A DNA stretch of 44,951 nucleotides from a bacterium (GTDB lineage Bacteria; Hydrothermota; UBA3073; JACQXS01): contig JAUVIV010000007.1 in NCBI GenBank assembly GCA_030592575.1, positions 1-44,951 of the forward strand, in the 5' to 3' direction. The stretch's first letter is position 1. Each line of letters opens with the position of its first letter. Shown here in pieces: positions 1 to 44,951 of this stretch. The notes beneath the pieces are model-generated. The model had not been told where the DNA came from. It did no database searches and saw nothing but the letters and a program-made list of their open reading frames with translations. The position numbers were made by a program, and so were the translations under genes.

Positions 1-193
1 ATTGATATTCTGAAAAATTGAATATCCTGATAGTTTCAGGATTTAAGCAGTATTTTCTTATTGCTATTTTTAGCTTATTGATACTTCCACGACTTGTAAT
101 TGAGCTACCACTACACCCGCCTCGCTTAAAATCAATGAACCAATGCCCATGTATAAGATTCACACCTGCGTATAATCCTATATCTTTCTTCAT
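1..193 (-). CDS. Partial copy of the 112-aa hypothetical early protein (N-terminal part)
   Basis: The ATG is at 193 with a strong ribosome binding site (AGAGGAG) eight bases upstream. The frame runs off the left edge of the window. It encodes the first 64 or so residues of the protein found complete at 44583..44921. The only protein-level differences are in the Gly/Ser stretch after residue 24, where this copy is three Ser codons shorter and has a Lys where the other has an Arg. On a circular molecule these would be one gene seen twice. The coding frame is preserved between copies despite nucleotide differences, which supports real translation. Function is unknown. Confidence 0.75.
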   Translation of the reverse strand, partial: MKKDIGLYAGVNLIHGHWFIDFKRGGCSGSSITSRGSINKLKIAIRKYCLNPETIRIFNFSEYQ

Positions 194-223
194 TATCTGC
201 TCCTCTAATTTCCTTCCAATATA
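1..223. repeat. Left copy of imperfect terminal direct repeat
   Basis: Bases 1..223 match 44720..44951 almost perfectly. The differences are three substitutions and a 9-bp indel made of three CTA units near base 105. The match stops exactly at the right edge of the window. This is what an end-overlapping assembly of a circular or terminally redundant phage genome would look like. The mismatches indicate that the two ends come from non-identical molecules. Confidence 0.85.
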
Positions 224-246
224 CAAAATAAAAAGTGTTTTGTCAA
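218..246 (-). promoter_or_regulatory. Leftward early promoter (TTGACA-17-TATATT)
   Basis: On the minus strand TTGACA (246..241) is followed after 17 bp by TATATT (223..218). The transcript would start near 211 and carry the leader AAATTAGAGGAG just before the ATG at 193. Across the circular junction this promoter would serve the operon 44921..42219. The right terminal copy ends inside this -10 box, so the full promoter is visible only here. It has the same core as the promoters at 502 and 6235. Confidence 0.8.
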
Positions 247-266
247 GTAAAAACTTTACTATTTTT

Positions 267-297
267 TTGACACCCAATTCCATGCAATTAGTATATT
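267..297 (+). promoter_or_regulatory. Possible weak rightward promoter
   Basis: TTGACA (267..272) and TATATT (292..297) face right but are 19 bp apart, longer than the optimum. It lies back-to-back with the leftward promoter at 218..246 and upstream of the direct repeats and the primase promoter. It could make a leader RNA running through the repeats. The rest of 246..380 shows no convincing gene. Confidence 0.25.
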
Positions 298-380
298 ACC
301 TTATTATATATAGAATATTCCGCGAAATAGAGAGCGATGAAATAAAATCCGACCGTCAATTTCAAAAAAATAATAGACCA

Positions 381-470
381 TAAGGGATGTTTCTGAGATA
401 TTTTTATGTTCACTAAGGGATGTTTCTGAGATATTTTATGTTCACTAAGGGATGTTTCTGAGATATTTTT
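381..470. repeat. Three ~32-bp direct repeats upstream of the primase promoter
   Basis: Three near-identical units begin at 381, 414 and 446, each starting TAAGGGATGTTTCTGAGATA followed by a T-run. Units one and two also share the ATGTTCAC tail. Spacing is 33 and 32 bp, about three helical turns, so a bound protein would sit on one DNA face. The tract ends about 30 bp before the -35 box of the primase promoter. Related units occur at 41382 and 41409 (19 of 25 positions identical). They are likely operator or iteron sites for a phage DNA-binding protein; which protein is unknown. Confidence 0.8.
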
Positions 471-501
471 ATGCCTATAAGCAATAAATAGAATTTTTTA
501 C

Positions 502-530
502 TTGACATTTTGCGTAAAATTTCTTATATT
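502..530 (+). promoter_or_regulatory. Rightward early promoter for the primase operon
   Basis: TTGACA (502..507), a 17-bp spacer and TATATT (525..530) make a consensus sigma70-type promoter. Transcription would begin near 537, so the RNA would start around AATTAGAGG (536..544). This excludes upstream in-frame TTG starts for the primase, because they lie inside the promoter itself. Confidence 0.8.
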
Positions 531-560
531 GCCCGAATTAGAGGTGAAGAGGGATGGTTG

Positions 561-1676
561 ATGGATATTAGAACTCGCAATAAGAGAATCAAATTTTTGA
601 ATATGGTAGCTAACTACTATCATTCAAAAGTATCTCATCCATTAGCTCAGAAATACTTAGCAAAAAGAAAAATATCACCTGAAATGGTCAATAAGTTTAA
701 TATAGGATTTGCATTAGGAAGTTATACAGATATGGGAATACTCACAGCTCTTGATAATATTGCTCATGCCGAACATCTTGGATTAGTAATGACATCGACA
801 AAACCGGAACAAGCAGGTCGGAAATATCCATATTTTAGAAATAGGATTATCTTCCCACTCAATGAAGTAGGTGGTAACACTTTAGGTTTCATGGGTAGGG
901 ATATACTTAGTCGAAGTAAAATAAAATATCTCAACTCAAAAGAATCGGATATTTTTCAAAAAAACCTTATTTTATATGGACATCAACAATCTTATAAAAG
1001 AATAAGACAAAATAGATATGTTATACTTGTTGAAGGAAATATTGACACAATCCGCACTTATGAGAGAGGTTATCCTGTATTAGGCTTATCGAGTTGCAAT
1101 CTCAGTGAAGGTCAGATTATAATTATAGGAGCTACATATCCCAATGTATTTTTGATGATGGATGGAGATAAAGCCGGTAGAGAGGGAGCAATTAGAATCA
1201 CAACAACATATAGAGACATGAATAAAACTACAAGGAAGGTAAGGCTACCACGACTCATTGAATTGCCTGACGGATATGATCCTGACAAATTCTTCTTAAA
1301 ATATCCTGAACCCGAAGATTATATAAATGAAAAAATGACTACTGACACACTTGCTGAGTTTGGAAGAAATAAACGGACATATTTGCCACTTACGAGAAAA
1401 CTCAGAAATTACAATTTTGATACAGCTTCGGTTAAGAATAGTCATAATATTTTAGATGTAATAGGAAGACGGGTTCAGATTATGCGAGCCGGCTCGAATT
1501 ATATTTGCAAATGCCCATTTCACGATGAGAGGACGCCTTCTTTTGTCATATCTGAGTCGAAACAGATTTTTAGATGTTTTGGGTGTGGTATTTCGGGGGA
1601 TGTATATGATTTTCTTATGAAGTTTCACGAGATTGGATTTCGTGATGCTTTAGCAATGTTATCGCAAGAGGAATAA
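561..1676 (+). CDS. DnaG-type primase with C-terminal zinc-finger (permuted domain order)
   Basis: Makes RNA primers for phage replication. The ATG at 561 has GAGGG seven bases upstream and follows the promoter; the product is 371 aa. Residues ~1-145 resemble the DnaG catalytic N-subdomain (RIIFPL at 94-99, KYLNSKESDIF at 122-132). The Toprim part has EGNID (158-162), the metal-binding DGDKAG (201-206) and DPDKF (240-244). The CHC2 zinc-binding domain, normally at the DnaG N-terminus, lies at ~293-368: C318, H321, C339, C342, with TPSF, CFGCG and GD typical of the family. No helicase-binding domain is present. It is the first gene of the rightward operon, fitting an early replication role. 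Family assignment is strong; the order is clear from the sequence, but its effect on priming is unknown. Confidence 0.9.
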   Translation: MDIRTRNKRIKFLNMVANYYHSKVSHPLAQKYLAKRKISPEMVNKFNIGFALGSYTDMGILTALDNIAHAEHLGLVMTSTKPEQAGRKYPYFRNRIIFPLNEVGGNTLGFMGRDILSRSKIKYLNSKESDIFQKNLILYGHQQSYKRIRQNRYVILVEGNIDTIRTYERGYPVLGLSSCNLSEGQIIIIGATYPNVFLMMDGDKAGREGAIRITTTYRDMNKTTRKVRLPRLIELPDGYDPDKFFLKYPEPEDYINEKMTTDTLAEFGRNKRTYLPLTRKLRNYNFDTASVKNSHNILDVIGRRVQIMRAGSNYICKCPFHDERTPSFVISESKQIFRCFGCGISGDVYDFLMKFHEIGFRDALAMLSQEE

Positions 1677-1760
1677 ATGGATTTCAAAGCAGAAATAATA
1701 AATATGAGAATAACAATAAATCTACTCAAAAATGGCATAGAGAACGCTATAATCTCTTAG
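1677..1760 (+). CDS. Possible 27-aa small protein
   Basis: A short frame starts at ATG 1677, directly after the primase stop, with AAGAGGA just upstream, and ends at TAG 1758..1760. The product (begins MDFKAEIIN) would be a single helix. It fills most of the gap between primase and the Toprim gene. No homology is recognised and it is too short for coding statistics, so translation is plausible but unproven. Confidence 0.4.
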   Translation: MDFKAEIINMRITINLLKNGIENAIIS

Positions 1761-1788
1761 TATTTAAAATCTAAAAAGGAATCTAATA

Positions 1789-2658
1789 ATGAAAAGTAAA
1801 TTTACGAGAGAATGGATCATTGATAATTCTGTTGATATAATTCAGGAATACGAAGCTGGAGTTCTTACGCTTCGAGGTCTCCATTATAGGCTTGTGTCAA
1901 TAGGAATGACTAACGATGTAGCTCATTATAAAAAAGTTGTAACAGCAATGGCTAAAGCTCGCTGGAACGGGATTGTTGAATTTGAGGCTTTTTCAGATCA
2001 TGACAGAGCTATGATAGGAGAAACTCTAAATGAAGGAGTTTCTCTCGAAGACGCTATTCATACAGCTAAAGAGCAAGTAGAAGCATGGATGACGACTTAT
2101 AAGAAAAATCTGTGGGAAAATCAGCGATATTACCCCGAAGTATTTATTGAAAAAAGGGCATTGCAGGGAGTATTCAAGCCTATTTGTGAAAAACGCAAAA
2201 TCGCACTTGGAGCTTGCAAGGGTTATCCTTCCTTAACATTTCTAAATGATGCTTATCAAAGATTCTGCGAAGCTGAGAGTTATGGTCAAATACCGGTGAT
2301 ACTTTATTTCGGAGATTATGACCCTTCCGGTGAAGATATACCGAGAAGTATTATTGAAAACCTCAATAGAATGGGTGTAGATGTAAATTTAGAAAGAGTA
2401 TCTCTAAATAAAGAACAGGTACTTGAATGGGAACTTCCACCTGCTCCGACAAAAGTTTCAGATACGAGATCGGCAAAATGGGGTGGATTTGGTCAAGTTG
2501 AGCTTGATGCTATTATGCCCGATCAGTTACAGGTACTATGTGATAATGCTATAAGTGATTATTTTAATGAAGATTTACACAGGGATCTAATAGAAATACA
2601 AAATCAGGAAAAGATTACATATCAAGCAGAATTAAAAGAATTTGTAAACAACCTATAA
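1789..2658 (+). CDS. Top6A/Spo11-like Toprim protein
   Basis: 289 aa. Residues ~17-62 look like the winged-helix (5Y-CAP) domain of topoisomerase VI subunit A relatives: LTLRGLHYRLVS (27-36...) carries a candidate catalytic tyrosine, Y33. Residues ~117-255 form a Toprim domain with E121 (FIEKRAL), a GYPSLTFL stretch and the metal-binding pair D176 and D178 in FGDYDPSGED; ELDA follows at 239. No B subunit (GHKL ATPase) is visible in the window. Such stand-alone relatives may cleave, nick or bind DNA rather than act as full topoisomerases. It sits directly behind primase in the replication operon with a good SD (AAAAGGAATC upstream). The fold assignment is fairly secure; activity is inferred. 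Confidence 0.75.
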   Translation: MKSKFTREWIIDNSVDIIQEYEAGVLTLRGLHYRLVSIGMTNDVAHYKKVVTAMAKARWNGIVEFEAFSDHDRAMIGETLNEGVSLEDAIHTAKEQVEAWMTTYKKNLWENQRYYPEVFIEKRALQGVFKPICEKRKIALGACKGYPSLTFLNDAYQRFCEAESYGQIPVILYFGDYDPSGEDIPRSIIENLNRMGVDVNLERVSLNKEQVLEWELPPAPTKVSDTRSAKWGGFGQVELDAIMPDQLQVLCDNAISDYFNEDLHRDLIEIQNQEKITYQAELKEFVNNL

Positions 2659-2671
2659 AGGGAGAATAACG

Positions 2672-2902
2672 ATGAACAATTCGATGCGTAAAGAATTAGC
2701 GACTATAATCGAAAAACTATCAAAGTTTGAAATGACTTTAGAATGTATGAGTAAAGAAGAAATGGAGAAATTTAAAAATCTCTCGGAAGGATTTCAAATG
2801 TCCGACAATGGAGTTCAGCTCAAAGAATCATCAGAGGCACTAACGGACGCAGTTGAAAATATAGGTGATGTTGTTGAGTGTATTGAACAAGCTATGGAGT
2901 AA
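2672..2902 (+). CDS. Hypothetical acidic helical protein (76 aa)
   Basis: Not recognised. A good SD (GGGAG) precedes the ATG. The sequence is mostly amphipathic helix with acidic residues (LSKFEMTLECMSKEE...; SSEALTDAVENIGDVVE) and could form a helical bundle or coiled coil. It is followed after 3 bp by another small helical gene, so the two may be partners. Its place between the Toprim protein and the exonuclease puts it in the replication operon, but no function can be assigned. Confidence 0.65.
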   Translation: MNNSMRKELATIIEKLSKFEMTLECMSKEEMEKFKNLSEGFQMSDNGVQLKESSEALTDAVENIGDVVECIEQAME

Positions 2903-2905
2903 TAT

Positions 2906-3121
2906 ATGGATAAATTGATGTGTAATATTCCACTCCTATTAAAACAAGGCAAAACTGCTGTGTGGATGATAGTAAAACTTAAACAGATGGAGTTAAAACA
3001 AAGTAAAACGCCGGAAGAAGAAGCGAAACTTGAATACATAGTGACAGTTTTAGATTCTGCTTATAATGCTATTGGCGATTCCATTGAACTTATAAAAGAG
3101 GCTATAAAATGCGAAGAGTAA
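2906..3121 (+). CDS. Hypothetical helical protein (71 aa)
   Basis: Not recognised. A lysine-rich central helix (KLKQMELKQSKTPEEEAKLEY) is followed by a second helix. The end overlaps the next gene by 13 bp, a sign of translational coupling. The start follows the previous stop by 3 bp; no strong SD is visible, so translation probably depends on the upstream gene. Confidence 0.6.
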   Translation: MDKLMCNIPLLLKQGKTAVWMIVKLKQMELKQSKTPEEEAKLEYIVTVLDSAYNAIGDSIELIKEAIKCEE

Positions 3122-3324
3122 AAATAATATCTGACGGAACAATTTTTGGAACTCAGGTAATAGATATTGAAAGCGGAGAACCTTTAAGAGCAACAAAAAT
3201 AAAAGTAGATATTGACACTAATGACAAACACCCTATAGTAGCAGATGTTACTTTGATAATTAGCGAACTTAACCTCACATTAGACGCAAAAACATCTATA
3301 TTTACACCAAAGGAGAAAAGATGA
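3109..3324 (+). CDS. Hypothetical beta-rich protein (71 aa)
   Basis: Not recognised. The sequence alternates short beta-like stretches (VKIISDGTIFGTQVID, KIKVDIDT, IVADVTLIISELNLTLD) and ends in a basic tail. It overlaps its neighbours on both sides (13 bp and 4 bp), so it is translated as part of a tightly coupled cluster that ends with the DnaQ-type exonuclease. Confidence 0.6.
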   Translation: MRRVKIISDGTIFGTQVIDIESGEPLRATKIKVDIDTNDKHPIVADVTLIISELNLTLDAKTSIFTPKEKR

Positions 3325-3923
3325 TTAAACTATTATTTTATGACCTTGAAACAACAGGATTAAATCGTAAAGCCTGTGGAATTCATCAGCTTGCAGGTCA
3401 GGTTCATTTATCAAAAGCTAACAATAAGCTGATACCATTAGAAAAATTCGACTTAAAATTCAGACCTCACGATCATTGTCATATTTCAGATAAAGCTCTC
3501 GAAATAGGCGGTGTAACCAAAGAGCAAATTATGGCATATTCGAAAATGGAAGATCAGTTTACTGCTTTTAAAGATATACTTGGAAAGCAAGTTGATAAAT
3601 ACGATAAAAACGACAAAATGACACTTGTGGGATACAACATAAACTCTTTCGACAATTTCTTCTTACGGGACTTATTTCATCGAAATAACGACAAATACTT
3701 CGGGTCTTGGTTCTTTAATGCTTCTATTGACTTATATCCCGTAGTTGCATATAAGTTAAAATCAAGAATAGATAAGCCTCAAAATTTCAAATTAAGCAGT
3801 GTTTGTGAATATTTTGGCATAGATATTGATGATGATGAATTGCATAATGCTCAGTACGATGTTAATCTATGTGTGGAATTATACAAAAAACTTGGGGAAT
3901 TAGATGTTGAAAACATCAAGTGA
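3321..3923 (+). CDS. DnaQ-like 3'-5' exonuclease
   Basis: 200 aa, the size of a bare DEDD exonuclease domain. Exo I is FYDLETTGL with D8 and E10, Exo II is GYNINSFDNFFL with D111, and Exo III is HNAQYD with H175 and D180 (DEDDh type). Proteins of this fold remove 3' nucleotides in proofreading, repair or RNA turnover. No DNA polymerase gene was recognised in the window, so this one may edit or trim DNA alongside a host polymerase. It has an SD (AAGGAG) overlapping the preceding gene's end and overlaps the next gene by 20 bp. Confidence 0.85.
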   Translation: MIKLLFYDLETTGLNRKACGIHQLAGQVHLSKANNKLIPLEKFDLKFRPHDHCHISDKALEIGGVTKEQIMAYSKMEDQFTAFKDILGKQVDKYDKNDKMTLVGYNINSFDNFFLRDLFHRNNDKYFGSWFFNASIDLYPVVAYKLKSRIDKPQNFKLSSVCEYFGIDIDDDELHNAQYDVNLCVELYKKLGELDVENIK

Positions 3924-4194
3924 ATTAAGAGAAGAATTTAATAGAGAACATAATCAATTTAACACATATCACGATTACGACCATTATGCGATTTGGTTAG
4001 AGGAAAAATACATAGAATTGCAAAAGAAAACTTCATCTTTTGACGATGTTATACGAAGTTCTAAAGAAGTCGAAAAAGTAATCGAAATAATTAAAAACAA
4101 CGATGCTTTAATATACGGATATAAAACTGATGTTTTATCTATATTAAATTGGTTTCTTATGGGTGAAGATTTTGATGGTTTATCGGGTGATTAG
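3904..4194 (+). CDS. Hypothetical protein (96 aa)
   Basis: Not recognised. The start overlaps the end of the exonuclease gene by 20 bp, with GGGG upstream of the ATG. The sequence is helical and rich in charged and aromatic residues (HNQFNTYHDYDHYAIWLEEKY). It ends the first gene cluster; a 122-bp gap with a GC-rich hairpin follows. Confidence 0.6.
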   Translation: MLKTSSELREEFNREHNQFNTYHDYDHYAIWLEEKYIELQKKTSSFDDVIRSSKEVEKVIEIIKNNDALIYGYKTDVLSILNWFLMGEDFDGLSGD

Positions 4195-4245
4195 AAGAAT
4201 ATTGCCAATAACACCGAAAAAAATGCCGTTTTAATCGAGAGAATT

Positions 4246-4265
4246 CCCCCAGGCTTGCCTCGGGG
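4246..4265 (+). terminator. GC-rich hairpin between gene clusters (attenuator or weak terminator)
   Basis: CCCC-C-AGG pairs with CCT-C-GGGG around a four-base CTTG loop, with one C/C mismatch. It stands out in AT-rich DNA. It is followed by a T-containing but broken stretch (TTGTTCATT), so it is not a textbook terminator. The following bases to 4316 contain AT-rich promoter-like DNA (TATAAT-like near 4302) but no clear -35 box. It may adjust expression between the two halves of the operon. Confidence 0.4.
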
Positions 4266-4316
4266 TTGTTCATTGGATATTACTTTAACTTATAAGTATA
4301 TAATACAGGGAAAATC

Positions 4317-4709
4317 ATGCCAAAACTAAAATTCGATAAGAACACTCAAGAATATTGCGAGGTTACTGAAACTTTCAGATTTAATGAAAATTACAATAAA
4401 AAATTAACAAACGAGTATTTCACCACTATAAGAAAAATCAAAAAAGATGTCAAAATTGGAGATATAGCAAATGTCTGCTTGGTGGGTTCAGAACCATTTA
4501 AAGTTAAAATTATAGAGATTAGAAAAATGATTTTATCAAAATTACCCAGCCTGCTAACATACATTGATTCGGGACTGAATAAAGCTGATTTTACAAAACT
4601 AATTCAGGAATTGCATAAGGTCGATGTTGCACGAGGGCACATTTACTTGTATCTTCTCAAGCGAATGGATATGGATTTATTTTCAATAAGCGAGGTGGAA
4701 AATGATTAA
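4317..4709 (+). CDS. ASCH-like domain protein (130 aa)
   Basis: The central part (TTIRKIKKDVKIGDIANVCLVGSEPFKVKIIEIRKM, quoted in pieces: KIGDIANV ... FKVKIIEIRKM) matches the pattern of ASCH/PUA-like beta-barrels, in which a TIR-basic segment is followed by a 'vGD' turn and a strand ending in a variable helix. ASCH proteins bind RNA or modified nucleotides and some are ribonucleases. The preceding SD is weak (AGGG eight bases upstream). The end overlaps the next gene by 8 bp. The fold is a moderate-confidence guess from pattern alone. Confidence 0.55.
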   Translation: MPKLKFDKNTQEYCEVTETFRFNENYNKKLTNEYFTTIRKIKKDVKIGDIANVCLVGSEPFKVKIIEIRKMILSKLPSLLTYIDSGLNKADFTKLIQELHKVDVARGHIYLYLLKRMDMDLFSISEVEND

Positions 4710-4968
4710 GAAAACAAGAAAGAAAAGAAGTTGCCACAGGTGTTTAGCCTATAAAAATGTTTGCGGAATCCCTATTTGTTTATTAGGTTTTAAGATTGAG
4801 ATATGTAACAACTCTAAAATAAAGCAGTATGCTGACAAGAAATCCATACTATGCTTTCCTGTTGAAAATTGCTTAAAGCCAAAAAACAAAGCAGAATTTC
4901 GGTTATATGTAAATAGAATTTACCCACAAAAAACAATACAAGGAGAAGAAATTGAAAAAGCTATTTAA
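4702..4968 (+). CDS. Cys-rich basic protein (88 aa)
   Basis: Not recognised. Six cysteines (C11, C14, C21, C26, C35 and C51 plus C57 nearby) in a basic N-terminal half suggest a small zinc-binding or nucleic-acid-binding protein (SCHRCLAYKNVCGIPIC). The SD GAGG lies eight bases upstream of the ATG, inside the preceding gene. SSB follows 50 bp downstream. Confidence 0.6.
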   Translation: MIKKTRKKRSCHRCLAYKNVCGIPICLLGFKIEICNNSKIKQYADKKSILCFPVENCLKPKNKAEFRLYVNRIYPQKTIQGEEIEKAI

Positions 4969-5018
4969 TTTTGTTTTAAAAGAAATACTCTACAAAATAC
5001 TAAAAAAGGGAGAGAAAA

Positions 5019-5468
5019 ATGCCAAGCATGAACAAAGCAAGCCTAATAGGACACTTAGGAAAAGACGCTGAAACAAAATACATGAGTAACGGATCGCCAA
5101 AGATAAGTTTCAGCCTTGCAACAACTGAAAATTGGAAAGACGGCGATGAATGGAAATCAAAAACCGAGTGGCACAATGTTGTATTTTTCGGTGACAAATA
5201 TGACTATGTGGGAAACTTAAAAGTAGGAAATCTTGTAATGATTGAAGGTAAGATTGCTTACAGATCGTGGGACAAAGAAGACGGAAGCAAAGGGTATATG
5301 ACAGAAATCGTGGGAGTAAGTATGAAAGATTTCACATTCAAAGAAAAATCCGAACATGGTGTTCCCGAAGAGGCTTACGAAGGTGATAGAGATGCCGGTT
5401 CAACGAACACACCGGAAGAAACAAAGACAAGCAGTGACGGTATGCCTGTCGAAGACTTGCCGTTCTAA
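5019..5468 (+). CDS. ssb: Single-stranded DNA-binding protein
   Basis: 149 aa with an N-terminal OB fold (~1-108): NKASLIGHLGKDAETKY, FSLATTENW and TEWHNVVFFGDKYDYV are typical bacterial SSB strands. A low-complexity Gly/Ser/Thr/Glu linker follows, then the acidic tail EDLPF, the conserved tip that recruits replication and repair partners. The SD GGGAGAG is five bases before the ATG. It coats ssDNA at the fork and during recombination; the intact tip suggests it recruits host or phage SSB partners. The following gene starts in a TAATG overlap. Confidence 0.95.
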   Translation: MPSMNKASLIGHLGKDAETKYMSNGSPKISFSLATTENWKDGDEWKSKTEWHNVVFFGDKYDYVGNLKVGNLVMIEGKIAYRSWDKEDGSKGYMTEIVGVSMKDFTFKEKSEHGVPEEAYEGDRDAGSTNTPEETKTSSDGMPVEDLPF

Positions 5469-5878
5469 TGGATTTAAAAATTACATGGATAGAGGAAGCT
5501 GGGCAAATGGGTAAGAAAGAATTTAAACATCTTTCCTCTATCCTCAAAAGGAGAATGACAAAAATGGAAAAGGGTTGTAGGATTTGCGGAATATTAAAAA
5601 ATCTATGGAGAGGCGGTGAGGGAACTATTTGTTATAACTGTCTCAGAAAAAAAATAGAAGATGAAATGGTCGAATATGCAAAGAAATTTAATGAGATAGA
5701 TCATCGTTTCAATCCGGTTGTCGTATGTCCTTATTGTGGTTGTAAGGACGATGATAGCTGGGAAATAACAGAAAGCGGAGAATATACTTGCGGTCATTGT
5801 GAAAGTGATTATTTCGTAGAGAGAAATGTCGAAGTAACATACTCCACATCGAAAATATCCGAGATAGGGAACGCATGA
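5468..5878 (+). CDS. Two-zinc-ribbon protein
   Basis: Two Cys clusters are visible: CRIC...CYNC in the middle and CPYCGC...CGHC near the C-terminus, each spaced like a zinc knuckle or ribbon. It could bind nucleic acid or a protein partner. The ATG at 5468 overlaps the SSB stop (TAATG) with no SD of its own. An internal in-frame ATG at 5564 has a better SD (AAAGGAG) and would give a 104-aa protein starting just before the first Cys pair. Either or both may be used. The end overlaps the next gene by 4 bp. Confidence 0.65.
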   Translation: MDLKITWIEEAGQMGKKEFKHLSSILKRRMTKMEKGCRICGILKNLWRGGEGTICYNCLRKKIEDEMVEYAKKFNEIDHRFNPVVVCPYCGCKDDDSWEITESGEYTCGHCESDYFVERNVEVTYSTSKISEIGNA

Positions 5879-6222
5879 ATAAGAAAATTCAAAGAAACAA
5901 TCCTTGTTATTGCGGATCGGGAATAAAGTACAAAAAATGTTGCTATCTCAAAGAATACGAAGATAAAAGAACCAAGCTCGAAATCAGCCGAATTGTAAGA
6001 AAGAGACTGCTTGAACTTCGTGAAATCCATTTCAAAAAGACAAATGCTCTCAAATTTCTTTCAAGGATCACTCAGAGAAATATCGGGAATACAATTATTT
6101 TTACTTATTGTGATTTTTTCGACCGTACTGATCTTGTTCATATTACAGAGACTGACGGCAAAATAACAATGGAAACAATTATCGAGCCTACCGAGAGAAA
6201 ACAAGGCGAAAATAAAAAATAG
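5875..6222 (+). CDS. SEC-C motif protein (115 aa)
   Basis: The N-terminus contains the SEC-C zinc-binding motif (NPCYCGSGIKYKKCC), known from the SecA tail and many stand-alone proteins, where Cys residues coordinate zinc and mediate protein contacts. The rest is a basic helical segment and a short beta-rich end. The start overlaps the preceding gene in ATGA. It closes the second cluster; a new promoter follows 13 bp after its stop. A small adaptor role is inferred only. Confidence 0.75.
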   Translation: MNKKIQRNNPCYCGSGIKYKKCCYLKEYEDKRTKLEISRIVRKRLLELREIHFKKTNALKFLSRITQRNIGNTIIFTYCDFFDRTDLVHITETDGKITMETIIEPTERKQGENKK

Positions 6223-6234
6223 TAAAGATTTTAC

Positions 6235-6263
6235 TTGACATTTTGCATTTAAAATCGTATATT
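6235..6263 (+). promoter_or_regulatory. Promoter of the recombination genes
   Basis: TTGACA (6235..6240), 17 bp, TATATT (6258..6263). The first nine spacer bases nearly repeat those at 508..516 (TTTTGC). The leader contains AAATTAGAGG (6274..6283), which is the SD region for the ATG at 6291. It is the second member of the early promoter family. Confidence 0.8.
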
Positions 6264-6290
6264 GGGTTAAAATAAATTAGAGGTGACAAA

Positions 6291-7199
6291 ATGGTTGAAC
6301 TACGAGAAATAACTAATAAAGAGTATCAATCCGACGAGGACTACGAGAGATGCACAGGGCTAAAACTCGCTTATAAAAGTATGTTTCAGTACTATGAGTA
6401 CAAAAAGGGATTAACCAAAGATACTCCTGCTCTTAGTTTCGGGAGATTGTATCATACAGTTTTAGAAGGGCAGGATAAATTCTCTTCTGAATTTGCTGTA
6501 ATAGATAAACTTGCAAGACCCGAACCGGACAAAACAATGGCTTCTAAAATGAATAAAGAGTGGTTGGAAGTAATCACATTAAGAGCAGAGGCAGACGGTA
6601 AGCAAGTTTGCACTATGGAAGACTACGAAAAGGCTGTAAAAATGAGAGATGTTCTGAATCTATTCGTAGCTAAAAACGAGTCGAATGAGAAATTTTCTGT
6701 ATTCAATAATATTGTTGAAACAGGAGTTTCGGAAATGAGCTTATTTTGTGACGATTATCTTGGCGTAAAAGTTAAGTGCAGATCAGATTTGACACTTCCT
6801 TATATGTTAGTGGACTATAAATCGGTAGCTGATGCTTCTCAACACAAAATAGAGCTTGAAATGCTAAAATGGGGATGGGATATTCAGGTAGCATTATATT
6901 CTGATTTGCATTGGATGTTCCAAAGTAAAACAAACGACATTCCTGAGAGTATTAGAATGCCATTTTACCTTACTTGTCAAGAAAAGAAAGAGCCATACGA
7001 TTTTAATTTTTACAATGCTTCGGATTTTTACTACACAGGTAAGGTAAGGTTATTGAAGGCTATTGCGAATATCAAAGCTGGGGCATCAAGGGGATATTGG
7101 GGGGATATTCCTAAAGGCGAACTTGGAGTAAAACTAAAAGTTCCTAAATGGGCTTATGAGAAACTTAACTTTGGAGGAGATATTGATGAAACTGAATAA
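6291..7199 (+). CDS. RecE/ExoVIII-like PD-(D/E)XK exonuclease
   Basis: 302 aa. Motifs of the DUF3799/ExoVIII family are visible: GRLYHT with H55, KCRSD with D166, VDYKS with D175 and K177, and the helix WGWDIQVALYSD with Q199 and Y203. These make up the PD-(D/E)XK active site (H-D-DxK-QxxxY). Such enzymes resect 5' ends of dsDNA to give 3' tails for annealing. No annealase was recognised, but SSB and an SMC/RecF-like ATPase are close by. It has its own promoter and SD (AGAGGTGAC). The end overlaps the next gene by 14 bp, implying coupled translation. Confidence 0.85.
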   Translation: MVELREITNKEYQSDEDYERCTGLKLAYKSMFQYYEYKKGLTKDTPALSFGRLYHTVLEGQDKFSSEFAVIDKLARPEPDKTMASKMNKEWLEVITLRAEADGKQVCTMEDYEKAVKMRDVLNLFVAKNESNEKFSVFNNIVETGVSEMSLFCDDYLGVKVKCRSDLTLPYMLVDYKSVADASQHKIELEMLKWGWDIQVALYSDLHWMFQSKTNDIPESIRMPFYLTCQEKKEPYDFNFYNASDFYYTGKVRLLKAIANIKAGASRGYWGDIPKGELGVKLKVPKWAYEKLNFGGDIDETE

Positions 7200-8769
7200 A
7201 TTGATATTAAATAATATAGGAATACACAAATTACTAAAAGTCGAATTTGGCGAGTTTACAACTATCTCCGGTTCAAACGCAGAAGGTAAGACTACGATAG
7301 AAAACGCTATTATAGAGTCTATTGAAGGTTCTGATGCTTTATTGTTGTCGAATGACGAGGAAACGGGCAGTATTGAGGTTTTGTACGACAATGAGATGTC
7401 AGTCAAGATACCTTACAGAAAAGGTGGAAAAGGAAGCCCTGAAATACGACAAGGTAGGATAAAAGTTAGCAAACCGAGAACCCAGCTCGAAGAGTGGCAT
7501 AATGACGCAAAGATCAGGGCTATTGATTTTTTCGATGGCAAAGGAGCTGGGAGAAAGAAGTATCAAACCAATACTGTATTATCCATATTGAGTGTTTCTC
7601 TTGGTGAAGACGAAATTCAATCCCTTACAGGCGGAGAACTTCCTTTAGATGATTTTTTTGCAGTAGATCATCCGTTAACTTACATTAAGAGGCTTGTGAA
7701 TGAAAAAGACGGATATTATTACAGAATGAGAGCTAAAAATAACGAAGGCGCGCAGACTGTAACTCATTCTAATAATACTCTTTATAAGAAAATTTCGGAT
7801 AAGTTAAATGATGCTAATATTGACCCTGTATTTTTTAACCCTGACGAATATAAAGATAAATCAGTAACAAGCATGATAACTGAACTTAACAATCGGCACA
7901 CCCAAAACTCAAAGCTGGGAACAGAACAAGAAATAATTGATAACTACGAAACCGAAATTCAAAATCTTAACGATCTCGAATCTATTGAAATTGATAAGAA
8001 AAACAAAGAATTCAATAACGATTGGGAATCGAATCGTAAAGATATGCAAGAGAGACTTGCTTCGATACCTATTGAAATAAAGAATTTTGAGCAACAGATT
8101 GAGCTTTTAAATGAAAAAATCAAGGGATTAAAAGATAAATCCAAAGAATTATCAAAAACTTTATCGGAAGAACAAGAGACTCAAAACGCAAAAGCATTGC
8201 AATTCATAACTCCGGTTAAAGAAAAATATGCAGAAAAAAGAGATGCTCTCAAAAAAGATGTTTTGTTAGCCGAAAAATTTATAAGCGAAAACCTAATTGT
8301 TGACACAGCAGATTTTGCTTCTCAAATAGACGCTGTTCAAGCTGTAAAAGAGGTTTTGCCCACTTATGACGCTTGGCTCGAAGGTGCAAAAGAGTATGAA
8401 AAAATGAAAGATAGAAGTGTCAGGTTGTCAGAGATTATAGACGGGTTAAGAGGATTGCCTTCAAAGATATTGAAAAGAGAGAAACTTCCTATTGAAAATT
8501 TAACAATGAATAATGATGGTAATTTTATGATTGTCAATTCAAGGAATATGACAGTAGCTTTAGATCAGCTTTCAGGATTTGAAAAAATTAAGCTCAGTAT
8601 AGATATTTCCGTAGCTCGACTTGGAAAGATAAGAGTCCTGATACTTCCTCAATGGGCAGAAATTGATCCTGCTAATAAAGTTAAGATAAAAAAATATCTT
8701 AAAGAAAAGGATGTTCAGGGTGTTGCTATTGAAGTTGGAACGGGGAATCTAAAAATAGAGAGAGATTGA
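7186..8769 (+). CDS. SMC/RecF-like AAA ATPase
   Basis: 527 aa from ATG 7186, chosen because TGGAGGAG lies just upstream. The N-terminus has the strand-loop of RecF/SbcC ATPases and a Walker A, GSNAEGKT (29-36). The middle (~255-400) is charged coiled coil. The C-terminal part has an ABC-signature-like LSGFEK (462-467) and a degenerate Walker B (IRVLILPQWAEID). It resembles a short SbcC/RecN-type protein. Paired with the upstream exonuclease (14-bp overlap) it could form an SbcCD-like or RecE-plus-ATPase processing complex, loading at DNA ends. The pairing is inferred from overlap. Confidence 0.8.
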   Translation: MKLNKLILNNIGIHKLLKVEFGEFTTISGSNAEGKTTIENAIIESIEGSDALLLSNDEETGSIEVLYDNEMSVKIPYRKGGKGSPEIRQGRIKVSKPRTQLEEWHNDAKIRAIDFFDGKGAGRKKYQTNTVLSILSVSLGEDEIQSLTGGELPLDDFFAVDHPLTYIKRLVNEKDGYYYRMRAKNNEGAQTVTHSNNTLYKKISDKLNDANIDPVFFNPDEYKDKSVTSMITELNNRHTQNSKLGTEQEIIDNYETEIQNLNDLESIEIDKKNKEFNNDWESNRKDMQERLASIPIEIKNFEQQIELLNEKIKGLKDKSKELSKTLSEEQETQNAKALQFITPVKEKYAEKRDALKKDVLLAEKFISENLIVDTADFASQIDAVQAVKEVLPTYDAWLEGAKEYEKMKDRSVRLSEIIDGLRGLPSKILKREKLPIENLTMNNDGNFMIVNSRNMTVALDQLSGFEKIKLSIDISVARLGKIRVLILPQWAEIDPANKVKIKKYLKEKDVQGVAIEVGTGNLKIERD

Positions 8770-8770
8770 T

Positions 8771-9343
8771 ATGTCTAATCGAAACGCTGTCTATACAACA
8801 CTTGGGGCAAGTAATCATGTAAAGGAAGATCGAGCAATGTTTGATTATTATGCCACAGATCCTCGTGCAGGAGAATTACTCTTAGAACAAGAGACTTTTG
8901 ATAACATATGGGAATGTGCGTGTGGAGAGGGGCATTTGGCTCAGAATTTTAGTGGATGTAAGGCAACCGATATAGTTGACAGGGGTTTTGGTGATGTTTT
9001 TGATTTTTTAAGTTCGGAAAATGGTTATTGGAATGGTGATATAATAACCAACCCTCCTTATAAGTATGCTTTAGAATTTATTCAAAAGGCTCTAAGCATA
9101 ATCCCTAAAGGCAAAAAAGTAGCAATGTTTTTAAAAGTACAGTTTCTTGAAACGGTAAAAAGGAAACTACTTTTTACAGAGTATCCTCCAAAGGTTATCT
9201 ATGTTTCAAGCAGTCGGATTCCCTGTGCTAAAAATGGAGATTTTAATGCTTTAAAAAAGAGTGGTGGAAGTGCTATCGCTTATGCGTGGTTTGTGTGGGT
9301 TAAAGGATATAGGGAAGACACCATTGTTAAATGGATAAATTAA
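8771..9343 (+). CDS. DNA N6-adenine methyltransferase-like protein
   Basis: 190 aa. The SAM-binding region is ECACGEGHLA (48-57, the FxGxG equivalent), followed by an acidic strand end (ATDIVDRG). The catalytic NPPY is at 94-97. The N-terminal DYYATDP segment is common in phage adenine methyltransferases. No target-recognition domain or partner endonuclease is seen, so it is an orphan enzyme. It may protect phage DNA from host restriction or mark it. It starts 1 bp after the ATPase stop. Confidence 0.85.
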   Translation: MSNRNAVYTTLGASNHVKEDRAMFDYYATDPRAGELLLEQETFDNIWECACGEGHLAQNFSGCKATDIVDRGFGDVFDFLSSENGYWNGDIITNPPYKYALEFIQKALSIIPKGKKVAMFLKVQFLETVKRKLLFTEYPPKVIYVSSSRIPCAKNGDFNALKKSGGSAIAYAWFVWVKGYREDTIVKWIN

Positions 9344-9358
9344 AAATAAGGAGTAAAA

Positions 9359-9919
9359 ATGGAAGAGGAAAATTTGTGCGAAAAGTGTTTTAATAAACAT
9401 AGTTTCCCTTGGTGTCAACCTGCTTATTCGGAAAATATTTTGTCGGATAATGTTGTTACCTGTATAAATTTTGACGAAGATCCACTTATTACAAAGGAGA
9501 AAGCGATGAAAGACAAACTACTAAGAGCTAAAATTATGAATCTTGTCACATGGATGTTGTCAAAAAAAGATGTGAATATTGTTGATTTTAAAGAAACTGA
9601 AAATTCTATTCAGGTAATTTTTGAGAAAAAAGAAAATGTTTCTGATTGGGAAGTCGAAATAGAAAATTTAGAAAAACTCGCAAAAGAAACCGAAGAACCT
9701 GAAATTTACGAAGAAGAAAAAGAAGAAGAAAAAAAACGCATCGCCAGAGAAAACGAACCGCTTGGTTTTTTCGACATTGCTTTTGATGACGAAGATTATG
9801 TTGACGGTGATCCCGATGATTATTTCAGCAAAAGTATAAATTTTATATCTTTAAATCGGTCTGCTGTCAAAACAATTATAAGACAGGTTAAAAAACAAAT
9901 TAAGGAGTATAACAGATGA
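9359..9919 (+). CDS. Hypothetical acidic protein (186 aa)
   Basis: Not recognised. Residues 1-40 have Cys and His (CEKCFNKHSFPWC...C) that may bind zinc. The centre is strongly acidic (EEKEEEKKR), and the end is basic and helical. The SD AAGGAG precedes the ATG at 9359. An internal in-frame ATG at 9506 also has a strong SD (AAAGGAG), so a second 137-aa product lacking the Cys region may be made. The gene overlaps the next by 4 bp. Confidence 0.65.
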   Translation: MEEENLCEKCFNKHSFPWCQPAYSENILSDNVVTCINFDEDPLITKEKAMKDKLLRAKIMNLVTWMLSKKDVNIVDFKETENSIQVIFEKKENVSDWEVEIENLEKLAKETEEPEIYEEEKEEEKKRIARENEPLGFFDIAFDDEDYVDGDPDDYFSKSINFISLNRSAVKTIIRQVKKQIKEYNR

Positions 9920-11520
9920 ATATAGTTGAGATAAAAGATGTCAATACAAGACTTGCTGAAATCGGAAGAATTAAAATTGGCAAAAAAGGAGCAAAACCAA
10001 CAGTTTCTCGAAGTGGAAATGCCTTTGTTCCTCCTGTCAAGTTAGATCACTTTCTTGTCACTACAAATGAGAGAGGAGATGACGGGAATTATATTGCAGA
10101 TAGAGACATTATGGAAAAGCTCGGAGATCACCCTGTTGAAATTCCCGTAGTGTTATTGTATGATGATATTGTCTTGAACTTTCAAAGACGATACGCTATG
10201 TATAAGGGGCAAACCTGTATCATGGAAGGAGACGGCGAGAAATGGTTATGGAGACAACCTGATGGGTCGTGGAAGGAAGGAGAAGAACCTGTAAAACAGC
10301 GTGATCCAAAATACACGGGAACTGATAAGTGTAAAATAAACGGAACTCTATCGGTAGTAATTAGGTGTGCAAATGTTGTTGGCGGAGTTTGGAAATTCAG
10401 GACAACAGGAAAGTACTCTACGGGAGCAATTTTTTCGAGTCTCGAACTCATATCAACACTAACTTCGGGACACCTTGCGGGTATTCCGTTAATGCTAACA
10501 TTTTCGTCTAAAACCGCAATCAATCCGGTTACAGGTAAGAATGTTAAGGTCAATGTGGTAAACATCGTTTTTAAAGGGAATCCCGAAATGCTGAGAGAGA
10601 GGTGGCTTACGGTATTGCAAGCCGATCAAATGTATTATCAGAAAATGAATCAAATCGAGAATAAAGTCAGAGGATACTTGAATAACGCTATACATCCATT
10701 TGACGAAGATCCTGTTGAAATAATCGAAGAGTTTTATCCCGAAGAAGCAGAGAGGCAGGTACAGGAAGAGTCAGGACTTAAAAGCATAATGGAAAATGTG
10801 GCAAAAGGAAATCCCAATGTGATACCAAAAGAAGAAATTGAAATCATTGAAACAAAGGATGATTTAGTAACCGATGGTGAAATCAAGGCAAATCTTGAAG
10901 AACCAGCAAAAGAACCAACAGGAGAATCGGCAGAAGAAACAATAACTATCGAGTTTTCCAATTTAGGAGAGTTGAGAGAACACGCAAAAGCATCCATGAT
11001 AGAAGATTACAATAAAAAGGGAGTCAAGACAATAGTCGGCGAATTGGCTTTAGTTGGCATTACGGCGATAAGAATAAAAACAAAAAAAGCAGAACCCATA
11101 AAAGAGTCCGCTTCTGAACCTACAAAGGAGATCGTAGAGGGGCAAGTAGAAAAACCTGTCTCAACAGGAGTTGTCGAAGAATCAAAAGCATACGAAACAA
11201 CGCTACCACCGAAAGCTCAACTTAAAGTCATCTTGGTTGAACATGGGTTGAATAGTGAGGATTTGAGACACTCCTTTTATAAGCAATTTCCAATGCAAGC
11301 AGAAGACTATCTTGCGGACAGAAATAAACTTTTTAACAACATCGACCTGTTTAAAAAGAAAATCATGCTGACTCTAAGCAGTCACATTCCAGCCACTATT
11401 GATAGCAAAAAAATAAGTCAAAAAGAAAAGGAAGCTATTAGAGAAAAGTATGAAAAACTTGACAAAAAGAGTTTCGATGGTATTATTAAATTTTATGTTG
11501 AACTCAAAAAGGAAAGATGA
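9916..11520 (+). CDS. Gp3-like protein (RDF-like family) with a HeH-like domain
   Basis: 534 aa. The N-terminal ~260 residues (GRIKIGKKG, KLDHFLVTT, GDHPVEIPVVLLYDD, then KGQTCIMEGDGEKW) resemble the phage gp3-like family, one member of which is annotated as a recombination directionality factor; most are of unknown role. Residues ~347-388 (ELREHAK, NKKGVKTIVGEL) fit a short helix-extended-loop-helix/Rho-N-like domain that recurs in the protein at 17737..18129. Repeated Glu/Pro/Lys linkers separate it from a helical C-terminus (~430-534). No integrase is present, so an excision role is doubtful; an ssDNA or replication accessory role is as likely. The SD AAGGAG is close to the ATG. The end overlaps the next gene by 4 bp. 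Confidence 0.65.
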   Translation: MNIVEIKDVNTRLAEIGRIKIGKKGAKPTVSRSGNAFVPPVKLDHFLVTTNERGDDGNYIADRDIMEKLGDHPVEIPVVLLYDDIVLNFQRRYAMYKGQTCIMEGDGEKWLWRQPDGSWKEGEEPVKQRDPKYTGTDKCKINGTLSVVIRCANVVGGVWKFRTTGKYSTGAIFSSLELISTLTSGHLAGIPLMLTFSSKTAINPVTGKNVKVNVVNIVFKGNPEMLRERWLTVLQADQMYYQKMNQIENKVRGYLNNAIHPFDEDPVEIIEEFYPEEAERQVQEESGLKSIMENVAKGNPNVIPKEEIEIIETKDDLVTDGEIKANLEEPAKEPTGESAEETITIEFSNLGELREHAKASMIEDYNKKGVKTIVGELALVGITAIRIKTKKAEPIKESASEPTKEIVEGQVEKPVSTGVVEESKAYETTLPPKAQLKVILVEHGLNSEDLRHSFYKQFPMQAEDYLADRNKLFNNIDLFKKKIMLTLSSHIPATIDSKKISQKEKEAIREKYEKLDKKSFDGIIKFYVELKKER

Positions 11521-11729
11521 TGCTTGAAGAATTAGATAAAAATAAAAGAAGTGAAATTATCAAGGCACTAAAAATAACTCGCATGGCTTTATCGCTTTGG
11601 ATTCAAGACGGGATTCCTTGGGGGAGGATATACGATGTTTCAAGAATAACAGGCTTATCTGAATCTTCTCTCTTAATAGATACATACACTAAGAGATATG
11701 GAAATAGAGGGCTAAAAATTAAGGGGTGA
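11517..11729 (+). CDS. Cro-like HTH protein (70 aa)
   Basis: A compact helix-turn-helix of the Cro/YdaS type: SEIIKALKITRMALSLWIQ resembles the first helices, and IPWGRIYDVSRITGLS the 'ip..r...ia.lTgls' tail seen in YdaS/Cro proteins. It probably binds DNA as a dimer and represses or switches phage promoters. It is the only small HTH regulator recognised in the window, so it is a candidate to bind the repeats at 381..470 and 41382..41433; that is inference. The start overlaps the upstream stop in ATGATG; a second ATG follows directly. Confidence 0.75.
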   Translation: MMLEELDKNKRSEIIKALKITRMALSLWIQDGIPWGRIYDVSRITGLSESSLLIDTYTKRYGNRGLKIKG

Positions 11730-11731
11730 TA

Positions 11732-13354
11732 ATGAAAAATATTCCCCTTAAACCCGATATTCCTGCCGACGATTCAGGAGAGAAAAAGTTCTATCAAAAG
11801 GATATTGTTACTCAGGATGCTGAGGGATATGCGATATATAAAAAGTTAATATTTGATATGAACTTAAATTCCGAATGTTTATATTGGGCTGATGGATTTA
11901 AAACTATTAGGGTTGATTACATAGATAATGAATTCAAAATAAGCAAAGCAACATACACTGAGAAAAGCCTGAAATCATTTGTTTCTATTGCTAATTGGAT
12001 TCCACTTATGAAATACTTGATAAGGCATAAAAAATTCATGTCGAAACCAAAAATTGTCGTTAAAGCGTATGTTACCAAAGAAAACCTATCGGAAGAAAAA
12101 GGATACTCGTCAAGAGGCGATCTTAGATTTCTTGATAAAAAAACATTTATAGAAAATGCCACTACTTCAAATGTTGAGTTTGACACAGATCGGGGAAGTA
12201 TTATTTGTTATACACCGTTAATTGCACCTGTTGATATAAGAAACGATTTGATCGAAGAGCTTCTAAGAATAATATACCCCGAAGAAAATGAGTACAAATC
12301 TATTGTAGATTTTTTGTCTTTATATTCATTTGAAGATCGGTGTGGATTAGCAAAGCCTACTTTCATCATGTATGGACACCAGCGAGGAACAGGAAAGAAT
12401 TTTATATTTGAAACTTTTATGGGTGCGATTTACGCTGGGCAAATATGTCCCTTACCACCAAACTACGATAAATTCACCGCCTATTTAGAAAAGAAATTTG
12501 TGTACATTGATGAAAATAACGAGGCTTCCCTTGATCCTATCCGACTTTATAATTTCGTAAAACGAATGTCCGGTCAGAAATTTAATATGGTAAACAGAAA
12601 AAGCGTAGAAGCCAAAATGATTCTCAACGGTACTTTTTTTGGTATTGCGAGTAACGAAAAAGCATTAAATATGAGAGATTTTATTTCTGACCCTTCTCAA
12701 AATCAATTTCTTGTCATCAACACTATTGGGGAAAAACACAGTGCGTTCAAAGCATTTAAGAAAAAAATTGCCTGTGCGGGTTATCACGGTCTTCAACATC
12801 TTGTAGATAGGTGTCTTGGTCATTTTGTTTTTTCTGTTTTATTTAAAAATTACGAAAGAATAAAAATTGAGAACAAAAGACTGAGTTTCAGATATGGTAT
12901 GAATGTTCCTATTTCAGAAGGGCTTATAAAACTAATGCAAATGTCAGTATCGACTTCGGATAAGGGGGCTATCAGTATGCTTGATAATTTAACTACAGGA
13001 AATAAAAAAGAATACGATTTAATTCCCGAATTAGGGTATCATTTTTTAGAATTTCAGAATAAAGAATCTGATAGAGCAAACGGATTCCTGTCTAATAAAT
13101 TGCTAAAATCATTATGCAAACAGGAAAGGATAGGAGAAACCGCTTTTTATTTATTCTTGGATAAATATGATTTAATTCGATCAAATAAATTCCGAAGATA
13201 TGTTTACGGTTGTAAACCGGTAGGCATCTTATTGGATTTTGGTCGTCTCATATATCTCTTTGAGAATAACGCATGGAGTGGAATAAAAGAAGGTTATGAC
13301 ACTGATACAGGATTTGAGCAGGAAGATATTTTTAGTGAATTAGTGGAGGATTAA
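11732..13354 (+). CDS. SF3-type replicative helicase (primase-helicase C-terminal-like)
   Basis: 540 aa from ATG 11732, five bases after AAGGGG. The ATPase core has Walker A GHQRGTGK (215-222), Walker B FVYIDE (256-261) and the sensor-1 strand FFGIASNE (303-309). This is the layout of SF3/D5-like helicases that form hexamers and unwind DNA 3'-5'. The N-terminal ~190 residues lack recognisable primase motifs, which fits a separate primase at 561. The C-terminal ~150 residues are a helical, probably winged-helix region. It probably opens the origin with the phage primase. Confidence 0.8.
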   Translation: MKNIPLKPDIPADDSGEKKFYQKDIVTQDAEGYAIYKKLIFDMNLNSECLYWADGFKTIRVDYIDNEFKISKATYTEKSLKSFVSIANWIPLMKYLIRHKKFMSKPKIVVKAYVTKENLSEEKGYSSRGDLRFLDKKTFIENATTSNVEFDTDRGSIICYTPLIAPVDIRNDLIEELLRIIYPEENEYKSIVDFLSLYSFEDRCGLAKPTFIMYGHQRGTGKNFIFETFMGAIYAGQICPLPPNYDKFTAYLEKKFVYIDENNEASLDPIRLYNFVKRMSGQKFNMVNRKSVEAKMILNGTFFGIASNEKALNMRDFISDPSQNQFLVINTIGEKHSAFKAFKKKIACAGYHGLQHLVDRCLGHFVFSVLFKNYERIKIENKRLSFRYGMNVPISEGLIKLMQMSVSTSDKGAISMLDNLTTGNKKEYDLIPELGYHFLEFQNKESDRANGFLSNKLLKSLCKQERIGETAFYLFLDKYDLIRSNKFRRYVYGCKPVGILLDFGRLIYLFENNAWSGIKEGYDTDTGFEQEDIFSELVED

Positions 13355-13362
13355 GGAAGTAA

Positions 13363-13461
13363 ATGTATGAAGAAGGTGTAATATACCAAGCTGTGAAACT
13401 CAGTAAAAACTATGTGGTAAGTCGCTTCATAAATATTACAACATTTGTTTCCTTATGTTAA
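13363..13461 (+). CDS. Possible 32-aa small protein
   Basis: An ATG at 13363 has AAGGAAG just upstream, and the frame reaches TAA at 13459..13461. The product begins MYEEGVIYQAVKL and ends in a hydrophobic stretch (FINITTFVSLC). The stop overlaps the start of the next short gene (ATG at 13455). The strong SD is the main support; no homology is recognised. Confidence 0.45.
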   Translation: MYEEGVIYQAVKLSKNYVVSRFINITTFVSLC

Positions 13462-13658
13462 GGAATAAAACTTACGGTATGAATAATGTTAATGAAATCA
13501 AATTAGAAATATCAAAAGCCGTATCTGTGATATATGTAAAAGATTTATTCGATCTACCAACTGACTATTCTAAAATCGAAAAAATATTTATGAAAGTTAA
13601 TTTACAATCTTATAACATACACGGGAAAAAGAAGATTAAAAACAGGAGTGTGAAATGA
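13455..13658 (+). CDS. Hypothetical protein (67 aa)
   Basis: Not recognised. The ATG at 13455 overlaps the stop of the preceding small frame and lacks its own SD. A later in-frame ATG at 13479 follows AAGGA at a long distance and is an alternative. The C-terminus is very basic (HGKKKIKNRSVK). It overlaps the next gene by 4 bp (ATGA), so it belongs to a coupled cluster. Confidence 0.5.
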   Translation: MLRNKTYGMNNVNEIKLEISKAVSVIYVKDLFDLPTDYSKIEKIFMKVNLQSYNIHGKKKIKNRSVK

Positions 13659-13903
13659 TTAGAATATTCGCAAATATATCAGTTATAATTACATCAGTAC
13701 TTATGACAACAATATTATGTGGTAGCATTTTTGATGCTTTTGAATACCTTTTTACCGCAGAATGCAATTCACTAATAAATACCCTATCTGTTGTCATTGT
13801 TTTTCTTTCAGCAATTGCGTGTCTTATTGGGGTTGTCTTCTCTATTGCGTTTTACAATATTTGTTTAAAAAGAATCAAAGAAATATGGAGAACAAGAAAA
13901 TGA
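13655..13903 (+). CDS. Small membrane protein with two TM segments (82 aa)
   Basis: Two hydrophobic segments (~5-25, IFANISVIITSVLMTTILCG, and ~44-70, SVVIVFLSAIACLIGVVFSI) are joined by a short loop, and a basic tail follows (KRIKEIWRTRK). The layout fits an inner-membrane hairpin. It overlaps the genes on both sides, and its last codons overlap the helicase start (ATGA). It could be a superinfection-exclusion or small holin-like protein, but nothing in the sequence decides this. Confidence 0.65.
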   Translation: MIRIFANISVIITSVLMTTILCGSIFDAFEYLFTAECNSLINTLSVVIVFLSAIACLIGVVFSIAFYNICLKRIKEIWRTRK

Positions 13904-15702
13904 AGCTAAGGAAATTTCAAACGGAAATATGCAATGAGGTATTTTTAGCAACGAGAAGTTCTAATAAACGAAAGATACTTTTAATGTCTCCTACAGGTTC
14001 AGGAAAGACCTTTATGGCTCAGGAGATGCTTAAAAAATGGCTCTTAAGAGGAAAACGATGTTTATACACTTGCCACCGGAGAAAGCTCGTAAATCAAACC
14101 TATAACCGCTTTATGTCCATGTCGCCATCCGTTATGATGGGAAGGGATAAGCGATTCAATGCTAATAGTATGCTTCAAATAGGCTCTCTTTACACGATTA
14201 AAAATAGAGAGTTTGAAGCTCCTGATGTTATCATTATGGATGAAGTTCATTATGGATATAAAACAAAGCTAATACAAGGCATTATGGAAAGATTCCCTAA
14301 TGCTATATTTCTCGGTATGAGTGCCACTCCGATTGATAACAAAGGTTTTTTATTAGAGGGTTTTAATCATTATATAGGAAAATATCAGACTCAGGATTTG
14401 GTAGAAATGCAGTGGTTAGTCCCCCCTATATATTATTGTCCGGTAAAAATAGATTTGTCAGGAGTTCAGCTCAATTATTCTAAAACAGACTATGATGAAA
14501 ACGAACTCGAAGGGATTGTTGTAGATTCCAAACTTATAAATACAGGTGTGGAAAACTACATAGAACACGGTGACGACCGGTCTTTTTTAGGATTTGCAGT
14601 AAACAAGAAACATGGAAAGTTAATCGCAAAAGCATTTAATGATGCAAGGATTCCTGTTGGATACATGGACTCAGACACACCTTCCCAAGAAAGACTTAAT
14701 ATGGACGAACAGTTTGTAGATGGCGTTATCAAGGGGATAATAAGCATAGAAATACTTACCACTGGAGCTGACTACCCTCATTGTTCCTGTATAGTCGATA
14801 TGTCCCCAACAAAAATATTGAGAAAATATCTTCAAAAAGGTGGGAGGGGGACTCGCCTTTTCGGGGATAGTTATAATGAAAGTATCTTCAATAATAAAAT
14901 TGATTTTATTTACATAGATGTAGCCGGTCAAGTAGAGGAGCACGGACTAATTGAAGCTCGGCGTGATTTTAAGTTTAAGCCTAAGTTTTCAGAAGTTTTA
15001 GATCAAAAGTTAAGTATAGATGGACTTGATAATCTTGAAAACAAGAAAGAACTTATAGCTACTATAAGCAAAGAAAGATATGTTATTTTAAAGAAAATCG
15101 GAAGATTATTAGATTTGTATAAAGATAAATTCTATCGTACTGAATCTGACCTTATGGACGATATTAAAAACTTTCTCGATAAAACCGATTTGTTTTGGTA
15201 TCGGCAAAATTCCGGTGTTGCTCAGTATGGATATGCACTTAAAGGTGAGTTGTATCAGTTTATGAGACAAATGAATCCAGCCTCGTCATCATATCTCGAT
15301 TTGACTAAATTCGTTGGATTCATAAATTCTATAAAACAAAGATTTGTTAGGTTTACTTCGGTGTCGGGACTTGCTGATGTTTCGGTGTTTTTTAGACTTG
15401 GAAGTGTCTTTATAGCCGTAGAGGCGAAATTACCAAGAGGAAAATTGACAAAACATCAAGCTAAGACATTTCCCGATATGGTATCAAGAGGAATTCTATT
15501 ATTCTTCGCAATGACAGTCATGGATGTTTTTGACGCAATGTGTCACTTAGAGCAAAATGTAATTTTGCAGGAAAATGGAGATATACTAATAAAAAAGGCT
15601 ATCTATGATTTACCTGATAGCCAAATTGAAAAATACAATAAATTTAAAATTCCACTTCCTAAACATCCCACAAATCATCAATCCATAAAAGAAACTTTTT
15701 GA
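13900..15702 (+). CDS. SF2 helicase fused to a VRR-NUC nuclease domain
   Basis: 600 aa from ATG 13900, which overlaps the upstream stop (ATGA) and has GGAG nine bases before it. Helicase motifs are SPTGSGKT (30-37), DEVH (114-117), SATP (141-144) and QKGGRGTR (312-319). Residues ~431-545 fit VRR-NUC: RQNSG, then RFVRF...GLADV with D493, VEAK with E508 and K510, and Q520 in LTKHQ. VRR-NUC proteins cut branched or flapped DNA; joining one to a DEAD/DEAH translocase suggests a fork or recombination-intermediate remodeller. It is the last rightward gene. Its 3' end overlaps the convergent esterase gene by 44 bp. Confidence 0.85.
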   Translation: MKLRKFQTEICNEVFLATRSSNKRKILLMSPTGSGKTFMAQEMLKKWLLRGKRCLYTCHRRKLVNQTYNRFMSMSPSVMMGRDKRFNANSMLQIGSLYTIKNREFEAPDVIIMDEVHYGYKTKLIQGIMERFPNAIFLGMSATPIDNKGFLLEGFNHYIGKYQTQDLVEMQWLVPPIYYCPVKIDLSGVQLNYSKTDYDENELEGIVVDSKLINTGVENYIEHGDDRSFLGFAVNKKHGKLIAKAFNDARIPVGYMDSDTPSQERLNMDEQFVDGVIKGIISIEILTTGADYPHCSCIVDMSPTKILRKYLQKGGRGTRLFGDSYNESIFNNKIDFIYIDVAGQVEEHGLIEARRDFKFKPKFSEVLDQKLSIDGLDNLENKKELIATISKERYVILKKIGRLLDLYKDKFYRTESDLMDDIKNFLDKTDLFWYRQNSGVAQYGYALKGELYQFMRQMNPASSSYLDLTKFVGFINSIKQRFVRFTSVSGLADVSVFFRLGSVFIAVEAKLPRGKLTKHQAKTFPDMVSRGILLFFAMTVMDVFDAMCHLEQNVILQENGDILIKKAIYDLPDSQIEKYNKFKIPLPKHPTNHQSIKETF

Positions 15703-16393
15703 GATTAAATTTTTTCTTATAATCAAGAATCAGTTTTTGAGCTATAGGCTTTATAGCATTATCATCGTCCCAATAACCTGTGTGTGATAAAGGAGTCTTC
15801 CTTATCCCAAAACTGCCTATATGAACAATATAATCATAATGACATTGTTTAATGTTTAAAAAATCCGTCTTAAGAGGCTTTCCGATTATATCATGCGAGC
15901 CAACAATATTCAACCAAAATTCAGGTTTGACGGTTTTTCTCGAATTTATCAATCTCAAAGCTAAGGGCGTTCCCATTGTGAATAGGTTTTTAACTTTGAA
16001 TTTGTATTTTCTCAAAAAATCATAAATGACTATTCCACCAAGCGAATGAGCTATAAAAGAATTATCGCAACCTTCTGAATGTTTCGATACTACTGAATGA
16101 ATATATTTTAATATCCTTCCTTTTTTGTATCCATAAGCAATAGCATCATATCCAACTGTATTGAATATTTCTCTGAATCCGTCGGATTTGAGTTTTGAAT
16201 TCGCATTCTCCTCAATAGTAAAACGCTTAATCTCATTATCAATTATGTTGGAATATCGAATTTCGATAAGCCGAATCGCCTTTGCGGGAACATAGTTTAA
16301 AAGTTTCTTTTTTATATTGATTTTGAATTGATCCGTATAGCCTTCGGATTGAGTACCAATTCCATGAACAATAAAGACATTATGTTTTTTCAT
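15659..16393 (-). CDS. Alpha/beta-hydrolase (serine esterase/lipase-like), lysis-region
   Basis: 244 aa. It has an oxyanion region FIVHGIG (7-13), a nucleophile elbow AHSLGG (115-120) with S117, an acid candidate D168 (GSHDIIG) and H204 (PLSHTGYW), giving a full Ser-Asp-His triad. No signal peptide is evident, so release would rely on the holin or lysis event. It is the last gene of the late operon, right behind the endolysin (14-bp overlap). It could cleave an outer-envelope ester much as LysB does in mycobacteriophages, but sequence similarity to LysB is not claimed. Its end overlaps the opposite-strand helicase by 44 bp. Confidence 0.75.
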   Translation of the reverse strand: MKKHNVFIVHGIGTQSEGYTDQFKINIKKKLLNYVPAKAIRLIEIRYSNIIDNEIKRFTIEENANSKLKSDGFREIFNTVGYDAIAYGYKKGRILKYIHSVVSKHSEGCDNSFIAHSLGGIVIYDFLRKYKFKVKNLFTMGTPLALRLINSRKTVKPEFWLNIVGSHDIIGKPLKTDFLNIKQCHYDYIVHIGSFGIRKTPLSHTGYWDDDNAIKPIAQKLILDYKKKFNLKKFLLWIDDLWDV

Positions 16394-16868
16394 TTGTTAT
16401 CCTACATTGTTTTCTAAGCCAATTCATATCTATATTGGGACAAGTTTTACCTTGCTTAATTCCACTTTCCATTTCGTAATGTCCGAAGAGCTTAATATTG
16501 GGATACATGAATTTAAACTCTTCTATGAGTGTTATTAAGCTGTATATCTGACGAGCTGAAAATAAATCAATTCCAACTAAGCATATTCCAATAGAGGTTT
16601 TATTATCTCCCCGACAGTGAGCACCGGCAATTTCAACATCCCTACCCCATACAATTCTTCCGTCATGTTCGGGATTTAACTTTAACAGCGTTTTAGCGGG
16701 TTTGCTTTTTGAATTCATAATAAGAAAGTGATAACCTATGTCTGACCATCCATTTTCAATTACATGAAGATTAAAAAACCACTTCCGAGTAGCATAATCG
16801 GAAACTGAACAATGAATGATAATCTTATCAATTTCTCTTTCAGGTCTTTTTCTGAAAAATTTTATCAT
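16380..16868 (-). CDS. Endolysin: N-acetylmuramoyl-L-alanine amidase (T7 lysozyme-like)
   Basis: 162 aa, the size of T7 lysozyme. Amidase_2 fold with zinc ligands H19 (IIIHCS), H130 (FGHYE) and C143 (KTCPNID), and catalytic-support residues Y46 (DIGYHF) and K141. GAHCRGDN and SIGICLVG are family landmarks. It cuts the amide between MurNAc and L-Ala in peptidoglycan. There is no signal peptide, so a holin is needed. SD AAAAGGAA upstream. Neighbours are a membrane protein upstream and an esterase downstream. Confidence 0.93.
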   Translation of the reverse strand: MIKFFRKRPEREIDKIIIHCSVSDYATRKWFFNLHVIENGWSDIGYHFLIMNSKSKPAKTLLKLNPEHDGRIVWGRDVEIAGAHCRGDNKTSIGICLVGIDLFSARQIYSLITLIEEFKFMYPNIKLFGHYEMESGIKQGKTCPNIDMNWLRKQCRITNEKT

Positions 16869-17431
16869 CTTTTATTCCTTTTACCTATTTTCATTATGTC
16901 TTCATTGTAAAATTTCGTCATACTGTTTTTAATAAATGACTTACACTGGCTTTTAGCGGTATCTTTCGACCGTTTTTCTAAGATACCGATAATTCCGTCA
17001 AATAAACGATCTCTACGACTATTTTCCATTACTTCTGCAAGACATGCGGAATCATAGGTAAACTTAGTTAATTTTGAAAAATCTTCGGCATAATTGATGT
17101 CAATAATATCCTTACATTTTGCTGAAATAGCTTTCCATTCTTTTTCAATATTATTTTTTTCAATAATGGTTTCAATATTTCCTATCAAGTGATAGTGTGA
17201 ATTGTGATAGGTATTTTTCAATATTATTTCAGCTTGTTCGTAAGTTATTGTGTCAGAGTACTTCTGAGATAGTACTTTTAGGTAGTCTTCCATTCGGGAC
17301 ATTAGTTCTGCCTGTTTGCGAATTACATGATACTTGAAAACTCCATAAGAAACAACAAAGACAAATAACATTAACGACCCTGTTTCCCCAAAATAATTGA
17401 TAAAAAGTTCTATTATTTTAACTTCATCCAT
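16865..17431 (-). CDS. Membrane-anchored protein in the lysis cluster (possible holin/spanin-like)
   Basis: 188 aa from ATG 17431, chosen because it overlaps the upstream stop (TAATG) and GGTGG lies eight bases before it. One hydrophobic segment (~10-32, FGETGSLMLFVFVVSYGVF) is followed by a long charged helical domain of about 150 residues with few features. One TM plus a long helix is compatible with an accessory lysis protein, though the soluble part is larger than in most holins. Its place directly before the amidase supports a lysis role; no family is recognised. Confidence 0.6.
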   Translation of the reverse strand: MDEVKIIELFINYFGETGSLMLFVFVVSYGVFKYHVIRKQAELMSRMEDYLKVLSQKYSDTITYEQAEIILKNTYHNSHYHLIGNIETIIEKNNIEKEWKAISAKCKDIIDINYAEDFSKLTKFTYDSACLAEVMENSRRDRLFDGIIGILEKRSKDTAKSQCKSFIKNSMTKFYNEDIMKIGKRNKR

Positions 17432-17727
17432 TATACAATCCACCATTTCAACCCGTCTGAACATACCTTTAAGATGCCTAAAGGAGCTATCTCCCGAATA
17501 TCCATAGAATCATCTATTGGTTCGTTTGTTGGATGCACTTTGCCTAAATGCGAGCTTATGTTTTTAAAAGTTAACGACATATCTAAATACAAAGAAGCAT
17601 CAGGCATATAAATATCTTTGTCTTCTGTTTCGCTATTTATCAATATCACTGAATACAGAGAGTCTATGTAATATGGCGAAATATCAGTTTCCAAAATCGG
17701 TCTTGACTCAGGTGTTATTTCTGACAT
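17431..17727 (-). CDS. Small beta-rich virion-type protein (decoration/fibre-like)
   Basis: 98 aa. The pattern VILINS...YMPDASLYLDMSLTFKNIS ... LKVCSDGLKWWIV resembles the short beta-domain found at the ends of many phage fibre or decoration proteins (usually LPDAS...G...IKN ... LVSDGTNW). It probably sits on the virion surface. It is located just after the capsid gene and one small gene, on the same transcript. SD AGGAGAG. The link is by motif pattern only. Confidence 0.55.
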   Translation of the reverse strand: MSEITPESRPILETDISPYYIDSLYSVILINSETEDKDIYMPDASLYLDMSLTFKNISSHLGKVHPTNEPIDDSMDIREIAPLGILKVCSDGLKWWIV

Positions 17728-17736
17728 TTAACTCTC

Positions 17737-18129
17737 CTAATTAGATTTATGAATCTCAGCTTCTCTCATTTTAACTCTTTTGAGAATTTCTGATTTTTTT
17801 TCGACTTTCTTAGAATACGATCTCAAATCAGTTAAGGAAGGAGGAGTTGGCTGATTCTTACTTTTCTTTTCAAAAACCAAATTTGCTTCTTTTCTTAGTT
17901 TTTCAGCCTTCTCTTTCATTTTTTTAGATTCGGATAGCATATCTTCCGGTTCTCTGTTGTCTTCTTTCATTTTAACCATATCAAAACCCAGCTTAGACAA
18001 TTCGCCAACTATAATCTTTTCAGATTTTTTATTTGGGTTTTCGACATTATTTTGCTTGGCAAATAACCGCAGTTTTTCAAGATCAGCATATTCGACCATA
18101 GCATTTTTGTCCAAAATATCATCACTCAT
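17737..18129 (-). CDS. Hypothetical protein with HeH/Rho-N-like domain (130 aa)
   Basis: Residues 14-55 (LEKLRLFAKQNNVENPNKK then IVGELSKLGF) match the domain at ~347-388 of the protein at 9916..11520 with 17 of 42 identical positions. The layout fits short helix-extended-loop-helix nucleic-acid or protein-binding domains. The rest is a highly charged helix likely to be coiled coil. It lies right behind the capsid gene, after a terminator. It may be a minor head protein that contacts DNA, or an accessory capsid factor; this is inference. SD AGGAG. Confidence 0.6.
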   Translation of the reverse strand: MSDDILDKNAMVEYADLEKLRLFAKQNNVENPNKKSEKIIVGELSKLGFDMVKMKEDNREPEDMLSESKKMKEKAEKLRKEANLVFEKKSKNQPTPPSLTDLRSYSKKVEKKSEILKRVKMREAEIHKSN

Positions 18130-18146
18130 TTTAATTCTCCTGTTTT

Positions 18147-18170
18147 AAAAATAAAGCCCCGAAGGGCTTT
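18147..18170 (-). terminator. Rho-independent terminator after the capsid gene (UUCG loop)
   Basis: On the minus strand AAAGCCC-TTCG-GGGCTTT is followed by ATTTTT. The seven-pair stem and the very stable UUCG loop make a strong signal, placed 10 bp after the capsid stop. Downstream late genes, including lysis, have no obvious promoter of their own, so they would depend on read-through. Confidence 0.85.
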
Positions 18171-18179
18171 TAAAATTTA

Positions 18180-19214
18180 CTATCCGTTGGATTTAAGAAC
18201 TGCAAATGGAATGCGTTTTCTATCCCACTTTCTTGTCCAATTTGTTGCATTTTCAAGTTCTGCGTAAGAAGGTGAAGATTTCACCATCACTGCACCTGTC
18301 CAATTTACACCAAACATCGACAATACAATCTCTCTACGGCTATGAAGAATATCTTCACCACCACCACCGCCGACAGAAGGTAATCTTTCCATTTCGGAAG
18401 GAACTTTCGATCCCCCGTTTCCAACTCCAAACACTCTCTCGCCATACAGGTATGTATCGAAAACATATCTTGGAGTAATTGTATCAGACATAAATCCATC
18501 TTGAACAACAGGGATGCTGTCATCAACAAGAAGTATTTTATTCTGATAAGTAGGAATGATTTTTCTGCCTTCTGAATCACGAATAAACGCAATAAGGTCT
18601 TGTTTTTGAAGTCTTCCATACACCATAGAATGAACTCCCATGTGCGTAATTTCGGTTTGCCTATCACCCATCGTGAGACAAGCATCAATTACAGCAACGG
18701 CTGAAATTAAGTTTGCATCTAATGGGTCGGTGTTTGCAGCGTGCTCCGCTATATCTACAACCATGTCGCTTGCGTTGTTTGCGATGTTATCTGCAACAAT
18801 ACCTTTAGTTGTGCGAAGTAGCTTTTGCTCCATTACGGCTCTCCAATAATCCGAAACCTTATTTCCAACAACCATTATCGGGTCACTTCCCAATGTCAAA
18901 TCAGACGCTAAGTCCATAACGCCCCAACTTTTGTTGTTTGAGTGTCTGATTGCTTTTGTAAGATCGGATGTTATTTTTTCAGGAGTCACAATATCCGCAG
19001 GATCGTCTGTGCTGATATTGGGTTCTGTTGGGTCGATCGCCTTCCAATAAGGCATTTCAATTTCTCTTCCTTTAGCTGATAACATTTTATTGAACCCATT
19101 ATCAGTTACGATAAGACCCGACTCTAAGAGTTTCCACTTGTTAAGTAGATTTTGGTCGATATATTGATTAAATATCAACGGCGTGTAAACATCAATAATT
19201 CTAACTTCTGACAT
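18180..19214 (-). CDS. Major capsid protein
   Basis: 344 aa, typical for an HK97-fold coat protein. The features I rely on are the N-terminal stretch (DVYTPLIFNQYIDQ), the segment on removal of the N-arm (LLESGLIV, IEMPYWKAI) and the central HMGVHSMVYGRLQKQDLI and PTYQNKILLVDDSIPVV, which are common in coat proteins with separate scaffolds. It follows a scaffold gene by 22 bp, and MuF, portal and terminase lie upstream. A promoter precedes scaffold and capsid and a strong terminator follows the capsid, giving a compact high-expression unit. SD AAAGGTG. Confidence 0.88.
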   Translation of the reverse strand: MSEVRIIDVYTPLIFNQYIDQNLLNKWKLLESGLIVTDNGFNKMLSAKGREIEMPYWKAIDPTEPNISTDDPADIVTPEKITSDLTKAIRHSNNKSWGVMDLASDLTLGSDPIMVVGNKVSDYWRAVMEQKLLRTTKGIVADNIANNASDMVVDIAEHAANTDPLDANLISAVAVIDACLTMGDRQTEITHMGVHSMVYGRLQKQDLIAFIRDSEGRKIIPTYQNKILLVDDSIPVVQDGFMSDTITPRYVFDTYLYGERVFGVGNGGSKVPSEMERLPSVGGGGGEDILHSRREIVLSMFGVNWTGAVMVKSSPSYAELENATNWTRKWDRKRIPFAVLKSNG

Positions 19215-19236
19215 AAGTCACCTTTATATTTAGTTT

Positions 19237-20007
19237 TTATTGAGTCAATTTCTGCAACTCTTCGGCAAGTGCAGGATTGGCTTTTGCTAATATGGATTGC
19301 TTGGTGATATTTAACGAATCCTTGCCGAATGGATTGTTTTTCGTGTCATAAACTTCACCGTCTATAACAGTTGATAATTTACCGCTAAATACTTTCCCTT
19401 TTGCTTTCATACCTTCAATAGGTAAAGCCCAATTCGTAGAAGTGATTGTCTTTTCCAACCAATCTTTTATCGAAACACCATCGTTATCGACAAATGTTTG
19501 TTTTTCTTCACTGTAAGACAACATTGACTTTGCACGAAGAATAACATCTTGCACAGATAAAGGATCGACCACACCATCAGTGACGCTTCTGACAGCATTT
19601 TCAAGTTCCAAATCTGAGAGTTTGGTTTTAAGACCATCTCTTTCACCTGTAATCTCCAACATCTTTTTTTCGTTACTTTCTTTTTCTCTCTCAAAAGGCT
19701 TTAGTCTTGTATTAACTAATTTGGATATAGCCTCATCATCTATCTTTCCTGCCCTGATCTTGAGTTCATCTATTTCGTCCATAGCAGTCTGTATCTCTTC
19801 GGGAGATTGCTTATAAAGCGATAGTTTGCTCTTAGTGGATGAATGATCTGCTCTTTCTTTTTTTAAAGCAGTGTTTAATTTTTCTGTGTCCGCCTCTGTT
19901 TTTACAACAACATCCAAGTCTAACACAAAGCCGGAATCCCCCTTTTTGTAATGACCCTTTTCGACATCGGACAATCCGTCAAGATTCTCTCTTTTGATTT
20001 GTAACAT
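19237..20007 (-). CDS. Head scaffolding protein
   Basis: 256 aa from ATG 20007, selected because AGAGGTGGGG is just upstream and because the earlier in-frame start overlaps the -10 box of the promoter at 20046. The long middle (~40-150) is charged coiled coil. A short C-terminal domain ends in AKANPALAEELQKLTQ, the type of tail that binds coat protein. Scaffolds guide capsid assembly and then leave. Position between the MuF-like protein and the capsid matches this role. Confidence 0.85.
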   Translation of the reverse strand: MLQIKRENLDGLSDVEKGHYKKGDSGFVLDLDVVVKTEADTEKLNTALKKERADHSSTKSKLSLYKQSPEEIQTAMDEIDELKIRAGKIDDEAISKLVNTRLKPFEREKESNEKKMLEITGERDGLKTKLSDLELENAVRSVTDGVVDPLSVQDVILRAKSMLSYSEEKQTFVDNDGVSIKDWLEKTITSTNWALPIEGMKAKGKVFSGKLSTVIDGEVYDTKNNPFGKDSLNITKQSILAKANPALAEELQKLTQ

Positions 20008-20045
20008 TTTCCCCACCTCTTTTGTTTTTCTTATTGTTCTCAATA

Positions 20046-20074
20046 AATATAAAGTAAATTATCTTTGAAATCAA
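20046..20074 (-). promoter_or_regulatory. Internal late promoter for scaffold and capsid
   Basis: Minus-strand TTGATT (20074..20069), a 17-bp spacer and TATATT (20051..20046). Initiation near 20039 would leave a 32-nt leader to the ATG at 20007. With the terminator at 18147 it would bracket the scaffold and capsid genes and give them extra transcripts. Confidence 0.6.
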
Positions 20075-20083
20075 GCAAAATAT

Positions 20084-21271
20084 TTACACAGTCATACTGA
20101 ACGAGTCGGAATACATATCAGATAGCTGTTTAAGTGTTAATGCTCTTCCTGACCTGTCGGAAAATTTATCCAAACTCAGCTTTCCTTCTCTGAATAATTT
20201 GGCTTTTTGCTTTCCTAAAACTCTTTCTTGAAATACTTGGGATTGATTTTTTAAGAATGCCTCATAATTGTAATTAGAAGGAACACCTCCAATAAAATTT
20301 TTCGCCCACTCTTTTTTCATTTTGTCTATAATTATCCTTTTTTCTAAATCAGATTTAATAGCCCAATCGTCATATATTATTTTTGCATCTGCAACAAAAT
20401 CCTTACGAGCATAGGATCTTCCATCTCTATAATAGAAAATACGACCACCGGCTAATGCGACACCGTTTATAATCGGATAGCGTCTCGATCTGCAATTATA
20501 ATGTAACGGTGGATATAATCCTTTTCCAATAGCAAATACTTTTCCGTCTGTTTTTGCACATATCGGAGTTGTAAGAGCATCCAATACAGCTACAAACACC
20601 TCTTGCTTTGAGGTATCTCCATATAAGCCCATAACATCCTGATTTGCAACAATAAATCCTTGAAGAGATGTTTCCGCCATTCCCGATATAGTTGTATTAA
20701 CAATAGTTTTAGCATGGTTATTCGCAGTTCCTATTGAGCTACCTGCATAATTACGACTCTGAATCCCTGCGATAGCTGTTACTATTGCCGGAACTGAATA
20801 ACCTGCCCGAAATAACGACTTTGTTTTCAATAAAATAGATTTGTAATGATTTTCAGCTAATTCCTGAAATCTGTCAGTTGTTGTCATTCCCATTATAATC
20901 TCAGATTCGGGTTTTTGTTCTTTCGGTTTATTCCATTTATGTAAAACAGGAGATATTTCCCTAAACAACCCTGTAATGTACTCCGCTTCGTGTTTCACGA
21001 ATAAAGAGGACTCATTCATCAAGTTGGACTCCAATATCGCAAAAGGGGCTTTTATGATAGTTTCAAGACGCTTTGCAAAATTTCTCCATTGCTTACTATT
21101 TAAAGACTCAAATCGAGGTAAATCCGAGAGATGGTCTAATAGGAGCAACCTAAGAGCCGGACTTGTATCAAAAATAGTTTTAGACGATTTTTTCTGCAAT
21201 CCCCTAATGTAATCTAACAACAAAATAGAATGAATTGTAATTTCATCATGTATTTGCTGATTAAAGTTCAT
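20084..21271 (-). CDS. Minor head protein (MuF/SPP1 gp7-like)
   Basis: 395 aa. Residues ~170-265 carry the MuF signature: NHAKTIVNTTISG, then ALTTPICAKTDGKVFAIGKG and PPLHYNCRSRRYPI, with the conserved Cys, His and CRS residues. MuF proteins sit near the portal inside the head and may be injected with DNA. The gene overlaps the portal stop in TAATG with SD GAGGAA, which supports coupled synthesis with portal. Function beyond head morphogenesis is uncertain. Confidence 0.88.
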   Translation of the reverse strand: MNFNQQIHDEITIHSILLLDYIRGLQKKSSKTIFDTSPALRLLLLDHLSDLPRFESLNSKQWRNFAKRLETIIKAPFAILESNLMNESSLFVKHEAEYITGLFREISPVLHKWNKPKEQKPESEIIMGMTTTDRFQELAENHYKSILLKTKSLFRAGYSVPAIVTAIAGIQSRNYAGSSIGTANNHAKTIVNTTISGMAETSLQGFIVANQDVMGLYGDTSKQEVFVAVLDALTTPICAKTDGKVFAIGKGLYPPLHYNCRSRRYPIINGVALAGGRIFYYRDGRSYARKDFVADAKIIYDDWAIKSDLEKRIIIDKMKKEWAKNFIGGVPSNYNYEAFLKNQSQVFQERVLGKQKAKLFREGKLSLDKFSDRSGRALTLKQLSDMYSDSFSMTV

Positions 21272-22740
21272 TATTCCTCATTACTATTGTCATCAGCTTC
21301 ATTTCCTTCCCCCTTATCATACTCTGCTCCCCCAAAGGAAAATCCTAAGATACTAAGACTTTCCTGAATATCCACCAGCCAATCTTCATAAGTATCCTCA
21401 ATAGCCATATCATTTCGCAATGCCCATCTGTAAACATTTTTCAAACTAATACCACCGCCGACAGCAACATTCCATAAATCTAAATAATCTCGTGGTGACA
21501 ATTTTTCTTGATTAAAGTCTAAGTTAGGTGTGTATTTACAAATATTAGGAGAACCCATCCATTCCAATCCCCACTTTAACAATTTATTGATAGCTTCCGC
21601 ACTTGTTAAAGCCAACTCTCTTAAATCAGATGTTTGTAGTGTGATCCTTGTTGTCAATGCCTTGCCTGACTCCACGCCCTCTTTATCAGAAATAACAATT
21701 CCGTTACCTTCGGATTCTCTTTTAAGAGCTTCGAGAGATAGTCTCATTTCACCTAATCCATCCGCAGACGCATTTGCGTAACCCACTTTAGCATCTTTGT
21801 TATCAGAATGAATAAAGCCATCCGACCTAACTTTTGTATTTTCCATTTTCTTTGTACTAAAACCAATAAGAAAAAGCAATGCGAATGCTTGTAAATATAA
21901 GCCTTGCCTGTATTCTGCGTCAGCCCGATATGCCGATAAGGACAAATCGCTAAGTTCAACTAAAAGAGGTTTTTCTATTTCCATTGTTGTTGTTTTGATA
22001 TTAGCTACTGTAAATGGAATGTAATCTATTGTCTTGGGGTTTTTAAATATCCGAAACTCCTCGTGACTTTGGTCAGGACTATCTATATCCCATGTAATCC
22101 ATGTTCTCTCATCCAATAAGACAGAATAGTAATATTCAAAAATTTCACCTCTTCCTAAAGCTAAAAGTCGAAATTGATCCTTTTTTTCAAAAGTCTTACT
22201 CTCAGAATTAAAAACATCGCCACTTTCGTCAAGTAAGACAAATTGTAGTTTTTTCGATCCGTTTACCACGATTTCATTCCATACCAAAATCGAGTCTGCT
22301 GAATACTTCACTACATGGGGAAACTGCCCTTTTTCAGAATAGTCTAATAATAAGCCAATTCGTCCATAAAGAAGTTGTTGGGAATTGATGTCTCTGCTAA
22401 GACTGTAAATATCCTCTCCGTCAATAGTGATGCTTTCAATCCATTTATCTAATTTTTCAGGAAGTTGTATTACACCGGTCTTACTGTGCATTAGTCCCAT
22501 AGCCTTCTTTATTGTTTTACTGCAAAAATTGTAATAAGTAGCTCTTTTTTTATAAGCATCATACCTAACAGTTCCGTCATTCCCGTCTTCAACTTGACCC
22601 TCAGTTTTAGGCAAATATGTTTCACCGGCATTCTTTACTCCTGTTTGTCCTAACTCTGTTGTAATATAAAGCTGTGTCCATATAGGCAACATCCTATCGT
22701 AAGACGGTTGGCACGATATTGTTTTCTTTTCCTGATCCAT
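21271..22740 (-). CDS. Portal protein (DUF4055-like)
   Basis: 489 aa, usual size for a portal. The N-terminal region (YLPKTEGQ...YDAYKKRATYYNFCSKTIKKAMGLMHSK) and the later DQSHEEFRIFKNPKTIDYIPF are typical of the DUF4055 portal family. Twelve copies form the ring at the head vertex through which DNA is packaged. The C-terminus is acidic. SD AAGGAGAAG. It is followed by the MuF-like gene in an overlapping frame and preceded by terminase. Confidence 0.87.
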   Translation of the reverse strand: MDQEKKTISCQPSYDRMLPIWTQLYITTELGQTGVKNAGETYLPKTEGQVEDGNDGTVRYDAYKKRATYYNFCSKTIKKAMGLMHSKTGVIQLPEKLDKWIESITIDGEDIYSLSRDINSQQLLYGRIGLLLDYSEKGQFPHVVKYSADSILVWNEIVVNGSKKLQFVLLDESGDVFNSESKTFEKKDQFRLLALGRGEIFEYYYSVLLDERTWITWDIDSPDQSHEEFRIFKNPKTIDYIPFTVANIKTTTMEIEKPLLVELSDLSLSAYRADAEYRQGLYLQAFALLFLIGFSTKKMENTKVRSDGFIHSDNKDAKVGYANASADGLGEMRLSLEALKRESEGNGIVISDKEGVESGKALTTRITLQTSDLRELALTSAEAINKLLKWGLEWMGSPNICKYTPNLDFNQEKLSPRDYLDLWNVAVGGGISLKNVYRWALRNDMAIEDTYEDWLVDIQESLSILGFSFGGAEYDKGEGNEADDNSNEE

Positions 22741-22750
22741 TTTCTTCTCC

Positions 22751-24199
22751 TTAATTTTGTCTATGTCCTATATTAAGACCCCAAACTTTACTGACAACTC
22801 TATATCGGGCTTCGTCAGCACAATGGTCTTCCTGAGTTGTATCTATATCGTCCATATTGATACTATCTTGCATGAGTAGTGGAACTGTTCTTAAAAATGC
22901 TGAACAATTAGAAAATATAAATAACCCTGCACCTTCTCTTGATTTTGCATTATACATTGCCGAAGCCATGAGTTCCCACCCTAAAGCCCGACTGCCTGCC
23001 CCCTTTGTCGAAGGTTTCCATTCACAACCCACAGAAGCCATTTTATCTGCAATACTGAGTGAGTCATCCGAAGCAAATATCTGACTATCAGCAATACCGT
23101 CATCTACTTCGATGCCTGTTCTTTTGTATATCATGTTATCATATTTTATGATTCGCTTTGCAACTTCAATGGATGGCATTTGAATCCCTACATTTCGCTC
23201 CCCTTCTCTACACCCATACCACTCAAATATGCGAAATAAATCCCCTCGAATAGTAGGAAATTTCGTTCCGTCTTTCAATGTTACTTCACTACCGTCACTT
23301 TCAGCCCACCATCCCACCGAAAACGGCTTAGACTTTCCCCAATCGAGAGACCTGTTAACATGCCATGATTTTGGAATGTCAAAGGGTTCTACAACATTGT
23401 ATCTACTATCCCAATATTCTTCAAAATAACCACCTGCTTGAATATTCCATTTGCCAAAAACCCACGCCATGCGAAGAGCCTTGTTTCTTTTGTTCATCAT
23501 TAGCTTGTAAATATAATCAGGATCACTCTTTAGTAGTATGGTATTTTCAACTAAGGAAACTCTAATGGCAACCCTTTTATTCTTTCCATTAAAATCTGTT
23601 ATAATTCTACCGCCGATAGGGTCAGGAATAATAAAATAATCCTTTACCCACTGATGTCCTATGCCGTATGGGTTTGAATTCGATATAGCAAATTTTGGAA
23701 TACCTTCAACAGGACTTCTGTTTAGAGTTAGCATATTAAAATAAAAAGTACTATCTCCCCAATTTGTAAGTTCCTCAAAACCCATAAAGGGATATTCGTG
23801 ACCATGAAATTTTCTATAATCAGATTCCGTTTTACCGTATCGAAATAATAACTGCTCTCCTGTTTTGAAAACCCATTTTCGAGTCTTATCACTTTCCTTA
23901 TAGATAGCATCAGGAAATATTTTAAAGAAAAAATCCTTAGACTTGCTAACAACATCTTCAAGCTCTTTAGCTTCGGTTCTCAGGATTATCCCCTTCCATG
24001 CAGTGCCAAAACCCCTTCCGACATATTTTGCATACTTCATAAGCATTAACAAACTCTTTCCACCACCCCTATTGCCATGTATGAAAATTTGATTTACAGG
24101 ACACGACATTACCAACCGCTGTCCGCCTATTAAGGGAGCCCATATTATTTTAGGATCGGAAGTTATTTTAATCCCCGTATTATTCGTCCTGATTTGCAT
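22751..24199 (-). CDS. Terminase large subunit
   Basis: 482 aa. ATPase: Walker A HGNRGGGKS (41-49), Walker B YPFMGFEE (136-143) and a coupling-like SNSNP (173-177). Nuclease (RNase H fold): DWG with D286, ADSQIF with D371, and EDHCADEARY near 457-466. It translocates and cuts DNA at the portal. It overlaps the small subunit by 20 bp, so both are probably coupled. The clear nuclease acids allow headful or site-specific cutting; the mode cannot be read here. Confidence 0.95.
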   Translation of the reverse strand: MQIRTNNTGIKITSDPKIIWAPLIGGQRLVMSCPVNQIFIHGNRGGGKSLLMLMKYAKYVGRGFGTAWKGIILRTEAKELEDVVSKSKDFFFKIFPDAIYKESDKTRKWVFKTGEQLLFRYGKTESDYRKFHGHEYPFMGFEELTNWGDSTFYFNMLTLNRSPVEGIPKFAISNSNPYGIGHQWVKDYFIIPDPIGGRIITDFNGKNKRVAIRVSLVENTILLKSDPDYIYKLMMNKRNKALRMAWVFGKWNIQAGGYFEEYWDSRYNVVEPFDIPKSWHVNRSLDWGKSKPFSVGWWAESDGSEVTLKDGTKFPTIRGDLFRIFEWYGCREGERNVGIQMPSIEVAKRIIKYDNMIYKRTGIEVDDGIADSQIFASDDSLSIADKMASVGCEWKPSTKGAGSRALGWELMASAMYNAKSREGAGLFIFSNCSAFLRTVPLLMQDSINMDDIDTTQEDHCADEARYRVVSKVWGLNIGHRQN

Positions 24200-24923
24200 A
24201 TTCCGCTTTTAGTTTTCTTTCTTCTTCATCTAATACTTCAACTAAGACATCCTGTTGTTTTTTAGCCATTTTCTCCCAATTATCTTCGGGAGCATCTTCG
24301 GGAGTTGACATTACTCCGCAATCAACTAATAGGTCAATAAGGTTTTTTGTTTTTGTATTCCATTTTTCAGGAGCATTGATTTCAAGCCATTTGTACAACC
24401 CTTCTACATTACCGGCGTATTCTTTAACAACATCTTTAGCTAAAAATCTTCTTTTAGTTTTAATATCAACTGCAAAAGTTTTCTCGTGTAACTCTCTTGG
24501 CATAATAGCCGAAAAAAGAGTCTCAACAACCTTAATATTGATTGTGTTTTTAGCATAATTGTACGCTTTAGCAATATCCTCAACATTTGCGACCATATCA
24601 ACAATAGATTCTTCGGAAACATCGAGATTGTCAGCTATTTCTTTTGTCGATAGTCCCACTAATGTCAAACCCTTGATAACAGACGGTAAGTCGGAAACTA
24701 AATATTCTTTTAACATAGGCAAAACTTTATCTTTCTCTTTCCCCTTCTTTTTGGATGGAACTTGGGATATGCTGACATATTGTTTCTCAGGATCGTCTTT
24801 CAACACCCATGATTTAACAGTCATAACATCGGTGTCAAGAAATTCAGAGATGAACTTTATATCATGTTTTTTATTATACAATTCGATAGCCGTAGTCTTG
24901 ACTGTCTTTTTTATTTTACTCAT
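24180..24923 (-). CDS. Terminase small subunit
   Basis: 247 aa. Two HTH-like segments are seen: an N-terminal one (ELYNKKHDIKFISEFLDTDVMTVKSWV, about 14-40) and a central one (GLTLVGLSTKEIADNLDVSEESIVDMV, about 88-113), each of the kind used to grip packaging DNA. The C-terminus (YKWLEINAPEKWN and a charged helical end) is typical of phage TerS. It directly precedes TerL with a 20-bp overlap. The rest of the head module follows on the same transcript. Confidence 0.82.
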   Translation of the reverse strand: MSKIKKTVKTTAIELYNKKHDIKFISEFLDTDVMTVKSWVLKDDPEKQYVSISQVPSKKKGKEKDKVLPMLKEYLVSDLPSVIKGLTLVGLSTKEIADNLDVSEESIVDMVANVEDIAKAYNYAKNTINIKVVETLFSAIMPRELHEKTFAVDIKTKRRFLAKDVVKEYAGNVEGLYKWLEINAPEKWNTKTKNLIDLLVDCGVMSTPEDAPEDNWEKMAKKQQDVLVEVLDEEERKLKAEYANQDE

Positions 24924-24938
24924 ATCGTCACCTTTAAT

Positions 24939-27900
24939 TTATAAAAACTGTTCTTCTGCGTATGTCTGAGGACTTGTTACTGCTGTCGGGGTGTCTCTTG
25001 TGTCTGTAACTCTACCCAATATAACATCGGCAATAACATAGAGATATGCCAATCTATTTCCTCTTAAGATTATTATCTGCTGACTTCCTGTTAGTACAAA
25101 TTCCTTATTAGGATCAACATCAAATATTTCAGGAGAAGATGTCGATTGTAAATATCTCGGTCTCCATTCCCAAGCCTCACTCCCCCAATCCGACCCTGCC
25201 GGAGCTGATGCAGTTATTGTATAAGCCCATTTAGTTGGTTGCTCTTCTTCTGTTATTGTTATTATCGGAGCAGGAAATGTTCGTAATGATTTATATGCAA
25301 ACATCGTTCTAAATGGAATTATGGGAAGCCACGATTTGACAAAATACTCGTGAGTCCAAAAAACAGCACTATCAGATATTCTTGTCAGCTTGGCTTTTGC
25401 CCTTGCGTACACAGCAATAAAGTCCCCCAAAACATCAACGGGAATTTCAATTTCAGTATATGAATATTTGTCAATTTTGTCATCTTCAATATTCGTACTC
25501 CAAATTGGCATTTGAGGATAGTTTTCGGGATTTTTATCAGGAATTTCACCCTCATTAGCCCTACTGTATGTAAATACCATATATAGCTCATAATTATAGT
25601 CTGTATCAAACCAATCTGACCAATAGTCAGTATTAGAAGCTACATATATCTGTCTTTTCAATTTGGTAATTTCTCTTATCGCACAATGCGGAGGAAACCA
25701 TTCAGAAACCTGTCGGGTAATCATTTCATCATGCCATGTTCCATCCACTATTGCTCTTGTTCTATTTATCCAAGTTTTATTAAGTAATTCATGCGACAAA
25801 AAAACAGACATAAACGGGACCATCCATTCATTTGTATAAGACGGCAGGGATAGGAAACCATCGGGATATGGAGGATCGCTTCCGCTCAAGCTATAAGTAC
25901 TAAATAAATAACAGCAGTGACCATACCATTCAGGATAAAATATATTTGTGTAAGAATAGGCTTTACCACCGTTTATCTTACTGTATCTATTATATAAAAA
26001 CCAATTGCGAGGATAAGTTAAATCAGCTGAAACCAAAGCCAGCTCGACGACCCTATCAACTAAAGAATATATAAATTCATCAGGAGACCACGCAATTTGT
26101 CTTCTCGCCTTCATCCTAAATTTGACATTCCCTGCCGGAAAGTCTGCTGTCATGTCTGCGTAAGAATAAGTATGCTGACTGTTTGATGTTGTTGGGTTTT
26201 GAGTTGTGTATGGAATTATCACTGTTCTAATCACAGCGTCCAATTCATCCAAAAACTCAATCACATAAGAGCAATTTTCTTCTATAACACTATTGCTCTG
26301 TATGACATCATATATCGAAAATACGCCAATAGAACTGCTACAACAGCAATTATGACGATCTTTATTATTCCATGAAATAATTAAATCCTCGTTAGGAAAT
26401 ACTCCCATCGACAAAGATTCGTAATAATACATATTGCCATTGATTTTTACACCTGTGCAATTCAGCGGTCTTTCGTATCTCGCTATTGAACCTGATTCAA
26501 GTATGTTTTCAGGACACTTATCTAAATCTATCGTCATAAGTCCTTCCACTGTCGCTATTTTAGCATTATAATTTTCAGAATTTTTAGCTACGAACTTTCT
26601 AATATCTCCAATAAATCCCAATGAAGATGAATATAATTTTACGCAAATTGTTTCAATTTCGTGAGTTGAAACATCGGAATCGTAACAACCTCTTTTAAGG
26701 ACAATATTGTCAAGTTTGACGATTTCACTTCCTATAAGAAAAACATCGCCCTGAGAAGCCTCTCTAAATTCATTTTGTGATTCTGGGGTCGATGTTATAT
26801 GTTTTAGTGACGAAATAGGCTCTTTTAAAGAGAAAATATTGTTTTGCAAGGTGATTGTACCTTTAGATGTATCTAAGGTATAAGCTCCTTCCGATAGTAA
26901 TTTATAATAAATCGTATAGGCTAATTGAACAGCATTAGTTTTGTTTGTATCAAATCTGTAAGGAATAGTATCCGTAAACTCTGCAATATCCTGACTTCCC
27001 TCAGAATTAAATATTTCCCATAAAAGGGGTTCTCTTATTTGATATTTCGTAATTGGACATAACCCATAAACATCAGGAATGGAATTGTATGATCCATACT
27101 GAACGCCGTGAACATCCTCTTCTACGCTTAAAGATACCGTTCCATCTTCAAGTTTTCCAGCCGATTTCGAGAAAATCCTGAATACAACATCGTTAATGCC
27201 TTTTCTTGGAATGTTCAATTTGACAACATCGCCTTCGTGATATTTATTAAGGTGATTATTTCCTGTAATCTTTAGTTTCGTAAGTTTTGCTGACGACATG
27301 AATAAATAGTCTTTTGCAATTTCATAAGCTCTGTCAGGATCGGAAACCCACGGTCTGCTTATCTTTTCTTCAAACAGTCCTCTAAGAGCAATATCTTCAT
27401 CATTTTTTACTGTTACCGTCTTCTGTGTGTCGTAACCAAAGAATAGGTCTCTCGCCATCCATTCGTAGTCTTTATTATCAAACCTATTTATAAAGTTCAC
27501 AGTAACCGAGTTTGGGCATTCCCTGCCATCTATCTCATTGGTATAATCATCGACTTGAATTACGGTGTCTTCGTTAATTATATCTAAATCCTCAAAATTA
27601 TAATCAGGACGAGCTAATTTAAAATGAATCTTATTATCTTTAAGATTGAAATACATAAATCCCTTGATATACGACAATATTTCTAATATAACTTTCTCTG
27701 AATCCATAGTAGCTGAATCCAATATCACATTGAGTCCGAAATTTTCTTCATAAAGTCTTACTGCACACTTTTCAAAATCAGCTACATGGATAATACTTTC
27801 AGGCAATTTCATTTTAAGCAATGGCGATGTTAGTATATCCTTCAATATATACATAGGATTTACCGATCTTTGAGAAAAACAAATATTGAAATCATGGACA

Positions 27901-28739
27901 TACGGACGATAAACAACAGGATAGTAAAACTCGGGAATTATGCTTTTATAGTTAAATATATCTCCAACATAAACGGGTTCTCCTTCGATGTTTATAGGTG
28001 GGTATTCTTCGCCTACAAGATTGCGTTTAATCCTTTGCACCTTGTACGATCTCGATGCAGAACCGCCATCTATAGAAAGATTAGAGGTAGTCATCATAGT
28101 TAAATAATTCCACATAGGAAACTCATCTCGATCTTCAAACTCAGGTTTACTGATGCTGAAAAACGCATTTAGAAAACTATTCGTATCGGGATAAGGGTAT
28201 CCAATGAGGTTATTATCAAATCCAACACCAACATACGCCCAGCCCGATGTATTATTTATTTCGTTACCTATGAATTTTAATTGTTCAAAAGTTCCGTACG
28301 AGTACTGAGTATGAGATACAACGGCATCACTAACTATGAACATCTCGTATTTTTTTGTCTCCCTAAACGATTCTGGCTGAAATTCAGAATCGAAATGCCT
28401 TATCTGACTCCATCCCTCTGAATGATGCGGTGGTGGTGGATAATAAATTCCGTAAGGCATAAGTCTTCCACCCACAAACATACCAAAAAATACATCTATA
28501 TATCCTAAACATACCACATCTTGAACTAAAAACCGATTAACTCCTCCCGTACGAGGTCTGAATTTTACATTCACAGATTTGTCTATTGCCACAGTTCCCC
28601 AAAATACAGGAAACGGACTGCCTTCTTTCGTGTGCGGAGTTTCAACTCGTTCCTTCTCAGGTTCTTTCGGGTCTTCTCTCGTAAGCCAATAAAGTGCCGT
28701 GCTTACTGCCCATATTCCTAATTGAATCCATGGAACCAT
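24939..28739 (-). CDS. Tail tip/host-specificity protein (GTA gp15/J-like)
   Basis: 1266 aa. It follows the split hub gene, the position of gp15 in gene-transfer agents and of J in lambda. The N-terminal hydrophobic start and EGSPFPVFWGTVAIDKSV match tail-tip proteins, which carry a phage_tail_3-like ring domain. The later VTVNFINRFDNKDYEW and GDVVKLNIPRKG match hub-domain strands. The C-terminal ~500 residues have many Tyr/Trp and proline-rich strands and probably form the receptor-binding part. No NlpC/P60 peptidase gene is seen beside it, unlike GTAs. It ends 16 bp before the terminase small-subunit gene. Confidence 0.8.
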   Translation of the reverse strand: MVPWIQLGIWAVSTALYWLTREDPKEPEKERVETPHTKEGSPFPVFWGTVAIDKSVNVKFRPRTGGVNRFLVQDVVCLGYIDVFFGMFVGGRLMPYGIYYPPPPHHSEGWSQIRHFDSEFQPESFRETKKYEMFIVSDAVVSHTQYSYGTFEQLKFIGNEINNTSGWAYVGVGFDNNLIGYPYPDTNSFLNAFFSISKPEFEDRDEFPMWNYLTMMTTSNLSIDGGSASRSYKVQRIKRNLVGEEYPPINIEGEPVYVGDIFNYKSIIPEFYYPVVYRPYVHDFNICFSQRSVNPMYILKDILTSPLLKMKLPESIIHVADFEKCAVRLYEENFGLNVILDSATMDSEKVILEILSYIKGFMYFNLKDNKIHFKLARPDYNFEDLDIINEDTVIQVDDYTNEIDGRECPNSVTVNFINRFDNKDYEWMARDLFFGYDTQKTVTVKNDEDIALRGLFEEKISRPWVSDPDRAYEIAKDYLFMSSAKLTKLKITGNNHLNKYHEGDVVKLNIPRKGINDVVFRIFSKSAGKLEDGTVSLSVEEDVHGVQYGSYNSIPDVYGLCPITKYQIREPLLWEIFNSEGSQDIAEFTDTIPYRFDTNKTNAVQLAYTIYYKLLSEGAYTLDTSKGTITLQNNIFSLKEPISSLKHITSTPESQNEFREASQGDVFLIGSEIVKLDNIVLKRGCYDSDVSTHEIETICVKLYSSSLGFIGDIRKFVAKNSENYNAKIATVEGLMTIDLDKCPENILESGSIARYERPLNCTGVKINGNMYYYESLSMGVFPNEDLIISWNNKDRHNCCCSSSIGVFSIYDVIQSNSVIEENCSYVIEFLDELDAVIRTVIIPYTTQNPTTSNSQHTYSYADMTADFPAGNVKFRMKARRQIAWSPDEFIYSLVDRVVELALVSADLTYPRNWFLYNRYSKINGGKAYSYTNIFYPEWYGHCCYLFSTYSLSGSDPPYPDGFLSLPSYTNEWMVPFMSVFLSHELLNKTWINRTRAIVDGTWHDEMITRQVSEWFPPHCAIREITKLKRQIYVASNTDYWSDWFDTDYNYELYMVFTYSRANEGEIPDKNPENYPQMPIWSTNIEDDKIDKYSYTEIEIPVDVLGDFIAVYARAKAKLTRISDSAVFWTHEYFVKSWLPIIPFRTMFAYKSLRTFPAPIITITEEEQPTKWAYTITASAPAGSDWGSEAWEWRPRYLQSTSSPEIFDVDPNKEFVLTGSQQIIILRGNRLAYLYVIADVILGRVTDTRDTPTAVTSPQTYAEEQFL

Positions 28740-29293
28740 TATCTGTACCTCATAATTTTAGCTTCGGAATAAGGGTTTTCTACCGGAATATCGTCAAAGC
28801 CCCCAAATCTGTATCTATTTTGAAACCAATCTTTACAGGTTAAAAACATCTTATTACACCCAATTCTAACCGTAATAGCTTGATTTATAAGCCCACTCGT
28901 AAACGGTCTTATTACATAAATTACAGAGTAGTCAGTAGGATCGCCCTCGACTTCTTTCCCGTGAGACTGAATCACCCTGTTCTCAAAAGTGTTATCATTA
29001 AAAATGTTTCCAAGTTGTAAGTTGTACCCATAAGGAGTATTATGTAAAGTCTCAAATAAAGGAGAGTGGATTTCAGTCTCATTATCTCCGAAAGCGGTTA
29101 TTGTTCCATTAAAGGTAAATAGATTTTTGTTTACTCCGCACATAAACCCGTATAGGTTATGAGGGCAAAGTTTCGATGATGTATAAGACAATAACTTTGA
29201 CTTCAATTCAAGCCCTGAAAACGAGGCAGAAATTTCAGCCACTTCGCCCGATAGTGAAATGGAAGTTATTTTTCCGAAAAAAAAACACAACAT
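28739..29293 (-). CDS. Tail hub protein, C-terminal part (DUF2163/BR0599-like), frame-split
   Basis: The 184-aa frame continues the protein begun by 29235..29609. ITSISLSGEVAEISASFSGLELKSKLLSYTSS and CPHNLYGFMCGV match the C-terminal half of the DUF2163/BR0599 family, including the paired Cys that in relatives binds a metal cluster. The apparent ATG (29293) sits just before the T9 run and has no good SD, so it is unlikely to be a natural start. Reading T8 instead of T9 would fuse the two frames into one ~290-aa protein of the usual length. Its stop overlaps the tail-tip start (TAATG). Confidence 0.8.
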   Translation of the reverse strand: MLCFFFGKITSISLSGEVAEISASFSGLELKSKLLSYTSSKLCPHNLYGFMCGVNKNLFTFNGTITAFGDNETEIHSPLFETLHNTPYGYNLQLGNIFNDNTFENRVIQSHGKEVEGDPTDYSVIYVIRPFTSGLINQAITVRIGCNKMFLTCKDWFQNRYRFGGFDDIPVENPYSEAKIMRYR

Positions 29294-29609
29294 ATTCTTC
29301 TAAGGGATCGGTTTCAATTTGCAGTCTAAATGCTTTGATGTAAACAGGAGCTTTCCCAAACCGAAATGAATTCAACCTAACAAAATCCTCTTGCGAATCC
29401 ATATTTAACTTCAAATTCGACATTATCTTACTTGAACTTGTCTCTAATTCCTCTCTCTCGATTATAGCGGGAATAAATGTCATACCTATCAACTCCACAT
29501 TCTTTTCAGCCGTAGTATAGAAATATTCTTCTCCTTCCGAGTATATGTGGTAACACTCTACGGGAACGCTGTTATTAAAAGAGTATTCTCTATCAGTATA
29601 TTCACTCAA
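29235..29609 (-). CDS. Tail hub protein, N-terminal part (DUF2163/BR0599-like), frame-split
   Basis: The frame (VECYHIYSEGEEYFYTTAEKNVELIGMTFIPAIIE, cited in parts) matches the N-terminal half of DUF2163-type hub proteins (LYxF...YTxxDxxVxYxGxTYxPxxI). Its likely start is TTG 29609 with GAGG six bases before, because no in-frame ATG exists. After EEYVVFFF (encoded by the T9 run) it continues out of register for 14 residues and stops. The remainder of the family sequence lies in the overlapping frame 28739..29293. Either a sequence error, or slippage on T9, restores the complete hub. Confidence 0.8.
   Translation of the reverse strand: MSEYTDREYSFNNSVPVECYHIYSEGEEYFYTTAEKNVELIGMTFIPAIIEREELETSSSKIMSNLKLNMDSQEDFVRLNSFRFGKAPVYIKAFRLQIETDPLEEYVVFFFRKNNFHFTIGRSG
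29277..29285 (-). other. T9 run splitting the tail-hub gene (slippage site or indel error)
   Basis: On the coding strand GTG-TTT-TTT-TTT-CGG leads the first frame off; losing one T gives TTT-TTT-TTC-GGA and enters the C-terminal frame. A run of nine T is long enough for RNA polymerase slippage, and equally for homopolymer errors in sequencing or assembly. Confidence 0.7.
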
Positions 29610-30813
29610 CTCGAACCTCGACAAAGTTTATATAACAGGATGCGTTATTTAATGTCTCCTGCTCAATAGAAAACGAATTGGAAGCACTTCGGGATAGTAT
29701 GAGCCAACAAATGTGACAATTGCTTATATTGAGGTCATACGGATTCACAGTGGAGAATAATATTTCTTCGCCGTCCGTTCCGTAAGGTGACACTGCCGTA
29801 ATGTCTCGGATAAATATTCCGTCAGGAGTGGCAAAGTAAATACTTCTCGACCCCATATAATTTTCAAATATTTTAGATACACCTATATCTTTAATCCGAA
29901 TAAAAAAACCACCTGCTGAAACATTTTCTATTAGCTTAAATTCGTTTCTAAGAGTAGGAACATAAACTAACTTCTGCATACCTTTAAGGTATTGGAATAG
30001 TTTAACTAAATCACGCACATCAGTATAATTTTTCGTAATTGTCCCCCATGACCTGATTATAGGGGGAGTTTTGTAATCTATTAAATTTCTGATTCTTCCA
30101 GCTTCGAGATCAATAAGTTCAAATTTCGACACAAGCGTATTTGAGTTAAAATCTCCACTAAAGCTGTTGTATATCTCTATAACCAAACGATCCTTATATT
30201 CAGTTACGGGATAAGACCAAATAGTGCTTTTGAGCTGATACCTGCTTTTTATGACAAAATCCAAACTTAACTCAATCAGTCCGTCTTCGGGATATTCTTT
30301 TGCTTTTGGTTCTGTCGATAGGAAACTTTCAAATGCAGGAGATAGTATTACAGTATCGTTAGCATAATGTGGCATTTGTGTAGGTGTTTTTAAAAATACA
30401 GACGAAGCTCCAACTGAATTTATTTCGATAAATTCAAATGAAGTTTCGGAACTTTTTATAAAAATATGAGTAGCCTGTTCCCAATCTTTGTTATCAATTT
30501 CGCAAGATATTTCCACTGTTCCTGCCGGAATGTCTGTTTTATAATCCTCTCTTTGATACCATAAGGGAACTAAAAATCCTTCGGGTCGATAAAGTGACGA
30601 TATGACTCTTTCGGCAATTGTCGATGCTACGATAAATGTATATGAAGAAAAGGTTTTAAAGCCCTTTTGAAAACACTGAATTTGTTCCTTACCATTAAAG
30701 GATTTAGCCATTGAATTACCAAATTCAAACATATTACTAAAAGACCCTTGTGGAATGTATGGAAACATTCCATAATCAAAAACTCCATATTTAGGTGGTG
30801 ATGAATATCCCAT
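29602..30813 (-). CDS. Distal tail-like protein (403 aa)
   Basis: The ATG at 30813 follows AGAGGATAG and overlaps the tape-measure stop. RPEGFLVPLWYQREDYKTDIPAG and FIEINSVGASSVFLKTP resemble a family of distal tail proteins that carry 'LPLW...IPAG...I..V....L.L..P' segments, found between tape measure and DUF2163 hub genes. This equals the position of gp12 in gene-transfer agents. It would cap the tail tube and join the tip. The end overlaps the hub gene by 8 bp. Confidence 0.65.
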   Translation of the reverse strand: MGYSSPPKYGVFDYGMFPYIPQGSFSNMFEFGNSMAKSFNGKEQIQCFQKGFKTFSSYTFIVASTIAERVISSLYRPEGFLVPLWYQREDYKTDIPAGTVEISCEIDNKDWEQATHIFIKSSETSFEFIEINSVGASSVFLKTPTQMPHYANDTVILSPAFESFLSTEPKAKEYPEDGLIELSLDFVIKSRYQLKSTIWSYPVTEYKDRLVIEIYNSFSGDFNSNTLVSKFELIDLEAGRIRNLIDYKTPPIIRSWGTITKNYTDVRDLVKLFQYLKGMQKLVYVPTLRNEFKLIENVSAGGFFIRIKDIGVSKIFENYMGSRSIYFATPDGIFIRDITAVSPYGTDGEEILFSTVNPYDLNISNCHICWLILSRSASNSFSIEQETLNNASCYINFVEVRVE

Positions 30814-30814
30814 T

Positions 30815-33800
30815 CTATCCTCTGTTCTTCCTATATTCCTGACCAACTATATTAACTATGGCTCTCCTTCCTCTTGGAGAGTTTAATGCCGATAAGTATT
30901 GGTTCTTATCAGTATAGTTCATTATTGTTACATCCGTTGACTTTCCTGCATTGGATTTATTTTTACTTTCAGAGTTTGAGTTGTTATAGATATGACCTTT
31001 TTGGTCAGGTATGAATAACTCCCTACCTGATTCTCCAACCCACATAGGCTCATTAGCATTTGTGTTTCCGCCAAATTGCCTACCTGAAGCTGAAGCTGAT
31101 AATTCAAAAGCACCTTCAAGGAAAGTCGCTCCCGCTTCCGCCGTACCGGTTGCCGAAACAGAAGCTAAAGCAAAAGAAGCACTATAAGCAGAAGCGGTAA
31201 GAGAAGTAAAAGCACCATTAACAAAGCCGACAGACACAGGTATCGTTGATAGTGATGCTCCTGCCCCTGTTGCTCCACTAAGTAATGGCAATAACGCATC
31301 TTCCCTATTTAAAGCCTCATTGATATTAGGCTTTTTAAATCCTCCAATATCAAGTTTGTTCATTATTGCAGGCATTAACCCACCTTCTCCGTATAATAGC
31401 ATTTTAAACATTGTATCTGAAATTATTTTCAGTGTATTCTGAGCAAATTCCCTCCAGCTTTCCGTTATACCTAAGAAAAACTTATTAGCTTCCTCTGCAA
31501 AATTATCAAATATTTGTGTCGTTAATCCGTTTATCTTACCTATGATGTCGGCATATTCTTTATATAATGTCTTAAACCCCGTAAGAACACCTTCGCCAAA
31601 CCTGTCTGCCGGAGTCATTTCTTGTTCTCTTTTATAAAGTTCTATATTCGCAATTGCCACCAATCTCTTTTCGATTTTTCCGGCATCTTGATTTAAACCT
31701 GCGAATACTTCCCTATATTGAGTCTTAATCTCATTTATCATTTCTATGGACAAATCTGAAACATTTTTTGCCTTTCCGTAAAAGTCTGTTTTAATATCAA
31801 ATTTACCACCAATAGCAACAAAATCCTTAAGTCCTTCAAATATATCTTTACCCTTAAACATTTCCTCTATAGTAATTATAGTTGATTCTATAGAAGCATC
31901 AGCATCAGTAGCCACAGTTATCAAATGCCCTAAGAAAAAATCAATATCGGACTCGTTAAGTATAATCACAGCTTCTTTAATTCTTCTTTTTAAATCGTCT
32001 AAAGGAACTGTGGGATAGAAGTCTTTAGCTGTAATGCCTTGATCTGACGGAAGGGATTTTAATGTATTTAAAGATTCGTCATAGAAATCTATGGTTTTTT
32101 GCAATTCTTTGCGTTTGGCAATTTCAGTTTTGGGAAGCTCCGTCTTACTGTATTGCACCGCAAAATCATTATCCATCTTTCTTAACTCTTCTAATTTTGA
32201 ATAATATTTTGAGTAAAGTTCAAGTTCTTGTTTTAAAACATTTTCTACAATTTTTGAATTTTCCGTAATAATAGGCTCTAACCTATCTGAAAAACCCTCT
32301 AAGCTCATCATGCTTTCCATAGCGATTCTTTTCGGCTTAATTTTCAGTTCAGGTGTCCATGTCAAGTCAGTCTCTGCTAAAAGTGCATCGAAATATTTTA
32401 GAAACAATCCTGACTGAATAGGTTCGGTTTTAATTTCTTCAATTTCTTTTTTTATTTCCTCTTTACCGGCTTTAACGGTAAATTTAATTTTCGATAACTC
32501 TTCGTCACACGCCTGTCTCCATTTGTCAAGTTCTTTAATGAGCTTGTTCGTAGAAGGGGAAATATCCAAACTTTCAGGACTTTTCATAATCTCATTTCTA
32601 AGCTCCTTGATTTTATCTTGTACGCCCTTAGTAGTCTCCCCCTGAAATACTCCTATAACATTTAAAAATCTTTCATATTCAGTCTCAAAAGCACTGTAAA
32701 ATTTCGTCATTTCCTTGACATCGGTAGGAGTAAACAACTTAGCAATACCCCTCGCCTGTGCTTTTAGTGCTTTTTCGTATGAGGCGATTTCGGGAGCGGC
32801 TTCCACTGCTCTTCTTATTTCATCACCTGTATCCCGAACTTGTTTTAATTTTCCTTTGTATAACTCAATGTCGGCAGTCATATTGACTATTTGCACTGGA
32901 GTATAAGTTACTCCAGACACTATTTTATTCTTAGCAAGTTCAAGTATTTCGGTGTACTTCTCTTCTAATTTATTAAGTCCCTGAATAGTTCTCGGAATGT
33001 CTCTGTCCTCAAGCAAACCAAAAAGCAATTTGCCGGTACCCATGTTTTCAAATTGTAAGGTACTTTCTTTGAGTATATTTCCCGCTATCTCACCCGTTTT
33101 ACTCTCCATTTCGTCACGCATCTTAGAAGTAAAGTCCTTAAAAAGATTTGTTTTTTGAGATGCTTCAGCCATTCTTTCGGTTGGTGGAGACATCATTGCT
33201 CCAAGTGTATCTGCCAAAGTAAGACCCAAACCACCTCTCCCAAGAGGGCGTATAATGGTATCTATTATAGTGGCTATTGCAATTAGCTCATATTTAAGTT
33301 CCACAAAAAACATCTCGACAAACTTTCCGTCAAAAACACCAATAAAATCCTCAGCGTGCTTTACGAGTTTTCCCATAACGGTATCAACCTCAGTGACACC
33401 TGCAAATAAGTCTTCCCAATATTCAACTGCGGATTGAATTAAATCCCGAAAGCCCTTGCTTTCCTTATATAACTTAATGATCCCGTAAATTAATAACCCA
33501 ATACCTGCACCTCTGATTATTTTTACCAATAATCCAAATTGAAATAATAACTGAACCATAGTCGATCCTATAAACACACCAACACCAACAATTATTTGCC
33601 TAAGGTTATCTCTTACAGCCTCTAAAGTACCTATAAACAATTTACTCTGACCGATAGATTTCTCCCACTCCATCATAACATCAACTAATTCATTTTTAAT
33701 AAGTATGAACATATCGGAAATGGTAATACCAACCCTGCTAAATGCCTTGTTGATCTTACTCTGATTTTTCAAAATAGCATTCGTGACAGTTAAAGTATCA

Positions 33801-34627
33801 AGTTGAGCTGAAAATGCAAGCTTCCTTAATTTTCCAAGATCACCACCGGCAAGCTCGGTTGCTAATAATCTTGACATATAAAGGTTACTCTCCATCATAC
33901 TTCTGAATTCACGACCTCTTAATATTCCCGACTGAATTGCCTGTCCAAACTGAATATAAAAAGCCTTCTGTTCAGCCGTATTTGAACCGGAAATTTTTAT
34001 GGATTGACCAAGTGCTTTAACTAAAGCTGTTGACTGAGCTATGGTAGCCCCAAACGGTTTAAGTGAAATATGAAATTTGTTAAATAGTTTCGACATACTG
34101 CCTATGGAGGCTCTGACTTCGTTGGATATTCTAAACATACCTTCTAAAGATTCGTTATAATCCTCTAACGAATCAGCAGTTAAGAGAACACGACTTCTAA
34201 GCTCAATAAATTCATCTATAGTTTCACGAATCAACTTTAAAAAGAGAGTAAATCCAATTGTGGTCAAAGCTGTTCTGAAAAAATGTAAAGCTCTATTTGT
34301 CGAGTGAATCGTCCCACCTGCGGTCTTAAATGTTTTATCCATAGTGTTCGTTTTTCCGGTAGTCTTACGAATCTGAGCCTTTAAGCTGGCAACATTAGCT
34401 TTCAGACTGCTTATTTCAGCATTTGCGGATTTCATAGATGCTGTAAGTTTTCCAATTGATCCACCTTTAACAGTGGCTAAAAGATCTTTGATCCGAGTCG
34501 ATAATAATGAAACTTTAGTGCCAACCTGCTCAGCTATTACAGATAGCTTATTCATCGAACTCGCAAATTCCGCAACTCCAACCTGACTAACTTGTATTAC
34601 AATGGTCTTTTTTACCATATCTGTCAT
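30815..34627 (-). CDS. Tape measure protein
   Basis: 1270 aa, the longest frame of the tail cluster, located behind the tail chaperones. The N-terminus is coiled coil (LTASMKSANAEISSLKANVASLKAQI, about 55-85), then the TMP domain: FGQAIQSGILRGREFRSMMESNLYMSRLLATELA and SGSNTAEQKAF are diagnostic. Hydrophobic stretches at about 355-390 (IIVGVGVFIGS, GAGIGLLIYGII) may insert in the membrane during injection. At about 3 residues per 4.5 angstrom, its length predicts a tail near 190 nm if most of it spans the lumen. SD CGAGGTG just before the ATG. Confidence 0.93.
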   Translation of the reverse strand: MTDMVKKTIVIQVSQVGVAEFASSMNKLSVIAEQVGTKVSLLSTRIKDLLATVKGGSIGKLTASMKSANAEISSLKANVASLKAQIRKTTGKTNTMDKTFKTAGGTIHSTNRALHFFRTALTTIGFTLFLKLIRETIDEFIELRSRVLLTADSLEDYNESLEGMFRISNEVRASIGSMSKLFNKFHISLKPFGATIAQSTALVKALGQSIKISGSNTAEQKAFYIQFGQAIQSGILRGREFRSMMESNLYMSRLLATELAGGDLGKLRKLAFSAQLDTLTVTNAILKNQSKINKAFSRVGITISDMFILIKNELVDVMMEWEKSIGQSKLFIGTLEAVRDNLRQIIVGVGVFIGSTMVQLLFQFGLLVKIIRGAGIGLLIYGIIKLYKESKGFRDLIQSAVEYWEDLFAGVTEVDTVMGKLVKHAEDFIGVFDGKFVEMFFVELKYELIAIATIIDTIIRPLGRGGLGLTLADTLGAMMSPPTERMAEASQKTNLFKDFTSKMRDEMESKTGEIAGNILKESTLQFENMGTGKLLFGLLEDRDIPRTIQGLNKLEEKYTEILELAKNKIVSGVTYTPVQIVNMTADIELYKGKLKQVRDTGDEIRRAVEAAPEIASYEKALKAQARGIAKLFTPTDVKEMTKFYSAFETEYERFLNVIGVFQGETTKGVQDKIKELRNEIMKSPESLDISPSTNKLIKELDKWRQACDEELSKIKFTVKAGKEEIKKEIEEIKTEPIQSGLFLKYFDALLAETDLTWTPELKIKPKRIAMESMMSLEGFSDRLEPIITENSKIVENVLKQELELYSKYYSKLEELRKMDNDFAVQYSKTELPKTEIAKRKELQKTIDFYDESLNTLKSLPSDQGITAKDFYPTVPLDDLKRRIKEAVIILNESDIDFFLGHLITVATDADASIESTIITIEEMFKGKDIFEGLKDFVAIGGKFDIKTDFYGKAKNVSDLSIEMINEIKTQYREVFAGLNQDAGKIEKRLVAIANIELYKREQEMTPADRFGEGVLTGFKTLYKEYADIIGKINGLTTQIFDNFAEEANKFFLGITESWREFAQNTLKIISDTMFKMLLYGEGGLMPAIMNKLDIGGFKKPNINEALNREDALLPLLSGATGAGASLSTIPVSVGFVNGAFTSLTASAYSASFALASVSATGTAEAGATFLEGAFELSASASGRQFGGNTNANEPMWVGESGRELFIPDQKGHIYNNSNSESKNKSNAGKSTDVTIMNYTDKNQYLSALNSPRGRRAIVNIVGQEYRKNRG

Positions 34628-35088
34628 TTTACACCTCGAAATAAATTATCGTGAATATCAACATATTTGGAAAAATCAATTTCATTGAGATTATCCTCAA
34701 TCATCCAATACGGTGGAGCTTTAGGATTTGTTCTTGGACGGCGTGCCCAATTTTCGTAAGCTAATTTATATATGTATTCAAGATTATTAGATATAAATAA
34801 GGATTTATTCATGCGTGAATTAAAGCAATTTACTTTGGACAATAAGCTCATATAAGCGTGTTTCTGACCGCCTGCTCTACTTTGAGGCTTATCCAATACT
34901 TGAAGCGAAGGTGAATCTGTTGTCGTTATCCAATTACGAACTGCCCTTCCGCTTTTTTTCGGTGTTCTTGAAAATAATTCCGTACCGAAAATCAAAGAAA
35001 AAGACCCTAAAGTATCATCCATCATGTCAAATGAATTATCTGCAATTTTTTTAAAGTCTTTCGCTAAGTTTTTGAATCCGTAAGTCAC
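34624..35088 (-). CDS. HK97 gp10-like tail-completion/neck protein
   Basis: 154 aa, starting GTG at 35088, which overlaps the chaperone stop (GTGA), SD AAGGA. FGTELFSRTPKKSGRAVRNWITT resembles the 'TPVDTGRxRxNW' signature of gp10-like proteins that join head and tail. In most siphophages such a gene sits near the connectors, not between the chaperones and the tape measure. It could be a minor tail protein that shares the motif. Confidence 0.6.
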   Translation of the reverse strand: MTYGFKNLAKDFKKIADNSFDMMDDTLGSFSLIFGTELFSRTPKKSGRAVRNWITTTDSPSLQVLDKPQSRAGGQKHAYMSLLSKVNCFNSRMNKSLFISNNLEYIYKLAYENWARRPRTNPKAPPYWMIEDNLNEIDFSKYVDIHDNLFRGVK

Positions 35089-35827
35089 TTTTCGTCCTTC
35101 TTTGGTTCTTTGTCCCGATAGTATTTCAAGACGGCACTATCGAGATTCATTATAAGCGTAACGAACCATTCGTCCGCTTCGCTATCCAACCGCATATCGT
35201 GAGAATATACTTTAATATCTCTCCATGGGATTGGTGTTGCCGTAAAACCTGCTCCTCTACAAGTTGAAAGTTTCTCAAAAGCGTCCCTGATCCAAGCGAG
35301 GTGCAATGGGAGAGTTGGGGGATTAACCCATTCATCAGGGACTTGCATTTTATTGATAATAAGCGTTCCAAATGATTTCCTATAAGCCGAATCGTTCCGT
35401 AGCCCCCACAGTACGGACTCGATTAGTTTTTTGAGTCTTCCTCAATTTCTTCCGCTTGGAAATTAGCACGAGCTGATACTTGAGTTCTGTATTCATCGAA
35501 AAATTCAGGAAAGTTAACCATGAGTTTAACATAATTTTCCCTATTGCATTCCAGCAAAGTGTCATCCTCAAGAGATCTTACATTTTCCCATCCAACCGAA
35601 ACGGTATCAAAATAAATTTTCGCCAATTCCGGCAGTGCTTTCTTGTCGTCTAAGATTTCATGCTCGATTTGAAATTTGTTTTTTTTGTGATATAACGACA
35701 ATGCCACCACAAATGCTTTGTTGGATTTTCCTGCTCTTTTTACATGGAATCTTGAATCGCCGAATTCTAAGCAAATACCTTCTTTTTCGATTTTTTCATC
35801 GGTTTTGAACATTTCTAAAAAATTCAT
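35085..35827 (-). CDS. Tail assembly chaperone GT fusion (-1 frameshift product)
   Basis: Ribosomes that slip -1 on A-AAA-AAC (35432..35426) continue in the -1 frame to 35085 and give about 247 aa. The extension begins LIESVLWGLRNDSAYRK and continues through a domain containing PPTLPLHLAWIRDAFEKLS and IPWRDIKVYSHDMRLDSEADEW. This pattern is typical of T-domains that bind the tape measure in G/GT chaperones. The extension frame has no good start of its own before 35348, where the ATG lacks a useful SD. The product is needed for tail length control; the balance of G to GT is set by slippage. Confidence 0.85.
35423..35827 (-). CDS. Tail assembly chaperone G
   Basis: 134 aa, SD AGGGGG upstream of ATG 35827. 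Positions fit the G-type chaperone: a beta-rich N-terminal half (ICLEFGDSRFHVKRAGKSNKAF) and the stretch VSVGWENVRSLEDDTLLECN ... FPEFFDEY, the 'W.nv......p.....N......p.f...' pattern known from tail chaperones. It ends ...SKN-stop, with the slippery heptamer overlapping the last two codons. It binds tape measure and tail-tube protein during assembly and is absent from the virion. Confidence 0.87.
   Translation of the reverse strand: MNFLEMFKTDEKIEKEGICLEFGDSRFHVKRAGKSNKAFVVALSLYHKKNKFQIEHEILDDKKALPELAKIYFDTVSVGWENVRSLEDDTLLECNRENYVKLMVNFPEFFDEYRTQVSARANFQAEEIEEDSKN
35426..35432 (-). promoter_or_regulatory. Programmed -1 frameshift site (A AAA AAC)
   Basis: The heptamer is in the 0 frame (TCA AAA AAC TAA), so both tRNAs can re-pair after a one-base slip. 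The stop codon follows at once, so without slippage only G is made. Confidence 0.85.
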
Positions 35828-35853
35828 GCTACCCCCTTTTTTGTTATTTAGTG

Positions 35854-35890
35854 ATAGGCGAATAAAAGGTTTTTATTTCTACTCGCCTAT
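35854..35890 (-). other. Intercistronic hairpin after the tail-tube gene
   Basis: ATAGGCGA (35854..35861) pairs with TCGCCTAT (35883..35890) around a 21-base A/T-rich loop. No T-run follows on the minus strand, so it is probably not a terminator. It lies between the tube stop and the chaperone SD and may limit or process the message to keep tube protein in excess. Confidence 0.45.
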
Positions 35891-35894
35891 TAGT

Positions 35895-37430
35895 TTATTC
35901 TGCGGTTGGATACGGAATGCAAGGTTCTATTACCTCAACATAAGCGTCGCAACCTTCCGTATGATCGTAAAGTGCTACCCATTTAAACGGAATTTCGACA
36001 TTCTCGCCTTTTCCTGATGCGTTGACACTTCCCTCGGAAAACTTTATACGGGGAAATACAAATTTCCATCCATAACCCTGTCCATTTTCCATTGAAAACG
36101 AAATTCCAAGTTCCTTACCTTGCTTGAAATAATTCTCGTATAATTCTACGGAATTAAACAAAATTGTAGCATTTCCCGTGATTTCTCTTCCGCCATACTT
36201 TGTTGCTACTGCCGATAAGTGTGGGTAATCCTGATTGTCAGTACACAGTCCTTTAACATTCTCGCATTTATTATCAATAGTAAACCCGAGATCAGTAAAG
36301 CAAATTGGTTCTCCTACATCAGTTACTAAGATATTCTTAAACTGAGGAATGTGCATTTTGGTCTGAACATCTTTAGGAAAAACAGCAGCACCGTTATAAA
36401 ACAGAGTAGGATTAAATCCTGAGTCTGCCTTAAAAAATCCTATATTGACCCATGAAGTATCGAGTTTCTGATATATCCTTCCGGCATCAGGATCAACCGC
36501 AGTGTCTCCTGTGATAATATATGTATCGTCAGTAGCACCTATTGAATCGTCAGGAACAGTTATTCCTGAAAACATATTTTTATCAGACGAAGATAAAATC
36601 GACAATCCATCTCCATTTGCTCCATTTGTTCCATATGTCTGATACCTTGCATAATTAACAGCTCCATCACTACGCCAAAAACACCCTGTATCGAGATCAA
36701 AATATACCGTAGCAGAAGCAGGTATCCCAATAGGATCGCCATGATCTACAACAATCTTATCGTCAGCATGAAGTAGGCATCCTGCATCCCCGTAGGTATG
36801 CATCCATGTATTACTATCAGGGTCTAAATACATTATGTGGTTATTCATAGGATCGACCGTATCCAAAAAAACAGCATACGGAGAAACCCACGATTTTTCA
36901 AGATTGTCAGTATCGGGAGACTGATACACTCCCAAATCAGGTAACAAGCCTTCGTTTTTACACATGAAATTCGTCGTTGCGGTAATAATTCCACCCTCAG
37001 CGGTAATGTTAAAATTCAGAGTATTAAGTCTCGATCCTGTATAAAGAAATGGGAATGCTCGGTGTTCGTTATTAAATGTTTTCAACAACGACATCGAATG
37101 GTGGAGGTTCGATGCTTTTAATGTGTGCGGAGGACTCCCAGTAGGGAAAGTCCACTCACTTCTCAATGCGTGTTTTAATATCGTTTTCATCGCATTGCCA
37201 GCTCCAACCTCAAAATTAACATCACCACCAACATCTACTCCTGACAGTAAATTATCCATAATTGCCGGATTCGGATTCAATTCTTCCGACTGAACCGTAG
37301 TGAGATTCGGGGCTAATCCTTCGCCTGTAATTCCAAATGCGAAACCAACCAGAGGGTACGGCAAAACACCATATTCACTTTCAATATAAATCGAAAAATC
37401 AGTAGTCGAAGCATCGGTTATTTTAGTCAT
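35895..37430 (-). CDS. Major tail tube protein with a large insertion
   Basis: 511 aa against about 300 for relatives. The N-terminal ~150 residues (YGVLPYPLVGFAFGITGEGLAPN, VQSEELNPNPAIMDNLLSGVDVGGDVNFE) fit the phage tail-tube family. The C-terminal ~160 residues (FTDLGFTIDNKCENV, GNATILFNSVELYENY) fit its second half. Between them, ~190-345 is a Tyr/Gly/Asp-rich stretch (YFDLDTGCFWRSDG, YQTYGTNGANGDG) absent from typical members; it may form a domain on the tail surface. SD AAGGAG at the start. Confidence 0.82.
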   Translation of the reverse strand: MTKITDASTTDFSIYIESEYGVLPYPLVGFAFGITGEGLAPNLTTVQSEELNPNPAIMDNLLSGVDVGGDVNFEVGAGNAMKTILKHALRSEWTFPTGSPPHTLKASNLHHSMSLLKTFNNEHRAFPFLYTGSRLNTLNFNITAEGGIITATTNFMCKNEGLLPDLGVYQSPDTDNLEKSWVSPYAVFLDTVDPMNNHIMYLDPDSNTWMHTYGDAGCLLHADDKIVVDHGDPIGIPASATVYFDLDTGCFWRSDGAVNYARYQTYGTNGANGDGLSILSSSDKNMFSGITVPDDSIGATDDTYIITGDTAVDPDAGRIYQKLDTSWVNIGFFKADSGFNPTLFYNGAAVFPKDVQTKMHIPQFKNILVTDVGEPICFTDLGFTIDNKCENVKGLCTDNQDYPHLSAVATKYGGREITGNATILFNSVELYENYFKQGKELGISFSMENGQGYGWKFVFPRIKFSEGSVNASGKGENVEIPFKWVALYDHTEGCDAYVEVIEPCIPYPTAE

Positions 37431-37443
37431 AAACGACTCCTTT

Positions 37444-37848
37444 TTAATTTAATATTTCATCAAAATCAAACGGCGTGGAAATCGTCTTCTGTGACCACGC
37501 CCCACCTGATATATCACCATCGGATAACACCGAAGCTGATCCGAGTGTAATTTCAGGTATATTTTTATACTGCAACGACTGTTCAGCGTCAGTAAACAGA
37601 CCGGAATGCGTCCTTCCCGTGTATGCAGGTACAAATACTTCTATCATAACGACCCCAAAGTGCCGTTTTCTTATGTGATTATCACCAAGTTCCGGTCTTT
37701 TCGTATTCAGTTCAAATGCTTCAAGTCTAACCCACGGCGTACCGGTTGTCGGTTTATATTTTATATTTTCAGTTTCAACCGGAGTGCGGCTGTTCCAATA
37801 AAGTAAAAATTCATCTTCCAAAACTGTTTTGACTTCTTCAAAATTCAT
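37444..37848 (-). CDS. Tail terminator-like protein (DUF4128-like)
   Basis: 134 aa from ATG 37848, picked because GGAGGTG lies just before it and it follows the upstream stop. The frame (EEVKTVLEDEFLLYWNSRTPVETEN, then WVRLEAFELNTKRPELGDNHIRKRHFGVVMIEVFVPAYTG) has the layout of tail terminators that cap the tube at the head side. Order (connector, closure, terminator, tube) supports this. Confidence 0.75.
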   Translation of the reverse strand: MNFEEVKTVLEDEFLLYWNSRTPVETENIKYKPTTGTPWVRLEAFELNTKRPELGDNHIRKRHFGVVMIEVFVPAYTGRTHSGLFTDAEQSLQYKNIPEITLGSASVLSDGDISGGAWSQKTISTPFDFDEILN

Positions 37849-37849
37849 C

Positions 37850-38185
37850 TTACACCTCCAACAGACATTCATAAACTATCAAAACATCATTCGGAGCTAT
37901 CGGTTCGAGTTTCTCTATCGTCATGGTTCGGTTATTCGAGGTTATCCGGCAACCTCTCTCAACTTCTAAAATAGAATCGTCCTCTAAGAAAAAATACGCT
38001 CGTCTCTGAACCGCTGTCGTGAGATTCGATGGACTCAACGGTGTGTCAGCCCGTTTTTTGTCCGGGCGTATATAAACGATCTTTCCCGATGTCGCTACTC
38101 CGGCAGGGACTGATTCAATCTCCATCGAAGTCCCCCGAAGCGTTATCAGTCTTTTCGCCATTTTCGCAATTCTATCGTAAAACAT
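37850..38185 (-). CDS. Head closure (stopper)-like protein
   Basis: 111 aa. The beta-barrel-like pattern (KRLITLRGTSMEIES...SGKIVYIRPDK and ILEVERGCRITSNNRTMTIEKLEPIAPNDVLIVYECLLEV, cited in parts) and the place between connector and tail terminator fit SPP1 gp16/HK97-type stoppers. The ATG overlaps the connector stop (TAATG). No sequence signature is decisive, so the call rests on size and order. Confidence 0.65.
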   Translation of the reverse strand: MFYDRIAKMAKRLITLRGTSMEIESVPAGVATSGKIVYIRPDKKRADTPLSPSNLTTAVQRRAYFFLEDDSILEVERGCRITSNNRTMTIEKLEPIAPNDVLIVYECLLEV

Positions 38186-38700
38186 TACGACCTCTCAATT
38201 ACATTACGAAACGGACATAACCATCCACTCTTGCCCATATACATTCCCGCAATAGGAACAATAGCCACCACAGATTCCGAACTCGATCCGATATATTCAA
38301 TTCTTTCACTAATCTCACCAACCTTGTTCTCCATTTCAGCAATACCGCTCAATTCCCCACCTATAGGAACAGCGAGTGATCCACCATCGAGAACATAAGC
38401 AGAATATTCGCAAGTAGCGTTCTTTATCATTGTAGGTATTTCCACAGTCGCAGGAGGAGCTTCCGAAGTCGGCATGTATCTCGGAAATTCTGTTGTTTGA
38501 ATATCTCCGGCAAGTTTTCCTCCTATAAAGCAATAATACGAGTCAATAAATGCCGTAGCTTCAACTATCGCACCCTGAATTTCATCATCGGTTTTCGCTG
38601 TTGGTTTATTCCTATTAAGGAAATACTGCTTGTAATAAGGAACATCTACATAAGCGTTGGCATCCGGCACTGTCCCCGTATTATCTTGCAGTATGAACAT
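38185..38700 (-). CDS. Head-tail connector (gp6/DnaT-like fold)
   Basis: 171 aa. The N-terminal ANAYVDVPYYKQYFLNRN and EIQGAIVEATAFIDSYYCFIGGKLAGD match the phage family annotated as 'DnaT-like ssDNA-binding', which by location and fold is a gp6-type adaptor under the portal. The final W and Cys (GWLCPFRNVI) are common. SD GGGGAGG; overlaps the previous small gene by 20 bp. It sits at the head of the late operon, far from portal, which is at 21-22 kb. Confidence 0.78.
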   Translation of the reverse strand: MFILQDNTGTVPDANAYVDVPYYKQYFLNRNKPTAKTDDEIQGAIVEATAFIDSYYCFIGGKLAGDIQTTEFPRYMPTSEAPPATVEIPTMIKNATCEYSAYVLDGGSLAVPIGGELSGIAEMENKVGEISERIEYIGSSSESVVAIVPIAGMYMGKSGWLCPFRNVIERS

Positions 38701-38911
38701 TTTCGTCCTCCCCTATTTTTAAGGTGTCCTCTATTGTTGTTTCTATTACAGGCTCTACCGTTAAACTATCTGAAACCTCGACAGAATCAGATAAAACAAT
38801 CGGTTGAACAACCTCTATGGTGTTATTTCTTATAAGGGGAGTAATGATCCCATGCGTAGCAATTATCAAAAAAACCGTGAATAATAAGAGTCGTATAAGT
38901 GAGTCTTTCAT
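38681..38911 (-). CDS. Small membrane-anchored protein (76 aa)
   Basis: A hydrophobic segment (~4-27, LIRLLLFTVFLIIATHGIITPL) is followed by an acidic, Val/Ser-rich tail of about 45 residues. The N-in, C-out layout fits an inner-membrane anchor with a periplasmic tail, as in a spanin or an envelope-modifying protein. It is the first late gene, driven by the promoter at 38936. SD GGAGG. Function unknown. Confidence 0.65.
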   Translation of the reverse strand: MKDSLIRLLLFTVFLIIATHGIITPLIRNNTIEVVQPIVLSDSVEVSDSLTVEPVIETTIEDTLKIGEDENVHTAR

Positions 38912-38935
38912 ACCTAATCCTCCATTAGTTAATTA

Positions 38936-38965
38936 AATATACATATTTTAACAACCCGAAGTCAA
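38936..38965 (-). promoter_or_regulatory. Late operon promoter
   Basis: Minus-strand TTGACT (38965..38960), 18 bp, TATATT (38941..38936). Leader of ~20 nt with SD GGAGG before the ATG at 38911. It faces away from the promoter at 38977 and their -35 boxes are only 11 bp apart, so a regulator or polymerase on one side could affect the other. Confidence 0.75.
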
Positions 38966-38976
38966 GTATTTTTTTC

Positions 38977-39005
38977 TTGACTTTTAAGAAATGTTGTCGT
39001 ATATT
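38977..39005 (+). promoter_or_regulatory. Promoter of the predicted small RNA
   Basis: TTGACT (38977..38982), 17 bp, TATATT (39000..39005). It is divergent from the late promoter. There is no gene on the plus strand downstream; a strong terminator comes after ~70 nt. Confidence 0.75.
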
Positions 39006-39011
39006 ATCATC

Positions 39012-39082
39012 ACAACCAAAATTCCTCTAATTTTTTGATTGTTTTAGTTCCCGTGTGGCAATTCTGTACGGGGACTTTTTTT
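39012..39082 (+). ncRNA. Predicted small RNA with anti-Shine-Dalgarno segment
   Basis: A transcript of about 70 nt is framed by the promoter at 38977 and a terminator. Its 5' part is unstructured and holds TTCCTCTAATTTTTT (39022..39036). The complement of this contains AAATTAGAGGA, which matches leader RNA of the early transcripts at 201..211 (11 nt, minus), 6274..6283 (10 nt) and 536..544 (9 nt). It contains no start codon with a useful reading frame. I infer a trans-acting antisense RNA that covers early ribosome binding sites; no homologue is known to me. A functionless divergent transcript is the alternative. Confidence 0.6.
39046..39082 (+). terminator. Rho-independent terminator of the small RNA
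   Basis: AGTTCCCGT (39046..39054) pairs with ACGGGGACT (39068..39076), nine pairs including one G-U, around a 13-base loop. Seven T follow (39076..39082). On the other strand there is no T-run, so it acts only on the plus strand. Confidence 0.85.
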
Positions 39083-39287
39083 ATTAAAGGGATTGCTTTA
39101 CATATGACTTTTTGGTTTTAGACTGTGTGGTGTGGGTGAAGAGTCCTTTAAAGGATGTACTGCCGGGTTTCTTTCTGTGATGTGAAGTTGATGTTCTGAA
39201 AAACGGTTTTTTGGAGTGGTGCAGAGTGGAGGAGATACCGATTTTGTGCCTGTTAGCCTCAACGGGGGGTGCGCAGGCACAACGGCA

Positions 39288-39500
<213 letters not shown>

Positions 39501-39590
39501 TCTTAAACGCAACAAACAAAGCAATCAATGAATTAGTATAGTGAAGTATTAACCATACAACAGAATGAGTACTAACGGCATTTTGAAGCT

Positions 39591-39619
39591 AAAAAAAAGC
39601 CCGCTATCGAAACGGGCTT
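39591..39619 (-). terminator. Rho-independent terminator of the 39.6-41.1 kb operon
   Basis: Minus-strand AAGCCCG (39619..39613) pairs with CGGGCTT (39603..39597), then a run of eight T. It lies 16 bp after the stop at 39635. Confidence 0.85.
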
Positions 39620-39634
39620 GTATTTGGATTATTA

Positions 39635-39865
39635 CTATCTGTCGAGATTTGAGATCTTGACACTTGACACTGTGAAAAAATGCAAGTAGATTGTCTTGAC
39701 TTGCTCAAGGTCGTGAAGAAATATACTTAGCTCAAGATCATGAGTATCAATAAATTTGAAGTGAAATGAGTCTTTGAACTCTTTTGTGATAAATTGCACA
39801 AAGTCAACTGAATTTGACAGTACTGATCCTTTAATGACTAATTGATATTTTGCCTTGTTTCTCAT
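39635..39865 (-). CDS. Hypothetical protein (76 aa)
   Basis: Not recognised. ATG 39865 follows GGAGG at five bases and overlaps the previous gene's end. It is a small mixed alpha/beta protein (YQLVIKGSVLSNSV, then FKFIDTHDLELSIFLHDLEQVKTIYLHFFTVSSVKI). The regular spacing of strands suggests a compact fold such as a ferredoxin-like domain. Last gene before the terminator. Confidence 0.65.
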   Translation of the reverse strand: MRNKAKYQLVIKGSVLSNSVDFVQFITKEFKDSFHFKFIDTHDLELSIFLHDLEQVKTIYLHFFTVSSVKISNLDR

Positions 39866-40767
39866 TTGCACCTCCAGCCAGCCAATTTTGCAATTCGTTC
39901 AATTTCTGAACGGTCGATATTGTGACAGCCAATCTGTAGATGATTACTATTATACGACATACGATAACCGTCATACTCACTGCAAGACTCTACACGCTGC
40001 ATGATGCAGTATAGACGCTTAGCTTTGTCAATGTCCATATCCGAGCCTTTTGATGTTTCTATCTGTTGCTTATTTGCAGATATACGCAAATATACTTTTC
40101 TATCATAGATTTGTCTTGAGAGATAATTTCTCGTATTAGCTATCCAGTTTTGAATATTTTGCGCTTCATTAGCTATATATTGTTTTTTTTCAGTTTGTAG
40201 CTTTCTAATCTTTGCTTGTTTCAACTTATTTTCAGTTTGCACTATATAAGCTAACAATTCTGTTGACACAATATGACTACTCAATATGTTTTTCTGCTCT
40301 TTGCTCAATCGACTACAATGAAATAATGATCTATATTGCAAGATTGTTAATCTGAAGCGTTCTGCTTCTGCAAGATAATATCGCTTTCTTGTTCTTGCCT
40401 TGCTTGCTTTGAACAAATTGTCTCTAAGTTGAGCGAAAAAATACTTAATATTAGCTTCGCGATTTGTGCTCGCATCAGGTACATCGAATATAATGTAGTG
40501 AGGCGGTATAGCTGATCGCACAGCTTGTTTGTGTCTTACTGTTGTATTACTATAATTGTAGCAGTTGAAAAACAAAATATCTTTTTTGCCTTGTTTGTCG
40601 CTTTTCAGTTTTTCTGCTATACAATAATGCGTTCCATAACTGAAAATTCGATCATTGTGAAATAGCATACTTCTGTTATAAGTCTGAACATTACACCGTT
40701 CAGTTTGATTGTAGAAAAAAGCGTGCGAAAGCTCGTTGTAGTTACGATATAGTTTTTTCTCTTTCAT
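39862..40767 (-). CDS. Hypothetical basic protein (301 aa)
   Basis: Function unknown. The N-terminal third has FHNDRIFSYGTHYCIAEKL and NTTVRHKQAVRSAIP, a pair of segments I recall from many uncharacterised phage proteins ('SYGTHYPIA ... T.KHQ.AVR'). The middle is strongly basic and helical (KASKARTRKRYYLAEAERFRL), and the end has scattered Cys and His (C-x-YDGYRMSYNSNHLQIGCHNI). This fits a nucleic-acid-binding protein. The ATG overlaps the stop of the preceding gene; SD AAGGTGG. Confidence 0.65.
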   Translation of the reverse strand: MKEKKLYRNYNELSHAFFYNQTERCNVQTYNRSMLFHNDRIFSYGTHYCIAEKLKSDKQGKKDILFFNCYNYSNTTVRHKQAVRSAIPPHYIIFDVPDASTNREANIKYFFAQLRDNLFKASKARTRKRYYLAEAERFRLTILQYRSLFHCSRLSKEQKNILSSHIVSTELLAYIVQTENKLKQAKIRKLQTEKKQYIANEAQNIQNWIANTRNYLSRQIYDRKVYLRISANKQQIETSKGSDMDIDKAKRLYCIMQRVESCSEYDGYRMSYNSNHLQIGCHNIDRSEIERIAKLAGWRCK

Positions 40768-41099
40768 TATACACCACCTTGCATAACGATAATTTCACAA
40801 TCGAAATCTAATTTTCTCATTTCATTGTAACTCTTGACTATTTCAGTAGAAAAACGCTTTATTTCTGCTTTTATTTCCGAAAGTTTTGATCTTACATGAA
40901 TTTTCAGATTAACATCTTGTAACTCAACACCATTGCAAAACAAATATTTCCCCTTCGTTGTTATATCGCATTCTGAACTGCCGATCACTTCAATTGCAAT
41001 TTGCCTTGCAAAATACAAAATATCTGTACTATATGTATTGAGATAATTAATATCATGTCCATTAACTGTCATTTTGTAGTTTTTTCTTGTGATTTTCAT
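40767..41099 (-). CDS. Hypothetical protein (110 aa)
   Basis: Not recognised. A beta-rich N-terminal half (YKMTVNGHDINYLNTYSTDIL) is followed by a charged helix (SKLSEIKAEIKRFSTEIVKSYNEM). The leader carries AATAGAGGA, a one-mismatch relative of the early-leader motif, at its SD. Driven by the promoter at 41216 and co-transcribed with the next two genes. Confidence 0.65.
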   Translation of the reverse strand: MKITRKNYKMTVNGHDINYLNTYSTDILYFARQIAIEVIGSSECDITTKGKYLFCNGVELQDVNLKIHVRSKLSEIKAEIKRFSTEIVKSYNEMRKLDFDCEIIVMQGGV

Positions 41100-41215
41100 T
41101 TTGTCCTCTATTTTTTTGTTTGATTGTTGTTATTATTATTCAAGCACGATTTGTAGCTAATTAATCGAGGGCGGGCTTTTATTTCTTTTCATTTTCAATT
41201 CTCCATTTTTCCTGT

Positions 41216-41244
41216 AATGTAAACTAATTACTATACAAAGTCAA
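41216..41244 (-). promoter_or_regulatory. Promoter for the 39.6-41.1 kb operon
   Basis: Minus-strand TTGACT (41244..41239), 17 bp, TACATT (41221..41216). The leader of about 110 nt includes a possible 11-codon peptide (MKRNKSPPSIN) at 41157..41192 with GGAG upstream, so translation of a leader could regulate the operon. Bases 41100..41215 hold nothing else obvious. Confidence 0.6.
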
Positions 41245-41381
41245 GGTTTATTTCAATTATTTCACATAGTACTCTTACTACATAGCAACTTCACTATTAT
41301 TGTTATATATCTTTATTGTTGTTATTGTTATTATTATTCACGCACAAACACGCATGATACATATATCATACGCACACCCGT

Positions 41382-41433
41382 TAAGGGATATTCTCCGGAT
41401 ATTTTTTCTAAGGGACATTCTCCGGATATTTTT
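41382..41433. repeat. Two copies of the control-region repeat next to a promoter
   Basis: Units at 41382 and 41409 read TAAGGGA(T/C)ATTCTCCGGATA then T-run. Their 27-bp spacing differs from the 32-33 bp at 381..470, but the flanks (TAAGGGAT, GATATTTTT) are the same. Each holds a direct repeat of GGATATT-like bases around CTCC. The second unit runs into the -35 box of the promoter at 41433. Confidence 0.75.
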
Positions 41434-41460
41434 TGACAAAAATTATACAAAACATATAAA
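41433..41460 (+). promoter_or_regulatory. Rightward promoter in the non-coding locus
   Basis: TTGACA (41433..41438), 16 bp, TATAAA (41455..41460). The repeats at 41382..41433 abut its -35 box, so it is probably regulated. It would transcribe into the palindromic DNA, where no protein gene is seen; the product may be a structured RNA or an origin-activating transcript. Confidence 0.6.
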
Positions 41461-41524
41461 GTCGCTACTTTACAAAACGGTAAAAGATGATAAATATCAT
41501 ACAAAAAGCGTCCAAAATAACACG

Positions 41525-41680
41525 CAAATAACACAAATAACACACAAATAACACAATAACATTATCGTATTTAAGTTACAATTATTTCATTACTTACAGG
41601 TTGAATAACACAAACTGTGTTATTTGTGTGTTACAAGTTAACTTGTGAAATAGATGACTTTTAAGTACGATAATGTTATT
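41525..41680. repeat. AATAACAC iterons and nested palindromes
   Basis: Three AAATAACAC units (41525..41554) lead into AATAACATTATCGTA (41555..41569), the perfect 15-bp inverted partner of TACGATAATGTTATT (41666..41680). Inside, AATAACACA (41604..41612) and TGTGTTATT (41616..41624) form a second palindrome almost exactly at the centre of the first, and ACAAGTTAACTTGT (41633..41646) is a perfect 14-bp palindrome. A T9 run follows at 41688. The layout suits a cruciform or a protein-bound origin. Confidence 0.8.
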
Positions 41681-41761
41681 TGACCCCTTTTTTTTTATTA
41701 TTCCGCCGTGTATGCGTGTGTGTATATACGCACATGAAGAAATTACTTTACATATTTCAAT

Positions 41762-41938
41762 GTGTGACATATATGTCTCACCTGTATATTTACGATCTCT
41801 CTATATTTACCTTTTTTTTGCGTTTTTAGGCACATAGGTTTACATAATAACTGTGTTTTAGGCACAAACACCTCGTTATAGGCACGGCGTTATGTAAACT
41901 TAGGCACGAATACGGTATGTGAGACATATATGTCACAC
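41762..41938. repeat. Nested inverted repeats around AGGCAC iterons
   Basis: GTGTGACATATATGTCTCAC (41762..41781) is inverted exactly at 41919..41938, and each copy has the 12-bp palindrome GACATATATGTC at its core. Inside, GTTTACATAA (41838..41847) is inverted at 41890..41899. The order is A-B-B'-A'. Such symmetric binding sites are typical of dimeric DNA-binding proteins. Confidence 0.8.
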
Positions 41939-42090
41939 TTTTCACAATCGCCATCGCCCTCATGCGGAACTCAAATTTAACCCCCAAATAACATAATCAT
42001 ACTTAAAATACAGAATATAGGTAACTTAACTCGTAACATCAAAATAACAAATAACATTATTGCTCAGGCACAAAAAATGTTATCAGGCAC
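41828..42090 (+). repeat. Six AGGCAC iterons
   Basis: AGGCAC occurs at 41828, 41860, 41880, 41902, 42066 and 42085, all on the same strand and mostly as TTAGGCACA or TCAGGCACA. Spacing is 32, 20, 22, 164 and 19 bp. Bases 41940..42128 otherwise hold AATAACA-type repeats and no gene. Confidence 0.7.
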
Positions 42091-42128
42091 AAAAAAAACA
42101 ACCTTAAAAAACACTGTTTTTCACTAAT

Positions 42129-42153
42129 AAAAAAAAGGAGCTAAAAAGCTCCT
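42129..42153 (-). terminator. Rho-independent terminator of the leftward early operon
   Basis: Minus-strand AGGAGCT-TTTT-AGCTCCT is followed by eight T. It lies 66 bp after the stop at 42219 and insulates the non-coding locus from the operon. The bases 42154..42218 show no gene. Confidence 0.9.
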
Positions 42154-42218
42154 ACTTTACTTAAAATTCCTTTATCTTCTAAAGGTTATCATCAACACAA
42201 TCAACAATCTCTCTCAAT

Positions 42219-42482
42219 TTACTTATTTCTTTCAATAATCTTTCTTTTTACACCGTTCTTCAGATTAGATATTGTACTTGTTTTAAAATCAATATAACCA
42301 TCGTAATTATCATCAATTAACTCTCCGGCATAGATAAACTCACCTACATCGACGCTTTTACCGTCATCTGCACAAGTGAAAGCATATCCTACTGCACTGG
42401 TGGCGTTCATTCTGCATATTGACCCACATACCTTTATAGCATCTTTTATTACTGCGTTTTGAATTTTCAATCTTGATCTCAT
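42219..42482 (-). CDS. Hypothetical protein (87 aa)
   Basis: Not recognised. SD AAGGAGAGG. The sequence has Cys residues (VCGSICRMNATSAVGYAFTCADDGK) and a GEFIYAGELIDDNYDGYIDF stretch, suggesting a small beta-rich protein. Last gene of the leftward early operon. Confidence 0.65.
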   Translation of the reverse strand: MRSRLKIQNAVIKDAIKVCGSICRMNATSAVGYAFTCADDGKSVDVGEFIYAGELIDDNYDGYIDFKTSTISNLKNGVKRKIIERNK

Positions 42483-42493
42483 TTTACCTCTCC

Positions 42494-42928
42494 TTACAAT
42501 TTTGTTATTACAATTTTGCGATTCTGGTATCGCTTAGATAATCTTTCCTTAATTTGACCTTCTACAACATTAACAGGACACTCAAATTTCCCACCAAACG
42601 AGATGTCATAATAATTATCGGAATTGATAATATAATACGCAATGGCTATCTTAAAGCCCGTTTTAGTCTTAGTGTATTTATGAGTGATATAAATTACCTT
42701 AACAAAGCTCTGGTGAGATGCAATATATTCCTGATGAGCTTGTAAGTCATCTTTGTATTTGATTTCAAGTTTCTTCCACCACTTTTTCTTCCGTCGCTTA
42801 TTTCGCTGGTCATTTTCTTCTTCACGATCTTGAACTGCTTTCACTTGTTTTAAGCTTTTAGGCTTACCTATGTTAAGAAAAATACCTGATAAGTAGATAG
42901 CAATTATTACAACAATAACATATTCCAT
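42494..42928 (-). CDS. Membrane-anchored basic protein (144 aa)
   Basis: An N-terminal hydrophobic helix (~3-20, YVIVVIIAIYLSGIFLNI) is followed by a very basic stretch (RNKRRKKKWWKKLEIKYK) and a beta-rich soluble part (VKVIYITHKYTKTKTGFKIAIAYYI). The positive flank predicts the soluble part is cytoplasmic. It may be an inner-membrane protein of early takeover. SD AAAAGGAG. No family recognised. Confidence 0.65.
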   Translation of the reverse strand: MEYVIVVIIAIYLSGIFLNIGKPKSLKQVKAVQDREEENDQRNKRRKKKWWKKLEIKYKDDLQAHQEYIASHQSFVKVIYITHKYTKTKTGFKIAIAYYIINSDNYYDISFGGKFECPVNVVEGQIKERLSKRYQNRKIVITKL

Positions 42929-42942
42929 ATGAAAAGCTCCTT

Positions 42943-43668
42943 TTATAAGTATTCCGGTTCGGTTGGAATTTTTTGTTTTAGTTCTTTCAGGAACATTTCC
43001 TTATCAACCTTGTCGAACTTTAGGTTATTTTCGATGATAGCCTTGTAGAAATACTCAATTACGCAGTCGCTATCATATTCTTTAAAACTAATATAACAAC
43101 TATCATAATTTTCATAAACATATTCCTCTCCGGTAAAATTCACTCTACACTCAAGAGGTGAATCAAAAAAATAATTGTGAAACAGTTTCTTATAAGTTTT
43201 AATGTCGAACTCACTGCCGGTAACTTTCTTAAATTCCTTTGTATTAACTAAGATTTTCGCATAATCACCTTGCGAGTAACCGTATATTTTAACAACTTCA
43301 TAATTGATCTCATAATTGATTTTGAAGTCATCAAACATCTCTTGTAATTCGTTATTACTAAGCTCTTCATCGAAAATGAGTTCGGTTAGCTGATATTGAG
43401 TATAATTGATTAAGCCGGTATGTGAATAATATCCATCTGTTAGTACGATAAGTAGTTTTTTTAACTTTTTGATCTGATGGGGTAATATTGTGAAATAGCC
43501 ACTTTGACAATAATCACCGGAAAGACTATTGCAATTAGTGTAAATCCAATAATCTGATTTCTTACCCCGTACAAAATTATCATCAAAATTTATTTGACTA
43601 AGAAATGAGTTATAATTGATAGATATTCTCATTTCACGAATTGCAGTAGTAAGCTCTCTTTTATCCAT
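42943..43668 (-). CDS. Hypothetical protein with GYSQGDYA motif (241 aa)
   Basis: ATG 43668 follows AAGGAG at six bases. The segment VVKIYGYSQGDYAKILV is one I recall from many phage proteins of unknown function ('YGYSQGDYA'). The C-terminal third has a Cys-x-YISFKEYDSDCVIEYF stretch. Acidic, mixed alpha/beta, no catalytic motif visible. The start overlaps the stop of the Ala-rich gene. Confidence 0.65.
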   Translation of the reverse strand: MDKRELTTAIREMRISINYNSFLSQINFDDNFVRGKKSDYWIYTNCNSLSGDYCQSGYFTILPHQIKKLKKLLIVLTDGYYSHTGLINYTQYQLTELIFDEELSNNELQEMFDDFKINYEINYEVVKIYGYSQGDYAKILVNTKEFKKVTGSEFDIKTYKKLFHNYFFDSPLECRVNFTGEEYVYENYDSCYISFKEYDSDCVIEYFYKAIIENNLKFDKVDKEMFLKELKQKIPTEPEYL

Positions 43669-44293
43669 TTTCAACTCCTTCCTGATTAACTATAATATTA
43701 AGTACATCTTTTGTTAATATTTCTCTGCATATATTAGCAGTGAGTATTTGATTTTCTTTTTTTGCAGCATAAACAGCAGCAGCATCAGCAGCATAAGCAG
43801 CAGCAGCATAAGCAGCATCAGCATCAGCAGCAGTATAAACAGCAGCAGCAGCAGCATCAGTAGCAGCAGTATAAGCAGCAGCAGTAGCAGCATAAGCAGC
43901 ATCAGTATAAGCGTCAGCATAAGCATCAGCAGCAGTATAAGCAGCATCAGCAGCATCAGCAGCATCAGCATAAGCGTCAGCATAAGCATCAGCAGCAGTA
44001 TAAGCAGCATTTTTCAGTTCTTCATCGGTAGCCTTACCTTCACCGTATCTTATGGCTACTTTAACACTATTGATACTTCTTTGATCTTTCATCAAGTGAG
44101 TAATGCTTTCAACACACTTGCCTTTAGCGAATATAAGTGTTCTTTTATCTACTTTTAGTTTTGATGCTACCCACAACAACCAGTCACCTCTTTGACACTC
44201 TTTCCAAGCGTCTTCAAAAGAATGAAATTTTTTGTACCATTTTACAGCTTCTACACAAGGACGATACTTATTAATATTAAATTTTTTATCCAT
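43661..44293 (-). CDS. Ala-rich Imm-5-like protein
   Basis: 210 aa from ATG 44293 (SD AAAGGAG). The N-terminal ~95 residues (HSFEDAWKECQRGDWLLWVASKL) and KATDEELKNAA match the phage and bacterial 'putative immunity protein' (Imm-5-like) family. About 95 residues of AYADAADAADAAYTAAD-type repeats follow and then a short C-terminal helix. The family name comes from toxin immunity annotations; in a phage it might be an anti-defence or host-modifying factor, not shown. The repeat part is duplicated at the DNA level (see repeat). Confidence 0.75.
   Translation of the reverse strand: MDKKFNINKYRPCVEAVKWYKKFHSFEDAWKECQRGDWLLWVASKLKVDKRTLIFAKGKCVESITHLMKDQRSINSVKVAIRYGEGKATDEELKNAAYTAADAYADAYADAADAADAAYTAADAYADAYTDAAYAATAAAYTAATDAAAAAVYTAADADAAYAAAAYAADAAAVYAAKKENQILTANICREILTKDVLNIIVNQEGVENG
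43907..44010. repeat. In-frame 41-bp direct repeat in the Ala-rich gene
   Basis: The 41 bases 43907..43947 are repeated exactly at 43970..44010, a 63-bp period, which is 21 codons, so the frame is kept. GCAGCA/GCATCA triplets fill the DNA around it. It encodes AYADAYADA-type stretches and is expected to change length by slippage without breaking the protein. Confidence 0.85.
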
Positions 44294-44388
44294 TTTCAAC
44301 TCCTTTAATAAGTTTTAAGAACAATTCTTTTTTATTATCAATCCGTAAGGAACAAGACCCTGATTAACTATAACTTCCTGCATTTTAA

Positions 44389-44601
44389 TTATTCGTACAC
44401 TCCTTTCTTTACATCTTCTACAAACATATCTGCGACTTTCCTCATATCCTTCTTTTGTCCTTCGTAATACTCAAAGAACCAGCTTGAAACAAAAGATTTT
44501 ACCTGTATCTTTCTTGCTTTCCGAATAAACTCTTCTCCTGCGTAACACTTTCTTGCAATTTTTATAAACGGTTCTAATTCTTTTAGATAGTTCTGTTCCA
44601 T
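44389..44601 (-). CDS. Hypothetical helical protein (70 aa)
   Basis: Not recognised. It has a consensus SD (AAGGAGG) seven bases before the ATG at 44601, which lies inside the end of the upstream gene. The sequence is helical with basic and aromatic residues (KSFVSSWFFEYYEGQKKDM). The 88 bases after its stop up to the Ala-rich gene include a fragment resembling that gene's 3' end but no clear frame. Confidence 0.65.
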   Translation of the reverse strand: MEQNYLKELEPFIKIARKCYAGEEFIRKARKIQVKSFVSSWFFEYYEGQKKDMRKVADMFVEDVKKGVYE

Positions 44602-44921
44602 AATACCTCCTTACAACCTATTTTAATTAACATTTTCATATACTCCTCATTATCTAATTGCACCCTGTAACCAAAACCGTCCTCAGAATCAGTATTAACA
44701 CAACTTTCCATTTTGCTTGATTGATATTCTGAAAAATTGAATATCCTGATAGTTTCAGGATTTAAGCAGTATTTTCTTATTGCTATTTTTAGCTTATTGA
44801 TACTTCCACGACTTGTAATTGAACTACTACTACTACCACTACACCCGCCCCGCCTAAAATCAATGAACCAATGCCCATGTATAAGATTCACACCTGCGTA
44901 TAATCCTATATCTTTCTTCAT
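44583..44921 (-). CDS. Hypothetical early protein with Gly/Ser run (112 aa)
   Basis: The first gene of the leftward early operon. SD AGAGGAG. The N-terminal half (MKKDIGLYAGVNLIHGHWFIDF) and SRGSINKLKIAIRKYC are followed by a weakly acidic end; the Gly/Cys/Ser segment GCSGSSSSSITS is a flexible loop. Its N-terminal part is repeated at the left end of the window with a shorter Ser run. The function is unknown; early small phage proteins often modulate host targets. Confidence 0.7.
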   Translation of the reverse strand: MKKDIGLYAGVNLIHGHWFIDFRRGGCSGSSSSSITSRGSINKLKIAIRKYCLNPETIRIFNFSEYQSSKMESCVNTDSEDGFGYRVQLDNEEYMKMLIKIGCKEVLWNRTI

Positions 44922-44951
44922 TATCTGCTCCTCTAATTTCCTTCCAATATA
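44720..44951. repeat. Right copy of imperfect terminal direct repeat
   Basis: Corresponds to 1..223 with an added 9 bp (three CTA) and three substitutions. It ends within the -10 box of the leftward early promoter, and the remaining promoter bases are found only after base 223 of the left copy. Joining the ends would give one continuous early operon. Confidence 0.85.

Follow-up and report, generated by a model that had tools for sequence, protein, structure and literature searches.

A predicted phage small RNA matches the ribosome-binding sites of four early operons above chance and may be a brake on early genes

Antisense RNAs that block ribosome-binding sites are known from phages, namely sar of P22 and c4 of P1/P7 (PMC12197685), and the mechanism considered here thus has precedents. 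Both are short and block translation initiation of a phage mRNA, as the RNA predicted here would, and c4 uses loops to display its complementary sequences at the ribosome-binding site (PMC12197685). The length of sar is 68/69 nt, and that of the predicted RNA is ~71 nt. The difference is in the targets. Sar and c4 each have one described target, the ant mRNA, and belong to temperate-phage immunity, whereas the predicted RNA would address four separate early leaders, none of which belongs to an antirepressor (ant) gene in an immunity region.

The OOP RNA of lambda is similar in that it has its own promoter, a length of 77 nt and antisense control of a phage gene (PMC12197685), but it lies opposite cII, the gene that it controls in cis, while the RNA predicted here is intergenic and its targets are unlinked. 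VpdS (VP882) and PreS (lambda) resemble it as phage-encoded trans-acting sRNAs (PMC12197685). VpdS targets phage and host mRNAs and PreS targets the host dnaN; both are Hfq-dependent, whereas no match to Hfq was found in the 94%-complete host MAG, where an assembly gap is possible. A functional parallel is T4 RegA, a single regulator that acts at the AUG region of ~30 phage mRNAs to repress their translation initiation (PMC3014915), although RegA is a protein and the regulator proposed here is an RNA. A limited search of the open-access literature returned no account of a phage RNA directed at several of the phage's own early leaders. To our knowledge, most of the phage antisense RNAs described regulate either one immunity gene or mRNAs of the host. 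The unusual part of the present locus would be the use of one RNA for several of the phage's own early leaders.

The window (the whole analysed stretch of 44,951 nt) is an entire contig of the 2.49-Mb host MAG, whose RpoB is only ~50% identical to that of the nearest named genomes. The contig ends overlap by ~233 bp (1..233 versus 44719..44951; the two copies differ by a 9-bp indel and a few mismatches), and the phage genome, of ~44.7 kb, is accordingly circular or terminally redundant. The genes fall into three blocks. On the plus strand lie early genes for a primase, a topoisomerase-like protein, an SSB, an exonuclease VIII-like protein and a helicase. The late genes occupy the minus strand between 38911 and 15659 and encode connectors, tail, portal, TerL and amidase, and a second early block, also on the minus strand, runs from 44921 to 39635. 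The labels 'early' and 'late' were assigned from gene content alone. None of the phage proteins scanned was recognised as an integrase or a repressor. Six clear promoters adjoin transcript starts: +502, +6235, -246 and -41244 (early), -38965 (late) and +38977 (small RNA). The in-frame start of the primase is 561, not 554. In the primase (561..1676), the CHC2 zinc-finger domain is C-terminal, after the catalytic and Toprim domains, which is a permuted order. The protein matches phage records (e.g. of Porphyromonas phages) with 88–94% coverage and 34–35% identity.

The small-RNA promoter is a TTGACT-17-TATATT promoter at 38977..39005 on the plus strand, with a T7 tract upstream. The predicted non-coding RNA (39012..39082, plus strand, fold z = -3.0) would start at 39012, 7 nt past the -10 box. 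It ends in an intrinsic terminator (39046..39082, z = -3.9) with a 13-pair stem (39046..39076), a 5-nt loop and a T7 tail. The first-pass annotation had described this promoter, back-to-back with the late one, and a frameless region of ~70 nt closed by a clean terminator, and all of this was found as described: 39012..39082 contains no ATG, no SD and no gene. Moreover, no Rfam family exceeded its gathering threshold within the window. The promoter-to-terminator spacing is 40 bp. A unit of this kind (promoter of at least 10/12, terminator within 130 nt) occurs only once in the phage genome and in 0 of 40 Markov-resampled genomes. These sequence signals predict that the locus is transcribed on its own, from a dedicated promoter to a dedicated terminator.

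The divergent late promoter (TTGACT-18-TATATT, 38936..38965, minus strand) is of the same box type as the small-RNA promoter. The core T7CTTGACTTTT...TATATT was found at many sites across the genomes of the host phylum, and in most of the sites shown, TTTTTTCTTGACTTTT precedes boxes that resemble TATAAT or TATATT. In two host relatives (L028 and L029, near 1501..1539), a promoter-like core lies in a repeated element and is followed by a shared hairpin-rich sequence, which is possibly a small RNA or a mobile element of that lineage. The small-RNA promoter looks like an ordinary strong host-type sigma-70 promoter, as do the early ones. Since its core also recurs throughout the phylum, nothing marks the RNA as late. 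The earlier claim that firing of the late operon produces the RNA therefore lacks support; the sequence carries no sign of late production.

An 8-bp inverted repeat (AAGTCAAG...CTTGACTT) contains both -35 boxes, with 11 bp between them, and the two promoters could compete. Hence, the locus might be a cis element, with transcription of the RNA, or a protein at the inverted repeat, tuning the late promoter and the sequence of the RNA being irrelevant. We consider this improbable. The repeat amounts to two back-to-back -35 regions, a similar palindrome is present in an unrelated phylum genome (L031), and the seed of the RNA would be left unexplained.

This seed is UUCCUCUAAUUUUUU (39022..39036, plus strand). 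In the predicted 5' hairpin, which is weak (-3.0 kcal/mol, z -1.5) and lies 5' of the terminator hairpin, the loop exposes the anti-SD UUCCUCUAAUU. The CCUCU of the RNA is an anti-SD core because the host 16S 3' tail ends with ...GGATCACCTCCTTTCT, and for the same reason the paired leader bases include the SD. Some pairing with any leader is therefore expected by default, and the null models had to allow for it. A second block of the RNA, CAACCA (39013..39018, plus strand), pairs with TGGTTG, which is found at the start codon of gene 6291 and just before the primase start.

The contiguous matches that had been noted, of 11, 10 and 9 nt, all exist: AAATTAGAGGA at 201..211 (minus strand), AAATTAGAGG at 6274..6283 (plus strand) and AATTAGAGG at 536..544 (plus strand). 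One correction is that 201..211 and 44929..44939 are one site, duplicated by the overlap of the contig ends. The sequence AATTAGAGG occurs five times in the phage, comprising four leader sites (of which two are the same one, due to the end overlap) and the complement of the RNA itself. The pairing of the RNA with the leaders reaches beyond these 9–11 nt. At gene 41099, where a one-mismatch site had been described, there is more than that: the leader pairs with the RNA in two blocks, TAGAGGA and AACAATC, the latter with GATTGTT of the RNA.

Duplex energies including the opening costs (accessibility) were computed for the 5' part of the RNA and used to rank the leaders. The strongest predicted target is the primase leader (536..560, plus strand; promoter 502, CDS from 561) with -16.7 kcal/mol. 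It is followed by the leader of gene 41099..40767 (41104..41128, minus strand; promoter 41244) with -15.1 kcal/mol, the leader and start of the exonuclease VIII-like gene 6291 (6265..6297, plus strand; promoter 6235) with -14.9 kcal/mol, and the leader of gene 44921..44583 (44928..44939, minus strand; promoter 246, across the contig junction) with -13.2 kcal/mol. The products of genes 41099 and 44921 have unknown functions. The best four of the 54 phage leaders were thus exactly the four early-promoter-proximal ones, and the fifth (-10.1 kcal/mol) was ~3 kcal/mol behind. The first-pass annotation had asked for this calculation, and it made the targeting stronger than first claimed. The leader of the first gene of the late structural operon (38681..38911, minus strand) is not a predicted target: at -5.2 kcal/mol, it came to rank 78 of 189 leaders (54 phage leaders and 135 host SD leaders), which is no match, while the early four took ranks 1, 4, 5 and 6.

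Two of the 135 host SD leaders, which represent ~10% of the host genome, scored as well as the phage targets, and extrapolation gives tens of such leaders genome-wide. The RNA might accordingly be a broad anti-SD RNA that acts mainly on host mRNAs in a host takeover. We give this little credence, as AATTAGAGG was found in none of 201 host leaders and the early phage leaders are over-represented among the top ranks.

Is the match better than chance? The counts of contiguous matches alone, recomputed with the antisense strands of the leaders excluded from the background, are weak evidence (P about 0.003–0.08, depending on the null). For the summed duplex energy on the four early leaders, none of 3000 dinucleotide shuffles and none of 3000 GC-matched host segments were as good as the RNA, and of 381 host segments that carry CCTCT at the corresponding position, 1 was. 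With CCTCT fixed and the flanks shuffled, 2 of 6000 sequences were as good (3 of 6000 when the primase leader was dropped), but all these counts are not clean probabilities, the four-leader target set having been defined after the matches were seen. The single-target P values were 0.009–0.05 for the early leaders and 0.35 for the late leader. The best-four energy over all 54 leaders gave a milder result (P 0.018, and 0.11 among host segments containing CCTC). The partial complementarity to unlinked mRNA leaders exceeds chance, to an extent that depends on the target set.

The early leaders are, judged from their alignment, partly related (duplicated) cassettes: those of the primase and the exonuclease align over >100 nt. 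Hence, the four do not count as separate instances of selection, and the leader motif may reflect common descent and not retention for the sake of the RNA. As the leaders were held fixed, the shuffling nulls take this kinship into account.

A functionless by-product could also account for the locus. The divergent promoter would fire beside the late promoter, the terminator would prevent read-through into the convergent early-minus genes, and the match to the leaders would come from an anti-SD core embedded in AU-rich sequence, and from luck. Random segments containing an anti-SD do often pair well with leaders, the early-minus genes are closed by a terminator of their own at 39619..39597, convergent with the small-RNA unit, and the RNA body was conserved nowhere among the searches made. 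However, the by-product explanation has to accept that so few shuffles with a fixed CCTCT equal the RNA, and that the pairing extends past the SD and spares the late leader. We regard it as rather unlikely, though a serious contender.

No conserved relative of the RNA was found in any search. Scans of viral contigs with single proteins, a TerL alignment and the exact RNA pattern gave a sole relative of the phage (L002), which covers another part of the phage genome and does not include the RNA region. The pattern of the promoter plus AATTAGAGG matched 11 contigs, none of which was otherwise similar to the phage, and genome scans with TerL gave no usable relative. An origin of the RNA by inverted duplication of an early leader was considered and rejected: reverse-complement local alignment gave no similarity beyond the paired blocks, with the 41099 leader at about the 99th percentile and the other leaders within the null.

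The computation yields a promoter/terminator unit and a preferential pairing of its RNA with early leaders. Since the predicted RNA matches the ribosome-binding sites of four early operons above chance, it may be a brake on early genes. We put the probability that the locus encodes a trans-acting antisense repressor of early translation at roughly 0.5. An antisense RNA that occludes ribosome binding is the most economical functional reading, and such an RNA is what we predict. If transcribed, the RNA would present UUCCUCUAAUU in its weak 5' hairpin, with its 3' half taken up by the terminator. In the short leader of each of the four early transcripts, it would pair with the SD zone (A/UAGAGG), and in some targets the pairing would also cover the start codon or a 5' block. 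This would occlude ribosome binding and lower the translation of the early genes. Accumulation could be early, in which case the RNA would be a brake, or late, in which case it would be a shut-off. In a more far-reaching form, which we hold to be doubtful, this one small RNA would recognise the leader motif of all early transcripts and shut early translation as a block, as an RNA counterpart of T4 RegA in a host in which no Hfq was found. If true, it would be an RNA-only, genome-wide regulator of phage gene timing that works via a leader motif common to all the early operons. The prediction is direct (one seed and four leaders), and reporters in E. coli would suffice for it, without the uncultured host.

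Repeat arrays were also observed in the phage genome. A CAG-rich array (43764..44010) lies within the minus-strand gene 43661..44299, which has no Pfam match. Between the RNA and the early minus genes, a non-coding GCAA tetranucleotide array merges into a 17-bp repeat (GCAAGCAAGCAGATATG) at 39295..39498. Two unlinked non-coding arrays at 381..473 and 41382..41434 have the related units AAGGGATGTTTCTGAGATATTTT and AAGGGAYATTCTCCGGATATTTT and are possible origin or regulator sites.
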